From positions 1-64,000 of the forward strand of contig JAVHXQ010000010.1 in the NCBI GenBank assembly GCA_031119555.1: a stretch of 64,000 bases of DNA. The letters run 5' to 3'. Source of the stretch: Candidatus Dactylopiibacterium sp. (GTDB lineage: Bacteria; Pseudomonadota; Gammaproteobacteria; Burkholderiales; Rhodocyclaceae). Below the pieces are notes generated by a model. The model did no database searches, was not told the DNA's origin, and saw only the letters and a list, made by a program, of their open reading frames with translations. Numbering within the stretch: position 1 is the first letter of the stretch; the number at the start of each line of letters is the position of its first letter. Made by a program: the position numbers and the translations under genes. This document shows positions 1 to 64,000 of the stretch, piece after piece.

Positions 1-48
1 CGCACCGCCTGCACCGCAGATCGGTCGCCGCAACAGCGAAGAAGCGGA

Positions 49-77
49 ATTATGGGCAATTCAAATAGGTGCGTCAA
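49..77 (-). promoter_or_regulatory. Sigma70-type promoter reading off the left edge
   Basis: On the minus strand a TTGACG -35 element (72-77) is separated by exactly 17 bases from a CATAAT -10 element (49-54). It lies about 50 bases beyond the end of parB, so it should start transcription near position 42 into a gene outside the window. In many proteobacteria the genes after parAB are atpI and the ATP synthase operon. That identity is inferred, not seen. Confidence 0.6.
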
Positions 78-128
78 TACTATTTGTGAATTAATCGGAA
101 ATTCGGGGTATTCATTTGCACGAGCGCT

Positions 129-986
129 TCATTTGCCGATCCGAGTGATCAATCCGTCGAGTTCGTCAAGGCTGGAGAATTCGATCGTGAGGCTTCCGGC
201 ACCCTTGCGATTGGATTTGATCCTGACCACCGCGCCCAGTACATCCGCCAGAGATTCTTCCAGGCGCAGCACGTCTCGATCGGCCTCGGCCCTGGTCACT
301 GCCTTTTCTTCCTTGGGGCGTACCTGCTGCCCCACGAGCTTTTCCGTCTCACGCACAGAGAGACGTTTCGCGACAACCTGATTGGCCAGCAGTATCTGGT
401 CCGCCGGATTGAGGGCCAGCAGGCTTCGCGCATGCCCCATCTCGATGTCCCCGGCCATCAGGAGTTCCTGCACGGGCGCGGGCAGTTGCAGCAGGCGCAG
501 CAGGTTGCTGGTTGCCGGGCGCGAACGCCCCACGGAATCCGCTGCCTGCTGGTGCGTCATGCCGAACTCGTCGATGAGGCGCTGGATGCCAGATGCTTCT
601 TCGAGCGGGTTGAGATTCTCGCGCTGGATGTTCTCGATGAGGGACATCGCCAGCGCGGCATCGTCGGGAATCTCCCGGATGATGACCGGTACTTCGGTGA
701 GCTCAGCCAGCTGCGCTGCGCGCCAGCGACGCTCGCCGGCGATGATTTCGTGTCGCCCTCCTCCGACCGGACGGACGGTGATGGGCTGCATGAGCCCCTG
801 GGCACGAATGGATGAAGCCAGCTCCTCGAGTGAGCCGGCGTCCATCCGCGTGCGCGGCTGGTACTTTCCCGGCTGGAGGTTGCCGACCGGCAGGGTCGTG
901 AGGTTGCCGGTATTGTCGGCCGGCAGATCGTCGCCGCCGAACAGCGCATCCAGGCCGCGGCCCAGGCCTTTTTTCTTGGTCGTCAT
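129..986 (-). CDS. parB: Chromosome-partitioning protein ParB
   Basis: This is a 285-residue ParB/Spo0J-family CTPase that binds parS and spreads along the origin region for ParA-driven segregation. The N-terminus has the basic KKKGLGRGLDALFG start typical of chromosomal ParB. The CTP-binding box GERRWRA is at about residues 84-90, followed by ENIQREN and a helix-turn-helix region with GRSRPATSN, then a C-terminal dimerisation domain ending in TRIGK. The frame stays open upstream into parA, but the family-typical start is ATG at 986, 11 bases after the parA stop. It is the last gene of the minus-strand rsmG-parA-parB run. Probable parS targets are at 4412-4427 and 5189-5204. Confidence 0.96.
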   Translation of the reverse strand: MTTKKKGLGRGLDALFGGDDLPADNTGNLTTLPVGNLQPGKYQPRTRMDAGSLEELASSIRAQGLMQPITVRPVGGGRHEIIAGERRWRAAQLAELTEVPVIIREIPDDAALAMSLIENIQRENLNPLEEASGIQRLIDEFGMTHQQAADSVGRSRPATSNLLRLLQLPAPVQELLMAGDIEMGHARSLLALNPADQILLANQVVAKRLSVRETEKLVGQQVRPKEEKAVTRAEADRDVLRLEESLADVLGAVVRIKSNRKGAGSLTIEFSSLDELDGLITRIGK

Positions 987-997
987 GTGCAATCCGT

Positions 998-1768
998 TCA
1001 AAGAATCCTGACGCGCTCGATCATCTCGGCAGCAAACGCCATGTAGGCCTGCGAGCCCTTGGCGCCTTTGTCGAAGACGACTCCGGGCACGCCATGGCTG
1101 GGTGCTTCGGCCAGACGCACGTTGCGCGGGATGATGGCGCGGAAGACCTTGTCGCCAAAACGTTGTTCGAGCTGTGCCGACACCTGCTGAGACAGCGTGC
1201 TGCGCGTATCGAACATCACGCGCAGCAAGCCGATGATCTTGAGATCGCGGTTGAGCTTGGCGTGCACCTGCTTGATCGTATTGACGAGATCGGCGAGGCC
1301 CTCGAGCGCGTAATACTCGCACTGCATGGGGATGATGACGCCATGCGCGCCGCAGAGGCCATTCAGCGTGAGCATCGACAGGCTGGGCGGACAATCGATC
1401 AGGACAAAGTCGTACTCTGCGTCGACTTCGGCGAGCGCATTCTTGAGGCGCTTTTCCCGGTTGTCGAGATCGACGAGTTCGATCTCGGCCCCCGCGAGCT
1501 CGCGGTTGGAAGCGAGCACGTCATACCCCCCCGCCTCGGAGCGCACCCGCGCCTGGACGACGCTCTGATCCCCGATGAGCACCTGATAGACCGTGGACGG
1601 GACACTGCGCTTATCCACGCCGGAACCCATGGTGGCATTGCCCTGGGGATCGAGGTCGACGAGCAGCACCCGCTGCCCCTGAGCGGCCAGCGCCGCGCAG
1701 AGATTGACGGTCGTGGTGGTTTTTCCCACCCCGCCTTTCTGGTTTGCCACCGCAAAGATGCGCGCCAT
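998..1768 (-). CDS. parA: Chromosome-partitioning ATPase ParA (Soj)
   Basis: This 256-residue ParA/MinD-family ATPase dimerises with ATP, binds DNA non-specifically and moves ParB-parS complexes. The deviant Walker A motif KGGVGKTTTT is at residues 11-20, Walker A' is VDLDPQGN near residue 38, and Walker B is FVLIDCPPSL in the middle. It is of normal length for a chromosomal ParA without an N-terminal DNA-binding domain. It starts 2 bases after the rsmG stop and ends 11 bases before parB, so the three genes are almost certainly one transcript. Confidence 0.97.
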   Translation of the reverse strand: MARIFAVANQKGGVGKTTTTVNLCAALAAQGQRVLLVDLDPQGNATMGSGVDKRSVPSTVYQVLIGDQSVVQARVRSEAGGYDVLASNRELAGAEIELVDLDNREKRLKNALAEVDAEYDFVLIDCPPSLSMLTLNGLCGAHGVIIPMQCEYYALEGLADLVNTIKQVHAKLNRDLKIIGLLRVMFDTRSTLSQQVSAQLEQRFGDKVFRAIIPRNVRLAEAPSHGVPGVVFDKGAKGSQAYMAFAAEMIERVRIL

Positions 1769-1770
1769 GA

Positions 1771-2394
1771 TCAGATCCGGGAGATGAAAAGAAGGTGACG
1801 CTCCGCCTCGACCCCTGGCACCTGCAGACGGCGCGTCTCACGTACCGTGCAGGACGCGGGCAGTGCCGCGATTTCTTCGGCCGGATACTGCCCCTTCATG
1901 GCGATCCATTCTCCGCCCGGGGCAAGCAGGTGATCCGTGAGACGAACGAAGTCATGCAGACTCGCGAAGGCACGCGAGCTGACGGCGGGATAAGGCTGAG
2001 ACGGATTGAACTGCTCCACGCGGCTCTGGTGGACCGACAGGTTGCCCAGGCCGAGCTCTGCCTTGGCCTGCAGCAGAAAGCTCGCCTTCTTGCCCACGGT
2101 TTCCACCAAGGCCACTTCAGTGTCGGGCCGGCAGATGGCCAGGGGAATGCCGGGCAAGCCGCCTCCACTGCCGATGTCGGCAATGCGGTTGACCGCGACA
2201 TGCGGAAGGATCGCCAGCGAATCGAGCAGGTGCAGATCGACCATGGCGGCTTCATCACGGATCGCGGTGAGGTTGTAGACCTTGTTCCACTTCATGAGCA
2301 GCGCGCCATAGGCAATCAGCCGCTCGCGCGCCAACGTGTCGAGTTCCAGGCCAAGGTGCGCGATTCCTGCGGACAGGCGCTGGGCAGCACTCAT
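1771..2394 (-). CDS. rsmG: 16S rRNA (guanine-N7) methyltransferase RsmG
   Basis: RsmG (GidB) methylates N7 of G527 in 16S rRNA using S-adenosylmethionine. The protein has 207 residues, and the SAM-binding loop [12 protein letters not shown] is at about residues 69-80, in the normal place. Its ATG overlaps the mnmG stop by 4 bases, indicating translational coupling, and it is followed at once by parA. The mnmG-rsmG-parA-parB order is the classical one near bacterial origins. Confidence 0.96.
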
Positions 2395-4310
2395 GCGTCA
2401 CCTCCGGCGCTGGAAGTTTGCGCGTGCTTCTGCAGCATCTCGCGCTTCTTCAGGTGGATCAGCAGCAGTGAAATCGCGGCCGGCGTGATGCCCTGGATGC
2501 GCGAAGCCTGGCCCAGCGTCTCGGGCTGGTGCTGGCGCAGCTTCTGCTGAACCTCGCGTGAAAGTCCGCTCACGGCCGAGTAATCGAGAGCCGGCGGCAA
2601 CCGCGTGTTTTCGTGGTGAGCCGCACGTTGAACGTCGTCTTGCTGACGCTCGATGTATCCCTGGTATTTTGCAGAAATCTCAATTTGTTCAATGACTTGT
2701 ATATCGTTCTCGGGGTTCTCGGGTGCCACCGAGAGGCTCATCAGCGCGGCGTAACTCATGTTGGGGCGACGCAGAAGATCGAAGAACCGGACCTCACGAT
2801 CGATTTCCTGCCCCAGCTTTTCGCGTGCTTCGTTCTCCGCAAGCCGATGCGGCAGCGCCCATGTCGCACGAAGCCGCGCGGTCTCGCGTTCAATGGCTTC
2901 CCGTTTGGCGGAGAACGCCGCCCAGCGTCTGTCGTCGACGAGCCCCAGCGCGCGGCCCTGTTCGGTGAGGCGCAGATCCGCGTTGTCTTCGCGCAGACTG
3001 AGGCGGAACTCCGCGCGGGAAGTGAACATGCGGTAAGGCTCCGTCACGCCGCGCGTGATGAGATCGTCTACCATCACGCCGAGATAGCTCTCGGCGCGCG
3101 AGGGACACCATGCCTCTTTGCCCTGAGCCTTGAGCGCCGCGTTCACGCCGGCCAGCAGGCCTTGCGCGGCGGCTTCTTCGTAGCCGGTCGTGCCGTTGAT
3201 CTGACCTGCAAAGAAGAGGCCTTCTATGCTCTTCGTCTCGAAACTCGCGCGAAGATTGCGCGGATCGAAGTAGTCGTATTCGATGGCGTAACCAGGGCGC
3301 AGGATATGTGCGTTCTCCAGGCCCGGAATGGAGCGCACGAGCGCGAGCTGCACGTCGAAAGGAAGCGACGTGGAGATTCCGTTCGGATAGATCTCGTGAG
3401 AACTCAGGCTTTCCGGCTCCAGGAAGATGTTGTGGCCATCCTTGTCCGCGAACCGATGAATCTTGTCCTCGATGGAGGGGCAGTACCGCGGTCCCACGCC
3501 TTCGATCACGCCGGTGTACATGGGCGAGCGATCCAGGCCGGCCCGGATGATGTCGTGCGTGCGTGAATTCGTCCGCGTGACCCAGCACGGCATCTGGCGC
3601 GGATGTTGTTCCGCCCTGCCGAGGAAGGAAAAGACCGGCAGAGGATCGTCGCTGTGCTGCTCCTGCATCACGGAGAAGTCGATGCTCTTGCCATCCAGCC
3701 TTGGGGGTGTGCCAGTCTTGAGGCGGCCGACAGGCAGGGCGAGTTCCCGTAACCGGTGGGACAGCGCAATGGCCGGGGGGTCTCCTGCCCGGCCGCCAGA
3801 GTAGTTCTCGAGACCCACGTGAATCTTGCCGTTCAGGAACGTTCCCGCGGTGAGGACAACCGTGGGCGCTTCAAAGCGCAGTCCGATGGCCGTCACCACT
3901 CCCGTCACGCGATCCTGATCCACGGTCAGATCATCCACAGCCTGCTGGAAAAGCGTGAGGTTGGGCTGATTCTCCAGGCGCTGCCGGATGGCGGCCTTGT
4001 AAAGAATGCGGTCCGCCTGAGCGCGTGTCGCGCGGACGGCCGGGCCTTTTGACGCATTCAGAATGCGGAACTGGATGCCGCCTTCATCCGTCGCTTCAGC
4101 CATGGCGCCGCCGAGTGCATCGACTTCCTTGACGAGATGGCCCTTGCCGATCCCGCCGATGGAGGGATTGCAGCTCATCTGACCCAGGGTTTCGATGTTA
4201 TGGGTAAGCAAAAGGGTACGACAGCCGGTGCGTGCGGCGGCAAGCGCAGCTTCGGTGCCGGCGTGCCCGCCCCCCACCACGATCACATCAAAACGTTCGG
4301 GATACAGCAT
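2391..4310 (-). CDS. mnmG: tRNA uridine-5-carboxymethylaminomethyl synthesis protein MnmG
   Basis: MnmG (GidA) is the FAD-dependent partner of MnmE, forming cmnm5U at the wobble position of certain tRNAs. The protein has 639 residues, close to the family norm. The N-terminal dinucleotide-binding motif [16 protein letters not shown] is at about residues 11-26. The signature regions [17 protein letters not shown] and [17 protein letters not shown] are present, as is the C-terminal helical domain that contacts MnmE. It heads the rsmG-parA-parB run and lies next to a parS-like site at 4412-4427. Its partner mnmE is only about 1.2 kb upstream on the same strand. Confidence 0.97.
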
Positions 4311-4411
4311 GAGACTTCAACCTTGAGATTGGCCCGCCATGATACGCCGCAGCTTGGGCAGGGCCTAGAGGACACGCGGCGGCATGCGACCCGCCGTTTC
4401 ATTTCACGCGA

Positions 4412-4427
4412 TGTTTCACGTGAAACA
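4412..4427. promoter_or_regulatory. parS site 1
   Basis: The 16-base perfect palindrome TGTTTCACGTGAAACA matches the widely conserved chromosomal parS sequence (TGTTNCACGTGAAACA). It lies between the mnmG start region and the stop codon of the TSUP gene, about 6.6 kb from the probable oriC. A weaker element with TTTCA and TTTCACG is next to it at about 4395-4408. Confidence 0.92.
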
Positions 4428-5183
4428 TTACAGAACCAGATCGCTTGCGAGCTTCACGATCAGCACCGACACAACGGCCAGCAACAGCCAGCGGATGAAG
4501 CGATTGCCGTGGCGTACTGCCAGACGCGTACCAATCTGCGCACCTATCACGTTTGCTACGGCCATCCCCAAACCGACTTTCCACATCACGCCATCATGAC
4601 TCAGGAAGAAGGCGAGCGCGGCGACGTTGGTCGCCAGGTTGACGAACTTGGATGCCGCCGACGCGTGAAGCATGTCCATGCCAAACAGACGCACGAACCC
4701 AAAGATCAGGAAGGACCCCGTGCCTGGCCCGAAGAATCCATCGTAAAAGCCAATGGAAAGGCCCAGGACAGCAGCCCAGACCTTCCGGCGGTCAAGTACC
4801 AGCGCCGGCTTCGAGCTGCGGCCGAAATCCGGTTTGAACCACGTATAGGCGCCTACGACCACCAGCAGGGCCAGCACAAGCGGGCGCAGCGCGGAGGAAG
4901 GCAGATAGGACACCACGGCGGCGCCGCTCGCCGCCCCGATCAACGCTGCGGTGCTCGCCGGCACGGCGAGATCCCAGGGAATGCGAATTCTCTTTGCGTA
5001 CTGCCATGCCGCACTTCCTGTTCCGGCGATGGAAGAAACCTTGTTGGTTCCAAACAGAATGGAGATGGGGGCGTTCGGGAATACGGCGATCAACAAAGGC
5101 AGCTGGATCAGGCCACCGCCGCCCACGACCGCATCAACGAGTCCAGCAAGGAAAGCACCGGATAAAAGAAGGGCCCATTCCAT
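4428..5183 (-). CDS. TSUP-family (TauE/SafE) membrane permease
   Basis: This 251-residue, very hydrophobic protein has about eight predicted membrane segments and the two family-typical glycine-rich motifs, VVGGGGLIQLPLL near residue 20 and GFFGPGTGSF near residue 145. It resembles the YfcA branch of the sulfite-exporter TauE/SafE (TSUP) family. Substrates of that branch are poorly known, and family members move sulfite, sulfoacetate or other organic anions. The gene is bracketed by two parS-like sites, one 1 base past its stop codon and one just upstream of its start. It lies in the same direction as mnmG and mnmE. Confidence 0.85.
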   Translation of the reverse strand: MEWALLLSGAFLAGLVDAVVGGGGLIQLPLLIAVFPNAPISILFGTNKVSSIAGTGSAAWQYAKRIRIPWDLAVPASTAALIGAASGAAVVSYLPSSALRPLVLALLVVVGAYTWFKPDFGRSSKPALVLDRRKVWAAVLGLSIGFYDGFFGPGTGSFLIFGFVRLFGMDMLHASAASKFVNLATNVAALAFFLSHDGVMWKVGLGMAVANVIGAQIGTRLAVRHGNRFIRWLLLAVVSVLIVKLASDLVL

Positions 5184-5188
5184 TTCAA

Positions 5189-5204
5189 CGTTTCACGTGG
5201 AACA
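5189..5204. promoter_or_regulatory. parS site 2 (near-consensus)
   Basis: CGTTTCACGTGGAACA reads TGTTCCACGTGAAACG on the other strand, which is one base from the parS form TGTTCCACGTGAAACA. It fills the 27-base gap between the small unknown gene (stop at 5211) and the TSUP start (5183). It is 777 bases from site 1 by start coordinate. Confidence 0.85.
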
Positions 5205-5210
5205 ACTGCA

Positions 5211-5540
5211 TTACGGGGCATCCCCCTTCTCGGCCCACAATGCGCGGGCCACCGCTTTCCAGACATCCGTGCCATGAACGAGAAAACCCTCGTCAGCGCT
5301 CTCTTCCATGGTACGAAGCATCAGCGCAATAAGGCCGAAGAATTTCCGTCGCGCATGTGTCTCGACATCCGAAGGATCAACTGGCTGGCTGACGCTACCC
5401 GGATCGAAGGCCAGCGCCTCCCTTGCCAGGGCGCGCATCGCGCCGTCGTCACGCCAATCCACCCGCAGTGCCACGAGACATCGAGCGAGCTCGCCCGAAA
5501 TCTGCAGTGCATTGCCTTGCTGATCCTCGAACTCGGCCAT
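5211..5540 (-). CDS. Conserved-looking hypothetical protein
   Basis: This 109-residue acidic protein is not recognised. It has no signal peptide or membrane segment and looks like a small helical cytoplasmic protein, with conspicuous segments RKFFGLIALMLRTMEES and VWKAVARALWAEKG near its C-terminus. The case for a real gene is that it starts 3 bases after the mnmE stop on the same strand, fills a gap otherwise empty of genes, and no competing frame is convincing. It is probably cotranscribed with mnmE and the TSUP permease. No function is proposed. Confidence 0.65.
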   Translation of the reverse strand: MAEFEDQQGNALQISGELARCLVALRVDWRDDGAMRALAREALAFDPGSVSQPVDPSDVETHARRKFFGLIALMLRTMEESADEGFLVHGTDVWKAVARALWAEKGDAP

Positions 5541-5543
5541 GGC

Positions 5544-6896
5544 TCACTTCCCTATGCAGAATCTGGAGAAAATCACGCCAAGAAGGTCATCAGCACCGAA
5601 CTCGCCCGTGATGGTGTTTACTGCTTCCTGAGCGAGCCGCAACTCCTCCGCCAGCAGATCGAGCTGCCCCACCAGCCCCACTGCCAAGGCTATATGGTCG
5701 GCGGCGTCCCGCAAGGCGTCCAGATGGCGCTCGCGTGCCAGAAACACGTCCTCACCGTGCGCCTCCCAGCCAGCGATTCGCAGCAGGGTGTGCCGCAGCA
5801 GCTCCATGCCGGCTCCGCTACGCGCCGAAATCCACAGGGCACTTCCCCCTTCGATCTGCTCGCTGCGTGCTTCTCCGCCCGCCAGATCCACCTTGTTGAA
5901 AACCCAGATCACGGGCACGCCGGCAGGCAGGCGAGCATCGATCAGGTGATCTTCGGCCGAAATGCCAACCGACGCATCGACCATCCGCAGTACGACATCC
6001 GCCCCCGCGATCTCGCGCCAGCTGCGCTCGATGCCGATCTTCTCCACCACATCGTCGGTCTCGCGCAAGCCGGCCGTATCCACGATATGCAGCGGAATCC
6101 CCTCGATCTGGATGGCTTCCCGCAGGACATCCCGCGTGGTGCCCGCCACCTCGGTCACGATGGCACGGTCTTCACCCGCGAGCTGGTTCAACAAGCTGGA
6201 CTTCCCCACATTGGGTTGCCCTGCCAGCACCACGTGCAGGCCGCGGCGCAGCAGACTCCCCTGACGCGCGCGTTCGAGGATCGCCTGCAGATCCACCTGC
6301 AAGGCCTCGAGCCGGGGAACCGCACGCGCGGACTGCAGGAAATCCACTTCTTCCTCAGGAAAATCGAGCGTCGCTTCGACAAGCATGCGCAGATCGACGA
6401 GGCGGTCGCGCCATGCATGGATCTCCCGGGAGAACCGTCCCGACAGGGAGCGCACCGCCGAACGCGCGGCTGCGGTCGTGGTGGCATCGATGAGATCGAT
6501 CACGCCCTCGGCCTGAGCCAGATCGAGACGATCATTGAGGAAGGCACGCCGCGTGAACTCGCCGGGCTCGGCCAGCCGCGCCCCAAGCGCCAGGCAGCGC
6601 TCCAGCAGGAGCTGCATCACGACGGGTCCGCCGTGTCCCTGCAGTTCGAGCACGTCTTCGCCGGTGTAGGAATGGGGTGCCGGAAAGTAAAGCAGCAACC
6701 CCTGGTCCAGGGGTTGCGCATCGGCATCGAGGAAGTTCGCCAGCGAAGCGTGGCGAGGCTTTGGGACGCGTCCGGTGAGGGCTTGGGAAAAACTGGCGAG
6801 ATCCGGGCCGGACACCCGGATCACACCGATACCACCGCGACCGGGTGCGGTCGCGATGGCGGCTATGACATCACTTTGCAGGCTTGGCCTCACCAT
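5544..6896 (-). CDS. mnmE: tRNA-modification GTPase MnmE
   Basis: MnmE (TrmE) is the K+-activated GTPase that works with MnmG in wobble-uridine modification. The N-terminal folate-binding domain begins [20 protein letters not shown]. The G domain has the Walker [10 protein letters not shown] near residue 225, a GTTRD G2 loop, DTAGLRE (G3) and NKVD (G4). The C-terminus is the diagnostic CIGK. The chosen ATG at 6896 gives 450 residues, close to E. coli's 454; an ATG at 6932 would add 12 non-family residues. Either start lies inside the 3' end of yidC, so the two genes overlap and are probably coupled. Confidence 0.95.
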
Positions 6897-8532
6897 TTTC
6901 GATGGACTTCGTGATGTACCACTGCTGGGCAATGGACAGGCAGTTATTGAGCACCCAGTACAGCACGAGACCCGCCGGGAACCAGAGGAACATGAAGGTG
7001 AACAGGATGGGCATCAGCATCATCACCTTGGCCTGCACGGGGTCCGGCGGCGTGGGGTTGAGCTTCGTCTGCACCAGCATGGTCAGACCCATCACGATGG
7101 GCAGGATGAAGAACGGATCCTTCACGGAAAGGTCCGTGATCCAGAACATCCACGGTGCCTGGCGCATCTCGACCACGCCCAGCAGCACCCAGTACAAGGC
7201 GATGAAAACGGGCATCTGGACCAGGATGGGCAGACAGCCCCCCATCGGGTTCACCTTCTCCGTCTTGTAAAGCTCCATCATCGACTGATTGAGCTTCATC
7301 TTGTCGTCCTTGTAACGCTCCTGCAGCGCCTTCATCTTCGGCATCAGCTTCTTCATCTTCGCCATCGAACGATACGACGCAGCCGACAGCGGATAGAACA
7401 CAGCCTTGATCAGGATGGTGACGATGATGATGGCCCAGCCCCAGTTACCCACAAGGTTGTGGATGTGGGAAAGCACCCAGAACAGCGGCACCGCGATGAT
7501 CGTGACCCAGCCGTAATCCACCACCAGGTTGAAACCCGGCGCGATGGCCTTGAGCTTGTTCTGCTCCTGCGGACCCACGTAGAGCGGCACGTCGATGCTG
7601 CCCTTCTGCCCCGCCGCCACACTCACCGGCAGCTTCACGCCAGCGCCAAACACGTCGCCCGAAATGCGGTGCGTGAAGAACTCGCGATTGACGTTGCCCT
7701 TGGGCAGATAGGCGCTCACGAAATAGTGCTGGACCATGGCCACCCAGCCGTCCTGGGCCGAGTGCACATACTTGGCTTCGTTCTTGTCGATCTTCTTGAA
7801 GTCGATCTTCTGGAACTTGCCTTCTTCGGTATAGACAGCCGGCCCCGTGAACGTCCCGATGCCGCCGAAGAACCCGGTCTTGTGCTCCACCGGCTGACTG
7901 TCGCGCGAAAGCTGAAAGTACGCAGTCGCATCGAGTGCCACATCCGAGGTGTTGTCGATCTCGTAGGCCACATCGATCAGGTAGGAGCCGCGATGGAACG
8001 TGAGCACCTTGGTCACCGCGACGCCATTCACGGCGGGTGCGTTCATGCGCAGCTGAACCGAATCCTCGCCATCCTTGAGCGTGTAATCCCCTGCCGCGAA
8101 CTCGAACAGCGTCTTGTGATTGGGGAGTTCCTTGCCGATCAGGCCGCTGTTGGCCACGTAGAAGTGCGCACCCTTGTCCTGCAGCACGACGAAGTTCTTG
8201 CTGTGGTCCTCGGTCTGCTTGTGCTGGGTCAGCTCGACCTGAATGATGTCGCCACCGCGCGCGGAAATCGTCGCCACCATCGTGTCGGTACGCACCACGG
8301 CACGGCCGACGTTGTCATACGCGCCAGCCAGGCCCTGGCTGGCCTGAGCCCCAGGCACCGCAGCCTGTTCGGGCGTGGCCGAAGCCATGGGCGACGGCAA
8401 TACCCCGCCTTCGGCCGCCGACTGGGCGGCAGCGGGAAGCTGAGCGGGCGCATTATGGATCTGCCACTTCTCCCACAACATGATCATGGAAAAGGCAAAC
8501 ACAGCCATCAGGACAAGACGCTTGAAATCCAT
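6871..8532 (-). CDS. yidC: Membrane protein insertase YidC
   Basis: YidC inserts and folds inner-membrane proteins alone or with SecYEG. The protein has about 553 residues. It has an N-terminal anchor ([17 protein letters not shown]), a large periplasmic P1 domain, then the conserved C-terminal five-helix core. Core features include [19 protein letters not shown] with the hydrophilic-groove arginine region nearby, the coiled C1 loop [17 protein letters not shown], and [21 protein letters not shown]. The ATG at 8532 gives the usual MDFKR start; an ATG two codons upstream (8538) is equally possible. It sits in the standard rpmH-rnpA-yidD-yidC-mnmE order. Confidence 0.96.
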
Positions 8533-8577
8533 CTGCATGGTCGGGGACTCGAAAGGGAAGAAGAAGGAAACCGGCAG

Positions 8578-8787
8578 TCAGGGCACGGGGTCGTGCCCGC
8601 CCGGATGCCACGGGTGACATCTCGACAGACGGAAAAGAGCGAGTTTAAGGCCTTTCAGCAGGCCATGCTTCTGCAGCGCCTCAGCCGCATAGGCCGAACA
8701 GCTCGGATGAAAGCGGCAGCGGTTGCCCAGCCATGGACTGATCAGAAACTGATAGGCCTTGATGCACCCGAGAAGCAGTGTCTTCAT
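8578..8787 (-). CDS. yidD: Membrane protein insertion efficiency factor YidD
   Basis: This 69-residue protein of the YidD (DUF37) family aids YidC-dependent membrane insertion. The whole family signature is present: YQFLISPWLGNRCRFHPSCS with the conserved cysteines, YAAEALQKHG, and CHPWHPGGHDPVP at the C-terminus. It overlaps the end of rnpA by 4 bases and precedes yidC by 45 bases. Confidence 0.95.
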   Translation of the reverse strand: MKTLLLGCIKAYQFLISPWLGNRCRFHPSCSAYAAEALQKHGLLKGLKLALFRLSRCHPWHPGGHDPVP

Positions 8788-9125
8788 CCGGGCAGACGCC
8801 TGAAAATACTGCTCATGTCGGCCCGCAGCTCGGATTTGCTCACGCCCACCACCGGAGCGTTCAGGCGCAGGATGAGGTCATGTCGCGGCAGGCTTTCCCG
8901 CGCATGGCGAAAATGCTCTCGCGCCATGCGCTTGAGGAAGTTCCGGAGCACGGCGCGGCGCGCCAGCTTCTTTGCGACGACCACGCCGAGGCGGGCCGTG
9001 GAATGATCAGAAGGCCGGTAATGGAGCACGAAATAGCGCCCACGAACGGCCCTTCTGAAAGCAAAAACGGATGAATACTCATCCGTTTTGCACAAGCGAT
9101 ACGCTGGTCTGAACGACCGCGACAC
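8784..9125 (-). CDS. rnpA: Ribonuclease P protein component
   Basis: RnpA is the protein subunit of RNase P, which matures tRNA 5' ends. The family core is clear: FRPAYRLCKTDEYSSVFAF, LGVVVAKKLARRAVLRNFLKR (the RNR-type RNA-binding helix) and DLILRLN. The GTG start at 9125 is proposed because it gives a normal 113 residues and has AAGGA 10 bases upstream. A TTG at 9176, which would add 17 residues, cannot be excluded. The gene follows rpmH and overlaps yidD by 4 bases. Confidence 0.92.
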   Translation of the reverse strand: MSRSFRPAYRLCKTDEYSSVFAFRRAVRGRYFVLHYRPSDHSTARLGVVVAKKLARRAVLRNFLKRMAREHFRHARESLPRHDLILRLNAPVVGVSKSELRADMSSIFRRLPG

Positions 9126-9201
9126 AAGCTGCGGATCCTTCGCCTCGGCAAGGGCCTTGGCTGCATTCAACACCAACTTCGAACCCGCTCAGTTCGTGCG
9201 C

Positions 9202-9336
9202 TCAGACGGCCAGGCGATGACGGCCCTTGGCGCGGCGAGCGTTGATCACCCTGCGGCCACCCTTGGTAGCCATGCGAACCAGAAAACCATGGGTGCGCTT
9301 GCGGCGGACCACGGAAGGTTGATACGTGCGTTTCAT
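9202..9336 (-). CDS. rpmH: 50S ribosomal protein L34
   Basis: This short gene encodes the 44-residue ribosomal protein L34. It begins [18 protein letters not shown] and ends in [11 protein letters not shown], an essentially complete match to the family. AGGAAA lies just upstream of the ATG at 9336. It is the first gene of the minus-strand block that reads away from the origin, and it is expressed from the strong promoter at 9374-9402. Confidence 0.98.
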
Positions 9337-9373
9337 GATCTTTTCCTAATGCGTACTATGCAGCGAACTCGCG

Positions 9374-9402
9374 ATTAAAAAGTGCAGATGCCTGTTTGTC
9401 AA
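9374..9402 (-). promoter_or_regulatory. rpmH promoter
   Basis: On the minus strand a perfect TTGACA -35 (9397-9402) and a TTTAAT -10 (9374-9379) are separated by 17 bases. They place the start site near 9367, about 30 bases before the rpmH ATG. A near-consensus sigma70 promoter fits a heavily expressed ribosomal protein gene. Confidence 0.8.
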
Positions 9403-9432
9403 GAGAAAAGTGACCTCGGAGACGAGCCGTCC

Positions 9433-9441
9433 TGTGGATAA
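9433..9441 (-). promoter_or_regulatory. DnaA box in the rpmH/dnaA promoter region
   Basis: TGTGGATAA is the exact complement of the consensus DnaA box TTATCCACA. It is the only consensus box in the 300-base rpmH-dnaA spacer, and it overlaps the region where the dnaA -35 element is expected. That position suits autoregulation by DnaA. Confidence 0.8.
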
Positions 9442-9457
9442 ATTTGGGGGAAAACTG

Positions 9458-9463
9458 TAGAAT
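9458..9463 (+). promoter_or_regulatory. Possible dnaA -10 element
   Basis: TAGAAT preceded by TG one base upstream resembles an extended -10 element. The matching -35 position (about 9435-9440, TGGATA) is poor and falls inside the DnaA box at 9433-9441. The remaining spacer to the dnaA start at 9637 holds no gene that I can recognise and would form a leader of about 165 bases. Confidence 0.4.
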
Positions 9464-9636
9464 TCCCTGTTCGCGCTCTGTCCCGCCGCATCACCACGAC
9501 AAGGGAAGCCGCCGCGAAATCCCCCAACACCGGAGTCCTCGGACAGCGTCTGCCACGCTGGGCCGGCTCTTCTGCATCGATCAACACCCCGTTCGCGGCT
9601 TCCACCGCGCGGCACAAGAACTCTCAGAAACGCATC

Positions 9637-11061
9637 GTGAATCAGAACTTCTGGAACGTCTGCCTGGCCCGGCTGGAAAGTGAGCTGCCTGCACAACAGT
9701 TCAATACCTGGATCCGGGCCCTCGAGATCGCGGAGAGCGGCGAAGGCACGGGCGTGAAGCTGTTCGCTCCGAACCGGTTCGTGCTGCAGTGGGTGCGCGA
9801 GCGCTATCAGCGCCGGCTTGAAGAACTCGCGGCCGAGTTCTTCGGCGAGCCCGTGGAGCTGAGTTTCGAACTCGGCACGCATCATCGCAAGCCCGCGGCC
9901 GGCACGACCCCGCGGCCGGCCTCCCCATCTCCGCGTCCCCAGGCCGCCACGCCGGCTGCCCAGAGCCCGCGTGCCGCCCCGGTGCCGGCAAACGAAGCGC
10001 CCGCCGTCATCACGTCCGGCGGCAATGCTTACGACAAGACCCGTCTGAACCCTTCGTTCACCTTCGATACCCTCGTCACCGGCCGCGCCAACGACCTCGC
10101 CCGCGCGGCGGCGATCTCGGTGGCCAGCAATCCGGGCACGTCCTACAACCCGCTTTTCGTCTATGGCGGCGTCGGCCTCGGCAAAACTCACTTGATCCAC
10201 GCGATCGGCAACGAGGTGTTGCGCAACAACCCGAAAGCCGTGGTGCGATACGTACACGTCGAGGACTACTTTTCCGACGTGTTGCGAGCCTATCAGCAGA
10301 AGAGCTTCGATCAGTTCCAGCGCTACTACCGTTCGCTCGACCTGCTGCTCATCGATGACATCCAGTTCCTCGGCGTGGGCAACAAGGAACGCACGCGCGA
10401 CGAATTCTTCCATGCATTCAATGCCCTGACCGAAGCGAAGAAGCAGATCGTCATCACCTGCGACACCTATCCCAAGGACATCCAGGGCCTGGAAGACCGG
10501 CTGATCTCCCGCTTCGACTGGGGCCTCACCGTCCAGATCGAGCCGCCCGAGCTCGAGATGCGCATCGCGATCCTCAAGAAGAAGGCCGAATTCGACAACG
10601 TACCCCTTCCCGACGAGGTCGCGTTCCTGATCGCCAAGAACCTGCGCTCCAACGTGCGCGAGCTCGAGGGCGCGCTCAAGAAGGTGATGGCCTACGCACG
10701 CTTCCATAACCGCGAGATCAGCCTGGAAGTGGCCCGCGAGGCCCTGCGCGATCTGCTCGCCGCGCACAACCGCCAGATCACGTTCGAGCTGATTCAGAAA
10801 ACCGTGGCGGATTTCTACAAGATCAAGCTCGCGGAACTGCTTTCCAAGAAGCGCACGCGCAACATCGCGCGTCCGCGCCAGATTGCGATGTACCTGGCCA
10901 AGGAACTCACGCCGGCCTCTCTGCCGGCGATCGGTGATGCCTTTGGCGGCCGGGACCACACCACGGTCTTGCATGCGTGTCGCACGATTACAGAATTACG
11001 CCTTAATGATCAACAACTTAATCACGATCTTCACGTCCTGACGCAGACCCTGAGGGGCTGA
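9637..11061 (+). CDS. dnaA: Chromosomal replication initiator DnaA
   Basis: DnaA is the AAA+ initiator that binds DnaA boxes and melts the origin. The protein has 474 residues. Domain I begins [25 protein letters not shown], domain II is a Pro/Ala-rich linker at about residues 90-125, and the AAA+ domain has [16 protein letters not shown] and LLIDDIQFL. The C-terminal domain carries the DnaA signature [15 protein letters not shown]. The start is GTG at 9637, since no ATG gives the conserved N-terminus. It heads the plus-strand dnaA-dnaN-lipoprotein-gyrB run, and the probable origin follows it. Confidence 0.98.
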
Positions 11062-11078
11062 CGGCCACGAGGGTAGGC

Positions 11079-11087
11079 TGTGGACAA
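11079..11087 (-). promoter_or_regulatory. DnaA box (TTGTCCACA type)
   Basis: TGTGGACAA is the complement of TTGTCCACA, one base from the TTATCCACA consensus. It lies 18 bases after the dnaA stop codon. Confidence 0.6.
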
Positions 11088-11237
11088 GTAGCGGTGAAGC
11101 GTGCGGAAGAAATGTGCGAAAGCAGGTCAGAAAGACTCCGGCCTGGAATTGTCCAGAATCGGGCACAGGCTTCAAGGCGGGCTTTCTACAGGCTTCTGAA
11201 CATGGGTAACTCGATGTTTACAAAAGAAGTTAATGAG

Positions 11238-11246
11238 TTGTCCACA
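11238..11246 (+). promoter_or_regulatory. DnaA box (TTGTCCACA type)
   Basis: TTGTCCACA has one change from the consensus. It begins the first copy of the direct repeat and is followed by an AT-rich stretch. Confidence 0.65.
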
Positions 11247-11301
11247 GAAAATGGCCTGATGTATTAGTAGTAAATGGTTTACATAAACAATCTGTTAACA
11301 A
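11238..11301 (+). repeat. oriC direct repeat, copy A
   Basis: This 64-base segment aligns by hand with 11591-11655 at 49 of 64 positions with a single one-base gap. Shared blocks are TCCACAGAAA, TATTAGTA, a TTTA-ATAAA stretch and TGTTAACAA; most differences are transitions. Unlike copy B it has no start codon at the equivalent place. Confidence 0.75.
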
Positions 11302-11430
11302 CAACGACGCAAAGGTCTTCCAGTCGCTTCGTGTTGCAAAAGCGGGCATGCTTCCTTTCTGAAGTACCTGGGCGAGGCCTGAAGTCTGCGCAGGGCAACC
11401 CGGCTTGTTGTGCCTCATCGAGGCAGGAGA

Positions 11431-11439
11431 TGTGGGTAA
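11431..11439 (-). promoter_or_regulatory. DnaA box-like site
   Basis: TGTGGGTAA (TTACCCACA on the other strand) has one change from the consensus DnaA box. Confidence 0.5.
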
Positions 11440-11463
11440 AGCGGCGGGTGGTTTGGGAACGGA

Positions 11464-11473
11464 TTGTGCACAA
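11464..11473. promoter_or_regulatory. Palindromic double DnaA box-like site
   Basis: TTGTGCACAA is a perfect palindrome containing overlapping TTGTGCACA and TGTGCACAA. Each fits a relaxed DnaA-box pattern with one change at the third position. TTGACCACA at 11511-11519 is a weaker candidate close by. Confidence 0.5.
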
Positions 11474-11590
11474 CCTGCGCTCCGGCTCAGGCGGGAAATT
11501 CTGTCCAGATTTGACCACAGGCTTCTCCCCCCGCTTGGCAACAGGGTCATGAACAGGTACAAGCTTTTGAAATTGAATGGATAATTTGTC

Positions 11591-11599
11591 TTATCCACA
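11591..11599 (+). promoter_or_regulatory. Consensus DnaA box upstream of dnaN
   Basis: TTATCCACA matches the DnaA-box consensus exactly. It lies 41 bases before the dnaN ATG and is followed directly by the AT-rich stretch GATATATTAGTAATAGG, a candidate unwinding element or dnaN promoter. Confidence 0.85.
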
Positions 11600-11655
11600 G
11601 AAACTGGTTCGATATATTAGTAATAGGAGATTTATATAAATGCTCTTGTTAACAA
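11591..11655 (+). repeat. oriC direct repeat, copy B, covering the dnaN start
   Basis: This 65-base segment begins with a perfect DnaA box and runs through the ribosome-binding site (AGGAG, 11626-11630) and the ATG of dnaN (11640) into its first five codons. It matches copy A at 11238-11301 at 49 of 64 aligned positions. Confidence 0.75.
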
Positions 11656-12740
11656 GCACTCGTGATGCCTTGCTGGCACCGCTGCAGTCCGTGTCGGGTA
11701 TCGTCGAGAAGCGGCATACCTTGCCCATCCTCTCGAACGTGCTGATCGAGAAGAAAGGCGAAGCGCTCACGCTGCTCGCCACCGATATCGAGATCCAGAT
11801 CACGACCCAGCAGACCACGCAGGCAGGCGAGGATGTTTCGATCACGGTCGGCGCGCGCAAGCTGCAGGACATCCTGCGCGCGCTGCCGGACAGCGAAGTC
11901 AGCCTGATGCTCGACGACAAGCGCCTGACGCTGAAGGCAGGCAAGAGCCGCTACAACCTGCAGACGCTGCCCGCCGCCGATTACCCGCGCATGCAGCTGA
12001 ACACCGGCGAGAGCATCACCGTGCGCCTGCCGCAGAAGGACTTCCGGCGTCAGCTGGCCCAGGTGGCCTATGCCATGGCGGCCCAGGACATCCGCTACTA
12101 CCTGAACGGTCTGCTCATGCAGGTCCTGGGAACCGAGCTGCGCATGGTGGCCACCGACGGCCATCGCCTGGCGTTGTCCTCCAACACGCTGAGCGAGGAG
12201 TTCGCCCGTACCGAAGTGATCCTGCCGCGCAAGACCGTGCTTGAACTCACGCGCCAGCTCGGCGACACCGAGGATCCGGTCGAGATCGTGATCACGGGCA
12301 ACCAGGCATGCTTCCGCTTCGGCCCCATCGAACTCATCACCAAGCTCATCGACGGCAAGTTCCCCGATTACGAACGCGTGATACCGCAAGGCAATCCGAA
12401 GCTCGTCACCGCGCCGCGCGCCAGCCTGCTCTCGGCGCTGCAACGCGCCGCGATCCTGACCAACGAGAAATTCCGTGGCTTGCGCGTCGTGCTCGAATCC
12501 GGCCTGTTGCGCGTCATCAGTTCCAACGCCGAGCAGGAAGAAGCGCAGGAGGAACTGGAAGTTGCGTACTCGGGCGACAGCCTGGAAGTCGGATTCAACG
12601 TGACCTACCTTCTCGACGTGCTCAACAACGTGGGCAGCGACACGATTGAAATCCACCTGAACGAGCCGATGTCCTCGGCCCTCTTCACGCTGCCCGGCAA
12701 CGACCAGTTCAAGGCCGTCGTGATGCCGATGCGGATCTGA
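11640..12740 (+). CDS. dnaN: DNA polymerase III sliding clamp (beta subunit)
   Basis: DnaN forms the ring-shaped processivity clamp of DNA polymerase III. The 366-residue length is that of the family and covers three clamp domains. Recognisable segments are LPILSNVLIEKKGEALTLLA near the N-terminus, VATDGHRLALS near residue 175, LITKLIDGKFPDYERVIP near residue 232, and a C-terminus PGNDQFKAVVMPMRI. AGGAG upstream of the ATG supports the start. The gene follows oriC, and its first codons belong to the direct repeat described separately. Confidence 0.98.
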   Translation: MLLLTSTRDALLAPLQSVSGIVEKRHTLPILSNVLIEKKGEALTLLATDIEIQITTQQTTQAGEDVSITVGARKLQDILRALPDSEVSLMLDDKRLTLKAGKSRYNLQTLPAADYPRMQLNTGESITVRLPQKDFRRQLAQVAYAMAAQDIRYYLNGLLMQVLGTELRMVATDGHRLALSSNTLSEEFARTEVILPRKTVLELTRQLGDTEDPVEIVITGNQACFRFGPIELITKLIDGKFPDYERVIPQGNPKLVTAPRASLLSALQRAAILTNEKFRGLRVVLESGLLRVISSNAEQEEAQEELEVAYSGDSLEVGFNVTYLLDVLNNVGSDTIEIHLNEPMSSALFTLPGNDQFKAVVMPMRI

Positions 12741-12758
12741 GCCCGCCCTACCGCGCGC

Positions 12759-13148
12759 ATGAAGTCCTACCTGAGCTGTCTGTTTGTCGCCCTGGGGCTG
12801 GTCGCCTGTGCCAGCCCCGGCACGCCCCCGCCCGCCGCTGACGCTCCTCCGCTGCAAGAGGCCGCCCGCACGCTGACGGGACGAAACGGGATCGAAGGGC
12901 GTATCCTTGGCAGACTTGTGCCTGGCGGAAGCTTCGAGCGGCTCGAGATAGGTATGAGCCGCAACGAGGTGGAACAGCGCATCGGGCCAGCCTCGGAAAT
13001 CCACGCCCATGCTTCCGGGGGTGGATTGATCCCGTTCTATCCCGGCAGTGGATGGAACACCGAGAGCCATTACATCGGCGAAGGCCGCCTGTGGTTCAGC
13101 GCCGACAGCCTCCTGATCCTCATCGACGCCCGGGAACCCGCGCGCTGA
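12759..13148 (+). CDS. Small predicted lipoprotein, BamE/SmpA-like
   Basis: This 129-residue protein has a clear lipoprotein signal ending in the lipobox LVAC (cysteine 17), then a Pro/Ala-rich linker. The segment FERLEIGMSRNEVEQRIGPAS resembles the helix-turn motif of BamE/SmpA-type folds, in which a short domain follows an 'xxGMsxxeV' pattern. It is probably anchored in the outer membrane. It starts 18 bases after dnaN and ends 53 bases before gyrB, the place where many bacteria have recF. The BamE-like assignment is tentative, and it is not bamE itself. Confidence 0.75.
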   Translation: MKSYLSCLFVALGLVACASPGTPPPAADAPPLQEAARTLTGRNGIEGRILGRLVPGGSFERLEIGMSRNEVEQRIGPASEIHAHASGGGLIPFYPGSGWNTESHYIGEGRLWFSADSLLILIDAREPAR

Positions 13149-13186
13149 AACGCCGCTGCTCCCCGCCCGCACCGAGCCCCACATAG

Positions 13187-15679
<2,493 letters not shown>

Positions 15680-15748
15680 GGGTGTCGGATTTCACGGGAA
15701 GTGAAAACCGTGCCAAATGAGTGAAAAACCGCGTGACGCAGATCGTGG

Positions 15749-15780
15749 AAAAGAGCCCGTAAGAATGCGGGCTCTTTTTC
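15749..15780 (+). terminator. Rho-independent terminator after gyrB
   Basis: An 11-base stem, AAAAGAGCCCG (15749-15759) paired with CGGGCTCTTTT (15768-15778), has an 8-base loop and a short T run. It closes the dnaA-gyrB region. Confidence 0.9.
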
Positions 15781-15907
15781 CATCAGCGGCTCAAGTCTTC
15801 GCGATACATGCCGCACCCTGACAGGTGCCTTGGTGGCAGCGCTGCAAGAGCCAACTCGCTTCGCAGCTTTGCAGCAGAAGGTTCAGAGTCTTTGGAAAGA
15901 CATTCAG

Positions 15908-16855
15908 ATGAGTGACATCAAGCTCTTCCGCTGTGCCAATAGTGGTGCCACAGAGCTGGCCGGTAATTCGGCCGCCATCGAGCGCACGCTGCAGCGCCTG
16001 ATCGAATCCCAGATGGAAACCTTTCTTGGCGTACGCTTCCTCGCCACCGAGTACAGCACCGGCGCCAAGCATCGCGGCCGCATCGATTCGCTGGGGCTGG
16101 ACGAGAATGGCTGCCCGGTAATCATCGAGTACAAGCGTCACAGCAACGAAAACGTGATCAATCAGGGCCTTTTCTATCTGGACTGGCTGTTCGATCACAA
16201 GGCGGACTTCCGCTTTCTGGTGATGGACAAGCTCGGCAAGGATGAAGCGGACAAGATCGAATGGAGCGGCACTCGCCTGTTGTGTATCGCGGCAGACTTC
16301 ACGCGCTATGACGAGCACGCCGTTGCCCAGATCAATCGCAGTATCGAACTGATCCGCTACAAGATTTTCGGTGAGGATCTGTTGTTGCTTGAGTTGGTGA
16401 ATGGCGGCAGCGCGGTAAGTACGCAAGCGCTTACCGAGGTGGACAAGCCGGTCATCGACAAGCTCAGCAAAACGCCGTCGGCATCCACGCTGGCAATGAA
16501 AACGCATGCTGACCAGATCGCCACGGCTTCACCTGAACTGCTTGCACTCTTCGAGCAGACGCGCAGTTTCATCCTCGCGCAGGGCGACGACATCATTGAA
16601 AAGCCACTGAAGCTTTATGTCGCGTTTCGCCGGCTGAAAAATTTCGTGTGCGTGTCGCTGATCTCGAAAGTCGATCCTCATGTGTTCCTGACTCTCAGGC
16701 TTGATCCGGCAAGCGTGGCGCTGGAACAAGGTTTCTCACGCGACGTGAGCAACATCGGGCACTGGGGCACAGGTGATCTGGAGCTGACACTGCGCACGCC
16801 CGCCGATTTCGAGAAAGCCAGGGTCTTGATCGAGCGGGCGTACCAGGAAAACTGA
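15908..16855 (+). CDS. DUF91/EndoMS-like putative nuclease with DUF5655-like C-terminus
   Basis: The 315-residue protein has an N-terminal region with the PD-(D/E)xK pattern GRIDSLGLDENGCPVIIEYKR, where Asp60, Glu74 and Lys76 would be catalytic. A conserved NQGLFYLDWL follows, as in DUF91/NucS-EndoMS-like proteins. The C-terminal third (LFEQTRSFILAQGD onward, with FRRLKNFVCVSLISK) looks like the DUF5655 module. ATG at 15908 is preferred over a TTG at 15830 because GGAAAG precedes it and the motif region starts soon after. The gene stands alone after the gyrB terminator and uses visibly more A/T-ending codons than its neighbours, which suggests transfer. Its substrate is unknown. Confidence 0.8.
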   Translation: MSDIKLFRCANSGATELAGNSAAIERTLQRLIESQMETFLGVRFLATEYSTGAKHRGRIDSLGLDENGCPVIIEYKRHSNENVINQGLFYLDWLFDHKADFRFLVMDKLGKDEADKIEWSGTRLLCIAADFTRYDEHAVAQINRSIELIRYKIFGEDLLLLELVNGGSAVSTQALTEVDKPVIDKLSKTPSASTLAMKTHADQIATASPELLALFEQTRSFILAQGDDIIEKPLKLYVAFRRLKNFVCVSLISKVDPHVFLTLRLDPASVALEQGFSRDVSNIGHWGTGDLELTLRTPADFEKARVLIERAYQEN

Positions 16856-17050
16856 CCCCCCTTCATTCGCGCCTTGAATGGGCGTCGCCCGGCAAATGCC
16901 GATGCGAATCTTCCGCCCGAGCTTTCATTCCGAGCGCCTCGCCGGCGCGGCAGCGGGAGTTGAGCTGGCGGCGCGAGCCGGCAGTGGGCGATGGAGAGGC
17001 GTAGTAAAGTGCCGGGTCGGCGCTCTGCGACTTCTCCGGACTGGTTTCCC

Positions 17051-17515
17051 ATGACAACGCCCCTCGATGAAAACGACCGCAAGCTTCTCGGGTTGCTCCG
17101 CGACAACGGTCGCCTGACGAATCAGGAACTCGCGGACCTGATCGGCCTGTCGGCGTCGCAGTGTTCGCGGCGGCGCATCGCGCTGGAGCAGGCGGGCATG
17201 ATCCTGGGCTATCACGCGCAGCTTTCGCCGGATGCCGACGGCACGCCGGTGCTGGGGGTGATCGAGGTGCGCCTGCTCACGCATTCGCCCGACGCGGTGG
17301 AGTCGCTGCACGCCTACGTGCGGCGCGAGAAGGCGATCCGTGACGTACTCAAGCTCACGGGGGATTACGATTACCTCGTCAAGGTGGCCGTGGCCGATCT
17401 CGCCGAGCTTTCGCGCCTGATCCGGGAGCTGGCTTCGCTGCGGGAGTGTGTCAGTCACCTGCGCACCTCGGTGGTGCTGGAGCGGCTCAAGGAAGCCGGA
17501 GTGGTGCTCGGTTGA
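17051..17515 (+). CDS. Lrp/AsnC-family transcriptional regulator
   Basis: This is a 154-residue Lrp-type regulator. The N-terminal winged-helix begins LDENDRKLLGLLRDNGRLTNQELADLIGLS with recognition-helix segment QCSRRRIALEQAG. The C-terminal RAM ligand-binding domain has LTGDYDYLVKVAVADLAELSRLI. The start is ATG at 17051; an upstream extension to 16991 lacks family sequence. It is followed by a YitT-family gene and an aromatic aminotransferase on the same strand, so it may respond to an amino acid and control one or both. That link is inferred from position only. Confidence 0.93.
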   Translation: MTTPLDENDRKLLGLLRDNGRLTNQELADLIGLSASQCSRRRIALEQAGMILGYHAQLSPDADGTPVLGVIEVRLLTHSPDAVESLHAYVRREKAIRDVLKLTGDYDYLVKVAVADLAELSRLIRELASLRECVSHLRTSVVLERLKEAGVVLG

Positions 17516-17611
17516 TGCATATCCACGCCTGTATTTGCGATATTTGTGAGTGAAGTGTGCGATCCGTGACATAAAATCGCGCCCTTCCCTCTTTCCGCAT
17601 GTTCCGTCGCC

Positions 17612-18229
17612 ATGACCGCCGCAGCCCATCACCCCCACCGGATTCCCCACTCCCTGATCGAGGACGTGATCGCGCTCGTGCTCGGTACGCTGATGGTTTC
17701 GTTCGGCGCGAGTCTGCTCAAGCAGGCCGGCGCGCTGACGGGGGGCATCGCCGGGCTGGCTTTCCTGGCGCACTACGCCACGGGCGTGAAGTTCGGCGTG
17801 GCGTTCTTCGTGTTGAACCTGCCCTTCTACTGGCTGGCGTTTCGCCGCATGGGCCGCGCTTTCGTGATCAAGACGTTCTGCGCGATCGGCCTGGTGTCGG
17901 TCCTGACCGAGCTTCACGGCCATTTCATCGGCATCAGCCAGCTGCAACCCTTTTATGCCGCGGTGATCGCCAATACCATGATGGGTCTGGGTTTCATCGT
18001 GCTGTTCCGCCACAAGGCCAGCCTGGGGGGTGTGAACATCCTCGCGCTCTACCTGCAGGACCGCTACGGCATTCGTGCCGGCAAGGTGCAGATGGGCGTG
18101 GACGTGCTGATCGTGCTGGCCTCGCTGATGATCGTGAGCCTGCCGATGCTGCTGGCATCCATCGGCGGGGCGGTGATCCTGAACCTCATCATCGCGATGA
18201 ATCACCGCCCGCACCGCTACCTCGCCTGA
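17612..18229 (+). CDS. YitT-family membrane protein
   Basis: This 205-residue integral membrane protein has about five to six hydrophobic segments. The YitT (DUF161) core motif is [23 protein letters not shown] near residue 35, with a second half-motif [17 protein letters not shown] near residue 130. The family is widespread but biochemically undefined. The gene starts 96 bases after the Lrp-type regulator, with CATAAAAT upstream as a possible -10. It precedes the aminotransferase by 28 bases, so these two genes are probably cotranscribed. Confidence 0.88.
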
Positions 18230-18257
18230 ACCCCTTCTCCTGAACGGAAACCTCCGC

Positions 18258-19454
18258 ATGTTCCAGCATATCGACGCCTACGCCGGCGACCCCATCCTTT
18301 CGCTGATGGAAACCTTCAAGACCGATCCGCGCGCCCACAAGGTGAATCTTTCGATCGGTCTGTATTATGACGGCGAAGGCCGCATCCCGCAGCTCGAGGC
18401 GATCCAGGCCGCCTATGGCCGCGTCGAGGGACGCCGCGTGGTGCCCAGCGTGTATCTGCCGATGGAAGGTTTCCAGCCGTATCGCAACGCGATCCAGGCG
18501 CTGCTGTTCGGCGAGGACTGCGCCGCGCGCAAGGAGGGCCGCATCGCGACCATCCAGACGCTGGGCGGCTCGGGCGCGCTCAAGGTCGGGGCGGATTTCC
18601 TCAAGCGCTATTTCCCCGCTTCCGAAGTGTGGGTGTCCGATCCCACCTGGGACAACCACGTGGCCATCTTCGAAGGCGCGGGCTTCAAGGTGCACACCTA
18701 TCGCTATTTCGACCCCGTCAGCCTGGGCGTGGCGTTCGACGTGATGCTGGCCAAGCTCGCCACGCTGCCCGCGCAGAGCATCGTCCTGCTGCATCCGTGC
18801 TGCCACAATCCGACGGGGTCCGATCTCACCGCGCCGCAGTGGGATGAACTCATCCGCGTGCTGCGCGAGCGCGCGCTGATTCCGTTTCTCGACATCGCCT
18901 ATCAAGGCTTCGGCGCCGGCATGGAAGAGGATGCCTACGCGATCCGCGCGCTGGCGGCTTCGGGCCTGCCGTTCCTGGTGGCGAACTCCTTCTCCAAGAT
19001 TTTCTCGCTCTACGGCGAGCGCGTGGGCGGCCTGTCGGTGGTCTGCGAAGACGCCGACGCCGCCGGCCGTGTGCTGGGCCAGCTCAAGGCCACGGTGCGC
19101 CGCAACTACTCCAGCCCGCCCATGCTGGGCGCGGAGCTCGTCAGCACCGTGCTCGGCGATGCCGGGCTCAAGGCCGGCTGGTTGCAGGAAGTCGAAGGCA
19201 TGCGCACGCGCATCCTCGCCATGCGCCAGACGCTCGCGGATGCGTTGAACCAGGCGCTGCCGGGCCGCAACTTCGATTACCTCGTCACCCAGCGCGGCAT
19301 GTTCAGCTACACCGGGCTGTCGGCGGCTCAGGTCGATACCCTGCGGGAAACGCACGGCATCTATCTCGTGCGCAGCGGCCGCATCTGCGTGGCCGGGCTC
19401 AACGCCGGCAACGTCGGGCGCGTGGCAGAGGCCTTTGCCACGGTGATGGCCTGA
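18258..19454 (+). CDS. tyrB: Aromatic amino acid aminotransferase (AspC/TyrB family)
   Basis: This is a 398-residue fold-type I, class Ialpha PLP aminotransferase that interconverts aromatic amino acids or aspartate and their 2-oxo acids. Key features are [13 protein letters not shown] near residue 29, [12 protein letters not shown] near residue 179, DIAYQGFG near residue 212, the PLP-lysine motif [16 protein letters not shown] with Lys247, and the C-terminal GMFSYTGL and RICVAGLN. Family resemblance favours TyrB, but AspC-like specificity is possible. It sits just downstream of YitT and an Lrp-type regulator. Confidence 0.9.
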
Positions 19455-19610
19455 GCCCACGGGCGGAGGGCCGCGGGCGAGGCCCGTGCCTTCCGCCTCG
19501 CGCGGGGCCGCGGACGAGGCGTTCCCCGGCCGGCCGGGGCGCTCCCGCGCGCACCTCGCAGGGGAATGTCCCGATGCCGGGGAAGCGGGCGGAGCCAGGG
19601 CGCGTCGGGC

Positions 19611-19616
19611 TAGAAT
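19611..19616 (+). promoter_or_regulatory. Possible -10 element for the SNF2 helicase gene
   Basis: TAGAAT lies 28 bases before the ATG at 19644 in an otherwise GC-rich 189-base spacer. The same hexamer at the same sort of distance occurs before apt. No good -35 is visible. Confidence 0.4.
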
Positions 19617-19643
19617 CTCCGATCCCCTTCCGGATCTGCTTGC

Positions 19644-22600
19644 ATGAACGCCAAGGCGCCCGCCCGACTATTCAGCCGCGAAGAAGCCGTCCAGTGGCTT
19701 TCCGCCGAAGTGCTCGAAAAGGCCGAGGCGCACGTTGCGGCGGTGAGCCAGCTGCACGTTTCCGACAGCGAACTCAGCGCGCTCGTGCAGGGCACCGAGA
19801 AGCGGCCCTATACCGTGCGCGTGGCATTCCACACCGGCAAGCGCGGCGTGCTGGTGACCACGCGCTGCACCTGCCCCGCGGGGAGCGCTTGCCGCCATTG
19901 CGGCGCCGTGATGCTGGCCGCCATCGGGCAGCGCGAGGAGCAGAAGGCCCTGCCTCACCCGCACGTGCTGGAATGGTTGCGCAAGTTCCGGCTGGTCGTC
20001 GGCGAGGACGGTGGCCGTGCCCCCGCCGCCCGCGCGCCCCGCGAGCAGCTTTTCTATCTGATCCAGTCCGCCGCCGATACCCGGCAGGTCAGCGTCACCC
20101 TCAGCAAGGCCCGCCTGCGCAGCGATGGCCGCCTGCCGGAGGCGCCCACCGAATGGGACAACATCGAGCGCGCGCTCGTGCAGCCCCCCGCCTTCGCCGA
20201 CGAGGAAGACCTCGTCATCCTGCGCCAGCTCTGGCTCGCGCGTGATCGCGAGAGCTATTTCGTGCGCCTGCGTCTGGAAGGCCGCAAGGTTGACGATCTC
20301 CTGCCCCGGCTCATCGCCACGGGCCGATGCCGCTTCGGCGACCCCCACGCGCCGCCGCTGCGCGCCGGTGAGCGCCGTCCGGCGCGCCTGGACTGGCTCA
20401 AGGGCGCCGATGGCCTTCTCCATGCCGGCATCGATGCCGGCCAGGCCTTGCAGATCCTTCCCACCAATCCGCCGTGGTATGTCGACGTGGCATCGGCCGA
20501 GGCCGGCCCGCTCGAACTCGGCCTGCCCGCCACGCAGGTGCTGGCGCTGCTCAGCGCGCCCCCGCTGCGGCCCGTGGATGCCGCGCTCGTGGCGCGGGAG
20601 CTGGCCTCGCTGAACGCGGCGCTGCCGCGCCCGAACGCCGGACGCGGGGCCACGCTGCGCGAGGTCCGCCGCCCTCCGCGCCTGCGTCTGCGGCTCCTGA
20701 GCCGCGTCGTGGATACCTGCCGGCCCTGGCGCCTGTACCCGCTCACGGGGCGCTTCCGGCTCGATTTCGCCCAGCCCGTGTTCGATTACGACGGCGTGCG
20801 CATCACGCCCGACGAGCGCCGTGAGTTCCACGTCCAGGAGAGCGAGACCGTGCGCCTGGTCCGCGATGCGCGCGCCGAAGCCGCCGCGCTCGCTTCGCTC
20901 GCCACGCTGGGCTTCGAGGCGGTGCCCGAGCGCATCTTCAACTACTGGTCGATTCCCGCCGAGAAATCCCTCTATGGATTGCCCGGCGAGAGCGCCTGGC
21001 AGGCCTGGCTGACGCAGCTCGCCCCCGCCCTGCGTCACGCCGGCTGGGCGCTTGAGTTCGATGCCGAGTTCCGCCACCAGATCGTGCCGCCCGAAGCGCT
21101 TTCCGCCGAGCTGGCGGTGACGGGATCGGGCTGGATGGACGTGCGCCTGCGCTTCACGCTCGACGGCCGCGACCACGCGCTGGCCCCCTTGCTCGCCCGC
21201 CTGCTCGCCGAGCACCCGGAGCTGGCCGAGACGGGAGGCCTGGACCGCCTCGACGAGCGAACCGATCTGCAGGTGCAGCTCGACGACGGCCAGCGCCTGC
21301 GCCTGCCGGTGGACCGCGTGCGCCCCCTGCTGCGGGCCTTCATGGACCTTTTCGATGGCGGCGAGAGGCTGCGCGTCGCCACCGTCGACAGTGCGCGGCT
21401 GACGGCACTCCAGGCACTGGCCTCGCCCACCGCGCAGCCCGTGCTCGATCACGCGCTTCAACGCGTCGCCGTGCTGGCCGCGCCCCCGGCCGTGCCGGCG
21501 CCCGCCGGCCTCGGCGTGAGCCTGCGGCCTTACCAGCTCGAGGGCCTGGCCTGGCTGCAGGCGCTGCGCGCGCAAGGGCTGGCGGGCATCCTCGCCGACG
21601 ACATGGGCCTGGGCAAGACGGCGCAGGCCCTCGCGCACCTGCTCGTCGAGCAGCAGGCCGGCCGCCTCGACAGGCCCGCGCTCGTCGTGTTGCCGACCTC
21701 CCTCGTCTTCAACTGGGAGCGCGAAGCCGCCCTGATCGCCCCGACGCTGCGCGTGCTCGCGCTGCAGGGGCCCAACCGCGACTTCAGCGCCATTCCCCGT
21801 CACGACGTGGTGCTCACGACCTATCCGCTGGTCTGGCGCGATGCCGAGGCGCTGGGCGAGCATGACTACCACCTGCTCATCCTCGACGAGGCGCAGACCG
21901 TGAAGAATGCCGCGAGCCGCGCGGCGGCCGTGGTGCGCCAGTTGCGCGCGCGTCATCGTCTGTGCCTGACCGGCACGCCGATGGAAAACCATCTCGGCGA
22001 ACTGTGGGCCCAGTTCGATTTCCTGCTGCCCGGCTTTCTGGGTGACGAACGCGATTTCCAGCGCCGCTGGCGCATCCCGATCGAAAAGCAGGACGACCTG
22101 CAGCGTCGCGAACTGCTCGCGCGCCGCGTGAGGCCCTTCATCCTGCGCCGGCGCAAGGAGGACGTCGCGCGCGAGCTGCCCGAGCGCAACATCGTGGTGC
22201 GTGGCGTGGAACTCACGGGCGCGCAGCGCGCGCTCTACGAAACCGTGCGCGTCGCGATGGACCGCAAGGTGCGCGAGGCCATCGCCGGACGCGGCGCCGG
22301 GCGTAGCCAGATCCTGATCCTCGACGCCCTGCTCAAGCTGCGCCAGGTGTGCTGTGACACGCGCCTGCTGAAGCTCGGCGATGCCGCCGCGGAGCATGGC
22401 CGCGCCAAGCTCGACGTCCTCATGGAAATGCTGCCCGAACTCATCGAGGAAGGCCGCCGCGTGCTGGTCTTCTCGCAGTTCACGAGCATGCTGACCCTCA
22501 TCGAGGCCGAGCTGCGCGGCGCCGGGATTCCCTATGCCAAGCTCACGGGGCAGACCCGGAAGCGCGCCGAAACCGTGGAGGCCTTCCAGAGCGGCGACCT

Positions 22601-22922
22601 GCCCGTGTTCCTGATCAGCCTGAAGGCCGGTGGCGTCGGGCTCAATCTCACGGCGGCCGACACGGTGATCCACTTCGATCCCTGGTGGAACCCCGCCGCC
22701 GAAGCCCAGGCTACCGACCGCGCGCACCGCATCGGGCAGACCCGGCCGGTTTTCGTCTACAAGCTCATCGCCGCGGGCAGCATCGAGGAACGCATCCTGG
22801 CGCTGCAGGAACAGAAATCGGGCCTGGCCGCGGCCGTGCTGGGCGCGGCCGCGCAAGGCGGAGCCCGTTTCAGTGAAGAAGACCTCGCCGCGCTCTTCGC
22901 GCCCTTGCCGGACGAGGTCTGA
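19644..22922 (+). CDS. SNF2-family helicase with SWIM zinc finger
   Basis: This 1092-residue protein belongs to the SWI2/SNF2 DNA-dependent ATPases. An N-terminal SWIM finger (CTCPAGSACRHC, residues 75-86, CxCxnCxH) is followed by a long variable region. The ATPase core has ADDMGLGKTAQALAHL (Walker A), ILDEAQTVKN (DEAQ box), LCLTGTPMENHLGELW (motif III) and QATDRAHRIGQTRPVFVYKL (motif VI). Such proteins move along double-stranded DNA and displace bound proteins, including RNA polymerase. The exact role in bacteria with this architecture is unclear. It is a stand-alone gene with its own likely promoter. Confidence 0.93.
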   Translation: MNAKAPARLFSREEAVQWLSAEVLEKAEAHVAAVSQLHVSDSELSALVQGTEKRPYTVRVAFHTGKRGVLVTTRCTCPAGSACRHCGAVMLAAIGQREEQKALPHPHVLEWLRKFRLVVGEDGGRAPAARAPREQLFYLIQSAADTRQVSVTLSKARLRSDGRLPEAPTEWDNIERALVQPPAFADEEDLVILRQLWLARDRESYFVRLRLEGRKVDDLLPRLIATGRCRFGDPHAPPLRAGERRPARLDWLKGADGLLHAGIDAGQALQILPTNPPWYVDVASAEAGPLELGLPATQVLALLSAPPLRPVDAALVARELASLNAALPRPNAGRGATLREVRRPPRLRLRLLSRVVDTCRPWRLYPLTGRFRLDFAQPVFDYDGVRITPDERREFHVQESETVRLVRDARAEAAALASLATLGFEAVPERIFNYWSIPAEKSLYGLPGESAWQAWLTQLAPALRHAGWALEFDAEFRHQIVPPEALSAELAVTGSGWMDVRLRFTLDGRDHALAPLLARLLAEHPELAETGGLDRLDERTDLQVQLDDGQRLRLPVDRVRPLLRAFMDLFDGGERLRVATVDSARLTALQALASPTAQPVLDHALQRVAVLAAPPAVPAPAGLGVSLRPYQLEGLAWLQALRAQGLAGILADDMGLGKTAQALAHLLVEQQAGRLDRPALVVLPTSLVFNWEREAALIAPTLRVLALQGPNRDFSAIPRHDVVLTTYPLVWRDAEALGEHDYHLLILDEAQTVKNAASRAAAVVRQLRARHRLCLTGTPMENHLGELWAQFDFLLPGFLGDERDFQRRWRIPIEKQDDLQRRELLARRVRPFILRRRKEDVARELPERNIVVRGVELTGAQRALYETVRVAMDRKVREAIAGRGAGRSQILILDALLKLRQVCCDTRLLKLGDAAAEHGRAKLDVLMEMLPELIEEGRRVLVFSQFTSMLTLIEAELRGAGIPYAKLTGQTRKRAETVEAFQSGDLPVFLISLKAGGVGLNLTAADTVIHFDPWWNPAAEAQATDRAHRIGQTRPVFVYKLIAAGSIEERILALQEQKSGLAAAVLGAAAQGGARFSEEDLAALFAPLPDEV

Positions 22923-22944
22923 GAAGCCGCCCGCGTCCGCACGC

Positions 22945-22969
22945 AAAAACGCCGGCTTCGAGCCGGCGT
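22945..22969 (-). terminator. Rho-independent terminator after htpX
   Basis: A 9-base stem, ACGCCGGCT (22949-22957) paired with AGCCGGCGT (22961-22969), is followed on the minus strand by five T residues. It lies 25 bases past the htpX stop. It may also slow plus-strand transcription from the convergent helicase gene. Confidence 0.85.
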
Positions 22970-22994
22970 CGGAGGGCTGGCCGCGGGCGCGGGG

Positions 22995-23834
22995 TCAGGC
23001 CATCGCACGCAGGCGGCGGATGCGTTCCTCGGTGGCCGGGTGCGTCGAGAACAGGCCGCGCAGGCCGCTGCCCGACAAGGGGTTCATGATCATCATCTGA
23101 CCGGTTTCGGGGTGCGCCTCAGCCGTGGCCATCGGGATTCCGCGCGCGTAGTAGTCGATCTTGTGCAGCGCATCGGCCAGGGCGAGGGGATCACCGCTGA
23201 TCTCGGCGCCGCCACGGTCGGCCTCGAACTCGCGCGCGCGAGAGATCGCCATCTGGATCAGGCTCGCCGCGAGCGGCGCGAGCAGCGCCACGGCAATGCT
23301 CGCGATCGGGTTCGCGGGGCGGCCTTCGCTGTCGCGACCGCCGAAGAACATCGCGAAGTTCGCGAGCGCCGAAATCGCGCCGGCCATGGTGGCCGAGATC
23401 GTCGAGATCAGGATGTCACGGTGCTTCACGTGCGCGAGTTCGTGCGCCATCACGCCGCGCAGTTCGCGCTCGCTGAGCATCCGCAGGATGCCCGTGGTGG
23501 CCGCCACGGCGGCGTTGTCGGGGTTGCGGCCGGTGGCGAACGCGTTGGGCTGGTCTTCATTGATGATGTAGACCTTGGGCATGGGCAGCTGCGCGCGCTG
23601 GGCCAGCTCGCGCACCATGTTGTAAAGGTAGGGAGAGCTGGCGGCATCCACCTGCTGCGCGTTGTACATGCGCAGCACCATCTTGTCCGAGAACCAGTAC
23701 GAGAACACGTTCATCGCGCCACCGAACAGCAGCGCCAGGATCATGCCCTGCTTGCCGCCGATCATCGCACCGATCACGCCGAACAAGGCCACGATGCCCG
23801 CCATCAGGATCGAAGTCTTGAGCCAGTTGAACAT
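22995..23834 (-). CDS. htpX: Membrane zinc metalloprotease HtpX
   Basis: HtpX is an inner-membrane M48-family protease that helps clear misfolded membrane proteins. The 279-residue protein has two N-terminal membrane segments ([18 protein letters not shown] and the following [17 protein letters not shown]). The zinc site is [10 protein letters not shown], with a downstream [15 protein letters not shown] supplying the third ligand. The ATG at 23834 has GGCAGGT upstream and gives the usual [12 protein letters not shown] start. It lies downstream of fmt but behind a terminator, so it probably has its own promoter. Confidence 0.95.
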
Positions 23835-23929
23835 TGTTGCTACCTGCCTTCCGGAAAGAGGTTCGTGCACATGCACGCCGGGTTTAGATGAGGCTGGCCC
23901 CGAAAAATTCAATCGCCTGCCGCCGGCGT

Positions 23930-23953
23930 GAAAAAGGCCCGCGAGCGGGCCTT
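23930..23953 (-). terminator. Rho-independent terminator after fmt
   Basis: An 8-base stem, AAGGCCCG (23934-23941) paired with CGGGCCTT (23946-23953), has a 4-base loop and is followed on the minus strand by a T run. It separates the def-fmt unit from htpX. Confidence 0.85.
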
Positions 23954-24003
23954 CTGCTGGAACCGCAGACGCGCGCGACGGATGCCCGCGCGGATCTGCG
24001 GGG

Positions 24004-24936
24004 CTAGGCCGGCAGATCGAACGCGTCCCCCGCCACCACGCGGAAGCCATGCAGGAATTCGCCGGCGGCCAGGCGCTTGCCGCCCGGCTTCTGCAGGCAG
24101 GTCAGGCGCAGGGCGCCGTTCGCGCACGCGACGACCACGCCTTGCGCATCGGCGGCCAGGATCTCGCCCGGCTGCCCGGTGCCCGCCACGGCTTCGCCCG
24201 CCCACAGCTTGAGCGGCGTGCCGTGCAACGTGGCGGCGCCCCCCGGGAAGGGGGTGAAGGCGCGCAGCTTGCGCGCCAGCGCATCGGCTTCCGTGCGGAA
24301 ATCGAGCTGGCTCTCGGCCTTCTCGATCTTGTGAGCGTAGGTCACGCCCGCCTCCGGTTGCGGCGTCGCGCTCAGCGGGCCGCGTTCGAGCGCCCGCAGC
24401 GCGTCGACGATCATCTCCCCGCCCAGCGCGGCGAGCCGGGCGTCCAGGCTGGCGGTGGTGTCGCTGGAGAGGATGGGGAGCGCGCGGACCGCCACCATGG
24501 GGCCGGTATCCAGGCCCGCTTCCATCTGCATGAGGGTGATGCCGGTTTCGGCATCACCGGCCTCGATGGCGCGGTGGATGGGCGCGGCACCCCGCCAGCG
24601 CGGCAACAGCGAGGCATGGATGTTCAGGCAGCCCAGGCGCGGCAGATCGAGCACGGCCTGCGGCAGGATCAGGCCGTAGGCGGCGACCACCAGCAGGTCG
24701 GGGGCACAGTGGGCAAGCGCGGCCTGCTGCTCCGGCGTGCGCAGGCGCTCGGGCTGCGCGACGGGGATGCCGTGCGCGAGCGCCACCTGCTTCACGGCGC
24801 TGGGTTGCAATTGCATGCCGCGCCCGGCGGGGCGGTCGGGCTGCGTGAGGACGAGCGGTACGTTCGCGCCCGCGGCCAGCATGGCGCGCAGGGCAACGGC
24901 CGCGAATTCGGGCGTTCCGGCGAAAGCGATTTTCAT
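24004..24936 (-). CDS. fmt: Methionyl-tRNA formyltransferase
   Basis: Fmt transfers a formyl group from 10-formyltetrahydrofolate to initiator Met-tRNA. The protein has 310 residues, the normal length. The N-terminus is [20 protein letters not shown], and the catalytic region contains [21 protein letters not shown] near residue 108, then [21 protein letters not shown]. The C-terminal OB-fold tRNA-binding domain follows. It is the second gene of the def-fmt pair, 65 bases after def, and ends at a terminator. Confidence 0.97.
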
Positions 24937-25001
24937 GGCGGAGAGGGAAAAGGCCGCGTGGCGACGATCCCGGCGCGGCCGGTCGCCGCGCGCGGGAGCG
25001 C

Positions 25002-25505
25002 TCAGGCGGTGATGCGCGCCTTCTTGGCGAGTTTGGTCTTGATGCGGTTCTGTTTGAGCTGGGAGAGGTATTCGACGAATACCTTGCCGTCCAGGTGATC
25101 GATCTCGTGCTGCACGCAGACCGCGAGCAGGCCGTCGGCATCGAATTCGAAGGCTTCGCCACGGGTGTTGAGCGCGCGCACGCGCACGCGTTCGGCCCGC
25201 GTCACCACGTCGTAAATGCCGGGCACCGACAGGCAGCCTTCCTCGCAGGTCTGTTCGCCGTCGCGCGCGAGGATCTCGGGATTGATGAGCACCATCAGGC
25301 CGGATTTGTCCTCGGAGACGTCGATGACGACCAGGCGTTCATGCACATTGACCTGCGTGGCGGCGAGACCCACGCCGGGCGCGGCGTACATGGTCTCGGC
25401 CATGTCTTCGGCGAGCTGGCGGATGCGGTCGTCCACGACCGTCACGGGGCTTGCCCGGGTATGCAGGCGCGGGTCCGGATAATGAAGGATGGGGAGGAGC
25501 GCCAT
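25002..25505 (-). CDS. def: Peptide deformylase
   Basis: This 167-residue Fe2+/Zn2+ enzyme removes the formyl group from nascent N-terminal methionine. All three family motifs are present: GVGLAATQ near residue 45, EGCLSVPG near residue 90 and QHEIDHLDG near residue 132. ATG at 25505 gives the usual [14 protein letters not shown] start; an upstream extension to 25616 has no family sequence. It is paired with fmt and divergent from the LysM gene. Confidence 0.97.
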
Positions 25506-25693
25506 TTGTCTGGAAGTACCTTGCTGAGTAAATATGCCGCGGGCAGAATCTAACGCAAAACCTGAATATCTGCAGCTTTCTGCCTGTATTAAAGTATGCG
25601 GCAAGCTGCGTGGCATACAAGCCGATCATGACGCGGAACCGCACGCTTGCCGGGTGCCAGCCGGGCCGCGCACTACAACTCACGGGGTCCGCA
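25506..25693. promoter_or_regulatory. Divergent def / LysM-dprA promoter region
   Basis: This 188-base spacer is visibly AT-richer than its surroundings in its left half (about 25525-25610) and separates two outward-reading units. I see possible -10-like sequences, such as TATTAAAGT near 25585 on the plus strand, but no promoter strong enough to place with confidence. No small gene is apparent. Confidence 0.4.
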
Positions 25694-26728
25694 ATGTTCA
25701 GAAGAAGTTTCCTTGCCATGTTCCTTGCGCTCGGCGCGGCGTCGGTGTTTGCGGCCGATCGCGTGCAGATCGCCCCGAATGCGCCGGACAGCTACGTCGT
25801 CAAGCGCGGCGACACGCTGTGGAGCATTTCCGGCATGTTCCTGCAGCAGCCCTGGCGCTGGCCCGAAGTCTGGAAGATGAACCAGGCGCAGATCCGCAAC
25901 CCGCACCTGATCTATCCGGGCCAGGTCGTGGTGCTCGACCGCGCCAGCGGCACGCTTTCGCTGGGCCGCGCGCTGCAGGGCGCGGGAACCGAACGCCTGT
26001 CGCCGCAGGTTCATGAAACCCCCGCCGATTCGCCGATCGCGAGCGTGTCGATGGAGGCCATCCGCCCCTTCCTCGTGGAACCTTTCGTCGGTGACGACAA
26101 GGATTCCGCGCGCCTGCCGACCATCGTCGCGAACCAGGAGGGCCGCGTCCTCGCCGGGGCCGGCGACGTCGTCTATGCGCGCAACCTCGGGGAGGGTGAC
26201 AGCTGGGACATCTACCGTCGCGGCCAGGCGATCAAGGACCCGGTGGGCGGCCAGACCCTGGGCTACGAAGCGCAGTACGTGGCGCGCGCCCGCGTGACGC
26301 AGGCCGCGGCCGATGGCCGTGCCGCCGAACTCGTGGTGCTCGATTCCAAGCAGGAGATCGTGGCGGGAGACCGCCTCGCGCCCGCCGCCGATTCCGAGAT
26401 CGTCGCGATCCCGCCGCATGCCCCGGCCGCCAGTTTCTCGGCCACGGTCGCCGCCGTGTATGGCGGCGTGGCCTTCGGCGGCCGCAATTCGGTGGTGGCG
26501 CTGGCCGGTGGCCGCAATCTGGGCCTGGAGCCCGGCAACGTGGTGGCGCTGGCGCGCAATAACGGCGACGTCACCTACCGTGCCGACGGCCGCGCCGATC
26601 GCATCGCCCTGCCGGATTCGCGCCTGGGCGTGGCCTACGTGTTCCGTACCTTCGATCGCATCTCCTACGCCCTCATCATGGATTCCAGCGGCGCGGTGAA
26701 GGTGGGCGACAAGGTCATGGCGCCCTGA
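25694..26728 (+). CDS. Secreted LysM-domain protein
   Basis: This 345-residue exported protein has a signal peptide (FRRSFLAMFLALGAASVFA, cleavage near residue 20). One LysM peptidoglycan-binding domain follows at about residues 33-80 (YVVKRGDTLWSISGMFL, then NPHLIYPGQVVVL). The remaining 260 residues are beta-rich with no catalytic motif recognised. LysM proteins immediately upstream of dprA are common in betaproteobacteria and may act in cell-wall maintenance. The ATG at 25694 was chosen because it begins the signal peptide. It ends 17 bases before dprA, suggesting cotranscription. Confidence 0.9.
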   Translation: MFRRSFLAMFLALGAASVFAADRVQIAPNAPDSYVVKRGDTLWSISGMFLQQPWRWPEVWKMNQAQIRNPHLIYPGQVVVLDRASGTLSLGRALQGAGTERLSPQVHETPADSPIASVSMEAIRPFLVEPFVGDDKDSARLPTIVANQEGRVLAGAGDVVYARNLGEGDSWDIYRRGQAIKDPVGGQTLGYEAQYVARARVTQAAADGRAAELVVLDSKQEIVAGDRLAPAADSEIVAIPPHAPAASFSATVAAVYGGVAFGGRNSVVALAGGRNLGLEPGNVVALARNNGDVTYRADGRADRIALPDSRLGVAYVFRTFDRISYALIMDSSGAVKVGDKVMAP

Positions 26729-26745
26729 CCCCCACGGAACCGGGT

Positions 26746-27855
26746 TTGCAGAGCGCCGACGACCTTGCTCACTGGCTGCGGCTGTGCCTGATTCCGGGCA
26801 TCGGCCCGGAGACCCAGCGCGCGCTGCTGGCGGCCTTCGGTCTGCCCGGCCGCATTTTCGAAGCAGGCCCGCGCGCGCTGGCGCAGGTGGTGGGCGACAA
26901 GCTCGCGAGCGCGCTGCGCACCCATGACAACGCCGCCGCCGTGGGCGCCGCGCTGGCCTGGGCCGCCGAGCCCGGCAACGCGATCCTGACCCTGGCCGAC
27001 GCGGCCTATCCGCAGGCCCTGCTGCAGATATCCGATCCGCCCACGCTGCTTTACGCCAAGGGCCGCACCGCCCTGCTCAACGCAAGCGCGCTCGCCATCG
27101 TCGGCGCGCGCAGTGCCACGCCGCAGGGCGAGGCGAACGCCGAAGCCTTTGCCGAGGCGTTCTCGCGCGCCGGGCTCACCGTGGTCAGCGGCCTGGCGCT
27201 CGGCATCGACGCCGCCGCCCATCGGGGCGCGCTGCGCGGCGCGGCAGGCACGATCGCCGTAGTGGGAACGGGGGCCGACCGCATCTACCCGGCGCGCAAC
27301 GCGGCGCTCGCGCGCGACATCGTCGAGGCGGGCGTGGTGCTCTCCGAATTTCCGCTCGGCACGCCGCCCGCGGCCTACAACTTCCCGCGCCGCAATCGCC
27401 TCATTTCGGGCCTCGCGCGCGGCGTCCTGGTGGTCGAGGCGGCCATCGACAGTGGCTCGCTGGGCACTGCACGGCTTGCCGCCGAGCAGGGGCGCGAGGT
27501 CTTCGCGATTCCCGGTTCCATTCATTCGCCGCAGGCGCGCGGCTGCCACCGCCTCATCAAGCAGGGCGCGAAGCTCGTCGAGAGCGCCCAGGACGTGCTT
27601 GAAGAACTGCGCTGGCAGGCGGCGCCGGCGCCGCTGGCCGCCGCCACCGCGCCGGAACCTCTGCCCGACGGGCCGGCACGGAGCGTGCTTGATGCCCTGG
27701 GCCATGATCCGCTTGACGTGGATACACTCGCCGCCCGTGCAGGCTTGACGGCCGATGCGCTCTTCGCCATCCTGACCGGGCTGGAACTCGAAGGCCACGT
27801 CGCGCGGCTTGCCGGGGGCCGGTTCCAGAGAATCAACAGACGCCAGTCCGGATGA
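26746..27855 (+). CDS. dprA: DNA-processing protein DprA
   Basis: DprA (Smf) binds incoming single-stranded DNA and loads RecA during natural transformation. The protein has 369 residues. The N-terminal HhH/SAM-like domain is LRLCLIPGIGPETQRALLAAFG. The Rossmann core contains AIVGARSATPQGEANAEAF, VVSGLALGIDAAAHRGAL, TDRIYP-type and FPLGTPP segments and FPRRNRLISGLARGVLVVEA. A C-terminal winged-helix domain (LDALGHDPLDVDTLAARAGL) follows. The start appears to be TTG at 26746. It overlaps or abuts smg. Confidence 0.95.
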   Translation: MQSADDLAHWLRLCLIPGIGPETQRALLAAFGLPGRIFEAGPRALAQVVGDKLASALRTHDNAAAVGAALAWAAEPGNAILTLADAAYPQALLQISDPPTLLYAKGRTALLNASALAIVGARSATPQGEANAEAFAEAFSRAGLTVVSGLALGIDAAAHRGALRGAAGTIAVVGTGADRIYPARNAALARDIVEAGVVLSEFPLGTPPAAYNFPRRNRLISGLARGVLVVEAAIDSGSLGTARLAAEQGREVFAIPGSIHSPQARGCHRLIKQGAKLVESAQDVLEELRWQAAPAPLAAATAPEPLPDGPARSVLDALGHDPLDVDTLAARAGLTADALFAILTGLELEGHVARLAGGRFQRINRRQSG

Positions 27856-27878
27856 TGGCGCACGAAGTGGGGGCTGCC

Positions 27879-28367
27879 ATGATCGACATTCTGGTGTATC
27901 TGTTCGAGACCTATGGCTACGCCGACGCCTGTCCCGAGGAACCCGAGCAACTGAGCCGCAAGCTCGCCTCGGCTGGGTTCGAAGAAGCTGACATCTCCGC
28001 CGCCGTCGAATGGCTGCGCGGTCTGCGCCTGGCATCGCGCCAGGAAGCGCCGCGGCCCCTGGCGGGCGAGCGTTCGATGCGCCTTTATTCCGAGGCCGAA
28101 GTGGCGCGCCTCGACGTGACGAGTCGCGGCTTCATCGTGTTTCTCGAGGAAGCCGGCGTGCTCGACATGCGCCGCCGCGAGATGGCGATCGAGCGCGCGA
28201 TGGCGCTGCCCGAAAGTGAAATCACGTTGTCGCAGTTCAAGGTCATCGTGCTCATGGTGCTGTGGCAGGAGCGCGCCAGCGTGGATGCGCTGATCCTCGA
28301 CGAGTTGCTGACCGACGAGGTGGCCGAAACGGAAGACCTCTGGCAGGACGCGCTCAGCGTGCATTGA
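27879..28367 (+). CDS. smg: Smg family protein (DUF494)
   Basis: This 162-residue protein of the Smg/DUF494 family has an undefined role. Its gene is habitually found next to dprA and topA/topoisomerase genes. The N-terminus IDILVYLFETYGYADA matches the family start and led to the choice of ATG at 27879. An ATG at 27852 would overlap the dprA stop by 4 bases and add nine atypical residues. The rest is mainly helical and acidic, ending in VAETEDLWQDALSVH. It probably belongs to the LysM-dprA-smg transcript. Confidence 0.9.
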   Translation: MIDILVYLFETYGYADACPEEPEQLSRKLASAGFEEADISAAVEWLRGLRLASRQEAPRPLAGERSMRLYSEAEVARLDVTSRGFIVFLEEAGVLDMRRREMAIERAMALPESEITLSQFKVIVLMVLWQERASVDALILDELLTDEVAETEDLWQDALSVH

Positions 28368-28526
28368 GCGGCGCGGTTTCGCGCCCGATGCGTCGGGAGG
28401 CGCCGATGCCGGAGCACGCTGCGCGGACGGAGCTTGCGCCGCCGCGCGGCGGCCTTCTATCATCGAAAGCAATCATGGCGTCGCGGCCTTTCGGGCCGCG
28501 TTTATTTTGTCTGCTCCCCTTGTGAA

Positions 28527-31079
28527 ATGACCAAACAACTCATCATCGCCGAAAAACCTTCCGTGGCGCAGGACGTCGCCCGGGCCCTGGGAGGCTTTAC
28601 GCGCCAGGGCGATTATTTCGAGAGCGATGACTACGTACTCTCCTCGGCCGTGGGCCATCTGCTCGAACTCGCGGTGCCCGATGAATTCGAGGTCAAGCGC
28701 GGCAAGTGGAGCTTCGCGCACCTGCCCACCATTCCGCCGCATTTCAAGCTCAACCCCATCGAGAAGAGCGCCGAGCGCCTGCGCCTGCTGACCAAGCTCA
28801 TCAAGCGCAAGGACGTGACCGGCCTCATCAACGCCTGTGACGCGGGGCGCGAGGGGGAGCTGATCTTCACCTACGTCGCCCAGCACGCCGGCACCAGCAA
28901 GCCCGTGCGGCGTCTGTGGCTGCAGAGCATGACCGCGCAGGCCATCCGCGATGGTTTCCAGCAGCTGCGCACCGCCGCCGAGATGAGCGGGCTGCGCGAG
29001 GCGGCGATGTGCCGGGCCGAGAGCGACTGGCTCATCGGCATCAACGGCACGCGTGCGATGACCGCCTTCAACTCCAAGAGCGGCGGTTTCCACCTGACCA
29101 CGGTGGGCCGCGTGCAGACGCCCACGCTCGCGATCGTCGTGGAGCGCGAGGAGCGCATCCGGGCTTTCCGGCCGCGCAACTACTGGGAGGTGGAGGCCAC
29201 CTTCGGGGTTTCGGCCGGCGAGTACGTCGGCCGCTGGTTCGACGAAGGCTTCCGGAAGCCCGAGGACGACGAGCACGCCGCCGCGCCCCGCATCTGGGAC
29301 CAGGCGCGGGCCGACGCGATCCGCACCCGGTGTGCGGGCAAGCCTGGCCGCGTCGAAGAGGAGTCGCGCCCTTCGACCCAGCTTTCGCCGCTGCTCTTCG
29401 ACCTCACCTCGCTGCAGCGCGAGGCCAACGGCCGCTTCGGCTTCTCGGCCCGCACCACGTTGCAGCTCGCGCAGGCGCTGTATGAGAAGCACAAGGTGCT
29501 GACCTACCCGCGAACCGATTCGCGCGCGCTGCCTGAAGATTACGTGACGACGGTGCCCGGCATCCTGGGCGCGCTGCCCGACGAATACACCGGCTTTGCC
29601 ACGCAGATCATCAAGCGCGGCTGGGTCAAGCCCAACAAGCGCATCTTCAACAACGCCAAGATCTCGGACCACTTCGCGATCGTGCCCACGGGCACCGCGC
29701 CCAAGAACCTCTCCGAGGCCGAGTACAAGATCTACGATCTGGTCACGAAGCGTTTTCTCGCGGTGTTCTTCCCCGCGGCCGAGTACCAGATCACCACGCG
29801 CATCACGCGCGTCGAGGGCGAAGCCTTCAAGACCGAGGGCAAGGTGCTCGTGACCGCTGGCTGGCTGGCGATCTACGGCAAGGAAGCCGCGCTCGAGGGC
29901 GAAGAGGCCTCCGGGTCGCTGGTGCCCGTGCAGCAGGGCGAGGGGGCGCGCACCGAGGAGATCGCCGTCAAGGCGCTCGTCACCAAGCCGCCCGCGCGCT
30001 ACAACGAAGCCACGCTGCTGTCGGCCATGGAAGGCGCGGGCAAGCTCGTGGACGACGAAGAGCTGCGCGCCGCGATGGCGGGACGTGGGCTGGGCACGCC
30101 CGCCACGCGCGCCCAGATCATCGAGAACCTGATCGCGGAAACCTACATGCTGCGCGAAGGCCGCGAACTGATTCCGACCGCCAAGGCGTTCTCGCTGATC
30201 ACGCTGCTGAAGGGGCTGGGGATTGCCGAACTGGCCTCCGCCGAGCTGACCGGCGAGTGGGAACACAAGCTGGGGCTGCTCGAGAAGGGGCAGCTGTCGC
30301 GCGCCGAGTTCATGGGCAGCATCGAAGCCATGACGCGCGACATCGTGGAGCGCGCCAAGAGCTACGATTCCGACACGATCCCGGGTGACTTCGGCGACAT
30401 CCACGCGCCCTGCCCCAAGTGCGGCGGCCAGATCCGCGAGAACTACAAGAAGTTCCAGTGCCAGTCGTGCGAGTACGCGCTCTGGAAGATCGTGGCCGGC
30501 CGCCAGTTCGAGCCGCACGAGATCGAGACCCTGCTCACGACCGGGCGGGTGGGGCCGTTGCTGGGCTTCCGCAACAAGATGGGCCGGGCCTTCAACGCTG
30601 AGATCCGCCTCAACGACGACAGGATGCCCGAGTTCGACTTCGGCCAGCCGCGCGAGGGCGAGGACGCGCAAGCGCCCGACTTCTCCGGCCAGACCAGCCT
30701 GGGCCACTGTCCGAAGTGCCAGGCCGGCGTTTATGAACACGGCACGTCCTACGTCTGCGAAAAATCCGTCGGCCCCGACAAGAGCTGCGACTTCCGCTCC
30801 GGCAAGGTGATCCTGCAGCAGCCCATCGAACCCGAGCAGATGCAGAAATTGCTCAGCACGGGCAAGACCGACCTCTTGCGGCTGTTCGTCTCCTCGCGCA
30901 CGCATCGCAAGTTCTCCGCGATGCTCGTCTGGGACGCCAAGGCCGGCAAGGTGGGGTTCGAGTTCGAGCCCCGCGCGCCCAAGGCCCCGGCCAAGGGCAA
31001 GGCGGCGGCCGCGGCGGGCGAGGGCGAAGCCGCCGCGCCTGCCAGGAAAACCACGCGTGCGCGCAAGACGACGGCCTAG
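28527..31079 (+). CDS. topB: DNA topoisomerase III-type (type IA) topoisomerase
   Basis: This 850-residue type IA topoisomerase relaxes or decatenates DNA through single-strand passage. The TOPRIM domain begins KQLIIAEKPSVAQDVARAL and has NACDAGREGELIF. The active-site tyrosine lies in TYPRTDSRALP near residue 329. Two zinc-ribbon segments near the C-terminus (CPKCGGQIRENYKKFQCQSC, and CPKCQAGVYEHGTSYVC) precede a Lys/Ala-rich basic tail of about 40 residues. The family signatures and the smg neighbourhood fit the betaproteobacterial topoisomerase III. ATG at 28527 is chosen for the conserved start. A strong terminator follows. Confidence 0.93.
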   Translation: MTKQLIIAEKPSVAQDVARALGGFTRQGDYFESDDYVLSSAVGHLLELAVPDEFEVKRGKWSFAHLPTIPPHFKLNPIEKSAERLRLLTKLIKRKDVTGLINACDAGREGELIFTYVAQHAGTSKPVRRLWLQSMTAQAIRDGFQQLRTAAEMSGLREAAMCRAESDWLIGINGTRAMTAFNSKSGGFHLTTVGRVQTPTLAIVVEREERIRAFRPRNYWEVEATFGVSAGEYVGRWFDEGFRKPEDDEHAAAPRIWDQARADAIRTRCAGKPGRVEEESRPSTQLSPLLFDLTSLQREANGRFGFSARTTLQLAQALYEKHKVLTYPRTDSRALPEDYVTTVPGILGALPDEYTGFATQIIKRGWVKPNKRIFNNAKISDHFAIVPTGTAPKNLSEAEYKIYDLVTKRFLAVFFPAAEYQITTRITRVEGEAFKTEGKVLVTAGWLAIYGKEAALEGEEASGSLVPVQQGEGARTEEIAVKALVTKPPARYNEATLLSAMEGAGKLVDDEELRAAMAGRGLGTPATRAQIIENLIAETYMLREGRELIPTAKAFSLITLLKGLGIAELASAELTGEWEHKLGLLEKGQLSRAEFMGSIEAMTRDIVERAKSYDSDTIPGDFGDIHAPCPKCGGQIRENYKKFQCQSCEYALWKIVAGRQFEPHEIETLLTTGRVGPLLGFRNKMGRAFNAEIRLNDDRMPEFDFGQPREGEDAQAPDFSGQTSLGHCPKCQAGVYEHGTSYVCEKSVGPDKSCDFRSGKVILQQPIEPEQMQKLLSTGKTDLLRLFVSSRTHRKFSAMLVWDAKAGKVGFEFEPRAPKAPAKGKAAAAAGEGEAAAPARKTTRARKTTA

Positions 31080-31105
31080 GCCGGGGAGTCTTCCGGCGTA
31101 GAATG

Positions 31106-31137
31106 AAAGGCCCGTCCAAAAGACGGGCCTTTTGTTT
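31106..31137 (+). terminator. Rho-independent terminator after topB
   Basis: An 11-base stem, AAAGGCCCGTC (31106-31116) paired with GACGGGCCTTT (31122-31132), has a 5-base loop and a T-rich tail. Confidence 0.9.
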
Positions 31138-31209
31138 CTTCCGGAACTCGCACCGCGGTTTTGCGTTCACACTGCACCGCTGGCGGACTTCCCCCTTCCC
31201 TCATTCATC

Positions 31210-32001
31210 ATGAAGCACTCGGTAACATATTCCGTTCTGGTCGTGGCCCTGCTGGCCACCGCGTCTCCCGCCCAGGCAGACGATCTGCCTTCCGCCGTCA
31301 ACGATCCGATGTTCGGCAAGCTCGCCTCCGACCCCCCCCTCAAGGACGACGGCAGCGGCAAATGGCAGGGCTCGCTGGGCGCGGGGCTGACGCTCAGGCG
31401 GGGCAGCTCGAATTCCACCGAAGGCAGCCTCTCGCTGGATGCCGCCCGCGAAATGCGCGAGAGCCGGCTGACGGCCAATGCGCTGGCGGTGCGCAGCTCG
31501 CGCGACGGTGAGCGCAGTGGCGACACCGCGAACGGCGAATTCCGTGGCGAGCGCAGGCTTTCGCGCAACATGTTCGGCTTCGCCGGCCTGGGCGCCGAGC
31601 GCGACGCGCTGCAGGACATGACCTTCCGTTCCAGTCTTTCCAGCGGTGTCGGCACGCGCTGGGTCGATAACGACACGACGCAGTTCAACCTGTACGGCGG
31701 TCTGGCCTACAGTATGGAGCGCTATACCGACGGGCGCAGCCCGAAGGGGGTGGAAGTGCTGCTGGGCACCGAACTGCGCCACCAGATCTCCGAGACCAGC
31801 CGCATCACGCACCGCCTCGTGGCCTATCCGGACTCGATCAGCGGCGGCGCGCGCTTCGCGATGCAGGGCGACCTCACGACGCGCATCAACGCGCATTTCG
31901 GCCTGCAGCTGTCGGTGCTGCAGAAGTACCGTGAAAAGGTCGCCGAGCAGAACAGCCACATCGACACGGTGTTCTTCACGGGCATCACGGCCGGTTTCTG
32001 A
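31210..32001 (+). CDS. DUF481-family outer-membrane protein
   Basis: This 263-residue exported protein has a signal peptide (SVTYSVLVVALLATASPAQA), then a region rich in alternating amphipathic strands ending in a C-terminal phenylalanine (TGITAGF), as expected of a beta-barrel outer-membrane protein. The segments GSLGAGLTLRRGSSNSTEGSLSL and FRGERRLSRNMFGFAGLGAERD match the DUF481 (YdiY-like) pattern. The family's function is unknown, and some members are salt- or acid-induced. ATG at 31210 begins the signal peptide. It is transcribed after the topB terminator and is convergent with the SBF transporter. Confidence 0.85.
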   Translation: MKHSVTYSVLVVALLATASPAQADDLPSAVNDPMFGKLASDPPLKDDGSGKWQGSLGAGLTLRRGSSNSTEGSLSLDAAREMRESRLTANALAVRSSRDGERSGDTANGEFRGERRLSRNMFGFAGLGAERDALQDMTFRSSLSSGVGTRWVDNDTTQFNLYGGLAYSMERYTDGRSPKGVEVLLGTELRHQISETSRITHRLVAYPDSISGGARFAMQGDLTTRINAHFGLQLSVLQKYREKVAEQNSHIDTVFFTGITAGF

Positions 32002-32034
32002 ACCGGCCCGCCGGGGCGCCGCGCCGCGCGTGAC

Positions 32035-33027
32035 TCAGTGCCGCGCGGCGTCGGCCTCGCGCGCATAGCGGCGCGCGAGCACGCTCACCATCACGAGCTG
32101 AAGCAGGTGGAAGAGCATGATGGGGGCGATCACCAGCCCCAGGCGCGGGTCGGCGCCGAACATGATGCGCGCCATCGGCACCCCGGTCGCGAGAGACTTC
32201 TTGGAGCCGCAGAACACCGCCGCGATGCGGTCTTCCCGCGAAAAGCCGGCGAGCCGGCAAGCCAGGCTCATGAGCGCGAAGACGACCCAGAACAGCGCCA
32301 CGGAGATCAACGCGATGAGCAGCAGCGTGCGCAGCCCGTGCGCGGCCCAGACGCCTTCATGCACCGAGTCCGCGAAGGAGTTGGCGACGATGGCCAGGAT
32401 GGTCAGGCGGTCGAGCAGCTTTGCCGCCTTCAGGTGCGCCTCCACCCAGCGCAGCACGAACGGGCGCAGCAGCTGGCCCAGCGCGATGGGCACGAGCACC
32501 AGCAGCACGATCTTCAGGATCACCGGCCCCAGCGGCATGCCGCCGCCCTGGGTGTGCAGGAAGGCCTGCACCCACAGCGGCGTGATGAAGACGCCGATCA
32601 GGCTCGACAGGCTGGCATTGAAGATGGCGCCGCTGACGTTGCCCTGCGCGATCGACGTCATGGCCACCGAGGACGAAACCGTGGAAGGCAGCACGCACAG
32701 GTAGAACACCCCCAGCGCGAGGCCGGCGTCGAGGCGGCCGCCGAACAGCGTCTGGAAAGCCAGGCCCACGAGCGGGAAGAGCACGAAGGTACCGCCCTGG
32801 ATCATCAGGTGCAGGCGCCAGTTGAGAATGCCCTGGCGCATCTTCTGCGGTGACAGCGTGAGGCCGTAGAGCAGGAAGACCAGCGCGACGCCGTAGTTCG
32901 TGAACACGTCGAGGCGGATCAGCCCCCCGCTGCGCAATACCTCCGGCAGCAGGGTCGCGAGCGCCACGGCGCCGAGCAGGGAAAGGATGAAGCCGTCCAG
33001 GCCATAGCGCCGCAGCAGGGCGAACAT
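32035..33027 (-). CDS. Bile acid:sodium symporter-family (SBF-like) transporter
   Basis: This 330-residue membrane protein has about nine to ten hydrophobic segments. It resembles the SBF-like (YfeH/ASBT-fold) group, with FTNYGVALVFLLYGLTLSP near residue 42, VLPSTVSSSVAMTSIAQGN near residue 111, and FCGSKKSLATGVPMARIMF near residue 272, the crossover-helix region. The natural substrate is not predictable from sequence; organic anions with sodium symport are usual for the fold. It lies 3 bases downstream of the metal exporter gene on the same strand and may be cotranscribed with it. Confidence 0.88.
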   Translation of the reverse strand: MFALLRRYGLDGFILSLLGAVALATLLPEVLRSGGLIRLDVFTNYGVALVFLLYGLTLSPQKMRQGILNWRLHLMIQGGTFVLFPLVGLAFQTLFGGRLDAGLALGVFYLCVLPSTVSSSVAMTSIAQGNVSGAIFNASLSSLIGVFITPLWVQAFLHTQGGGMPLGPVILKIVLLVLVPIALGQLLRPFVLRWVEAHLKAAKLLDRLTILAIVANSFADSVHEGVWAAHGLRTLLLIALISVALFWVVFALMSLACRLAGFSREDRIAAVFCGSKKSLATGVPMARIMFGADPRLGLVIAPIMLFHLLQLVMVSVLARRYAREADAARH

Positions 33028-33030
33028 GAA

Positions 33031-33969
33031 TCAGTCCGTGTCGAGTTCCAGGGTGACATGCACGAGCTCCTCGTGGATCGCGAGCTGGCGCCGGAAATCC
33101 GCCGGCGTGGCGCCGGCGCGGGTGGCCAGGCGCAGGATGCAGGCATAGCTGCCCTTGCCGATGCGCCAGACGTGCAAGTCGCGGATTGTAGCCGGGATGG
33201 GGCTGGCCGCGATCACTTCGCGGATTTCGTCCACCACGGGCGCGTCCATTTCGGCATCCAGCAGCACGCGCCCGCTGTCGCGCAGCAGGCCCGATGCCCA
33301 CGCGCCCACCAGCAGCGCGCCCGTCACGCCCATCACCGGGTCCAGCCAGTCGGCGCCCCACAGCTTGCCGGCCGTGAGCGCCACGATGGCCGCCACCGAG
33401 GTGGCCGCGTCGGCGAGCACATGCAGGTAGGCCGCGCGCAGGTTGAGGTCGTGCGCGTGTTCGTGCGCAGGGTCATGGCCGTGTGCGTGACCGTGCTCGT
33501 GGGCGTGCGTGGAGTCATCCTTGAGCAGCCACGCACAGGCGAGATTCACCGTCAGGCCGACGACCGCGATGAAGATCGCCTCGTCGTAGCGGATGGGCTG
33601 CGGCGCGAGCAGCCGCGCGATCGACTCCCACGCCATGATGGCCGCCACCGCGAGCAGACACAGCGCGCTCGTGAAGCTGCCCAGCACCTCGAACTTCCAG
33701 GCGCCGAACGAGAAGCGCCGGTCGGCCGCGTAACGGCGCGCGAGCGCCCAGGCGGCGAGCGAAAGGCCCAGCGCCAGCGCGTGCGAACTCATGTGCCAGC
33801 CATCCGCGAGCAGCGCCATCGAATTGAAGTACCAGCCGCCGCTGATCTCGGCCAGCATCATCAGCGCCGTCAGCGCCACGGCCCAGCGCGTGCGGCGCTC
33901 GGCGAGAGGGTTGCCGGCATCGAACCGGCCGGCGGCTTCGCAATGGTGAACGGGGCGCGCGGTTTGCAT
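33031..33969 (-). CDS. CDF-family divalent metal exporter, DmeF-like
   Basis: This is a 312-residue cation diffusion facilitator with six predicted membrane helices. Metal-site features are MALLADGWHMSSHALALG (helix II, with Asp and His) and LHVLADAATSVAAIVAL (helix V). A His-rich cytosolic loop of alternating His with Ala, Glu and Gly lies between helices IV and V (HAHEHGHAHGHDPAHEHAHD). The resemblance is to DmeF-type exporters for Co2+ and Ni2+. The ATG at 33969 was chosen for the conserved region. The divergent neighbour is an RcnR-type repressor, and the shared operator (33987-34003) supports regulation by Ni/Co. Confidence 0.9.
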   Translation of the reverse strand: MQTARPVHHCEAAGRFDAGNPLAERRTRWAVALTALMMLAEISGGWYFNSMALLADGWHMSSHALALGLSLAAWALARRYAADRRFSFGAWKFEVLGSFTSALCLLAVAAIMAWESIARLLAPQPIRYDEAIFIAVVGLTVNLACAWLLKDDSTHAHEHGHAHGHDPAHEHAHDLNLRAAYLHVLADAATSVAAIVALTAGKLWGADWLDPVMGVTGALLVGAWASGLLRDSGRVLLDAEMDAPVVDEIREVIAASPIPATIRDLHVWRIGKGSYACILRLATRAGATPADFRRQLAIHEELVHVTLELDTD

Positions 33970-33986
33970 CGGAGTCTCTGGGTTGG

Positions 33987-34003
33987 ATACTGCCCCCCAG
34001 TAT
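33987..34003. promoter_or_regulatory. RcnR-type operator between the exporter and repressor genes
   Basis: ATACTGCCCCCCAGTAT reads TACT-GGGGGG-C-AGTA on the minus strand (33988-34002). This is the TACT-G6-N-AGTA pattern known for RcnR/DmeR-type repressors. It is centred in the 57-base gap between the two divergent starts (33969 and 34027), so binding there would block both promoters. Confidence 0.85.
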
Positions 34004-34026
34004 ATTCCGGTTACAATGAACAGACC

Positions 34027-34308
34027 ATGGCCCATCTTCTCAAGAACCGGAAACCCCTTCTCGCGCGCATCCGCCGCATCCAGGGGCAGCTGCGCGCGCT
34101 CGAAGCGCTGCTCGACACCGAAAGCGGCACCGAATGCGGTCAGGTGCTGCAGCAGATCGCCGCGGTGCGCGGCGCCGTGGGCGGGCTCATGAACCACGTG
34201 CTGGAAGGCCACGTGCGCGAGCACCTGGGCGCGGAGCAGGCCGATCCGCAGCAGCGTGCCGAGGACGTGGAGCGCCTGCTGAGCGTGATGCGTTCCTATC
34301 TGCGCTAG
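34027..34308 (+). CDS. Metal-sensing repressor of the RcnR/CsoR family
   Basis: This 93-residue all-helical repressor belongs to the CsoR/RcnR family. The Ni/Co-sensing set of RcnR is present: His3, Cys37, His62 and His66 (in GHVREH). The core segments RRIQGQLRALEALLD and CGQVLQQIAAVRGAVGGLMNHVL match the family. It should repress the divergent CDF exporter, and itself, through the operator at 33987-34003 and release DNA on metal binding. The metal preference (Co versus Ni) is not decided by sequence alone. Confidence 0.93.
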   Translation: MAHLLKNRKPLLARIRRIQGQLRALEALLDTESGTECGQVLQQIAAVRGAVGGLMNHVLEGHVREHLGAEQADPQQRAEDVERLLSVMRSYLR

Positions 34309-34401
34309 GAGGCGCGGCGCGGGCGACGGGGTGTCGCTCGCGGGGCCGGCGTCTTGCCGGGCGGTGCGGCGGAAGGCGCCTGGCGCCGCGCCGTGCCGGG
34401 G

Positions 34402-35010
34402 TCAGCCCGCGTCGGGCCGGTAGGCACGCAGGAAAACCTCCACCGCACGCCGCGCCATGCGCGGCTTCTCGTCTGCGGGGATGGAATCGATCACGCCCAG
34501 CAACAGCTTGTCCTGGATTTCCGCGCGCAGCAGGCCGAAGAGCTGTTGTGCCGCGATGAGGCCGTCCTCCCGTCGCAGCGCGCCGCGTGCCATGCAGGCT
34601 TCGAGGTGGCGTGCGAGTACGCGCAGGCCTTCCTGCGGGCCCCGCTCGTAGAAAAGACGTCCGACCGTGCTCTTGTGCGCTTCCGCGATCGCGTTGCGAT
34701 AGTTGCGCGTGAGCACCGGCTGGCTGGTGCCCTCGACGAAGCCCAGGCCAAACTGCATCAGGCTTTCCTCGGGGGGCAGGCTGGCGTCGAGCGCATCGAA
34801 CAGGTTGCGCACCAGGCTTTCGGCCGACTGGCGCATGACCTCCACGAAAAGCTCTTCCTTGGAGCTGAAATAGTTATACAGCGTGGCCTTGGAACCGCCC
34901 ACGCGGGCGGCAATCTCCGACATCGACGTGGCTTCGAAGCCGAGCGTCTGGAAGACCTCGCGCGCAATCTCCACGATGGCCTGCCGCCGCGATTCGCTTT
35001 TGCCGCGCAT
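34402..35010 (-). CDS. TetR/AcrR-family repressor
   Basis: This 202-residue regulator has an N-terminal TetR helix-turn-helix (IVEIAREVFQTLGFEATSMSEIAARVGGSKATLYNYF begins near residue 12). The C-terminal ligand-binding domain resembles AcrR-type regulators (LFGLLRAEIQDKLLLGV). It is divergent from a three-gene efflux operon, and the spacer holds two palindromes that are likely operators. The inducer is probably a toxic compound handled by the pump, which is inferred from context. Confidence 0.93.
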   Translation of the reverse strand: MRGKSESRRQAIVEIAREVFQTLGFEATSMSEIAARVGGSKATLYNYFSSKEELFVEVMRQSAESLVRNLFDALDASLPPEESLMQFGLGFVEGTSQPVLTRNYRNAIAEAHKSTVGRLFYERGPQEGLRVLARHLEACMARGALRREDGLIAAQQLFGLLRAEIQDKLLLGVIDSIPADEKPRMARRAVEVFLRAYRPDAG

Positions 35011-35025
35011 GGGCTGGCTCCTTAT

Positions 35026-35043
35026 CTGAACTCACCGGTTCAG
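35026..35043. promoter_or_regulatory. Inverted repeat next to the tetR start
   Basis: CTGAAC and GTTCAG are separated by six bases, 16 bases upstream of the tetR start. It is a possible autoregulatory operator half of the divergent region. Confidence 0.5.
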
Positions 35044-35049
35044 TTTTGC

Positions 35050-35091
35050 TTGACAGCCTTCTCGTGTCAATCCAATACTGTACGGTACAGT
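35050..35091 (+). promoter_or_regulatory. Efflux-operon promoter with overlapping TetR-type operator
   Basis: A consensus TTGACA -35 (35050-35055) is followed after 18 bases by AATACT (35074-35079) as a possible -10. The 15-base palindrome ACTGTACGGTACAGT (35077-35091) overlaps the -10 and the start site, the usual place for TetR-type repression. CAGTT repeats the half-site next to it. Confidence 0.65.
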
Positions 35092-35110
35092 TCAGTTAAG
35101 GATGTGCACG

Positions 35111-36577
35111 GTGCCGCCGATTCTTCCCCGGATGTCTGGTTTGTGGTTCTTCTCGTGCCATGCGGGGCGGCTGTCCGCCGCCCTGCCGGCACTCATGCTG
35201 CTCGGCGCCTGCGTGAGCGCACCCGAGCTGGCGCCGCCCGCCGGCCTCGCGCCGACCGGTGACTGGGCCGCCGCGCGGAGCCTTGCCGCGCCCGCCCGCG
35301 ACTGGCCCGCCGAGAGCTGGTGGCGTGCTTACGGCGATGCGCAGCTCGACGCCCTCATCGACGAGGCGGTGGCGGACGCCCCGAGCCTGCAGGTAGCCGC
35401 CGCGCGGCTGCGACGCGCCGAAGCCGGCGTACGGATCGCCGACGCCGCGCGGGGGCCGCAAGTGAGTGGCCGCGCCGCGGCCGAGATGACCAAGCAGAGC
35501 TACAACCTGCTGGTGCCGCGCCAGCAGCTGCCTCAGGGATGGGACAGCTATGGCCGCGCCACGCTGGATTTCAGCTGGGAACTCGACTTCTGGGGGCGCA
35601 ACCGCGCCGCCCTCGCGGCTGCCACGACGGACCTCGACGCGCGCCGCGCCGAGTTCGCGCAGAGCCGCCTCATGCTGGCCGCCGCGATGGCGTCGCACTA
35701 TGCCGAGCTGAGCCGGCTGCACGCCAGCCGCGACACCGCCTTGCGGGCGCTGGAGATCCGCGCGCGCACGGCGTCGTTGTTCACCCAGCGCTTCGGTAAC
35801 GGGCTGGAGACGCGCGGCAGCCTGCGTGATGCCGATGCCCGCCGCGCGGTGGCAGAAGGCGCGCTGCTGGCGGTGGAGGAACAGATCGCGCTGCAGCGCA
35901 ACCGCATCGCTGCGCTGCTGGGCGCCGGGCCCGACCGTGGTCTGGCGATCGCGCGGCCCGCGCTCGCGCTGGACCGGGCTTTCGGCCTGCCCGCGCAGCT
36001 CCACTTCGATCTGCTGGGGCGGCGCCCCGACGTGACGGCCGCGCGCTTGCGCGCCGAAGCCGCCGCGCGACGCATCGACGTGGCCGAGGCGGAGTTCTAT
36101 CCGAACGTGAATCTGGCGGGCTTCGTGGGGCTGCAGGCACTCGGGCTGGACCGCATCACGCGCAACGGCAGCGAAATCGGCAGCGTGGGGCCGGCGATCT
36201 CGCTGCCCATCTTCAACGGCGGCCGCCTCAAGGCGCAGTACGCCGGGCGTCGCGCCGAGTACGACGAAGCAGTGGCCGACTATCGCGCCACCGTCGCGCG
36301 CGCGCTGCAGGAAGTGGCCGACAACGCGGTGAGCCAGCAGGCGCTCGGCCAGCGCCTCGACAAGGCCGACGAGGCCGTGGACGCCGCCACCGAGGCGCAT
36401 CGCGTGGCGCGCGACCGCTACGAAGGCGGGCTCGCGAACGCCCTCGAAGTGCTCTCCGCCGAAGACCGGCTGCTCGACAGCCTGAGCGCGCGCACCAACC
36501 TGCGCGCGCTTTCCTGGACCCTGGACATCGACCTGCAGCGCGCGCTCGGAGGCGGTTACCGCCTCGCCGCGCGCTGA
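35111..36577 (+). CDS. Outer-membrane efflux lipoprotein (NodT/OprM family)
   Basis: This is the TolC-like outer-membrane channel of a drug efflux pump, about 488 residues. The signal peptide ends in the lipobox LLGAC, so the protein is probably lipidated. Two outer-membrane-efflux repeats are visible (WWRAYGDAQLDALIDEAVADAPSL begins the first, LLGRRPDVTAARLRAEAAAR the second). GTG at 35111 is proposed because AAGG sits 9 bases upstream. ATG at 35102 is too close to that site, and ATG at 35132 lacks one. It is the first gene of the efflux operon, 45 bases before emrA. Confidence 0.92.
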   Translation: MPPILPRMSGLWFFSCHAGRLSAALPALMLLGACVSAPELAPPAGLAPTGDWAAARSLAAPARDWPAESWWRAYGDAQLDALIDEAVADAPSLQVAAARLRRAEAGVRIADAARGPQVSGRAAAEMTKQSYNLLVPRQQLPQGWDSYGRATLDFSWELDFWGRNRAALAAATTDLDARRAEFAQSRLMLAAAMASHYAELSRLHASRDTALRALEIRARTASLFTQRFGNGLETRGSLRDADARRAVAEGALLAVEEQIALQRNRIAALLGAGPDRGLAIARPALALDRAFGLPAQLHFDLLGRRPDVTAARLRAEAAARRIDVAEAEFYPNVNLAGFVGLQALGLDRITRNGSEIGSVGPAISLPIFNGGRLKAQYAGRRAEYDEAVADYRATVARALQEVADNAVSQQALGQRLDKADEAVDAATEAHRVARDRYEGGLANALEVLSAEDRLLDSLSARTNLRALSWTLDIDLQRALGGGYRLAAR

Positions 36578-36622
36578 AGCGCGTCTTCCCCGCCTCACCG
36601 GAATCTCTCAAGGAATTTCCTC

Positions 36623-37753
36623 ATGACCCAGCCTCACTCCGCCGCCGACATCGCCCTCAAGCAACGCCGCAACCAGCGCCTGCTGGCCCTGGGCGGCGGC
36701 ATCCTCCTGCTTGCCGCTGCCTCGGGCGCGTACTGGTTCCTGCATGCGTCGCACTTCGTGTCCACCGACAACGCCTACACCGCGGCCGAGGTCGCCCAGA
36801 TCACGCCGGCGGTCGGCGGAACCGTGGCCGAAGTGATGGTCAGCGATACCCACACCGTGCGCCAGGGCGACGTGCTCGTGCGCATCGACCCCGTGGACGC
36901 GCGCCTGGCGCTGGCCCAGGCCACCGCCGAGCTCGATCGCGCGACGCGCCGCGTGAAAGCCTACATGGCCACCGACGCCAACCTGGGCGCCCAGGTGCAG
37001 GCGCGTGAAGCCGACGGCGCGCGCGCCGCCGCGCAGCTCGATGCGATCCAGGCCGACTTCGAGCGCGCCCGCGTGGACCTCCAGCGCCGTGAGGCGCTCG
37101 TGGCGTCCGGTTCGGTGTCGGGCGACGAACTGACGCGCGCCAAGAACGCGTTCGATGCCAGCGCCGCCCAGCTCGCGGCGGCGCGCGCGGCCATGACGCA
37201 GACCGCCGCCAACCTGCGTTCGGCCGTGGCGGCCAAGGCGGCCAACGCCACGCTGATCAGCGATGCCACGGTGGAATCCAACCCCGAGGTGGCCGCCGCG
37301 CGCGCGCGGCTGGACCAGGCCCGCGTGGATCTCGATCGCACCGTGCTGCGCGCGCCGGTGGACGGCGTCGTGGCGCGTCGCCAGGTGCAGCTGGGCCAGC
37401 GCGTGCAGCCCGGCATGCCGCTGATGGTCGTGGTGCCGGTGGCCGAGCTTTACGTGGATGCCAACTTCAAGGAAGTGCAGCTGGAGAAGGTGCGCGTGGG
37501 GCAACCGGTGGCGCTGCATTCCGACCTGTACGGCAAGGGGGTGGTCTATCACGGCATCGTCGAGGGCTTCTCCGGCGGCTCGGGAGCGGCGTTCGCCGCG
37601 ATCCCCGCGCAGAACGCGACGGGCAACTGGATCAAGGTGGTGCAACGCCTGCCCGTGCGCGTCAAGCTGGATGCCGCCGAGCTGAAGACGAACCCGCTCA
37701 AGCTGGGGCTCTCCATGCACGCCGAGATCGACACGCGCGGCGTGCGTCACTGA
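36623..37753 (+). CDS. emrA: EmrA-type membrane fusion protein
   Basis: This 376-residue HlyD/EmrA-family periplasmic adaptor links the inner-membrane EmrB pump to the outer-membrane channel. It has one N-terminal membrane anchor (LLALGGGILLLAAASGAYWF), the lipoyl motif STDNAYTAAEVAQITPAVGG near residue 48, and a long alpha-helical hairpin (about residues 95-215). The second lipoyl segment is LDRTVLRAPVDGVVARRQV. AAGGAA precedes the ATG. It lies between the NodT-type channel gene and emrB. Confidence 0.95.
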   Translation: MTQPHSAADIALKQRRNQRLLALGGGILLLAAASGAYWFLHASHFVSTDNAYTAAEVAQITPAVGGTVAEVMVSDTHTVRQGDVLVRIDPVDARLALAQATAELDRATRRVKAYMATDANLGAQVQAREADGARAAAQLDAIQADFERARVDLQRREALVASGSVSGDELTRAKNAFDASAAQLAAARAAMTQTAANLRSAVAAKAANATLISDATVESNPEVAAARARLDQARVDLDRTVLRAPVDGVVARRQVQLGQRVQPGMPLMVVVPVAELYVDANFKEVQLEKVRVGQPVALHSDLYGKGVVYHGIVEGFSGGSGAAFAAIPAQNATGNWIKVVQRLPVRVKLDAAELKTNPLKLGLSMHAEIDTRGVRH

Positions 37754-37769
37754 AAGCGGAGCCTTCGCC

Positions 37770-39314
37770 ATGAGTCACGCCCTCCCCGCGCCCGCCGCGT
37801 CCGAGCAGGCGCCGCTGGCCGGCCCGATGCTGTGGGTGGCCGCGCTGATGCTCGCGGCCGCCAACTTCATCGCCGTCCTCAACATGACCATCGCCAACGT
37901 GGCCGTGCCCAACATCGCGGGCGCGCTGGGCGCGGCGACCAGCCAGGGCACCTGGGTCATCACCTCGTATGCGGTCGGCGAGGCGATCACCGTGCCGCTC
38001 ACCGGCTGGCTCGCCGCGCGCTTCGGCGCGGTGCGGGTGTTCGTGGGCTCGATGATCCTGTTCGGTGCTTTCTCCATCGTCTGCGGCCTGTCCACCTCGC
38101 TGGGCGTGCTCGTCGTGGCGCGGGTCTTCCAGGGCCTTTGCGGCGGCCCGCTCATGCCTTTGTCGCAGACGCTGCTGCTGCGCATCTTTCCGAAGAGCAA
38201 GGCAGCGGCCGCCATCGGTCTGTGGTCGATGACCACGCTGGTCGCGCCGGTGGTGGGGCCCATCCTGGGCGGCTGGCTGTGCGACGAATACAGCTGGTCG
38301 TGGGTCTTCCTCATCAACGCGCCGATCGCGATCGGCTTCGGCCTCTACGCGTGGTCGCTGCTCAAGCGCTACCAGGCCATCGGCCAGCGCAGCCCCATCG
38401 ATCTGGTCGGGCTGGGCCTGCTGATCGTGTGGGTGGCGGCCCTGCAGCTCGTGCTCGACGAGGGCAAGAATCTGGACTGGTTCGCGTCGACACAGATCGT
38501 CGTGCTCGCCGTCGTGGCGGCCATCGGCTTCGCGGTCTTCCTCGTCTGGGAGCTGCATGAGCCCCATCCCATCGTCGATCTGCGCGTGTTCCGCCATCGC
38601 GGCTTCACGGTGGCGGTGCTCACGATCAGCCTCGCCTTCGCGGCGTTCTTCGGTGTCAGCGTGCTCACGCCGCTGTGGTTGCAGAGCTTCATGGGCTACA
38701 CCGCGACGGACGCCGGATTCGCCACCGCGTGGACCGGGGTGACGGCGTTCTTCCTGGCGCCGCTGGTGGCTTCCAGCAAGCGCGATCCGCGTCAGCTCGT
38801 GTTCGCGGGCGTGGTGTGGATGGGGCTCGTCACGCTGTGGCGGACCTTCGCGAACACCGACATGGGGTTCTGGGACGTGGCCGTGCCGCTCATGGTGATG
38901 GGGCTGGCGATGCCGTTCTTCTTCATTCCGAGCACCACCCTCGCGCTGGCGAGCGTGACCGAGCGCGAGATGGATTCGGCGGCCGGCCTCATGAACTTCC
39001 TGCGCACGCTCTCCGGCGCGTTCGCGACGTCGCTCGTGACCACGGTCTGGAGCAACCGCATCACCTACAACCATGCCGAACTCGTCGGCCTGGCCGACCG
39101 TGACCATGGCGTGACCGCACAGCTGGTGGCCCAGGGCACGCCGCCCGACACCGCCAACCAGATCGTCGATTACCTGCTTACGTCGCAGAGCGTGATGCTG
39201 TCGACGAACCAGGTGATGACCTCGATCGGCGTGCTGTTCCTGTTCGCCGCGCTGATCATCTGGTTCGCGCCCCGGCCGACGCGCAGCGTCGAGCCCGGCG
39301 CGGGCGGGCACTGA
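37770..39314 (+). CDS. emrB: EmrB-type DHA2 drug exporter
   Basis: This 514-residue major facilitator of the DHA2 (14-helix) family exports hydrophobic compounds by proton antiport. Features are LNMTIANVAVPNIAGALG in helix 1, WVITSYAVGEAITVPLTGWLAARFG (motif A region), RVFQGLCGGPLMPLSQTLLL (motif B) and WSMTTLVAPVVGPILGGWL (motif C, the antiporter motif). It starts 16 bases after emrA. The substrate range cannot be read from sequence. Confidence 0.95.
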   Translation: MSHALPAPAASEQAPLAGPMLWVAALMLAAANFIAVLNMTIANVAVPNIAGALGAATSQGTWVITSYAVGEAITVPLTGWLAARFGAVRVFVGSMILFGAFSIVCGLSTSLGVLVVARVFQGLCGGPLMPLSQTLLLRIFPKSKAAAAIGLWSMTTLVAPVVGPILGGWLCDEYSWSWVFLINAPIAIGFGLYAWSLLKRYQAIGQRSPIDLVGLGLLIVWVAALQLVLDEGKNLDWFASTQIVVLAVVAAIGFAVFLVWELHEPHPIVDLRVFRHRGFTVAVLTISLAFAAFFGVSVLTPLWLQSFMGYTATDAGFATAWTGVTAFFLAPLVASSKRDPRQLVFAGVVWMGLVTLWRTFANTDMGFWDVAVPLMVMGLAMPFFFIPSTTLALASVTEREMDSAAGLMNFLRTLSGAFATSLVTTVWSNRITYNHAELVGLADRDHGVTAQLVAQGTPPDTANQIVDYLLTSQSVMLSTNQVMTSIGVLFLFAALIIWFAPRPTRSVEPGAGGH

Positions 39315-39337
39315 GTCCTTTCCTGCGGAGGCAGACC

Positions 39338-39781
39338 ATGTTCCGGCACATCCTGGCACCCACCGATGGCTCTCCCCTCTCGCTCGCCGCGCTGGCGCAG
39401 GCCGCCCGGCTCGCACGCGAGCACGGCGCGCGGCTCACGCTGTTCCATGCGCTGATCGACGTGCCCGCGCCCTATGAGGGGCCCGGCACGATAGGCCACG
39501 GCAGTTTCGCGCGCGACGTGCGCGAGCAGCTCGAAGCGGCGGCGCGTGAGATCCTCGATGAAGCGCAGGCCCGCGTGGCCGAGGCAGGCGTGCCGTGCGA
39601 GCGATGCGTGGCGGCGGGCGCGCACGCGCACGCGCTCATCATCGCGGCGGCCGAAGCCGGCGGCTGCGACCTGATCTTCATGGCCTCGCATGGCCGGCGC
39701 GGGCTCAGCGCGCTGCTGCTCGGCAGCGAGACGCAAAAGGTGCTCACGCATACGCGCATCCCGGTGCTGGTGTATCGCTGA
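39338..39781 (+). CDS. Universal stress protein (UspA family)
   Basis: This is a 147-residue single-domain Usp. The nucleotide-binding loop near the C-terminus reads ASHGRRGLSALLLGSETQKVL, close to the G-2x-G-9x-G(S/T) pattern of ATP-binding Usps but with Ala for the first Gly. The N-terminus FRHILAPTDGSPLSLAAL is typical. GGAGG precedes the ATG, and the gene starts 23 bases after emrB with no terminator between, so it is probably the last gene of the efflux operon. Confidence 0.93.
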   Translation: MFRHILAPTDGSPLSLAALAQAARLAREHGARLTLFHALIDVPAPYEGPGTIGHGSFARDVREQLEAAAREILDEAQARVAEAGVPCERCVAAGAHAHALIIAAAEAGGCDLIFMASHGRRGLSALLLGSETQKVLTHTRIPVLVYR

Positions 39782-39799
39782 GTGGCGCGCCAGACGGCA

Positions 39800-39819
39800 C
39801 GTCCGACCCGGGTCGGACG
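39800..39819. repeat. 20-base perfect palindrome between convergent genes
   Basis: CGTCCGACCCGGGTCGGACG is a perfect palindrome between the end of the Usp gene and the end of the cystathionine gamma-synthase-like gene. There is no loop and no T run, so it is not a classic terminator, though it could form a cruciform or be a bidirectional pause element. Confidence 0.6.
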
Positions 39820-39881
39820 CGTGTTGCGCCGCGCGCTCCCGGGCGGAGCGCGGCGCGCGATGGCGTTCCCGGCGCGGGCGT

Positions 39882-41120
39882 TCAGGCCGCGGCGGCCAGG
39901 GCGTGGCTGAAGTCCGCGATGAGGTCGTCGGCGTCTTCTATGCCCACCGAAATGCGCACCGTGCCGTCGGCGATACCCATCTCGGCGCGGCGTACCGGCC
40001 CCATCTCGGCGTAGATCGTGTGCGCCACGGGGATCACGAGCGTGCGGTTGTCGCCCAGGTTGCTCGCCAGCACCGCAAGCTGCAGTGCGTCGAGGAAGCG
40101 GAAGCAATCGACCTCGGGCTTGAGCTCGATCGCCATCAGCCCGCCGAAATGGCGGAACAGCGCCTTGGCGCGCTCGTGCTGCGGATGGTTGGCGAGGCTG
40201 GGGTGGAAGACGCGGGCCACCGCCGGATGCGCGGCGAACCAGGCCGCGAGCCGCGCGGCGTTGGCCGAGGAGCGGTCCTGGCGCAGCGCCAGGGTCTCGG
40301 CGCCGATCGCGATGTGGTGGGCGGATTCCGGCGCGAGCGTGGCGCCCATGTCGCGCAGGCCCTTCTTGCGGATCTGCTGCAGGCCCCAGTTGGCGGGATC
40401 ACCCTTGCGATAGGTCTCGAGGATGTTGGGATAGGCGCTCCAGTCGAAGGCGCCGGTTTCGGTGATGGCGCCGCCCAGGGCGTTGCCATGGCCGCCGATG
40501 TATTTCGAGAGCGAGTTGATGATCAGCCCCGCGCCCACCGTGCGTGGCTGGAAGCACCAGGGCGAGGTCATGGTGTTGTCGACGATGTAGAGCAGGCCGC
40601 GCGCCGCGCACAGCGCGCCGATGCCGGCCAGGTCGGCGATCTGCGTGCAGGGGTTGGCGATGGTTTCGACGAAGACCGCGCGCGTCGTGGGGCGCAGCGC
40701 CGCGTCCACGTTGGCGGCCTCGGTGGCGTCGACGAAGCTGACGTCGATGCCGTAAAGCGCCAGCGTGTTGAACACGCTGTTGGTGTTGCCGAACAGGAAG
40801 CTGCTGGACACCACGTGGTCGCCAGCCTTGAGCAGGGTGAGCAGGGTCGCGCTGATCGCGGCCATGCCGGTGGCCACGCAGCAGGTGGCCCGGCCGCCTT
40901 CCATGAGTGTGATCTTGCGCTCGAGGGCGGTGACGGTCGGATTGACCTGGCGGCCGTAGGTGAAGCCGGCCTGCTTGCCCTGGAAAACGGCGGCGATGTC
41001 GGCGGCCGTGGCGTGTTCGAAGGTGATCGAGTTGTGCACGGGCTGGTGCAGCGAGCCGTGTTCGATGCCGGCGGAACGGTCGCTGTGCAGGACGGCGGTG
41101 GTGAAGCCTCGGGTGCTCAT
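39882..41120 (-). CDS. Cystathionine gamma-synthase family PLP enzyme
   Basis: This 412-residue enzyme of the Cys/Met-metabolism PLP family acts on O-acyl-homoserine or cystathionine-type substrates. The PLP lysine lies in NSLSKYIGGHGNALGG near residue 205. Other family segments are FTYGRQVNPTVTALERKI near residue 55, VATGMAAISATLLTLL near residue 85, VVSSSFLFGNTNS, FVETIANPCTQIADL, VDNTMTSPW, and VRISVGIEDADDLIADF at the end. The protein is closest to the 'cystathionine gamma-synthase family' group rather than to MetB or MetZ proper; the exact reaction is uncertain. ATG at 41120 is chosen on family grounds, with 41141 as an alternative. Confidence 0.88.
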   Translation of the reverse strand: MSTRGFTTAVLHSDRSAGIEHGSLHQPVHNSITFEHATAADIAAVFQGKQAGFTYGRQVNPTVTALERKITLMEGGRATCCVATGMAAISATLLTLLKAGDHVVSSSFLFGNTNSVFNTLALYGIDVSFVDATEAANVDAALRPTTRAVFVETIANPCTQIADLAGIGALCAARGLLYIVDNTMTSPWCFQPRTVGAGLIINSLSKYIGGHGNALGGAITETGAFDWSAYPNILETYRKGDPANWGLQQIRKKGLRDMGATLAPESAHHIAIGAETLALRQDRSSANAARLAAWFAAHPAVARVFHPSLANHPQHERAKALFRHFGGLMAIELKPEVDCFRFLDALQLAVLASNLGDNRTLVIPVAHTIYAEMGPVRRAEMGIADGTVRISVGIEDADDLIADFSHALAAAA

Positions 41121-41221
41121 GTCGGAAACCGGAAAAGTCATAGGGGAAACGGCGATTCTAGACCTTTCGGCATGCCAGGGGCCGCTCGCGGCGGCCCCCG
41201 GGCGGGCGGCGCTCCGGGGCG

Positions 41222-41566
41222 CTACCGGGTCACCGCCTCGCGCGTGCGCTCGGCGATGCTGCTGGCGGCGTCGCCCGCCTTGCCGGCGGCTTCCTTGCCC
41301 GCGGCGAGCGCGTCCTGCGCGGCCTCCTTGCCGGCGCTGACGGCGTCCTGGGCCGCCTCGCGCGTGCTCTGCGCGCCTTCGCGGGCCTTGTCGGCCACGG
41401 CGTCTCCCGCCTTGTCGACGGCCTCGGCGGCTTTTTCCACTGCCTCGCCGGCGGCGCTGGTGCTGGCGCGCGCCGCGTCGGCGGCTTCGGTGGCGGGGTC
41501 TTTTTCGCTGCAGGCGACGACACTCGTGGCAACGAGCAGCGTGATGGCGATCTTGCTCAGGTGCAT
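41222..41566 (-). CDS. Ala-rich helical lipoprotein with LEA-like repeats
   Basis: This 114-residue protein has a lipoprotein signal ending in VVAC (Cys19). Almost all the remainder is Ala/Lys/Glu/Asp-rich with degenerate repeats of the AAGEAVEKAAEAV and GKEAAQDALAAGKEA types. It would form one long amphipathic helix, resembling late-embryogenesis-abundant or apolipoprotein-like proteins, often stress-induced. AGGAGA lies upstream of the ATG at 41566. It is downstream of ecotin's divergent start and on the same strand as the PLP enzyme. The function is unknown. Confidence 0.8.
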   Translation of the reverse strand: MHLSKIAITLLVATSVVACSEKDPATEAADAARASTSAAGEAVEKAAEAVDKAGDAVADKAREGAQSTREAAQDAVSAGKEAAQDALAAGKEAAGKAGDAASSIAERTREAVTR

Positions 41567-41743
41567 GGCGATCTCTCCTGTGTAACGGGAAGCGACCGAA
41601 CCGTTCGGGGAAACGGCGGTCAGTAAGCGGGTAACATGGCACAGCCGTCGACAGCGGGCTGCCCGCCCGATGGTGAAACAAACGCTTCGCGCAGGGCGGC
41701 GGGATGACCCGTCCGGACATCGCGGAGCGCTTCTGGAGGATTC

Positions 41744-42232
41744 ATGCAGAACACGAACCGGAGATATCTCGTCCCCAGCCTGATCGCCATGCTCGCCGGC
41801 GTGAGCCTGGGCAGCCAGGCATCCGACCTCTCGCGGCCGTTTCCCGAGGCCAGCAAGGGGATGGTCCGACACGTCATCCTCCTGCCCGAAGTGGCCGATA
41901 CCGAGGCGCGTCGGGTGGAGATCATCGCCGGCAAGACCCTGGAAGCCGACTGCAACCGCATGAGCTTCGGCGCGCGCCTGAGCGAGCAGACGTTGCAGGG
42001 CTGGGGCTACACCTATTACACCGTGTCCGCGCTCAAGGGGCCGATCAGCACCAGGATGGCCTGCCCGCCGGCATCCGCCCCCCGCGAGCCCGTTTTCGTG
42101 AGCGCGCATTTCACCGAGAACGCGCTCGTGCGCTACAACCCGCGCCTGCCGCTGGTGGTGTACGCGCCCGAGGACGTGGAGATCCGCTACCGCGTCTGGA
42201 AGGCCGGCGAACTCACCTCCTCCACCCCGTAG
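41744..42232 (+). CDS. eco: Ecotin, periplasmic serine-protease inhibitor
   Basis: This 162-residue ecotin has a signal peptide (cleavage after SQA, about residue 27). The family core is FPEASKGMVRHVILLPE, LEADCNRM, LQGWGYTYYTV, MACP and RYNPRLPLVVYAPEDVEIRYRVWKA. Cys70 and Cys107 match the E. coli disulfide (C50-C87). Ecotin inhibits trypsin-fold proteases as a dimer. The reactive loop reads ISTRMACP, so the predicted P1 residue is Arg104 where E. coli ecotin has Met84. The gene stands alone with a terminator downstream. Confidence 0.95.
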   Translation: MQNTNRRYLVPSLIAMLAGVSLGSQASDLSRPFPEASKGMVRHVILLPEVADTEARRVEIIAGKTLEADCNRMSFGARLSEQTLQGWGYTYYTVSALKGPISTRMACPPASAPREPVFVSAHFTENALVRYNPRLPLVVYAPEDVEIRYRVWKAGELTSSTP

Positions 42233-42254
42233 ACCGGCCCCCCGGCAGCCGCGC

Positions 42255-42279
42255 AGGCCCGCCTTTGGCGGGCCTTTTT
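42255..42279 (+). terminator. Rho-independent terminator after ecotin
   Basis: A 9-base stem, AGGCCCGCC (42255-42263) paired with GGCGGGCCT (42267-42275), has a 3-base loop and a T run to 42279. Confidence 0.9.
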
Positions 42280-42337
42280 CGTGCGCGCCAACCTGCCCGA
42301 TCGTCCGGGCATTCCGGCGTCTTTTCCGACGACCGGT

Positions 42338-42360
42338 AATGCGAGAATGCTGTTCGCATT
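42338..42360. repeat. Dyad upstream of the small beta-barrel gene
   Basis: AATGCGA (42338-42344) and TCGCATT (42354-42360) form a 7-base inverted repeat with a 9-base centre, about 33 bases before the start codon. A second, offset pairing of CGAGAATGC with GCATTTCTCG is also possible. It could be an operator or a leader hairpin. Confidence 0.45.
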
Positions 42361-42392
42361 TCTCGACCATCACAAAGGGGAGCAAACACATC

Positions 42393-43046
42393 ATGAAAAT
42401 CCGTGCCTGGGCCGTGGCCCTGACCACCTTGCTGGTGTCGTCGCCAGTCCTGGCGGACGCTTTCACCGGCATCTACGTGCAGGGGCTGCTCGGTGGGGGA
42501 CGTTCCTCGACGAACGTGAGGGGGACGGCCAGCGACTTCGATGGCGACTACACGCAAAACCAGATGCTTGGTCAGATCGCGGCGGGGGGATCGCAGTCCT
42601 ACGGCCGCTTCAGCCTCGCCGTGGGGGCGTTCTACACCGTGGGCGAGCAGAAGTCGGGCAAGAAGACCTATGCCGACGCTTTCGGCAGCCTGGATGCCAA
42701 CGTCAAGCTCAAGAACGTCATGGGGATCACCGTGGAGCCCGGCTTCTACGTCTCGCCGACCGCGCTCGTGTATGCCAAGCTCGGCTACGCCGCGACCACC
42801 GCAGGCGTGAAGCTCACGCAGGTCACCACGGGCGGCGGTTCGCGCACCTTCAACGAAGAGGGTGACTACAACGGCTTCCTGCTCGGCGCCGGCATGAAGC
42901 TGCGCTTCAACGAGCGCCTGTACGGCGTGGCCGAAGTGCAGCAGGTCTCCTACAACCGCAAGGATCTCGACTACGGCAACGGTCTGACGGTGAGCATCAA
43001 GCCCTCGCATTTCGGGGCTTTCGTGGGGGTGGGCGCACGCTTCTGA
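42393..43046 (+). CDS. Small outer-membrane beta-barrel protein
   Basis: This 217-residue exported protein has a signal peptide (MKIRAWAVALTTLLVSSPVLA). The mature part is made of alternating amphipathic strands with aromatic girdles (FTGIYVQGLLGGG, GRFSLAVGAFYTVGE, VEPGFYVSPTALVYAKLGYA) and ends in Phe (VGVGARF), the outer-membrane barrel signature. It resembles the OmpA-like or Opa-like eight-stranded porin families without a specific match. AAAGGGGAGC lies upstream of the ATG at 42393. A dyad at 42338-42360 may control it. A terminator follows at 43067-43091. Confidence 0.85.
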   Translation: MKIRAWAVALTTLLVSSPVLADAFTGIYVQGLLGGGRSSTNVRGTASDFDGDYTQNQMLGQIAAGGSQSYGRFSLAVGAFYTVGEQKSGKKTYADAFGSLDANVKLKNVMGITVEPGFYVSPTALVYAKLGYAATTAGVKLTQVTTGGGSRTFNEEGDYNGFLLGAGMKLRFNERLYGVAEVQQVSYNRKDLDYGNGLTVSIKPSHFGAFVGVGARF

Positions 43047-43066
43047 GCGCCGCCCCACGCCAGCAG

Positions 43067-43091
43067 AAGCCCGCCGGAAGGCGGGCTTTTT
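43067..43091. terminator. Terminator between the convergent beta-barrel and fumarase genes
   Basis: A 9-base stem, AAGCCCGCC (43067-43075) paired with GGCGGGCTT (43080-43088), has a 4-base loop. A T run follows on the plus strand to 43091. It may work in both directions, since fumarase ends at 43111 on the other strand. Confidence 0.85.
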
Positions 43092-43110
43092 CATGCTCCG
43101 GCGGGCCGGA

Positions 43111-44628
43111 TCAGGCCGTGGTGACGGGGATCTTGCCGATCTTCGCCTGCCATTCGCGCGGGCCGGTGGTGTGCACCGAAACGCCCGTGGCATCGACCGC
43201 CACGGTGACCGGCATGTCCTGCACGGTGAATTCGTAGATTGCTTCCATGCCGAGATCCTCGAAGGCGAGCACGCGCGCCTGGCGGATCGCCTTGGAGACG
43301 AGGTAGGCCGCGCCGCCCACGGCCATGAGGTATACGGACCGATGCCGCTTGATCGCCTCAATGGCGATGGGGCCCCGTTCGGATTTGCCGATCATGCCCA
43401 GGAGCCCCGTCTGCGCGAGGACCTGGTCGGTGAATTTGTCCATGCGCGTGGCCGTGGTGGGGCCAGCCGGGCCCACGACCTCGTCGCGCACCGGGTCGAC
43501 GGGGCCGACGTAATAGATGAAGCGGCCCGCGAGATCGACCGGCAGCGGCTCGCCGCGGTTGAGCATGTCGGTCATGCGCTTGTGCGCGGCGTCGCGCCCG
43601 GTGAGCATCCTGCCGTTGAGCAGCAGCACGTCGCCGGGGCGCCAGCTCGCCACCTCTTCGCGCGTCACGGTGTCCAGATCGACGCGGCGGCCTTGCGAGG
43701 CGTCGTAGGTGAGACGCGGCCAGTCGGCCAGCGAGGGCGGGTCGAGATAGACCGGTCCGCTGCCGTCGAGCACGAAATGGGCATGCCGGGTGGCCGCGCA
43801 GTTCGGAATCATGGCCACCGGCAGGTTGGCGGCGTGGGTGGGGTAGTCGAGCACCTTCACGTCGAGCACGGTCGTGAGGCCGCCCAGGCCCTGCGCGCCG
43901 ATGCCCAGGGCATTGACCTTCTCGTAGAGCTCCAGGCGCAGTTCCTCGGCGCGTGTGCGCGGGCCGCGCGCGAGGAGTTCCTGGATGTCGATGGGCTCCA
44001 TGAGCGCTTCCTTGGCGAGCAGCATCGCCTTCTCGGCGGTGCCGCCGATGCCGATGCCCAGCATGCCGGGCGGGCACCAGCCCGCGCCCATGGTCGGCAC
44101 GGTCTTGAGCACCCAGTCGACGATGGAGTCCGAGGGATTGAGCATCGCGAATTTGCTCTTGGCTTCGGAGCCGCCGCCTTTCGCGGCGACGATCACGTCC
44201 AGCCTGTCGCCCGGCACGAGGCTCACGTTGACCACCGCGGGCGTGTTGTCGCGCGTGTTGCGGCGGCTGCCCGCCGGGTCGGCCAGCACCGAGGCGCGCA
44301 GCGGATTGTCTGGATGCAGGTAGGCGCGGCGCACGCCTTCGTTCACCGCGTCTTCGAGCGAGCCCGTGAAGCCGGCCCAGCGCACGTCCATGCCGATCTT
44401 GAGGAAGACCGTGACGATGCCGGTGTCCTGGCAGATGGGGCGGTGGCCCTCGGCGCACATGCGTGAATTGATGAGGATCTGCGCCATGGCGTCGCGCGCG
44501 GCGGGGCTCTGCTCGCGCTCGTAGGCGGCAGCCAGGCCGCGGATGTAGTCGACCGGGTGGTAGTAGCTGATGTACTGCAGCGCGGCGGCAACGCTCTCGA
44601 TGAGGTCTGCTTGCTGGATGGTGGTCAT
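43111..44628 (-). CDS. fum: Class I fumarate hydratase
   Basis: This 505-residue iron-sulfur-dependent class I fumarase interconverts fumarate and malate in the TCA cycle. It has the family N-terminal region with CAEGHRPICQDTGIVTVFLK near residue 58, MGAGWCPPGMLGIGIGG near residue 180 and IPNCAATRHAHFVLDG near residue 273. Cysteines in these segments are the likely 4Fe-4S ligands. The C-terminal swivel domain has GPAGPTTATRMDKFTD. It is upstream of a terminator shared with the beta-barrel gene, and its neighbour upstream is an UPF0114 membrane protein. Confidence 0.95.
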   Translation of the reverse strand: MTTIQQADLIESVAAALQYISYYHPVDYIRGLAAAYEREQSPAARDAMAQILINSRMCAEGHRPICQDTGIVTVFLKIGMDVRWAGFTGSLEDAVNEGVRRAYLHPDNPLRASVLADPAGSRRNTRDNTPAVVNVSLVPGDRLDVIVAAKGGGSEAKSKFAMLNPSDSIVDWVLKTVPTMGAGWCPPGMLGIGIGGTAEKAMLLAKEALMEPIDIQELLARGPRTRAEELRLELYEKVNALGIGAQGLGGLTTVLDVKVLDYPTHAANLPVAMIPNCAATRHAHFVLDGSGPVYLDPPSLADWPRLTYDASQGRRVDLDTVTREEVASWRPGDVLLLNGRMLTGRDAAHKRMTDMLNRGEPLPVDLAGRFIYYVGPVDPVRDEVVGPAGPTTATRMDKFTDQVLAQTGLLGMIGKSERGPIAIEAIKRHRSVYLMAVGGAAYLVSKAIRQARVLAFEDLGMEAIYEFTVQDMPVTVAVDATGVSVHTTGPREWQAKIGKIPVTTA

Positions 44629-44746
44629 GTTGCGGGCTTCCCTGTCAGTGGAATCGGGCCGGCGGGCCCGTGGCGCGATGCCGTGACGCGGACCCCGCCG
44701 GCGGCCCGGGGGCGGGCCATGGCAGGTGCGGTCCGCGCGCGCTCGC

Positions 44747-45313
44747 TCAGTGGCCGAGCTCCTTGCCGAGCTTGAGCGTGCCGTTCATGACCTTGTCGGT
44801 GTAGGCCATGAGCAGCGCCGAGACGACGAAGGTCAGGTGGATACCGATCTGGAACAGCACGCCATGCTCGAGCCGCGTCAGCGCGAAGGGGTCGGGCGCG
44901 GCGGCCATCTTGGCGCCGACCTCGATGAAGGTCTTGAGCAGGTGGATGGAGGAGATGCCGATCAGCGCGGTGGCGAGCTTGACCTTGAGCACCCCCGCGT
45001 TCACGTGGGAGAGCCATTCCGGCTGGTCGGGGTGGCCGTCGAGGTCGAGCCGCGAGACGAAGGTCTCGTAGCCGCCCACGATCACCATGATGAGCAGGTT
45101 GGCAACCATCACCACGTCGATCAGGCCCAGCACGATGAGCATGATGTCGACTTCGGTCAGGGTCACCGCGCTGCCGACGAGATGGATGAGTTCCTGCAGG
45201 AACTTGAAGACATACACGGCCTGGGCGAACACCAGGCCGACGTAGAGGGGCGCTTGCAGCCAGCGGCTGCCGAACAGGAAGGATTCCAGGTAGTGCGGGA
45301 GGTTTTTCTTCAT
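44747..45313 (-). CDS. UPF0114 (YqhA-type) membrane protein
   Basis: This 188-residue membrane protein has four predicted helices. It fits the UPF0114/YqhA family, with the N-terminal [47 protein letters not shown], and [10 protein letters not shown] segments. The family's function is not established. It lies 118 bases upstream of fumarase on the same strand, so the two may be cotranscribed. It is divergent from apt. Confidence 0.88.
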
Positions 45314-45463
45314 GGTCTCTCGGGACGCACGTCGTTCACCGCATGGCCTGTGGGGCGGGCCGGGCTGCGGCGCCGGAGCGCGGTCGCAGGTTGGAAAGGG
45401 CGCCGGGTCTGCGCCCGGTCAAGGCGGCCAGTATAGCAGCGCGACCGACCCCCTCCGTGCGGC

Positions 45464-45469
45464 TAGAAT
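45464..45469 (+). promoter_or_regulatory. Possible apt -10 element
   Basis: TAGAAT lies 30 bases before the proposed apt start, in the divergent spacer between the UPF0114 gene and apt. No convincing -35 is visible. Confidence 0.4.
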
Positions 45470-45498
45470 CGCGGGCTTACCCTGAAGGAATGCGATTC

Positions 45499-46041
45499 AT
45501 GCTGCTCGATCCCCACTACCTGCGCGACCACATCCGGACCGTCCCCGACTGGCCCCAGCCCGGCGTGCAGTTCCGCGACATCACGCCGCTGCTGCAGAAT
45601 CCCGAGTGCCTGCGCGTGCTCGTCCAGCATTTCGTGCTGCGCTACATGCACCAGCACATCGACGTGGTGGCCGGGCTGGATGCGCGCGGCTTCATCATCG
45701 GCTCCATCGTCGCCTACGAACTCAACGTGGGCTTCGTGCCGATCCGCAAGAAGGGCAAGCTGCCCTACACCACCATCACCGAGGAGTACGAGCTCGAATA
45801 CGGCAGCGCGACCGTCGAGATGCACGCCGATGCCTGCCAGGCGGGCGACCGCGTGCTGCTGATCGACGATCTCATCGCCACTGGCGGCACCATGATGGCC
45901 GGCAAGAAGCTGCTCGAGCGCCTGGGGGCGACGGTCGTCGAAGGGGCGGCCATCGTCGATCTGCCCGAACTCGGCGGCTCCCGGCTGTTGCGCGAGGCGG
46001 GCCTGGACCTCTTCACGCTGGTGGATTTCGCGGGGCACTGA
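45499..46041 (+). CDS. apt: Adenine phosphoribosyltransferase
   Basis: Apt converts adenine and PRPP to AMP in purine salvage. The 180-residue protein begins [21 protein letters not shown]. It has the purine-binding [20 protein letters not shown] region near residue 55 and the PRPP loop [18 protein letters not shown] near residue 118. The second ATG (45499) is preferred because AAGGA at 45485-45489 is 9 bases upstream, while the ATG at 45490 directly abuts that sequence. Confidence 0.95.
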
Positions 46042-46168
46042 GGCGGCCGGGGCGGCGTAAACCTGCGCCAAAGTACAGGTACGCAGAAATCGGCCTCAAG
46101 ACCCCTCAAGCAGTGGGGGGCCGCTGCCGTCAATGGGGCTAGACGCTTTAGCCGCCACGGTGACCGCC

Positions 46169-47485
46169 ATGTTCAATACCCGTCTCAAGAACGAACTCGC
46201 CTCGCTGCGCGAGAAGCTCTCTACCATTGAGCAGATCCGCCACAGCCTGGACGAGGAGATGATCGTCGCCTCGCTCGACATACAGGGGCGCTTCGAGTCG
46301 GTGAACGCGAATTTCGAGAAGGAAATGGGCTATCGCGCCGATCAGCTCATCGGGCGGTCCGTGCTCGAGCTGATCCCGGAGCATGTGCGCGGGCTGGATT
46401 TCCACCTGCGCGTCAAGCATGCGCTGGAGCGCGGCGAGCATCTGGCGGGAGTGATCCGGCTGCTGCGCGGTTCCGGCGAGGAAGCCTGGCTGCGCTCCAT
46501 CCTGCAGCCGGTACATAACAGTCATGGCGAGCTGCTGTGCTTTTCGCTGCACGCCAGCGATCTCACGCGCACCATCGAAACCTCGCGCGAGAACGAGAAC
46601 CTCATCGAGGCGCTGCAGCGCTCGATGGCCGTGATCGAGTTCAACCTCGAAGGTGAAGTGCTGGATGCCAACGGGCGCTTCCTCGACGCCATGAACTACC
46701 GGATCGACCAGATCCGTGGCAAGCACCACCGCATCTTCTGCGAGCCCGAGGAATACAACTCGCCGAAATACCAGGAGTTCTGGAAGAAGCTGCGCCGGGG
46801 CGAATTCGTTTCCGAGCGCTTCAAGCGCCTCGACAGCCACGGCAAGGTCGTCTGGCTCGAAGCCTCCTACAACCCCATCATCGATGCGCACGACCGCCTC
46901 TACAAGGTCGTGAAGTTCGCCACCGTGATCACCAATCAGGTCGACCGCGAAACCGCCATCTCCACGGCCGCCAGCATCGCCTATGACACGTCGCGCACCA
47001 CCGACACGCGCGCCCGCGAAGGCGCGGCGGTACTCCAGCAGACCGTGGAGGTGATGCACGAGATGTCGCACCACATGCAGGAAGCCGTCCAGCGCATCCA
47101 GGCGCTCGACCAGCAGTCGCAGGCCATCGGCGCGCTCGTGAGCAGCATCCGTGGCATCGCCGACCAGACCAACCTGCTGGCGCTGAATGCCGCCATCGAG
47201 GCCGCGCGCGCGGGTGAGCAGGGGCGGGGCTTCGCGGTGGTGGCCGACGAGGTGCGCCAGCTGGCCGCGCGCACCAGCTCCGCCACCGAGGAAATCACGC
47301 GCGTGGTCGCCCAGAACCAGAAATATGCCGGCGACGCCGTGGCCACCATAGACCGCAGCAAGCAGCAGGCCGAACGCAGCCTCGAACTGTCGCGTCAGGC
47401 CAGCGTCAAGATCGTCGAGATCCAGGACGGCGCCCAGCGCGTCGTCGACGCCGTGGGGCAATTCACCAACCAGCTCTCGGGCTGA
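46169..47485 (+). CDS. Soluble PAS-PAS methyl-accepting chemotaxis protein
   Basis: This 438-residue chemoreceptor has no membrane segment or signal peptide. A short N-terminal coiled coil is followed by two PAS domains. The first is around [27 protein letters not shown], with the second around [26 protein letters not shown] short MCP signalling domain ends it, with the hairpin-tip motif [21 protein letters not shown]. There is no C-terminal CheR-binding pentapeptide. The layout matches BdlA/Aer2-like soluble receptors, which sense redox or gases or act in biofilm dispersal. ATG at 46169 gives the MFN start common in this family; 46133 is possible. Confidence 0.93.
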
Positions 47486-47506
47486 GGCGCGCGCGCCCTG
47501 AGGCGG

Positions 47507-47525
47507 CCCCGGGCCGCGCCCGGGG
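47507..47525. terminator. GC-rich hairpin between convergent chemoreceptor and hemF genes
   Basis: CCCCGGGC (47507-47514) pairs with GCCCGGGG (47518-47525) across a 3-base loop. It has no T run, so its activity as a terminator is uncertain. Confidence 0.4.
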
Positions 47526-47527
47526 GG

Positions 47528-48448
47528 TCAGACCCACGCGCGCGGCGGCAGGAAATCGGTGTAGAGGCGGGCCTCGGCGCTGCCGGGCTCGGGGTGCCAG
47601 TCGTAGCGCCACTTCACCTCGGGCGGCAGCGACATCAGGATGGATTCCGCGCGCCCGCCCGACTGCAGGCCGAACAGCGTGCCCCGGTCGCAGACCAGGT
47701 TGAACTCCACGTAGCGGCCGCGCCGGCAGGCCTGGAAATCGCGCTCGCGCTCGCCGTAGGGCAGCGCGCGGCGGCGTGCCACGATGGGCGCGTAGGCGGG
47801 CAGGAAAGCCTCGCCCACGCTGCGCGCGAGCGCAAAGCTCGCCTCGAAGCCCGGCGCGCTGAAATCGTCAAAGAAGATTCCGCCGATGCCCCGTGCCTCC
47901 TGGCGATGGGGCAGGAAGAAGTATTCGTCGCAAGCGCGCTTGAAACGCGCGTGCAGCGCCTCGCCGAACGGAGCCACCGCGTCGCGGCAGGTGGCGTGAA
48001 AGTGGCGTGCGTCGTCCTCGAAGCCGTAGCACGGCGTGAGATCCATGCCGCCGCCGAACCACCAGACCGGCTCTGCCGGGGCGCTTTCCGCCGTGGGCCG
48101 GGCGAGGAAGAAGCGCACGTTCATGTGCACCGTGGGGCAGTACGGATTGCGCGGATGCAGCACCAGCGAGACGCCCGTCGCCTCGAAGCCGCAGCCCGCC
48201 AGGCCGGGGCGCGCGGCGGTGGCCGAAGGCGGCAGCCGGGTGCCCTGCACATGCGAGAAATTCACCCCGCCGCGTTCGAACAGCGGGCCGTCCTCGATCA
48301 CGCACGTGAGGCCCTCGCCGCCTTCCGCGCGCGTCCAGCGGTCGCGGCGGAAGGTTGAGCCATCGAGTGCCGCGAGCGCGTCGACGAGGGTGTCCTGCAG
48401 GCCGCGCAACCAGGTCGCGACGGCCCTTGCATCGGGCGTGCCGCTCAC
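47528..48448 (-). CDS. hemF: Oxygen-dependent coproporphyrinogen III oxidase
   Basis: HemF converts coproporphyrinogen III to protoporphyrinogen IX with O2. The 306-residue protein matches the family throughout: [62 protein letters not shown] and [11 protein letters not shown], then [20 protein letters not shown] and the C-terminal RAWV. The start is GTG at 48448, whose GTGA overlaps the TGA of the upstream DUF2782 gene, indicating translational coupling. Reading further upstream in the same frame gives no homologous sequence. Confidence 0.95.
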
Positions 48449-48771
48449 CAGCTCAGCAGTACCCACTGGGTGACCATGCGCGCGCGGTTCAGGTCGTCCA
48501 CGCGTTCGAAGGCGCCGCCGCGCTCGCGCGAGACGAGGTAGTACGGTTTGCCGCCCATGGGCGTGACCTTGATCATGTAGAGCTGGCCGCGCACGCGGTA
48601 TTCCTCGTAGCGGTCGGTGCCGCGATTGCGGATCGTGATCTCGGGCTCCCCGTCGCCCGCCAGACCGGGCGGCGCGGGCGGATCGGGAATGGGCTCGAGC
48701 TGCTGCGCGAGGCCATGGCCGGCGAACAGCGCGAGACCGGCGGCGAGGAGGAATGCGGGCTTCATGTTCAT
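48445..48771 (-). CDS. DUF2782-family periplasmic protein
   Basis: This 108-residue protein has a signal peptide ([20 protein letters not shown]) and the DUF2782 core [40 protein letters not shown]. The family is mostly betaproteobacterial and its function is unknown. GGGAG is located 7 bases before the ATG at 48771. Its stop codon overlaps the hemF start by 4 bases, so expression of the two is coupled. Confidence 0.88.
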
Positions 48772-48812
48772 GTCTTGTCTCCCGTGGCGAAGGCGGGGTG
48801 CCTGTTCCGATT

Positions 48813-50822
48813 CTAGCCCGCGCTGCGCCGGTCGGCGGCCGCGACGGCCGACTCGAACAGGTTTTCCATGGGCTGCGCGCGTGCCTGCAGGGCTTCGTCC
48901 TTGAGCGCGCGGGCCGGCAGCACGAGCGCCAGGCGCGCGTCGAGCGAGACGCCCACGAGGAGGCGCGGGCGGCCTTCGGCCGATTCGATGCGCAGGGTCT
49001 GGCGGGGACGGCCGGGCAGATCGAGCGCGATCCAGCTGCCGGGCTCCAGCGCGTCCACCCAGCCCGCCTCGGCCAGCACCGCGTCGGATTCGGGCGGCAG
49101 GCGCAGCACGAAGCTGTCCGCGACGCCTTCGAGCGCATCGAGGCGCGCCGGCCCTGGCGGCAGGAAATCGGTTTCGATGCTGGCGGGCAGCGCCCGCGCC
49201 TGCTGGCTCGCGGCATGCGCTTCGGTGAGGCTGCGGAAGGCGCGCTCGCGCAGCGGCGCCGGCGTGCCGGCGGCCTCCAGGCCGGCGCGCAGTTCGGTCA
49301 GCAGATCGGGCAGGCGGATCTGCAGGGCGCCCACGTTACCGCGCGGACGCACGCTGTCCGCGAGCTGGCTCGCGCTGTGCAGGGCGCGGCGCCAGGCGCC
49401 GGAGCGTTCGCCCTCGCCATGCTCGTGGACCAGCGCCAGCACGCGCAGCCAGAGCTGCTCGAGGAAGGCGCGCACGGGCGCGGGCAGGTCTTCGACGCCC
49501 AGCGCGTGGATCGCGCGGGCGGCGCGGCTGCGCGCGAGTTCGCGACGGGCTTCGCGCGTGGCGGCGGTTTCGAGTTCGGCGCCGCGCAGGGCCATGGCGA
49601 CCTGCAGGCGGCCTTCGAGTTCGGCAAGCGGTGTGCAGGCCGTGTCGAAGATGCGCAGGTCGCGCGTGAACTCGCGCTGCACGCGCGCGCAGGCTTCGGC
49701 CACGGCCACGCAGACGGCATGGGTGACGGGCGTTGCGGGCGACAGGCCGGCGCCCAGCCGCAGCACGAATTCGAGCAGGCGGCGCGGCGGGCTGTTGCTC
49801 AGGGTGAGGCTGGCTTCGTCGAGCAGGGCGGCCTTGCACAGCGGCAGGCGCAGGCGCGCCAGGCTGGCGCGCACGGGTGCGGGCAGGCGGGCGTCGTGCA
49901 CGAGCGCGTCGAAGCTCAGATCGATGGTTTCGAGCAGCGCGAAGGATTCCGCCGGCAGCAGGGCGCGCAGTTCGCCCAGCGGCGTCTGCACGCCGGCCTC
50001 GAATGCGCGCTGGCGGGTGCCCAGCCAGTCGAGCACGCGTTCCATGATGGCGGCGCGCAGCGCGGGGTCTGCCGGCGCGGCGGCGGCGGGGCCCGCCGGT
50101 GCCGCCACGCCGCCCTGATGCTGGAGCCGGCGCGCGCGCAGGCGGCCGATGGGGCCGTCCATGCCGCGTGCCTCGCTGAGCGACTGTTGCCCGGGGCCGG
50201 CGTAACCGGCGCCATGGCCCTCCGGCGCCGTACCGCCGAATACGTCGTGTGCTGCGCTGCGCGCGTCGGCCTCCTGGGCGCTGCGCGTCAGCGAGGCCGG
50301 CGTGATGCCCCGCTGTTCGAGCAGGCGCGTGAGGTCGGTGTAAAGCGTGCGCAGCGCTTCGATGAGGCGCGGCTGCAGCAGGCCGGGCAGGCTCAGGCGC
50401 AGCTCGGGCACGATCTCGCCGCTGTCGCAGAGGCCGCGCAGCGCAATGCTGATGGCATTGGGGCCGACGGGGAGCTGGTCGACGACCGCGCTGTTCTGCT
50501 CCAGCAGGCGCATGAAGAGCAGTTGCAGGCGCGGCAGTTCGCGTTCGCACGCGTCCGCCAGCGCATGCGTGAGGTTGATCAGCGACACCGTGAGATCCAT
50601 GTCGTCGGGATGCACGAGGCTGATGCGCGAGGCCGTCACGCCGCGCAGGCGCTGGTAATCCTCGCGGCTGCGCAGCCGGGTCATCTCGTCGAAGGCCTGC
50701 GCGGCCTCGCGCCGGATCACTGCCTGCACCGAGGGCAGGCGCAGACCGGTGTCGGCGCAGACGGCGGCCAGCGTGGCGGTGAAGCGTTCGCGGCAATCCG
50801 CCAGCAGGGCCTGGGTGTTCAT
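48813..50822 (-). CDS. DUF1631-family protein
   Basis: This large 669-residue protein of the DUF1631 family is widely conserved in gamma- and betaproteobacteria, with no known function. Recognisable segments are [15 protein letters not shown] and [20 protein letters not shown] near the N-terminus, [16 protein letters not shown] near residue 115, and [15 protein letters not shown] in the C-terminal PilZ-like region. It looks cytoplasmic and mainly helical. Some records call this family thymidine phosphorylase, which the sequence does not support. It precedes the DUF2782-hemF pair on the same strand. Confidence 0.88.
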
Positions 50823-50829
50823 GGCGTCC

Positions 50830-51420
50830 TCAGGCGATCTGTTGCAGCCGCTCGATCAGGCGGCGGCAGGCCGCGCCGCGGTGGCTCAGCGCGTTCTTGA
50901 GGGCCGCGTCGAGTTCGCCGGCGGTCTGGCCCAATTCGGGCAGCAGGAAGTAGGGGTCATAACCGAAACCGCCCTCGCCGCGCGGCGCCTCGGCGACTTC
51001 GCCATGCCATTCGCCCTCGGCGATCAGCGGCTGCGGATCGTCGGCGGCGCGCACCATCACCAGCACGCAGACGTAGTGCGCGCGGCGGTCGGCCTGGCCG
51101 GCGAGTTTCTCGAGCAACAGCGCGTTGTTGCGCGCGTCGGACTTCGGCTCGCCCGCGAAGCGCGCCGAATGCACGCCGGGCGCGCCGCCGAGCGCATGCA
51201 CGCAGATGCCCGAATCGTCGGCCAGCGCGGGCAGGCCGCTGTGCTCCGACGCGTGGCGCGCCTTGGCGAGCGCGTTCTCGACGAAGGTGCAGTGCGGTTC
51301 GGGGGCTTCGGGCACGCCCAGTTCGGCCTGCGGAATCACGCGCCAGCCCAGCGGGGCGAGCAGGGTCTGGAATTCGCGCAGCTTGCCGGCGTTGTGGGAG
51401 GCGAGGACGAGATCTTTCAT
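50830..51420 (-). CDS. rdgB: XTP/dITP diphosphatase RdgB
   Basis: This 196-residue Ham1/RdgB-family enzyme hydrolyses dITP, XTP and related non-canonical purine nucleotides to keep them out of DNA. It starts KDLVLASHNAGKLREF, with TFVENALAKARHAS near residue 45 and ALADDSGICVHALGGAPGVHSARF near residue 65. The base-pocket GGFGYDPYFLLPELG and SHRGAACRRL lie in the C-terminal half. ATG at 51420 is the family start. Its upstream neighbour is an aldo/keto reductase on the same strand, with a 25-base gap. Confidence 0.95.
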   Translation of the reverse strand: MKDLVLASHNAGKLREFQTLLAPLGWRVIPQAELGVPEAPEPHCTFVENALAKARHASEHSGLPALADDSGICVHALGGAPGVHSARFAGEPKSDARNNALLLEKLAGQADRRAHYVCVLVMVRAADDPQPLIAEGEWHGEVAEAPRGEGGFGYDPYFLLPELGQTAGELDAALKNALSHRGAACRRLIERLQQIA

Positions 51421-51445
51421 GGGATGGGCAGGGGTGTCGGAGGGG

Positions 51446-52417
51446 TCAGGCGAGCGCGCCTTCGCAAGCGGCATCCATGCGGGCGAGGATCTCGCCGGAG
51501 AGCTGCGGCACGAGCGCGAGGGCTTCCATGTTCTCCTCGACCTGCGCGGGGCGCGAAGCGCCCGTGATGACCGTGGAGACGCGGGGATTCTTCAGGCACC
51601 ACGCCAGGGCGAGGCGGGCCAGGCTGGTATCCAGCTCGGCGGCGATGGGCGCCAGGCGCGCGGCGGCCGCGTTGCGCTGCGGATCGAGCAGGCGCTCGTG
51701 CAGCCACGCGTAGCCCTCCAGCGTGCCGCGCGAGCCGGCGGGAATGCCATTGAGATACTTGCCCGTGAGCACGCCCGAGGCGAGCGGGCTCCAGGTGGTC
51801 AGGCCGAGGCCGAGATCCTCGTAGAGGCGGTGGTACTCCTGCTCCACGCGGCGACGGACGAACAGGTTGTACTGCGGCTGCTCCATCACGGGCTTGTGCA
51901 GGTGATGGCGCTCGGCGATCTCCCACGCCGCGCGGATCTCGTCCGCGCTCCACTCGGAAGTGCCCCAGTACAGCGCCTTGCCGCGCGCGATGAGATCGTG
52001 CATCGCCCACACGGTTTCCTCGAGCGGCGTATGCGGATCGGGGCGGTGACAGAAGATCAGGTCGAGATAATCGAGGCCGAAGCGGCGCAGGGAGTTGTCC
52101 ACGGCCGACAGCAGGTACTTGCGGTTGAGCGTGTGGTGCACGTTGGGGTCGTCGGAGAGCCCCCAGAAGAACTTGCTCGACACCACGTAGTGCTCGCGTG
52201 CCCAGCCCAGCTCGCGCAGCGCGGCGCCCATGATGCGTTCGGATTCCCCGCCGGCGTAGGTCTCGGCGTTGTCGAAGAAATTCACGCCGTGATCGCGCGC
52301 GGCGGCCATGATCTCGCGTGCGTTGGCCGTATCGACCTGGTTCGCGTAAGTGACCCAGGAGCCCAGCGAGAGGGCGCTGACCTTGAGGCCGGAGCGGCCC
52401 AGGCGGCGATATTCCAT
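51446..52417 (-). CDS. Aldo/keto reductase, Kv-beta/YghZ-like
   Basis: This 323-residue NADPH-dependent aldo/keto reductase belongs to the group related to voltage-gated potassium channel beta subunits and E. coli YghZ. The catalytic set is visible: Asp and Tyr in [15 protein letters not shown], Lys in VVSSKFFWG and His in [13 protein letters not shown]. The cofactor segment [16 protein letters not shown] is near the C-terminus. It probably detoxifies aldehydes such as methylglyoxal, which is known for YghZ. It lies between rdgB and a Bcr/CflA transporter. Confidence 0.92.
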
Positions 52418-52495
52418 GTGTGTTTCCTTCCTGCGCGGCGACGGCTCGGGCGGGCCGCCGTGAAAACGGCAATGTACCCCTCGGCGCCCGGCCTG

Positions 52496-53683
52496 TCAGC
52501 CCGCGCGCGCGCGCCGGCTGGCGGCGAACAGCAGCACCGAGCACAGCCACATGACGGCCATCGCGATGGCCATGTGGCGCGTGGAATCCCACAGCATGGG
52601 CGCGAGCAGCCCGGCCGTGACCGACATGATGAGCGTGTGGATGAAGCCCTGACAGCTTGCGGCCATGCCGCGCCGTTCGGGGAACATGTCGAGCGCCATC
52701 AGCGTGAGGCTGGGAAAGGAGAGGTTCATCGCGAACGACTGCAGCGCGAGCTGCGGGATGCGCGTCGCCACGGTCTCGGGCAGGAACCAGTTCGCCGCCA
52801 GGTTCCAGACCGCCGCCACGGCCGCCACCGCGAAGGCCACCTGGATGATGGATTCCTGGCTCATGCGGCGCGACAGGCGCACGGCCGTCAGCGAGCCGGC
52901 CATCATGCCGATCACCAGCGGCACGAAGAGATAGCCGAACTGCGTCTCGCGCAGGCCCAGGTGGCGCATCAGGAAGACCGGCGCCGACATCACGTACAGG
53001 AAGAAGCCGATGAAGATGAAGCTCATCGCCAGCGCGATCAGCACGAAGCGCGCGTTGCCCAGCACCGCGAGGTAACCCGCGAGCAGGTTGCCCGGCGCCA
53101 GCGGCTGGCGTTTCTCGGGCGGCAGCGTTTCGGGCAGGTAGCGCAGCGTCATGTACATCTGGCCCGCCGCCAGCAGCAGCATGAAGATGAAGAGCGAGCG
53201 CCAGCCCATGGCGTCGGTCATGAAGCCGCCCAGGATGGGCGCCACCGCCGGCGCCACCGCGAACACCATCGCCACGTGCGACATCATGCGCTGCGCGGCG
53301 GGGCCGTCGAGCACGTCGCGCACCACGGCGCGGCCCACGATCACGCCGCCGCCGGCCGAGAGGCCCTGCAGCACGCGGCCGATGATGAGCACATGCACGT
53401 TGGGCGCGAGCGCGCACAGCAGCGAGGCGACGATGAAGACCGACAGGCTGGCCACGATCACGCGGCGGCGTCCCAGCGCGTCGGAGATCGCGCCGTGCCA
53501 GAGCATCATGACCGAGAACGGAATCATGTAGGCCGTCAGCGACTGCTGCATGGCCACCGCGTCGGTGCGCAACGCCTCCTGCATGGCGGGGAAGGCGGGC
53601 AGGTAGGCGTCGATCGAGAAGGGGCCGATCGAATTCAGGAATGCCAGCAGCAGCGCCAGCATCGGGTAAGAGATGGTTTTCAT
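52496..53683 (-). CDS. Bcr/CflA-family drug exporter
   Basis: This 395-residue major facilitator of the DHA1/Bcr-CflA type has 12 predicted helices. Features are GPFSIDAYLPAFPAMQEALRTDAVAMQQSLT in the first segment, GAISDALGRRRVIVASL (motif A) near residue 70, RVLQGLSAGGGVIVGRAVVRD (motif B) near residue 110, and AVAPAVAPILGGF (motif C). Relatives export bicyclomycin, chloramphenicol or sulfonamides. ATG at 53683 gives the family start; a longer form to 53713 is possible. Confidence 0.93.
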   Translation of the reverse strand: MKTISYPMLALLLAFLNSIGPFSIDAYLPAFPAMQEALRTDAVAMQQSLTAYMIPFSVMMLWHGAISDALGRRRVIVASLSVFIVASLLCALAPNVHVLIIGRVLQGLSAGGGVIVGRAVVRDVLDGPAAQRMMSHVAMVFAVAPAVAPILGGFMTDAMGWRSLFIFMLLLAAGQMYMTLRYLPETLPPEKRQPLAPGNLLAGYLAVLGNARFVLIALAMSFIFIGFFLYVMSAPVFLMRHLGLRETQFGYLFVPLVIGMMAGSLTAVRLSRRMSQESIIQVAFAVAAVAAVWNLAANWFLPETVATRIPQLALQSFAMNLSFPSLTLMALDMFPERRGMAASCQGFIHTLIMSVTAGLLAPMLWDSTRHMAIAMAVMWLCSVLLFAASRRARAG

Positions 53684-53824
53684 CGCACGGGGAGGAACAA
53701 ATGGCCGCGCCACCCGGCGGGGAAGCGGGTGGCGGCGAGCGTCTGGGGAGCCCTCAACCCTATCACGCAGCGCAACAAAAGTCGCCCCGTCATGATGTGG
53801 ACGGCCCGCCGGGGCGCGGCGCGC

Positions 53825-55705
53825 CTAGCGGAATCCGCCCCGCAGCGTCGCCACGTGTTCCTGCAGCGCGGCCGGCGAAACACCGTCGGGCGGGACCGGC
53901 TCGCCCACGTGCAGGGCGATGCGCGCGCGCACGCCGCGCGCGAATGGGCGCGTCATGGCGCGCCCGTACTTGCGCGAGAAGAAGCTGCCCCACAGCCCGC
54001 GCAGCGCCATCGGCACCACCGGCACCGGCGTGCGGCGCAGGATCTTGCTGAGGCCGCCCTTGAAGGGCGAGATCTCGCCGTCGGGCGTCAGACGCCCCTC
54101 CGGGAAGATGAAGACCAGCCCGCCCGCCTCGAGCGTGGCGGCGATCTCGTCGTAGGCGCGCTGCACGGCGTCGCGGTCCTCGCGCGCGCTGGCGATGGGG
54201 ATGGTGCGGCTGGCGCGGAAAAGCAGGTTCAGCAGCGGCGTGCGGTTGATCTGGTGATCGATCACGAAGCGCGGCTGGCGTGGCAGCGTGCCCATCAGGA
54301 TTACCGCATCGGCATAGCTCACGTGGTTGCACACGAGCAGCGCGGGCCCCTCGGCCGGAAGGCGATCGAGGCCCTCGGTGCGCACGCGGTAGAGCACGTG
54401 GGTGAGCGTCCAGGCGATCGTGCGCAGGTAGAACTCCGGCACGCGCAGGAAGAGGAAGGCGCCCACGGCCAGGTTGGCGATCGCGCAGGCGAGGAACAGC
54501 TCCGGCACGCTCAGGCCCTCCCCCAGCAGCGCCATCGCGGCGAGCGAGGCCACCACCATGAAGGCCGCGTTGAGGATGTTGTTGGCGGCGATGATGCGCG
54601 AGCGCTCCGCGACCGCCGAACGGCTCTGGATCAGCGTGTAGAGCGGCACCGTGAAGAAGCCGCCGGCCACGCCGATCATCAGCAGGTCGAAGAGGATGCG
54701 CCAGGCCGCCGGCGTGCTCGCGAAGGCCGCGAGCGTGGTGGGCGTGGCGCTCGTGGGGCTGGCGAGCCACAGATCCAGCGTGAAGAGCGTGAGCCCCAGG
54801 CCGCCCCAGGGAACCAGCCCCAGCTCGACCTGGCCGCGCGACAGGCGCTCGCAGGCGAAGGAGCCGGCCGCGATGCCGACGATGAAGGTGGCCAGCAGCG
54901 CCGTGACCATGAGTTCGTCGCCGCCCAGCGTGTCCTTCACGAACGGGGCGAACTCGGTCAGCAGGATCGCGCCGAAGAACCAGAACCACGAAATGCCCAG
55001 CAGGCCATGGAAGACCGTGCGTTCGCGCGCGGCCAGGCGCAGGTTGCGAAAAGTCTCGGCCACGATGTTGTAGCGGATCGTGAGCTGCGGCGCGGGCGGT
55101 GGCGCGGGCGGAATCCGGCGGCACGCGGCGTAGCCCGCGCAGGCCACGCACAGCGTGAGGGCGGCGCACAGTTCGGGCCCGATCCGCGGCACGGCCATGA
55201 GCAGGCCGGCCAGCACGCTGCCGGAGAGGATCGCGACGAAGGTGCCGCTTTCGACCCAGGCATTGCCCGCGACGAGTTCGCCCGGCCTGAGGTGCTGCGG
55301 CAGGATGGAATACTTGAGCGGCCCGAAGAAGGTCGAATGCAGGCCCATGAGGAAAAGCGCGGCCAGCAGCAGCTCGGCGTGACGCGTCACGAAACCCGCG
55401 CCCGCGAGCAACGCGATGCCGATCTCGGCGAGCTTCACGAGGCGGATCAGGCGCGTCTTCTCGTACTTGTCGGCGAGCTGGCCGGCGAGCGCCGAGAACA
55501 GGAAGAACGGCAGCACGAAAAGGCCGGCGGCCAGTTGCACGGCCAGCTCCGGCTCGAGACCGAACACGGCCCCGCTCTGGAACGTGATGAGCAGCACGAG
55601 CGCGTTCTTGAACACGTTGTCATTGAAGGCGCCGCAGAACTGGGTGGCGAAAAGCGGGCCGAAGCGTCGCCGGGCGAGCAGTGCGGCCGGGGAGGTGACG
55701 GTCAT
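53825..55705 (-). CDS. Lysophospholipid transporter-acyltransferase fusion (LplT-PlsC)
   Basis: This 626-residue fusion has an N-terminal major-facilitator domain of about 400 residues (LplT-like, with FGPLFATQFCGAFNDNVFKNALVLL) and a C-terminal PlsC/LPLAT acyltransferase. The acyltransferase motifs are CNHVSYADA (HX4D) near residue 450, IPIASAREDRD, FPEGRLTPDG and VPVVPMALRGLW. It resembles E. coli LplT and the PlsC part of Aas, which salvage lysophospholipids, but has no acyl-ACP synthetase domain. The acyl donor therefore needs to come from elsewhere. A role in phospholipid repair is inferred. Confidence 0.92.
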   Translation of the reverse strand: MTVTSPAALLARRRFGPLFATQFCGAFNDNVFKNALVLLITFQSGAVFGLEPELAVQLAAGLFVLPFFLFSALAGQLADKYEKTRLIRLVKLAEIGIALLAGAGFVTRHAELLLAALFLMGLHSTFFGPLKYSILPQHLRPGELVAGNAWVESGTFVAILSGSVLAGLLMAVPRIGPELCAALTLCVACAGYAACRRIPPAPPPAPQLTIRYNIVAETFRNLRLAARERTVFHGLLGISWFWFFGAILLTEFAPFVKDTLGGDELMVTALLATFIVGIAAGSFACERLSRGQVELGLVPWGGLGLTLFTLDLWLASPTSATPTTLAAFASTPAAWRILFDLLMIGVAGGFFTVPLYTLIQSRSAVAERSRIIAANNILNAAFMVVASLAAMALLGEGLSVPELFLACAIANLAVGAFLFLRVPEFYLRTIAWTLTHVLYRVRTEGLDRLPAEGPALLVCNHVSYADAVILMGTLPRQPRFVIDHQINRTPLLNLLFRASRTIPIASAREDRDAVQRAYDEIAATLEAGGLVFIFPEGRLTPDGEISPFKGGLSKILRRTPVPVVPMALRGLWGSFFSRKYGRAMTRPFARGVRARIALHVGEPVPPDGVSPAALQEHVATLRGGFR

Positions 55706-55771
55706 CGTGGATCGTGACGAGGGAAGGACCCGCGCAGCATAGCGCAGGGCGTCCGGGGCCGTGCGTTGGCG

Positions 55772-58033
55772 TTAGCCCGCAGGCGTGTCCGGCACGGCCT
55801 GCCATGGCGGTGGCGTGCGTGGATCTTCGGCGGCCGGCGTGGCGAGCGGCCGCGCCTCGCCGGCATTGAAGACCAGCCCCAGCGGCCGCGCGCCCACGCG
55901 TGCCAGGCGCACGAGTGCCCGCCGCGTGAGCGGCGCGAGCGTGCTGCGCGCGCGCAGCACGTACAGGGTGCGCGTGCACAGCGGCGCGATCAGCAGCGCG
56001 TCACTCGCCGGCGTCAGCGGCGGCGAGTCGATGATGATGTGCGCATAGCGCGTGGCGAGTGCCTGCAGCAGCAGCGGGAGCGGGCCGGATTCGAGCAGCT
56101 CGAGCGGGTTGGCCACGATGCGCCCCGCTGGCAGCACGTCGAGTTCGCTGCCTTCGAGGCGGTGGATGAACTGCGCGGCGGCCGCTGGCCGCTCGAGATA
56201 GTCGGAGAGCCCGAAGAGTTCGCGCGGCATGGCCAGGCTGTTGGTCAGGCCGGCGCGGCGCAGGTCGGCGTCGATGAGCAGGCAGCGGCCCGTGCGCGCG
56301 AGCGACAGGGCCAGGTTGGCGGCCACCGTGGTCTTCCCTTCGCCGGCCACGCTGGAGGTCACGAGCAGCAGGCGGCAGGGCAGGTCCACGTCGCTGAGCA
56401 GCACGGCCGAGCGCAGCGTGCGGATGCTTTCGGCGAAGGCGCTGGCGGGGGCGGTGCTTTCGAGCCGCGCCAGGACGTCGCCCGCCGGCGTGGCCGCCTG
56501 CGGGATCTCGGCCAGCACCGGCAGCGCGAACTGGCGCTCGGCCTCGGCCGCGTCCTGCGTGGCCAGCCACAGGCGTTCGCGCAGGATGGCCGCGAGCGCC
56601 GCGAGCAGGAAGCCGCCGAGCAGCCCGCCCAGCACGAAATGCAGCGTGGGCGCGCCGAGCGGCCGCAGCGGCGCCTCGGCCGGGCCGATCACGCGGGCGG
56701 GGTCGGTGCGTGCTTCATGCAGCGCGGCCGAGGCGCGCGTGCGCAGGCGGTTGAGGTCATAGCGCTCGCGGTCGCTGCGCGCGCGGCGTTCGTAGTCGCC
56801 CAGCGTGCTCTCGGTGCGGTTCAGGTGGAGCACGGCAGCGCGCGCGCCGGCGAGTTCCTTCTCCAGCGCGCGTTCGGTCGCGGCGGCCGCTTCGCTGTCG
56901 CGGCGCAGCGCGGCGATCGCGGTGCGGGCCTGCTGGTCGCGGCGGGCCTCGGCCTCCTTCGCCTCGCCGCGCGCCTGCTGCATCAGCGGGTGCTCGCTGC
57001 CGTACCGCTCGGCCAGCTCGGCGATGCGCACGCGGACCGCGTCCACGTCGAGCTGGGCATCGGCAAAGCCGGGGCTGGCGAGCGCGGCGGGCAGCGTGGC
57101 ATAGGCTTCGACCGGTGTGCCGCGGGCTTGCTGCAAGGCGGCTTCGCGCGTGCTGCGCAGCAGTCTCGCCTCGGCGAGCCGTGCTTCGATACTGCGGATG
57201 TTCTGGGCCGCGAGCGTTTGCGTCGAGCCGCCCAGCGTGACGATGCCGCTGCGCTCGCGGTAGCGCTGCAGCGCGCCCGCCGAGGTTTCGAGGCGGCCGC
57301 GCAGATCGCGCGCCTGGCGCTCCAGCGCGTCGCGGTTGTGGCTCTCCAGTGTCAGACGCGTGGCGTGCGCCGCGTCCAGATAGGTGCTCACCACTGCGTT
57401 CGCCATGCGCGCGGCGAGCTGCGGATCGCCGGCGCGAAAGCGGACCGAGATCAGGCGTGTGTCGGGCAGGGCGGTGACGACGAGCCGTTCGGCGAAAGCG
57501 GGCCAGGTCGCGGTGGCCAGCGCCTCGGGCGTGGCGGGGGCGGCGGTTTCGCCCTGGACCAGCGCGCGCAGGCGGTCCAGCGGTGCGCGCGGGCGCGTGG
57601 CGGGGTCGAACTCCGGCTGCAGCCACAGCATCTGCTTGCGGATGACCTGCAGGCCCAGACTGTAGGAACGCAGGTATTCGAGCTGGTTCACATAGTTGGC
57701 CTCGCCATTGTGGGCGGGGGCGGTGACGGCGCGCGCGAGGCGAGGCGTCCCGGGCGTGGCCGGCGCGCTCGCGGCGTCGGTGACGGGCAGGCGCGCGGGC
57801 GGCTCGGCGAGCGCGAGGATGCGCGACTGGCCGTCGGTCACGAGCAGCAGGGCGCTGGCTTCATAGACCGGCGTGCGGTGCAGTGCGAGCAGCAGGCCGG
57901 CGAGCGCGCCCGCGAGCGCGCCCGCGAGCACGGGCCAGCGCCAGCGCGCGAGGCTCGCGAGCCACGAGGCGATTTCGGGGCGGCCGTCGGCGCGGGGCGC
58001 GAAGCGCAGGTAATGCGGCACGGGCGCGCTCAT
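55772..58033 (-). CDS. Wzc-like exopolysaccharide co-polymerase with BY-kinase domain
   Basis: This 753-residue protein couples a Wzz-type chain-length domain to a cytosolic ATPase. The first membrane segment (WPVLAGALAGALAGLLLAL) is near residue 35. A long periplasmic coiled-coil region runs from about 60 to 440, then a second membrane segment (FVLGGLLGGFLLAALAAIL). The BY-kinase-like ATPase has SVAGEGKTTVAANLALSLAR, LLIDADLRRAG and HIIIDSPPLT. The C-terminal tail is short, Pro-rich and lacks the tyrosine cluster phosphorylated in Wzc. Its ATG overlaps the upstream glycosyltransferase stop by 4 bases. Confidence 0.9.
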   Translation of the reverse strand: MSAPVPHYLRFAPRADGRPEIASWLASLARWRWPVLAGALAGALAGLLLALHRTPVYEASALLLVTDGQSRILALAEPPARLPVTDAASAPATPGTPRLARAVTAPAHNGEANYVNQLEYLRSYSLGLQVIRKQMLWLQPEFDPATRPRAPLDRLRALVQGETAAPATPEALATATWPAFAERLVVTALPDTRLISVRFRAGDPQLAARMANAVVSTYLDAAHATRLTLESHNRDALERQARDLRGRLETSAGALQRYRERSGIVTLGGSTQTLAAQNIRSIEARLAEARLLRSTREAALQQARGTPVEAYATLPAALASPGFADAQLDVDAVRVRIAELAERYGSEHPLMQQARGEAKEAEARRDQQARTAIAALRRDSEAAAATERALEKELAGARAAVLHLNRTESTLGDYERRARSDRERYDLNRLRTRASAALHEARTDPARVIGPAEAPLRPLGAPTLHFVLGGLLGGFLLAALAAILRERLWLATQDAAEAERQFALPVLAEIPQAATPAGDVLARLESTAPASAFAESIRTLRSAVLLSDVDLPCRLLLVTSSVAGEGKTTVAANLALSLARTGRCLLIDADLRRAGLTNSLAMPRELFGLSDYLERPAAAAQFIHRLEGSELDVLPAGRIVANPLELLESGPLPLLLQALATRYAHIIIDSPPLTPASDALLIAPLCTRTLYVLRARSTLAPLTRRALVRLARVGARPLGLVFNAGEARPLATPAAEDPRTPPPWQAVPDTPAG

Positions 58034-59151
58034 GGCCGGGTCGCCCGCTGGATGGCTTCGCGGAAGCGGGTCTGGAAGGCGCCCATGCCGAAGCGTTCGG
58101 CATGGGCGCGGCAGACGCGGGGATCGAAGGCCGGGCCGGCCTCGAAGCGCTCCACGGCGTCGACGATGGCGTCCGCGTCCTGACGCGCGAAGAACAGGCC
58201 CGTGCGCGCGGCCGGGTCGTCGCCGCCGCGCACGGTCTCGAGCGCGCCGCCGCGCCCGAAGGCAATCACGGGGGTGCCGCAGGCCTGCGCCTCGACGGGC
58301 GCGATGCCGAAATCCTCCTCGGCCGCGAAAACGAAGGCGCGGGCCCGCTGCATGTGGTCGCGCAGCGCCTCGAAGCTCTGGTAGCCGAGCAGGCTCACAT
58401 TGGGGGCCCCGCGCGCGGCTTCGCGGCAGCGCGCCATCTCGGGGCCGTCGCCAATCATCACGAGGCGGCGCTGCGGCATGCGGGCGAAGGCTTCCACGAT
58501 CAGCGGCATCTTCTTGTAGGGCACCATGCGCGAGGCGGCGAGGTAGAAGTCGTCCTTGGCCTCGCGCAGCGCGAAGCCCGACACATCCACGGGCGGCGGC
58601 AGCACCTCGGCGTCGCGGCCGTAGACCTTGCGGATGCGCCGCGCGATGAAGGCGGAGTTGGCGATGAAGTGGTCCACGCCATGCGCGCTGCGCACGTCCC
58701 ACAGTCGCATGTAGTGCAGCAGGCTGCGCGCGAGCCAGCTCCTGGGGCCGCGCGTGAGGCCGGACTCGGCGAGGTACTGGTGCTGCAGGTCCCAGGCGTA
58801 GCGGATCGGCGAGTGGCAGTAGCAGACGTGGATCTGGTCCGGCCCCGTGAGCACGCCCTTGGCCACCGCGTGGCTGCTCGAAATGACGAGGTCATAGCCG
58901 GAGAGGTCGTGCTGCTCGATTGCCAGCGGCATCAGCGGCAGGTAGTGGCGGAAGTGGCGCCGCGCGCCCGGCAGTTTCTGGATGAAGGTGGTGCGCGGCG
59001 TGCGCCCGCCCAGGAAGGCGCGCTGGTCATCGGGCAGGAAATCGACGACCGCGAAGAGATCGGCGCCGGGATACATCGCGAGGATCTGCTCGAGCACCTT
59101 CTCGCTGCCGGCATAGGTACTGAGCCATTCGTGCACGATGGCGGTCTTCAT
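58030..59151 (-). CDS. Family 4 glycosyltransferase
   Basis: This 373-residue GT-B fold retaining glycosyltransferase has the GT4 signature in the C-terminal domain: FYLAASRMVPYKKMPLIVEAF near residue 205, LVMIGDGPEM near residue 230, and EDFGIAPVEAQACGTPVIAFGRGGALETV near residue 280. It starts MKTAIVHEWLSTYAGSEKVL. It should add one sugar to a growing exopolysaccharide repeat unit on the cytosolic face; the sugar is unknown. It ends with ATGA overlap into the Wzc-like gene and follows the acyltransferase. Confidence 0.93.
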   Translation of the reverse strand: MKTAIVHEWLSTYAGSEKVLEQILAMYPGADLFAVVDFLPDDQRAFLGGRTPRTTFIQKLPGARRHFRHYLPLMPLAIEQHDLSGYDLVISSSHAVAKGVLTGPDQIHVCYCHSPIRYAWDLQHQYLAESGLTRGPRSWLARSLLHYMRLWDVRSAHGVDHFIANSAFIARRIRKVYGRDAEVLPPPVDVSGFALREAKDDFYLAASRMVPYKKMPLIVEAFARMPQRRLVMIGDGPEMARCREAARGAPNVSLLGYQSFEALRDHMQRARAFVFAAEEDFGIAPVEAQACGTPVIAFGRGGALETVRGGDDPAARTGLFFARQDADAIVDAVERFEAGPAFDPRVCRAHAERFGMGAFQTRFREAIQRATRP

Positions 59152-59185
59152 TGCTTTCCTCCGTTCGCGATGCGCCGCATGCGCA

Positions 59186-60232
59186 TCAGGTTTGCGCGCC
59201 GCGGCGCCGCGCGAGCCACGGCCCGGCGCGCCGTTCCAGCACGTGATGGAAAACCAGGCCCACCGCCAGCGACGCGCACACGGCGGCGATGCCGCCCGCG
59301 ACGGCCAGGGGCAGCGAGGGCGCGGCCACGCGCAGCCAGGTCGCCAGCGAGATCATGACGAAGCCGTGCGAGAGATAGAGCGCGTAGGAGGCGTCTCCCA
59401 GGCGCGTCATCCAGGCGCCCGCGCGTCCGCTGGCGAGCGGGTGCGGCAGGCTCGCCATGACGGCCAGCGTGGCCGGCAGCCCCCAGGCCAGCCAGCGCGT
59501 GGCGTCGTTGAGGCTGTGGGTGGCCGGATCGCGCCACAGCAGCGTCGCGGACACGAAGCAGGCCGCCGCCACGACCCACAGCGCGCGGCGCAGGTGCGGC
59601 CCGGGCGTGAAGCGGCTCGCGCCCAGCCACAGGCCGAAGCAGAACTCCAGCACCAGCGGGCTGGTGAACCAGCGCCAGCCGGCCTCCCAGCCGCCGAGCC
59701 AGGCCAGCGGCGGCAGCAGGGCGAGCAGCAGCGGCACGGCGAGGGCGCCGCGCACGGCGCCGCGCAGGCTCAGCACGAGCGCGCAGACAAGGTAGAAGTA
59801 CATCTCGTAGACCAGCGTCCAGGCCACGCCCAGGATCAGCGGCGCATCCCGCCCCGCGAGCGGGATCAGCGTGATCGAGGAGAGCAGCCTCATGGGTTCC
59901 ACGGCCAGCGAGCGGTAGGCCAGCCCGCTCGCCCAGGCCAGCAGCAGCAGGCCCAGGCAGGCCCAGTAGATCGGGTAGATGCGCCGCGCGCGGCGGCGCA
60001 GGAAGTCGGTGGCGCGCACGCCGGCCGCGAAGCCGCGCGTGCTGTGCCACATCACGTAGCCGCTGATGACGAAGAAGATGTCGACGCCGCACGCGCCCAG
60101 CGCCACCAGGGTGTCGGGCAGGTGCACCTGGGGATGCGCGCGCAGCTCCTCGAAGACGTGGTGCACGAGCACCAGGAAAGCCGCCACGAAGCGCAGCTGC
60201 TGCAGGCCGGCGAGGCGGGCGTGCTCAGCCAT
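59186..60232 (-). CDS. Acyltransferase 3-family membrane protein
   Basis: This is a 348-residue integral membrane O-acyltransferase with about ten helices. It starts ARLAGLQQLRFVAAFLVLVHHVFEE, the conserved N-terminal helix with the His-His catalytic pair. FFVISGYVMWHSTRGF and FLRRRARRIYPIYW follow, and WTLVYEMYFYLVCALVL near residue 145. Such enzymes O-acetylate or acylate exported sugars. In this cluster it probably modifies the exopolysaccharide. ATG at 60232 is the family start, 38 bases after the GT2 gene. Confidence 0.92.
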   Translation of the reverse strand: MAEHARLAGLQQLRFVAAFLVLVHHVFEELRAHPQVHLPDTLVALGACGVDIFFVISGYVMWHSTRGFAAGVRATDFLRRRARRIYPIYWACLGLLLLAWASGLAYRSLAVEPMRLLSSITLIPLAGRDAPLILGVAWTLVYEMYFYLVCALVLSLRGAVRGALAVPLLLALLPPLAWLGGWEAGWRWFTSPLVLEFCFGLWLGASRFTPGPHLRRALWVVAAACFVSATLLWRDPATHSLNDATRWLAWGLPATLAVMASLPHPLASGRAGAWMTRLGDASYALYLSHGFVMISLATWLRVAAPSLPLAVAGGIAAVCASLAVGLVFHHVLERRAGPWLARRRGAQT

Positions 60233-60270
60233 GGGCGGTGCTCCCCGGGCGGGGCGACGGGCGGCGGGGC

Positions 60271-61278
60271 TCACGCATGGCCGCTGCGCATGAAGGTCTG
60301 CGCGTCCAGGTGCGGGCCGACCGGGGTCTGCCAGCGATGCTTGGCCGCCGCGTAGGCCGGCCACAGGATGGCGTAGCGCAGGTACTGCCACGGCGACAGC
60401 GGCATGCCCATGCTCGCCAGGTAGCGGTGCAGGCTGCGCGCGGCGCGCCAGCGTCCGCGCAGCAGCCAGCGCAGCACGAAGCGCGCCTGGCGGCCGAGGT
60501 TGAGGTCGCGCGCGGCGCGCAGGCCGCTGGCGTCGAAGCAGTCGGGGCCGTAGTGCTCCAGCAGGTGCAGCAGGTAGCACCAGGCCTCGGCATTGAGTTC
60601 GCGGTGGTAGCGGCTGGTCTGGCTTTCCGGGTGCCAGCGCGTATAGACGAGCGCGTCGCGCACGTAGCCCACGCGCCCGCGCAGCGCGCTGCGCAGCACC
60701 ACCGAGGCGTCCGGCGCGATGCGCGAGGCGAAGAACGCGCCCGCGCGATCCGCCGCCTCGAGGCGCACGAAGAAATGCTGGTAGGGCAGCCATTGCACGG
60801 AATGGTCGAGGATCGCGCGTGCCACCGCGTGCCCCGCCAGGACCTTGCCGGCCGGCAGGTTGGCGCGGCGCACGTCGTCGGCGAAGACGTCGTCGCTGAG
60901 CACCAGCGAGATCGCGGGGTCCGACTCGGCGAGCGCCACGAAGCGTTCTATGCAATCGCTGCGGATGAGGTCGTCGGCGCACAGCAGCTTGGCATAGACG
61001 GCCTGTTCCGGGAGGCCCGAGAAGGCTGCGTTCCAGTTGTCGGCCAGGGGCAGCAGCGTGGCGTTGCGGCGGCTGCGGACCTCGATGGGCGCGTCGCGGA
61101 AGCTCGCGATGATGGCGGCGGTGTCGTCGGTGCTGGCGTTGTCGAGCACCACGTGCACGATGTTGCGGTAGGTCTGCGCCTGCACGCTTTCCATCGCGGC
61201 GCGCAGGTAGCGACCGCCGTTGTAGACGGGCGTGACGATGACGACGAGCGGCGAGGGCCGCAGCGGGGAAGCGGGCAT
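60271..61278 (-). CDS. Family 2 glycosyltransferase
   Basis: This 335-residue GT-A fold transferase has VVIVTPVYNGGRYLRAAMESV at the start and IVHVVLDNASTDDTAAII around residue 40. LLCADDLIRSDCIERFVAL (the DxD-type metal site region) is around residue 97. It is probably cytosolic or membrane-associated, and the acceptor is unknown. AGGAG upstream of the ATG at 61278 supports the start. It belongs to the exopolysaccharide cluster. The 208-base gap upstream of it contains no gene that I can recognise. Confidence 0.93.
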   Translation of the reverse strand: MPASPLRPSPLVVIVTPVYNGGRYLRAAMESVQAQTYRNIVHVVLDNASTDDTAAIIASFRDAPIEVRSRRNATLLPLADNWNAAFSGLPEQAVYAKLLCADDLIRSDCIERFVALAESDPAISLVLSDDVFADDVRRANLPAGKVLAGHAVARAILDHSVQWLPYQHFFVRLEAADRAGAFFASRIAPDASVVLRSALRGRVGYVRDALVYTRWHPESQTSRYHRELNAEAWCYLLHLLEHYGPDCFDASGLRAARDLNLGRQARFVLRWLLRGRWRAARSLHRYLASMGMPLSPWQYLRYAILWPAYAAAKHRWQTPVGPHLDAQTFMRSGHA

Positions 61279-61486
61279 GGTCGACTCCTGGACGATGCGG
61301 TTGCGCAGGGCGGATGCCGGCGCGGGTGGGGCTGGGGGTGGCGCGGGGTTGCGGTGGGGTGCGGCGCGCGGGCGGGCGGGCGCGGAGGTGGCGACGCCGC
61401 AGTGTCGCATCGCTTCGCGCACGCGCCGCCGTGTCCGTGCGGGCAGGGCGGCGGGCTGGCGAAGGGGGCGGGCGTCATGGAGGGGT

Positions 61487-62533
61487 TCAGGCGGCGAGCC
61501 ACTGCAGGCGGGCGTCGAGGCGGCGGGCGTCGATGTGCCCCTGCAGGACCTTGAGGCGGATCAGCGGCGAATCGCGGAACGCGGCGTCGCGGAACTCCAT
61601 GCGGCGCAGGCCGGCGAGCAGGTTCTGGATCGATTGCGCCAGCGTCACGACGGGCTGGTTGTCGGGCGCGAGGCTGCGGTAGAGGCCGAAGTCGACGCGA
61701 TAGGAGCGGCTGTCGACGGGCGCGTCGACGTTGATCGACACCTGGGTGCCCGACACCGCTTCGGCCACCGCGTGGGCCAGTTCGCGCACCTGATAGTTGC
61801 CGTGGTCGGCGCCGACGTTGACGGCCAGGAACTGGCCGCCGTTGCTGGCCGGACGCTGGATCGCCCAGTCGATCGCGCGCGCCATGTCGGCCACGTCGAT
61901 GAGGGGGCGCCACGGCGTGCCGTCGGACAGCACGGTGATCTCGCCGCGCGCGAGCGCGCAGGCGACGAAATCGTTGAGCACGAGATCGAGGCGCAGGCGG
62001 TCGGACATGCCGCAGGCGGTGGCGAAGCGCAGGCAGCTGATCGTCATGGTGGTGTCGAGCGCGGCCAGCTCGCGCTCGGCGCCGATCTTGGAGCGCGCGT
62101 AGGCCGTGATGGGGTTGAGCGGATCGGTTTCGCGGCGCGGGCCGCCGTCGGCCACGCCATACACGCTGCAGCTCGAGGCGAATACGTAGTTGCGCACGCC
62201 GGCGGCGGCGGCCGCGCGCGCGATCGACACGCTGGCGTGGTGGTTGATGTCCAGCGTGACGTTCTCGAAGCTGTTGCCCATCGGGTCGTTCGAGACGGCC
62301 GCGAGCTGCACGACGGCGTCATAGCCTTCGAGCGCGGCCGGCGAGAGTTCGCGCACGTCGCCGAAGAACTGGCGGTCCAGGCTGTGCTCGGGCAGGGTGG
62401 CCGCGCCCGTGAGGCAGTGCGCGAAGTAGGCGTTGTCGAAGCCGTGCAGCGTGGCCTCGGGGTGGCGCGCGCGCAGGGTGCGCGTGACGACGGGGCCGAC
62501 GTAGCCCATGTTGCCGGTGATCAGGACCTTCAC
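61487..62533 (-). CDS. NAD-dependent sugar epimerase/dehydratase (extended SDR)
   Basis: This 348-residue extended short-chain dehydrogenase has KVLITGNMGYVGPVVTRTL (Rossmann glycine motif) at the N-terminus. The catalytic ASSCSVYG and AYARSKIGAE (YxxxK) lie near residues 117 and 142. FATACGMSDRLRLDLVLNDF and PLIDVADMARAIDWAI follow. It acts on a nucleotide-activated sugar as an epimerase, reductase or dehydratase; which cannot be told from sequence. It sits 36 bases downstream of the RmlC-like gene, so the two probably act in one pathway. Confidence 0.9.
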   Translation of the reverse strand: MKVLITGNMGYVGPVVTRTLRARHPEATLHGFDNAYFAHCLTGAATLPEHSLDRQFFGDVRELSPAALEGYDAVVQLAAVSNDPMGNSFENVTLDINHHASVSIARAAAAAGVRNYVFASSCSVYGVADGGPRRETDPLNPITAYARSKIGAERELAALDTTMTISCLRFATACGMSDRLRLDLVLNDFVACALARGEITVLSDGTPWRPLIDVADMARAIDWAIQRPASNGGQFLAVNVGADHGNYQVRELAHAVAEAVSGTQVSINVDAPVDSRSYRVDFGLYRSLAPDNQPVVTLAQSIQNLLAGLRRMEFRDAAFRDSPLIRLKVLQGHIDARRLDARLQWLAA

Positions 62534-62569
62534 GGTGTTCTCCCTGTTGTTCGGTTCGTGGTGGGCGCG

Positions 62570-63121
62570 TCAGGCGAAGATCGGCGCCGCGTCGCGCTCG
62601 AGCAGCGGCCAGGCGGCGTCCTTGGCGGAAATGTTGCTGACCGTCAGCGGCCAGCGGATGCCCAGCAGCGGGTCGGAGTAGCGCAGGCCGCCCTCGGCCG
62701 CGGGGGTGTAGGGCGAGGAGACGAGGTAGCTCACTTCGACGTCGGGCGTGAGGGTCTGGAAGGCGTGCGCGAAGCCCGGCGGCACGTAGAGCTGGCGCTG
62801 GTTGTCGTCGTCGAGCATGAAGGCTTCGTGGCGCAGGTAGGTGGTCGAGGCGCCGCGCAGGTCGACGATGATGTCGACGATCGCGCCGCGCAGGCAGCGC
62901 ACGAGCTTGGCCTCGGCCGCCTCGCCGCGCTGGAAGTGCATGCCGCGCAGGGTGCCCTTCTCGGCCGAGCACGACATGTTCTGCTGCACGTAGCGCGTGG
63001 CCATGCCGCGCGCGGCGAATTCCTCGACGCACATCGTGCGCGCGAAGAAGCCGCGCTCGTCGCCGCGCTTCTCGAGATCGATGAGCCAGGCATCCTGCAG
63101 CGTGGTGGCGTGAAAGATCAT
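62570..63121 (-). CDS. dTDP-4-dehydrorhamnose 3,5-epimerase-like protein
   Basis: This 183-residue cupin of the RmlC family epimerises 4-keto-6-deoxysugar nucleotides. Segments are DERGFFARTMCVEEFAARG near residue 20, VQQNMSCSAEKGTLRGMHFQ near residue 45 with the catalytic-His region, LVRCLRGAIVDIIVDLR and LYVPPGFAHAFQTL near residue 115. The match to RmlC is good but not specific, since related enzymes act on CDP-sugars. Its ATG overlaps the stop of the SAF-domain gene by 4 bases, so the two are translationally coupled. Confidence 0.88.
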   Translation of the reverse strand: MIFHATTLQDAWLIDLEKRGDERGFFARTMCVEEFAARGMATRYVQQNMSCSAEKGTLRGMHFQRGEAAEAKLVRCLRGAIVDIIVDLRGASTTYLRHEAFMLDDDNQRQLYVPPGFAHAFQTLTPDVEVSYLVSSPYTPAAEGGLRYSDPLLGIRWPLTVSNISAKDAAWPLLERDAAPIFA

Positions 63122-64000
63122 GCGGGGCTCCGGTCGGGGGTCTGGGGAACGGGGCGGGGCGCGAAGGTGCGCTCCTGCTCGGCGTAGAGGGCGTCGATGA
63201 GGCGGTCGGGCGGCAGCTCGACGTCGTCGAAGGTGAGCGGCGCATCCTTCGCCACCGCGCGGCGCAGGCGGCCCCCCAGGGCGAGGCCGACCGGAATCAG
63301 CCGCTCGCGCCGGATCGCCTCGATGTTCTCGGCCACGCCATACACCTCGTAGCCTCCGAGTTCGCCGATGTGCTCGCCGGCGGCCAGATCCTTCTTGGCG
63401 AGCGCGATCACGCCGACCTCGGGACCGGCGGCCGGGGCCAGCGCGGCATCCTTGAAGAGCACCGCGCGCGCCACCGAGGTGGGCACCTCGAAGTGGCACA
63501 GGTGGTAGGGCGTGTAGAAGCAGTAGTACGGCCCCTGGCCGAGCTTGTAGAGATTCAGGTAGTGCTGCTGGCGCGGGTTGTCCAGCGTGCCGAGCACGAA
63601 CACGCCGGGGCCGGGGCGGGCGCCGACCACGTAGTCGACGATGCCGGGGCCGCCCGCGTCCAGATGCGGGGCGAAGGCGCCCACGGTGTCTTCGAGCGGC
63701 ACCAGCGGGGCGCCCGGGTTGCCGCCCGAGAAATCGGGCCCGAGCATGCCGCGGCGCGCCACCTTCATGCCCGTGCCGTTGGCCACGATGGCCTGCTCGA
63801 ACGAGATCTTGGTGCCGTCGGCGAAGGACGCGACCATCGCCGGCTTCTGCCCCCATTTCTCGGCGAAGGCTTGTTGCGTGGCCGGGTTGCGGTAGGGGTC
63901 GTGCAGGCCCTTGATGTTGCCGCACAGCACGGGGCGCACGCCGATGCCCTGCACGAAGCGGTAGAGGTTCATCTGCACGCCGGGCTGGTCGCCGTCGGCG
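63118..64000 (-). CDS. SAF-domain NAD(P)-dependent oxidoreductase (partial)
   Basis: The gene runs off the right edge, so only its C-terminal 293 or so residues are seen. The visible part begins ADGDQPGVQMNLYRFVQGIG and continues VRPVLCGNIKGLHDPYRNP and EQAIVANGTGMKVARRGM. This resembles homoserine-dehydrogenase-like proteins found in nucleotide-sugar clusters. It ends in a SAF (antifreeze-like) domain: VGVIALAKKDLAAGEHIGEL, LIPVGLALGGRLRRAVAKD and LTFDDVEL. Such proteins are often beside RmlC-like and SDR enzymes in deoxysugar pathways. The exact reaction is unknown. Confidence 0.8.
   Translation of the reverse strand, partial: ADGDQPGVQMNLYRFVQGIGVRPVLCGNIKGLHDPYRNPATQQAFAEKWGQKPAMVASFADGTKISFEQAIVANGTGMKVARRGMLGPDFSGGNPGAPLVPLEDTVGAFAPHLDAGGPGIVDYVVGARPGPGVFVLGTLDNPRQQHYLNLYKLGQGPYYCFYTPYHLCHFEVPTSVARAVLFKDAALAPAAGPEVGVIALAKKDLAAGEHIGELGGYEVYGVAENIEAIRRERLIPVGLALGGRLRRAVAKDAPLTFDDVELPPDRLIDALYAEQERTFAPRPVPQTPDRSPA

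Follow-up and report, generated by a model that had tools for sequence, protein, structure and literature searches.

We consider it probable that the spacer between dnaA and dnaN in this Rhodocyclaceae genome is a tandemly duplicated chromosome origin, in which two putative DnaA-dependent unwinding modules follow each other on the same strand. Descriptions of bacterial origins usually include a single unwinding element. The source genome (G000) is an assembly of 99 contigs; the whole stretch of DNA that was analysed, 64 kb long, is referred to here as the window, and its genus as g1. The features of the upstream module (A) and of the downstream module (B) are collected in Table 1. Each module of about 220 bp comprises a reverse box, an upstream block, an AT-rich stretch, a DnaA box, a 15-bp gap, four to five trios, a TTTATATAA-like stretch and a GTTAAC element.

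Table 1. Coordinates of the origin features and flanking genes in the window.
Feature	Position	Strand	Basis or remark
Single perfect DnaA box upstream of dnaA, outside the duplication	9433-9441	-	box scan
dnaA	9637-11061	+	ORF; served as query, matched in relatives
dnaA-dnaN spacer	11062-11639	+	578 bp; contains both origin modules
Putative origin module A (upstream copy)	11079-11301	+	left edge from reverse box at common offset, not from alignment
DnaA box TTGTCCACA, 1 mismatch (module A reverse box)	11079-11087	-	box scan
Upstream conserved block, module A	11150-11173	+	83% identity to 11502-11525
DnaA box A, TTGTCCACA, 1 mismatch	11238-11246	+	box scan
Second least stable 40-bp stretch of the window	11259-11298		nearest-neighbour energies
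DnaA-trios A: TAT TAG TAG TAA	11262-11273	+	exact 15-bp gap after box A
GTTAAC element of module A, non-coding	11294-11299		kept in 11/12 upstream copies
Inter-module stretch	11302-11430		poorly conserved across species
Putative origin module B (downstream copy), overlaps dnaN start	11431-11655	+	left edge from reverse box
DnaA box TTACCCACA, 1 mismatch (module B reverse box)	11431-11439	-	352 bp from box at 11079
Upstream conserved block, module B	11502-11525	+	83% identity to 11150-11173
DnaA box B, TTATCCACA, 0 mismatches	11591-11599	+	at -49 from dnaN ATG
Least stable 40-bp stretch of the window	11612-11651		nearest-neighbour energies
DnaA-trios B: TAT TAG TAA TAG GAG	11615-11629	+	15-bp gap; overlap AGGAG Shine-Dalgarno-like 11625-11629
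dnaN	11640-12740	+	ORF; matches in 193/199 family genomes
GTTAAC element within dnaN codons 3-5	11648-11653		sequence

Extent of the repeat in the dnaA-dnaN spacer

The sequence-only reading of this DNA had reported an imperfect direct repeat, differing mostly by transitions, between 11238-11301 (copy A) and 11591-11655 (copy B). Our recount gives 49 identical columns out of 65; of the other columns, 12 are transitions, 3 are transversions and one is a 1-base gap. Other details reported there are present as well: both copies have a DnaA box and then GAAA at their start, copy B contains the dnaN ribosome-binding site, the ATG at 11640 and the first codons, and the ATG is gone from copy A. Copy A is for the most part without AGGAG and ATG, and the origin elements are retained in it. 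Chance similarity is ruled out by a local alignment score of 46 between 11062-11400 and 11401-11760, as compared with a maximum of 18 over 2000 dinucleotide shuffles. An assembly artefact was dropped as an explanation because the same structure is found in G078 (on a single contig) and in G158 (on two contigs). A search of a plasmid collection gave no match.

The repeat is longer than had been described. The two upstream blocks form a further pair at an offset of 352 (353 for the main pair), and this pair belongs to an upstream match of 70 columns that reaches significance by itself (score 22 against a shuffle maximum of 17; 0/2000). The parts of module A that align with the downstream copy are 11136-11202 and 11238-11301; in the dnaN-coding part past 11655 the repeat is undetectable in the window (score 7, below the shuffle mean of 8.2). 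In six duplicated congeners the spacer halves align over 249-322 columns. The longest alignment, in G005 (253/322 columns, 79%), runs from at least 60 bp inside dnaA, a lower bound set by the edge of the aligned stretch, to 31 bp inside dnaN, and the unit identity is 75% in G004, 70% in G002, 66% in G001, 62% in G006 and 61% in G003. The whole dnaA-dnaN origin unit was duplicated in tandem, and the 64/65-bp repeat is the end of this larger duplication that has stayed conserved. The suggestion that the dnaN 5' region had been copied into the origin thus had the direction wrong: a copy of the dnaN 5' end alone was dropped because the repeat extends further upstream, reaching dnaA in G005, and the dnaN start was carried along in the duplication because the conserved module extends into dnaN.

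The location is that of a chromosomal oriC: the spacer lies between dnaA and dnaN, has clustered boxes (4 of the 9 DnaA boxes with at most one mismatch in the 64 kb fall within its 578 bp) and is near the GC-skew switch, with the skew minimum about 25 kb away. This cumulative minimum is found to the right of dnaN (36000-40000 of the window) and not at the spacer, and the same holds in G006. Additionally, the reverse box about 200 bp upstream of dnaA has a counterpart within 500 bp in 13 of the 14 g1, g13 and g8 loci with upstream sequence, the window included, and perhaps serves dnaA autoregulation.

Unwinding pattern and constraint in the two copies

According to the rule given by Pelliciari et al. 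2021 (PMC8287927), the basal unwinding system (BUS) is recognised by a DnaA box that is followed on the same strand, after no more than 16 bp, by three or more NAN trios, and a degenerate second box with up to 4 mismatches is tolerated. When up to 2 mismatches to TTATCCACA, a gap of 0-16 bp from the box to the first trio and three or more consecutive NAN trios are asked for, copy A has a box with 1 mismatch, a 15-bp gap and 4 trios, and copy B a box with 0 mismatches, a 15-bp gap and 5 trios. Each module has one strong DnaA box ahead of the trios where B. subtilis has a co-oriented pair; only strong boxes were scored here. In the relatives we applied the rule more strictly (no more than 1 mismatch in the box, a gap up to 16 bp, four or more trios). 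Both copies carry such a site on the plus strand in 12/12 duplicated genomes of g1 and g8, and two further g8 genomes, G225 and G244, also pass at both copies, which brings the count to 14/14.

The geometry of these sites is uniform. The gap is 15 bp in 14/14 g1 copies, and 16 bp fits 10/10 g8 copies; the longest trio run in copy A of G187 used a gap of 10. The copy B box is located at -49 from the dnaN ATG in all 14 g1 and g8 genomes except G004, and box A lies 163-195 bp past the dnaA stop in 12/12 duplicated genomes. We scanned long stretches for a box with at most 1 mismatch, a gap of 15 or 16 and at least 4 trios on either strand. The 64-kb window contains only two BUS-type sites, which are copies A and B, and 400 kb of G006 likewise contain only the two copies of that genome. 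Dinucleotide shuffles of the upstream part yielded a BUS-type site in 7/6000 cases; one extra weak site of this pattern is present on the minus strand in G004. The two least stable 40-bp stretches of the window fall one in each copy when nearest-neighbour energies are ranked over the whole window with stretches kept more than 60 bp apart. Judged by their sequence, both copies have the layout of the DnaA basal unwinding system. The idea that upstream copies generally have better trios was not borne out, trio scores being mixed in g1 and g8. The motif AGATCT, which resembles an E. coli ATP-DnaA site (PMC12342881), is present in 4/12 upstream copies (G003, G014, G125, G158).

The same layout bears on how the work could be divided between the copies. 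It is conceivable that only copy B opens and that copy A is a DnaA-binding helper, looping onto B or tuning timing in the manner of the upstream oriC1 of B. subtilis and H. pylori. Such an arrangement has parallels in C. difficile, where both subregions are needed for melting, and in H. pylori and its relatives, where DnaA bridges them (PMC7561715, PMC5043019), and it would agree with copy B holding the -49 position that the module also occupies in the single-copy congener G007. We regard it as unlikely: boxes would be enough for a helper, whereas 12/12 upstream copies scored also preserve the trio register and the 15/16-bp gap, and copy A is nearly as unstable as copy B. The roles could also be reversed, with copy A as the working origin and copy B retained chiefly for the sake of dnaN, to allow its translation and its control by DnaA. 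The upstream copy of G239, with 5 consecutive trios vs 1 in the dnaN-proximal copy, and the location of both G004 modules off the dnaN start are in line with this, but the intact box B, gap and trios in 12/12 g1 and g8 genomes go beyond what a ribosome-binding site needs, and in the window it is copy B that has the better box and one more trio, which makes this division quite unlikely.

In order to find further copies, we searched 395 family genomes with a profile of the 68-bp core, built from these modules except those of G225 and G244, which are therefore independent finds. The search returned 31 matches of at least 42 bits, the next best scoring 29.7 bits. These are pairs in 7 g1 and 7 g8 genomes and single matches in G007 and in two genomes of the sister genus g13. 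No match of at least 42 bits was found outside g1, g8 and g13 in this filtered search, whose filters may lose weak matches. A separate search covering the available genomes of g8 gave two matches in 7/7. Exactly two strong copies are thus present in 7/8 g1 and 7/7 g8 genomes.

Constraint extends over both copies. Between six g1 species (G004 was left out for its layout), the matched fraction per length is 0.81 for core A vs 0.49 in shuffled sequence and 0.85 vs 0.46 for core B; the upstream halves of A and B reach 0.66 and 0.65 vs 0.35 and 0.32, and the inter-module stretch (0.47 vs 0.36) is near the shuffled level. The first four trios of 12 upstream copies lie in sequence without an apparent coding role, and still A occupies the middle position in 48/48 of them, as compared with 2/48 for the first position and 9/48 for the third. 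When 27 modules are compared, the trio As and most positions of the box either do not vary or are retained in at least 90% of them. Unlike these single bases, whole cores do not set the upstream copies apart: mean identity is 0.71 among g1 upstream copies, no higher than the 0.72 between a copy A and the copy B of another genome. The matched fractions and the retained bases show that both copies are constrained across species. The similarity was to be dismissed, according to the sequence-only reading, if relatives had one copy and the other was free of constraint; g1 and g8 show the opposite, with both copies following the BUS rule in 14/14 duplicated genomes. A decaying remnant without a role is accordingly a very improbable account of copy A, even though the window's copy A has a box mismatch, one trio fewer and no ATG, and some lineages have one copy only. 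Upstream copies group across species with their elements intact (support 60 in g8, and 79 in g1 for a clade that includes G005_B and G004_B), and the stretch adjoining copy A has decayed while copy A was kept.

The upstream copy is non-coding and so separates origin constraint from dnaN constraint, which exposes an element that would otherwise be read as dnaN codons. GTTAAC ends both copies in 11/12 cases each, and in the downstream copies it forms part of dnaN except in G004. Codons 4-5 of dnaN start with TTAAC in 14/14 module-adjacent g1, g13 and g8 spacers and in 0/39 short-spacer genomes. In G004, where the dnaN start is detached, the same peptide is encoded with CTC ACA, and 14 of the 39 short-spacer genomes encode the same MLLLTT with CTC ACC. 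GTTAAC is a feature of the g1/g13/g8 clade, since other single-copy genera have different residues and codons at this position. The heptamer GTTAACA recurs without dnaN at an apparently relocated origin beside earP (L189, L194) and also in L195. It moves together with the module and is lacking in dnaN genes that have no module next to them. GTTAAC thus resembles an origin element more than something demanded by the coding sequence, and we suggest that it could be bound by a protein or mark the boundary of the opened DNA.

Distribution and history of duplicated spacers

The spacer is 578-641 bp long in six g1 genomes, the window included, and 1035 bp in G004. Single-module relatives have shorter spacers, of 238 bp in the congener G007, where the lone module occupies the same position as copy B, and of 216 and 282 bp in the two g13 genomes. 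In G004 (L006, spacer at 466-1500) both modules are detached from the dnaN start and yet persist, a natural separation from dnaN signals.

Among 161 distinct spacers, 39 were at most 110 bp long, 102 were 111-300 bp and 20 were longer. The 102 mid-length and 20 long spacers were tested for self-duplication, which was called at z of at least 8. The test was positive for 18 of the 20 long spacers: 7 in g1, 7 in g8, 3 in g62 (G239, G151, G342) and that of Candidatus Accumulibacter aalborgensis (L090). The two long spacers without clear self-duplication are L101 (380 bp, z 0.2) and L229 (G152, 1514 bp, z 3.1), and none of the mid-length spacers exceeded z 3.8. Single spacers (209-260 bp) are present in 7 of the 10 g62 genomes with a readable spacer; five further g62 stretches held no usable dnaA-dnaN pair, and G239 had been picked for its paired profile matches. 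The relatives of Candidatus Accumulibacter aalborgensis (L094, L095, L098) are single-copy.

None of the four duplicated spacers outside g1 and g8 has two BUS sites. G239 has one (box with at most 1 mismatch), in its upstream copy, and with such a box no site was found in G151, G342 or Candidatus Accumulibacter aalborgensis, even with 3 trios. When 2 mismatches are allowed in the box, G342 and Candidatus Accumulibacter aalborgensis each have one 3-trio site.

A DnaA+DnaN+GyrB tree places g8 as sister to g1+g13 (support for g1+g13, 84) and G007 at the base of g1. The g8 copies all belong to a single clade (99) of the module tree, which divides into a clade of B copies (87) and one of A copies (60), and the g1 upstream copies form a clade (79) in which both G005 and both G004 copies are nested. 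The simplest reading of these trees, with moderate support, would be separate duplications in the g1 core and in g8, followed by homogenisation in G005 and G004; further duplications in g62 and in Candidatus Accumulibacter aalborgensis are likewise the simplest reading there. One older duplication with losses and conversion is not favoured, because the g8 copies group together (99) and g13 and G007, which lie between the two groups in the species tree, are single. Origin doubling thus seems to have arisen several times, and most related bacteria examined have one copy or none at dnaA-dnaN.

Recombination between direct repeats, by gene conversion or re-duplication, might keep the copies alike with no selection for two. 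The nesting of G005_B and G004_B in the upstream-copy clade of g1 and the 79% likeness of the G005 copies over 322 columns are what such a process would leave. Recombination of this kind would also delete a copy, however. Elsewhere the two copies have drifted apart (unit identity 61-62% in G003 and G006; core identity 69-75% in these two genomes and in the window) although each retains the same elements, so that we give this explanation hardly any credence.

In the short-spacer genera (at most 110 bp; Thauera/Azoarcus/Zoogloea type) no BUS match was found in the 13 loci scanned. Profile matches occur elsewhere in these genera, in L189 (1189-2015), L194 (4019-4081), L195 (4004-4068) and L198 (4000-4724). 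The gene earP adjoins the matches in L194 and L189 (by Pfam) and in L198 (by ORF resemblance), and dnaN lies some 28 kb from the match in G115 (L194) and 47 kb from it in G055 (L198). Two tandem modules are present in L189 (145/241 columns) and L198 (199/288 columns), and the sites beside earP look like a relocated, again doubled, oriC. Weaker module matches were observed in genus g67 (L196, 4046-4101; L197, 4074-4129); rdgC adjoins the match in L196 (Pfam), where more DnaA boxes lie between earP and a pseudouridine synthase-like ORF. In genus g42 (G048, G103) the matches in L192 (2365-2416) and L193 (2134-2184) are accompanied by a second module-like site about 6-7 kb from the other match; the distance in G048 is 6.2 kb if contig C1 is circular.

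Proposed mechanism and comparison with known origins

We infer that in the cell each copy is bound by DnaA and unwound. DnaA would bind the box at the end of either module, an ATP-bound DnaA oligomer would extend rightwards from the box onto the trios, and the AT-rich stretch would open toward dnaN, as in the B. subtilis basal unwinding system, for which such an extension from box to trios with opening has been modelled (PMC10721633). Copy B would double as the ribosome-binding site and start of dnaN and copy A would be free of that duty; relief from the dnaN overlap may favour keeping the extra copy. Several observations weigh against this reading: two BUS sites are not seen in the four duplicated spacers outside g1 and g8, G007 and the two g13 genomes examined do with one copy, G004 has its weak minus-strand site, the skew minimum lies away from the spacer, and the G005 and G004 copies, being homogenised, illustrate that likeness can be upheld by recombination in the absence of selection.

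A broader proposal can be put forward only tentatively, namely that dual-site origins evolved several times in Rhodocyclaceae. The whole unit would have been duplicated in tandem independently in at least four lineages, both unwinding sites would be used, as alternative starts or with each loading helicase, and the gain would be a site freed from overlap with the dnaN start; the unit would include the previously unrecognised GTTAAC inside dnaN, also present in single-copy members of the clade. A clade with natural one- and two-module members offers a comparative test of the effect of a second module on initiation and, through the conserved parts as opposed to the decayed inter-module stretch, of what else an origin needs.

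The modules resemble the BUS of B. subtilis in that a DnaA box and, no more than 16 bp further on, three or more NAN trios share a strand and precede an AT-rich unstable stretch (PMC8287927). Unlike the BUS as described there, they occur as two complete tandem copies in one spacer, with copy B overlapping a start codon. The survey program in that study settles on one candidate for almost every genome and would thus hardly report a second copy.

Bipartite origins, as described for B. subtilis, H. pylori and C. difficile (PMC7561715, PMC5043019, PMC13220808), share with this spacer two separated DnaA-binding subregions near dnaA. Their two box clusters are usually separated by dnaA, and the unwinding element lies in one of them only (PMC7561715), whereas here one spacer contains both subregions, which are copies of one another with a set of trios in each. 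A bipartite oriC across dnaA was rejected because only a single box with at most 1 mismatch (9433-9441) is found within 500 bp upstream of dnaA. Candidate trios and instability minima are present in both copies, not in one subregion. The sequence-only reading had suggested, as a second possibility, two equivalent unwinding modules that would make oriC bipartite: two modules in one spacer are supported, since both agree with the BUS rule in 14/14 duplicated genomes of g1 and g8, but the term does not apply in its usual sense of flanking clusters with one unwinding element.

The putative double origins of DoriC are another case of origin duplication in bacterial chromosomes; examples are the duplicated rnpA-dnaA-dnaN clusters of M. 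bovis BCG Pasteur and the doubled dnaA of Acidaminococcus (PMC4403523). The examples given there carry dnaA along or lie hundreds of kb apart, whereas here the origin unit alone is doubled, in most of a genus, and the doubling recurs in other lineages. Among the titles and abstract openings of the literature matches listed, no tandem dual-module origin was described, and a search for Rhodocyclaceae with oriC and DnaA box found no paper. Bipartite origins, duplicated origin regions and the BUS are known, and what appears to be new is the tandem arrangement of complete modules in one spacer, kept in most of a genus.
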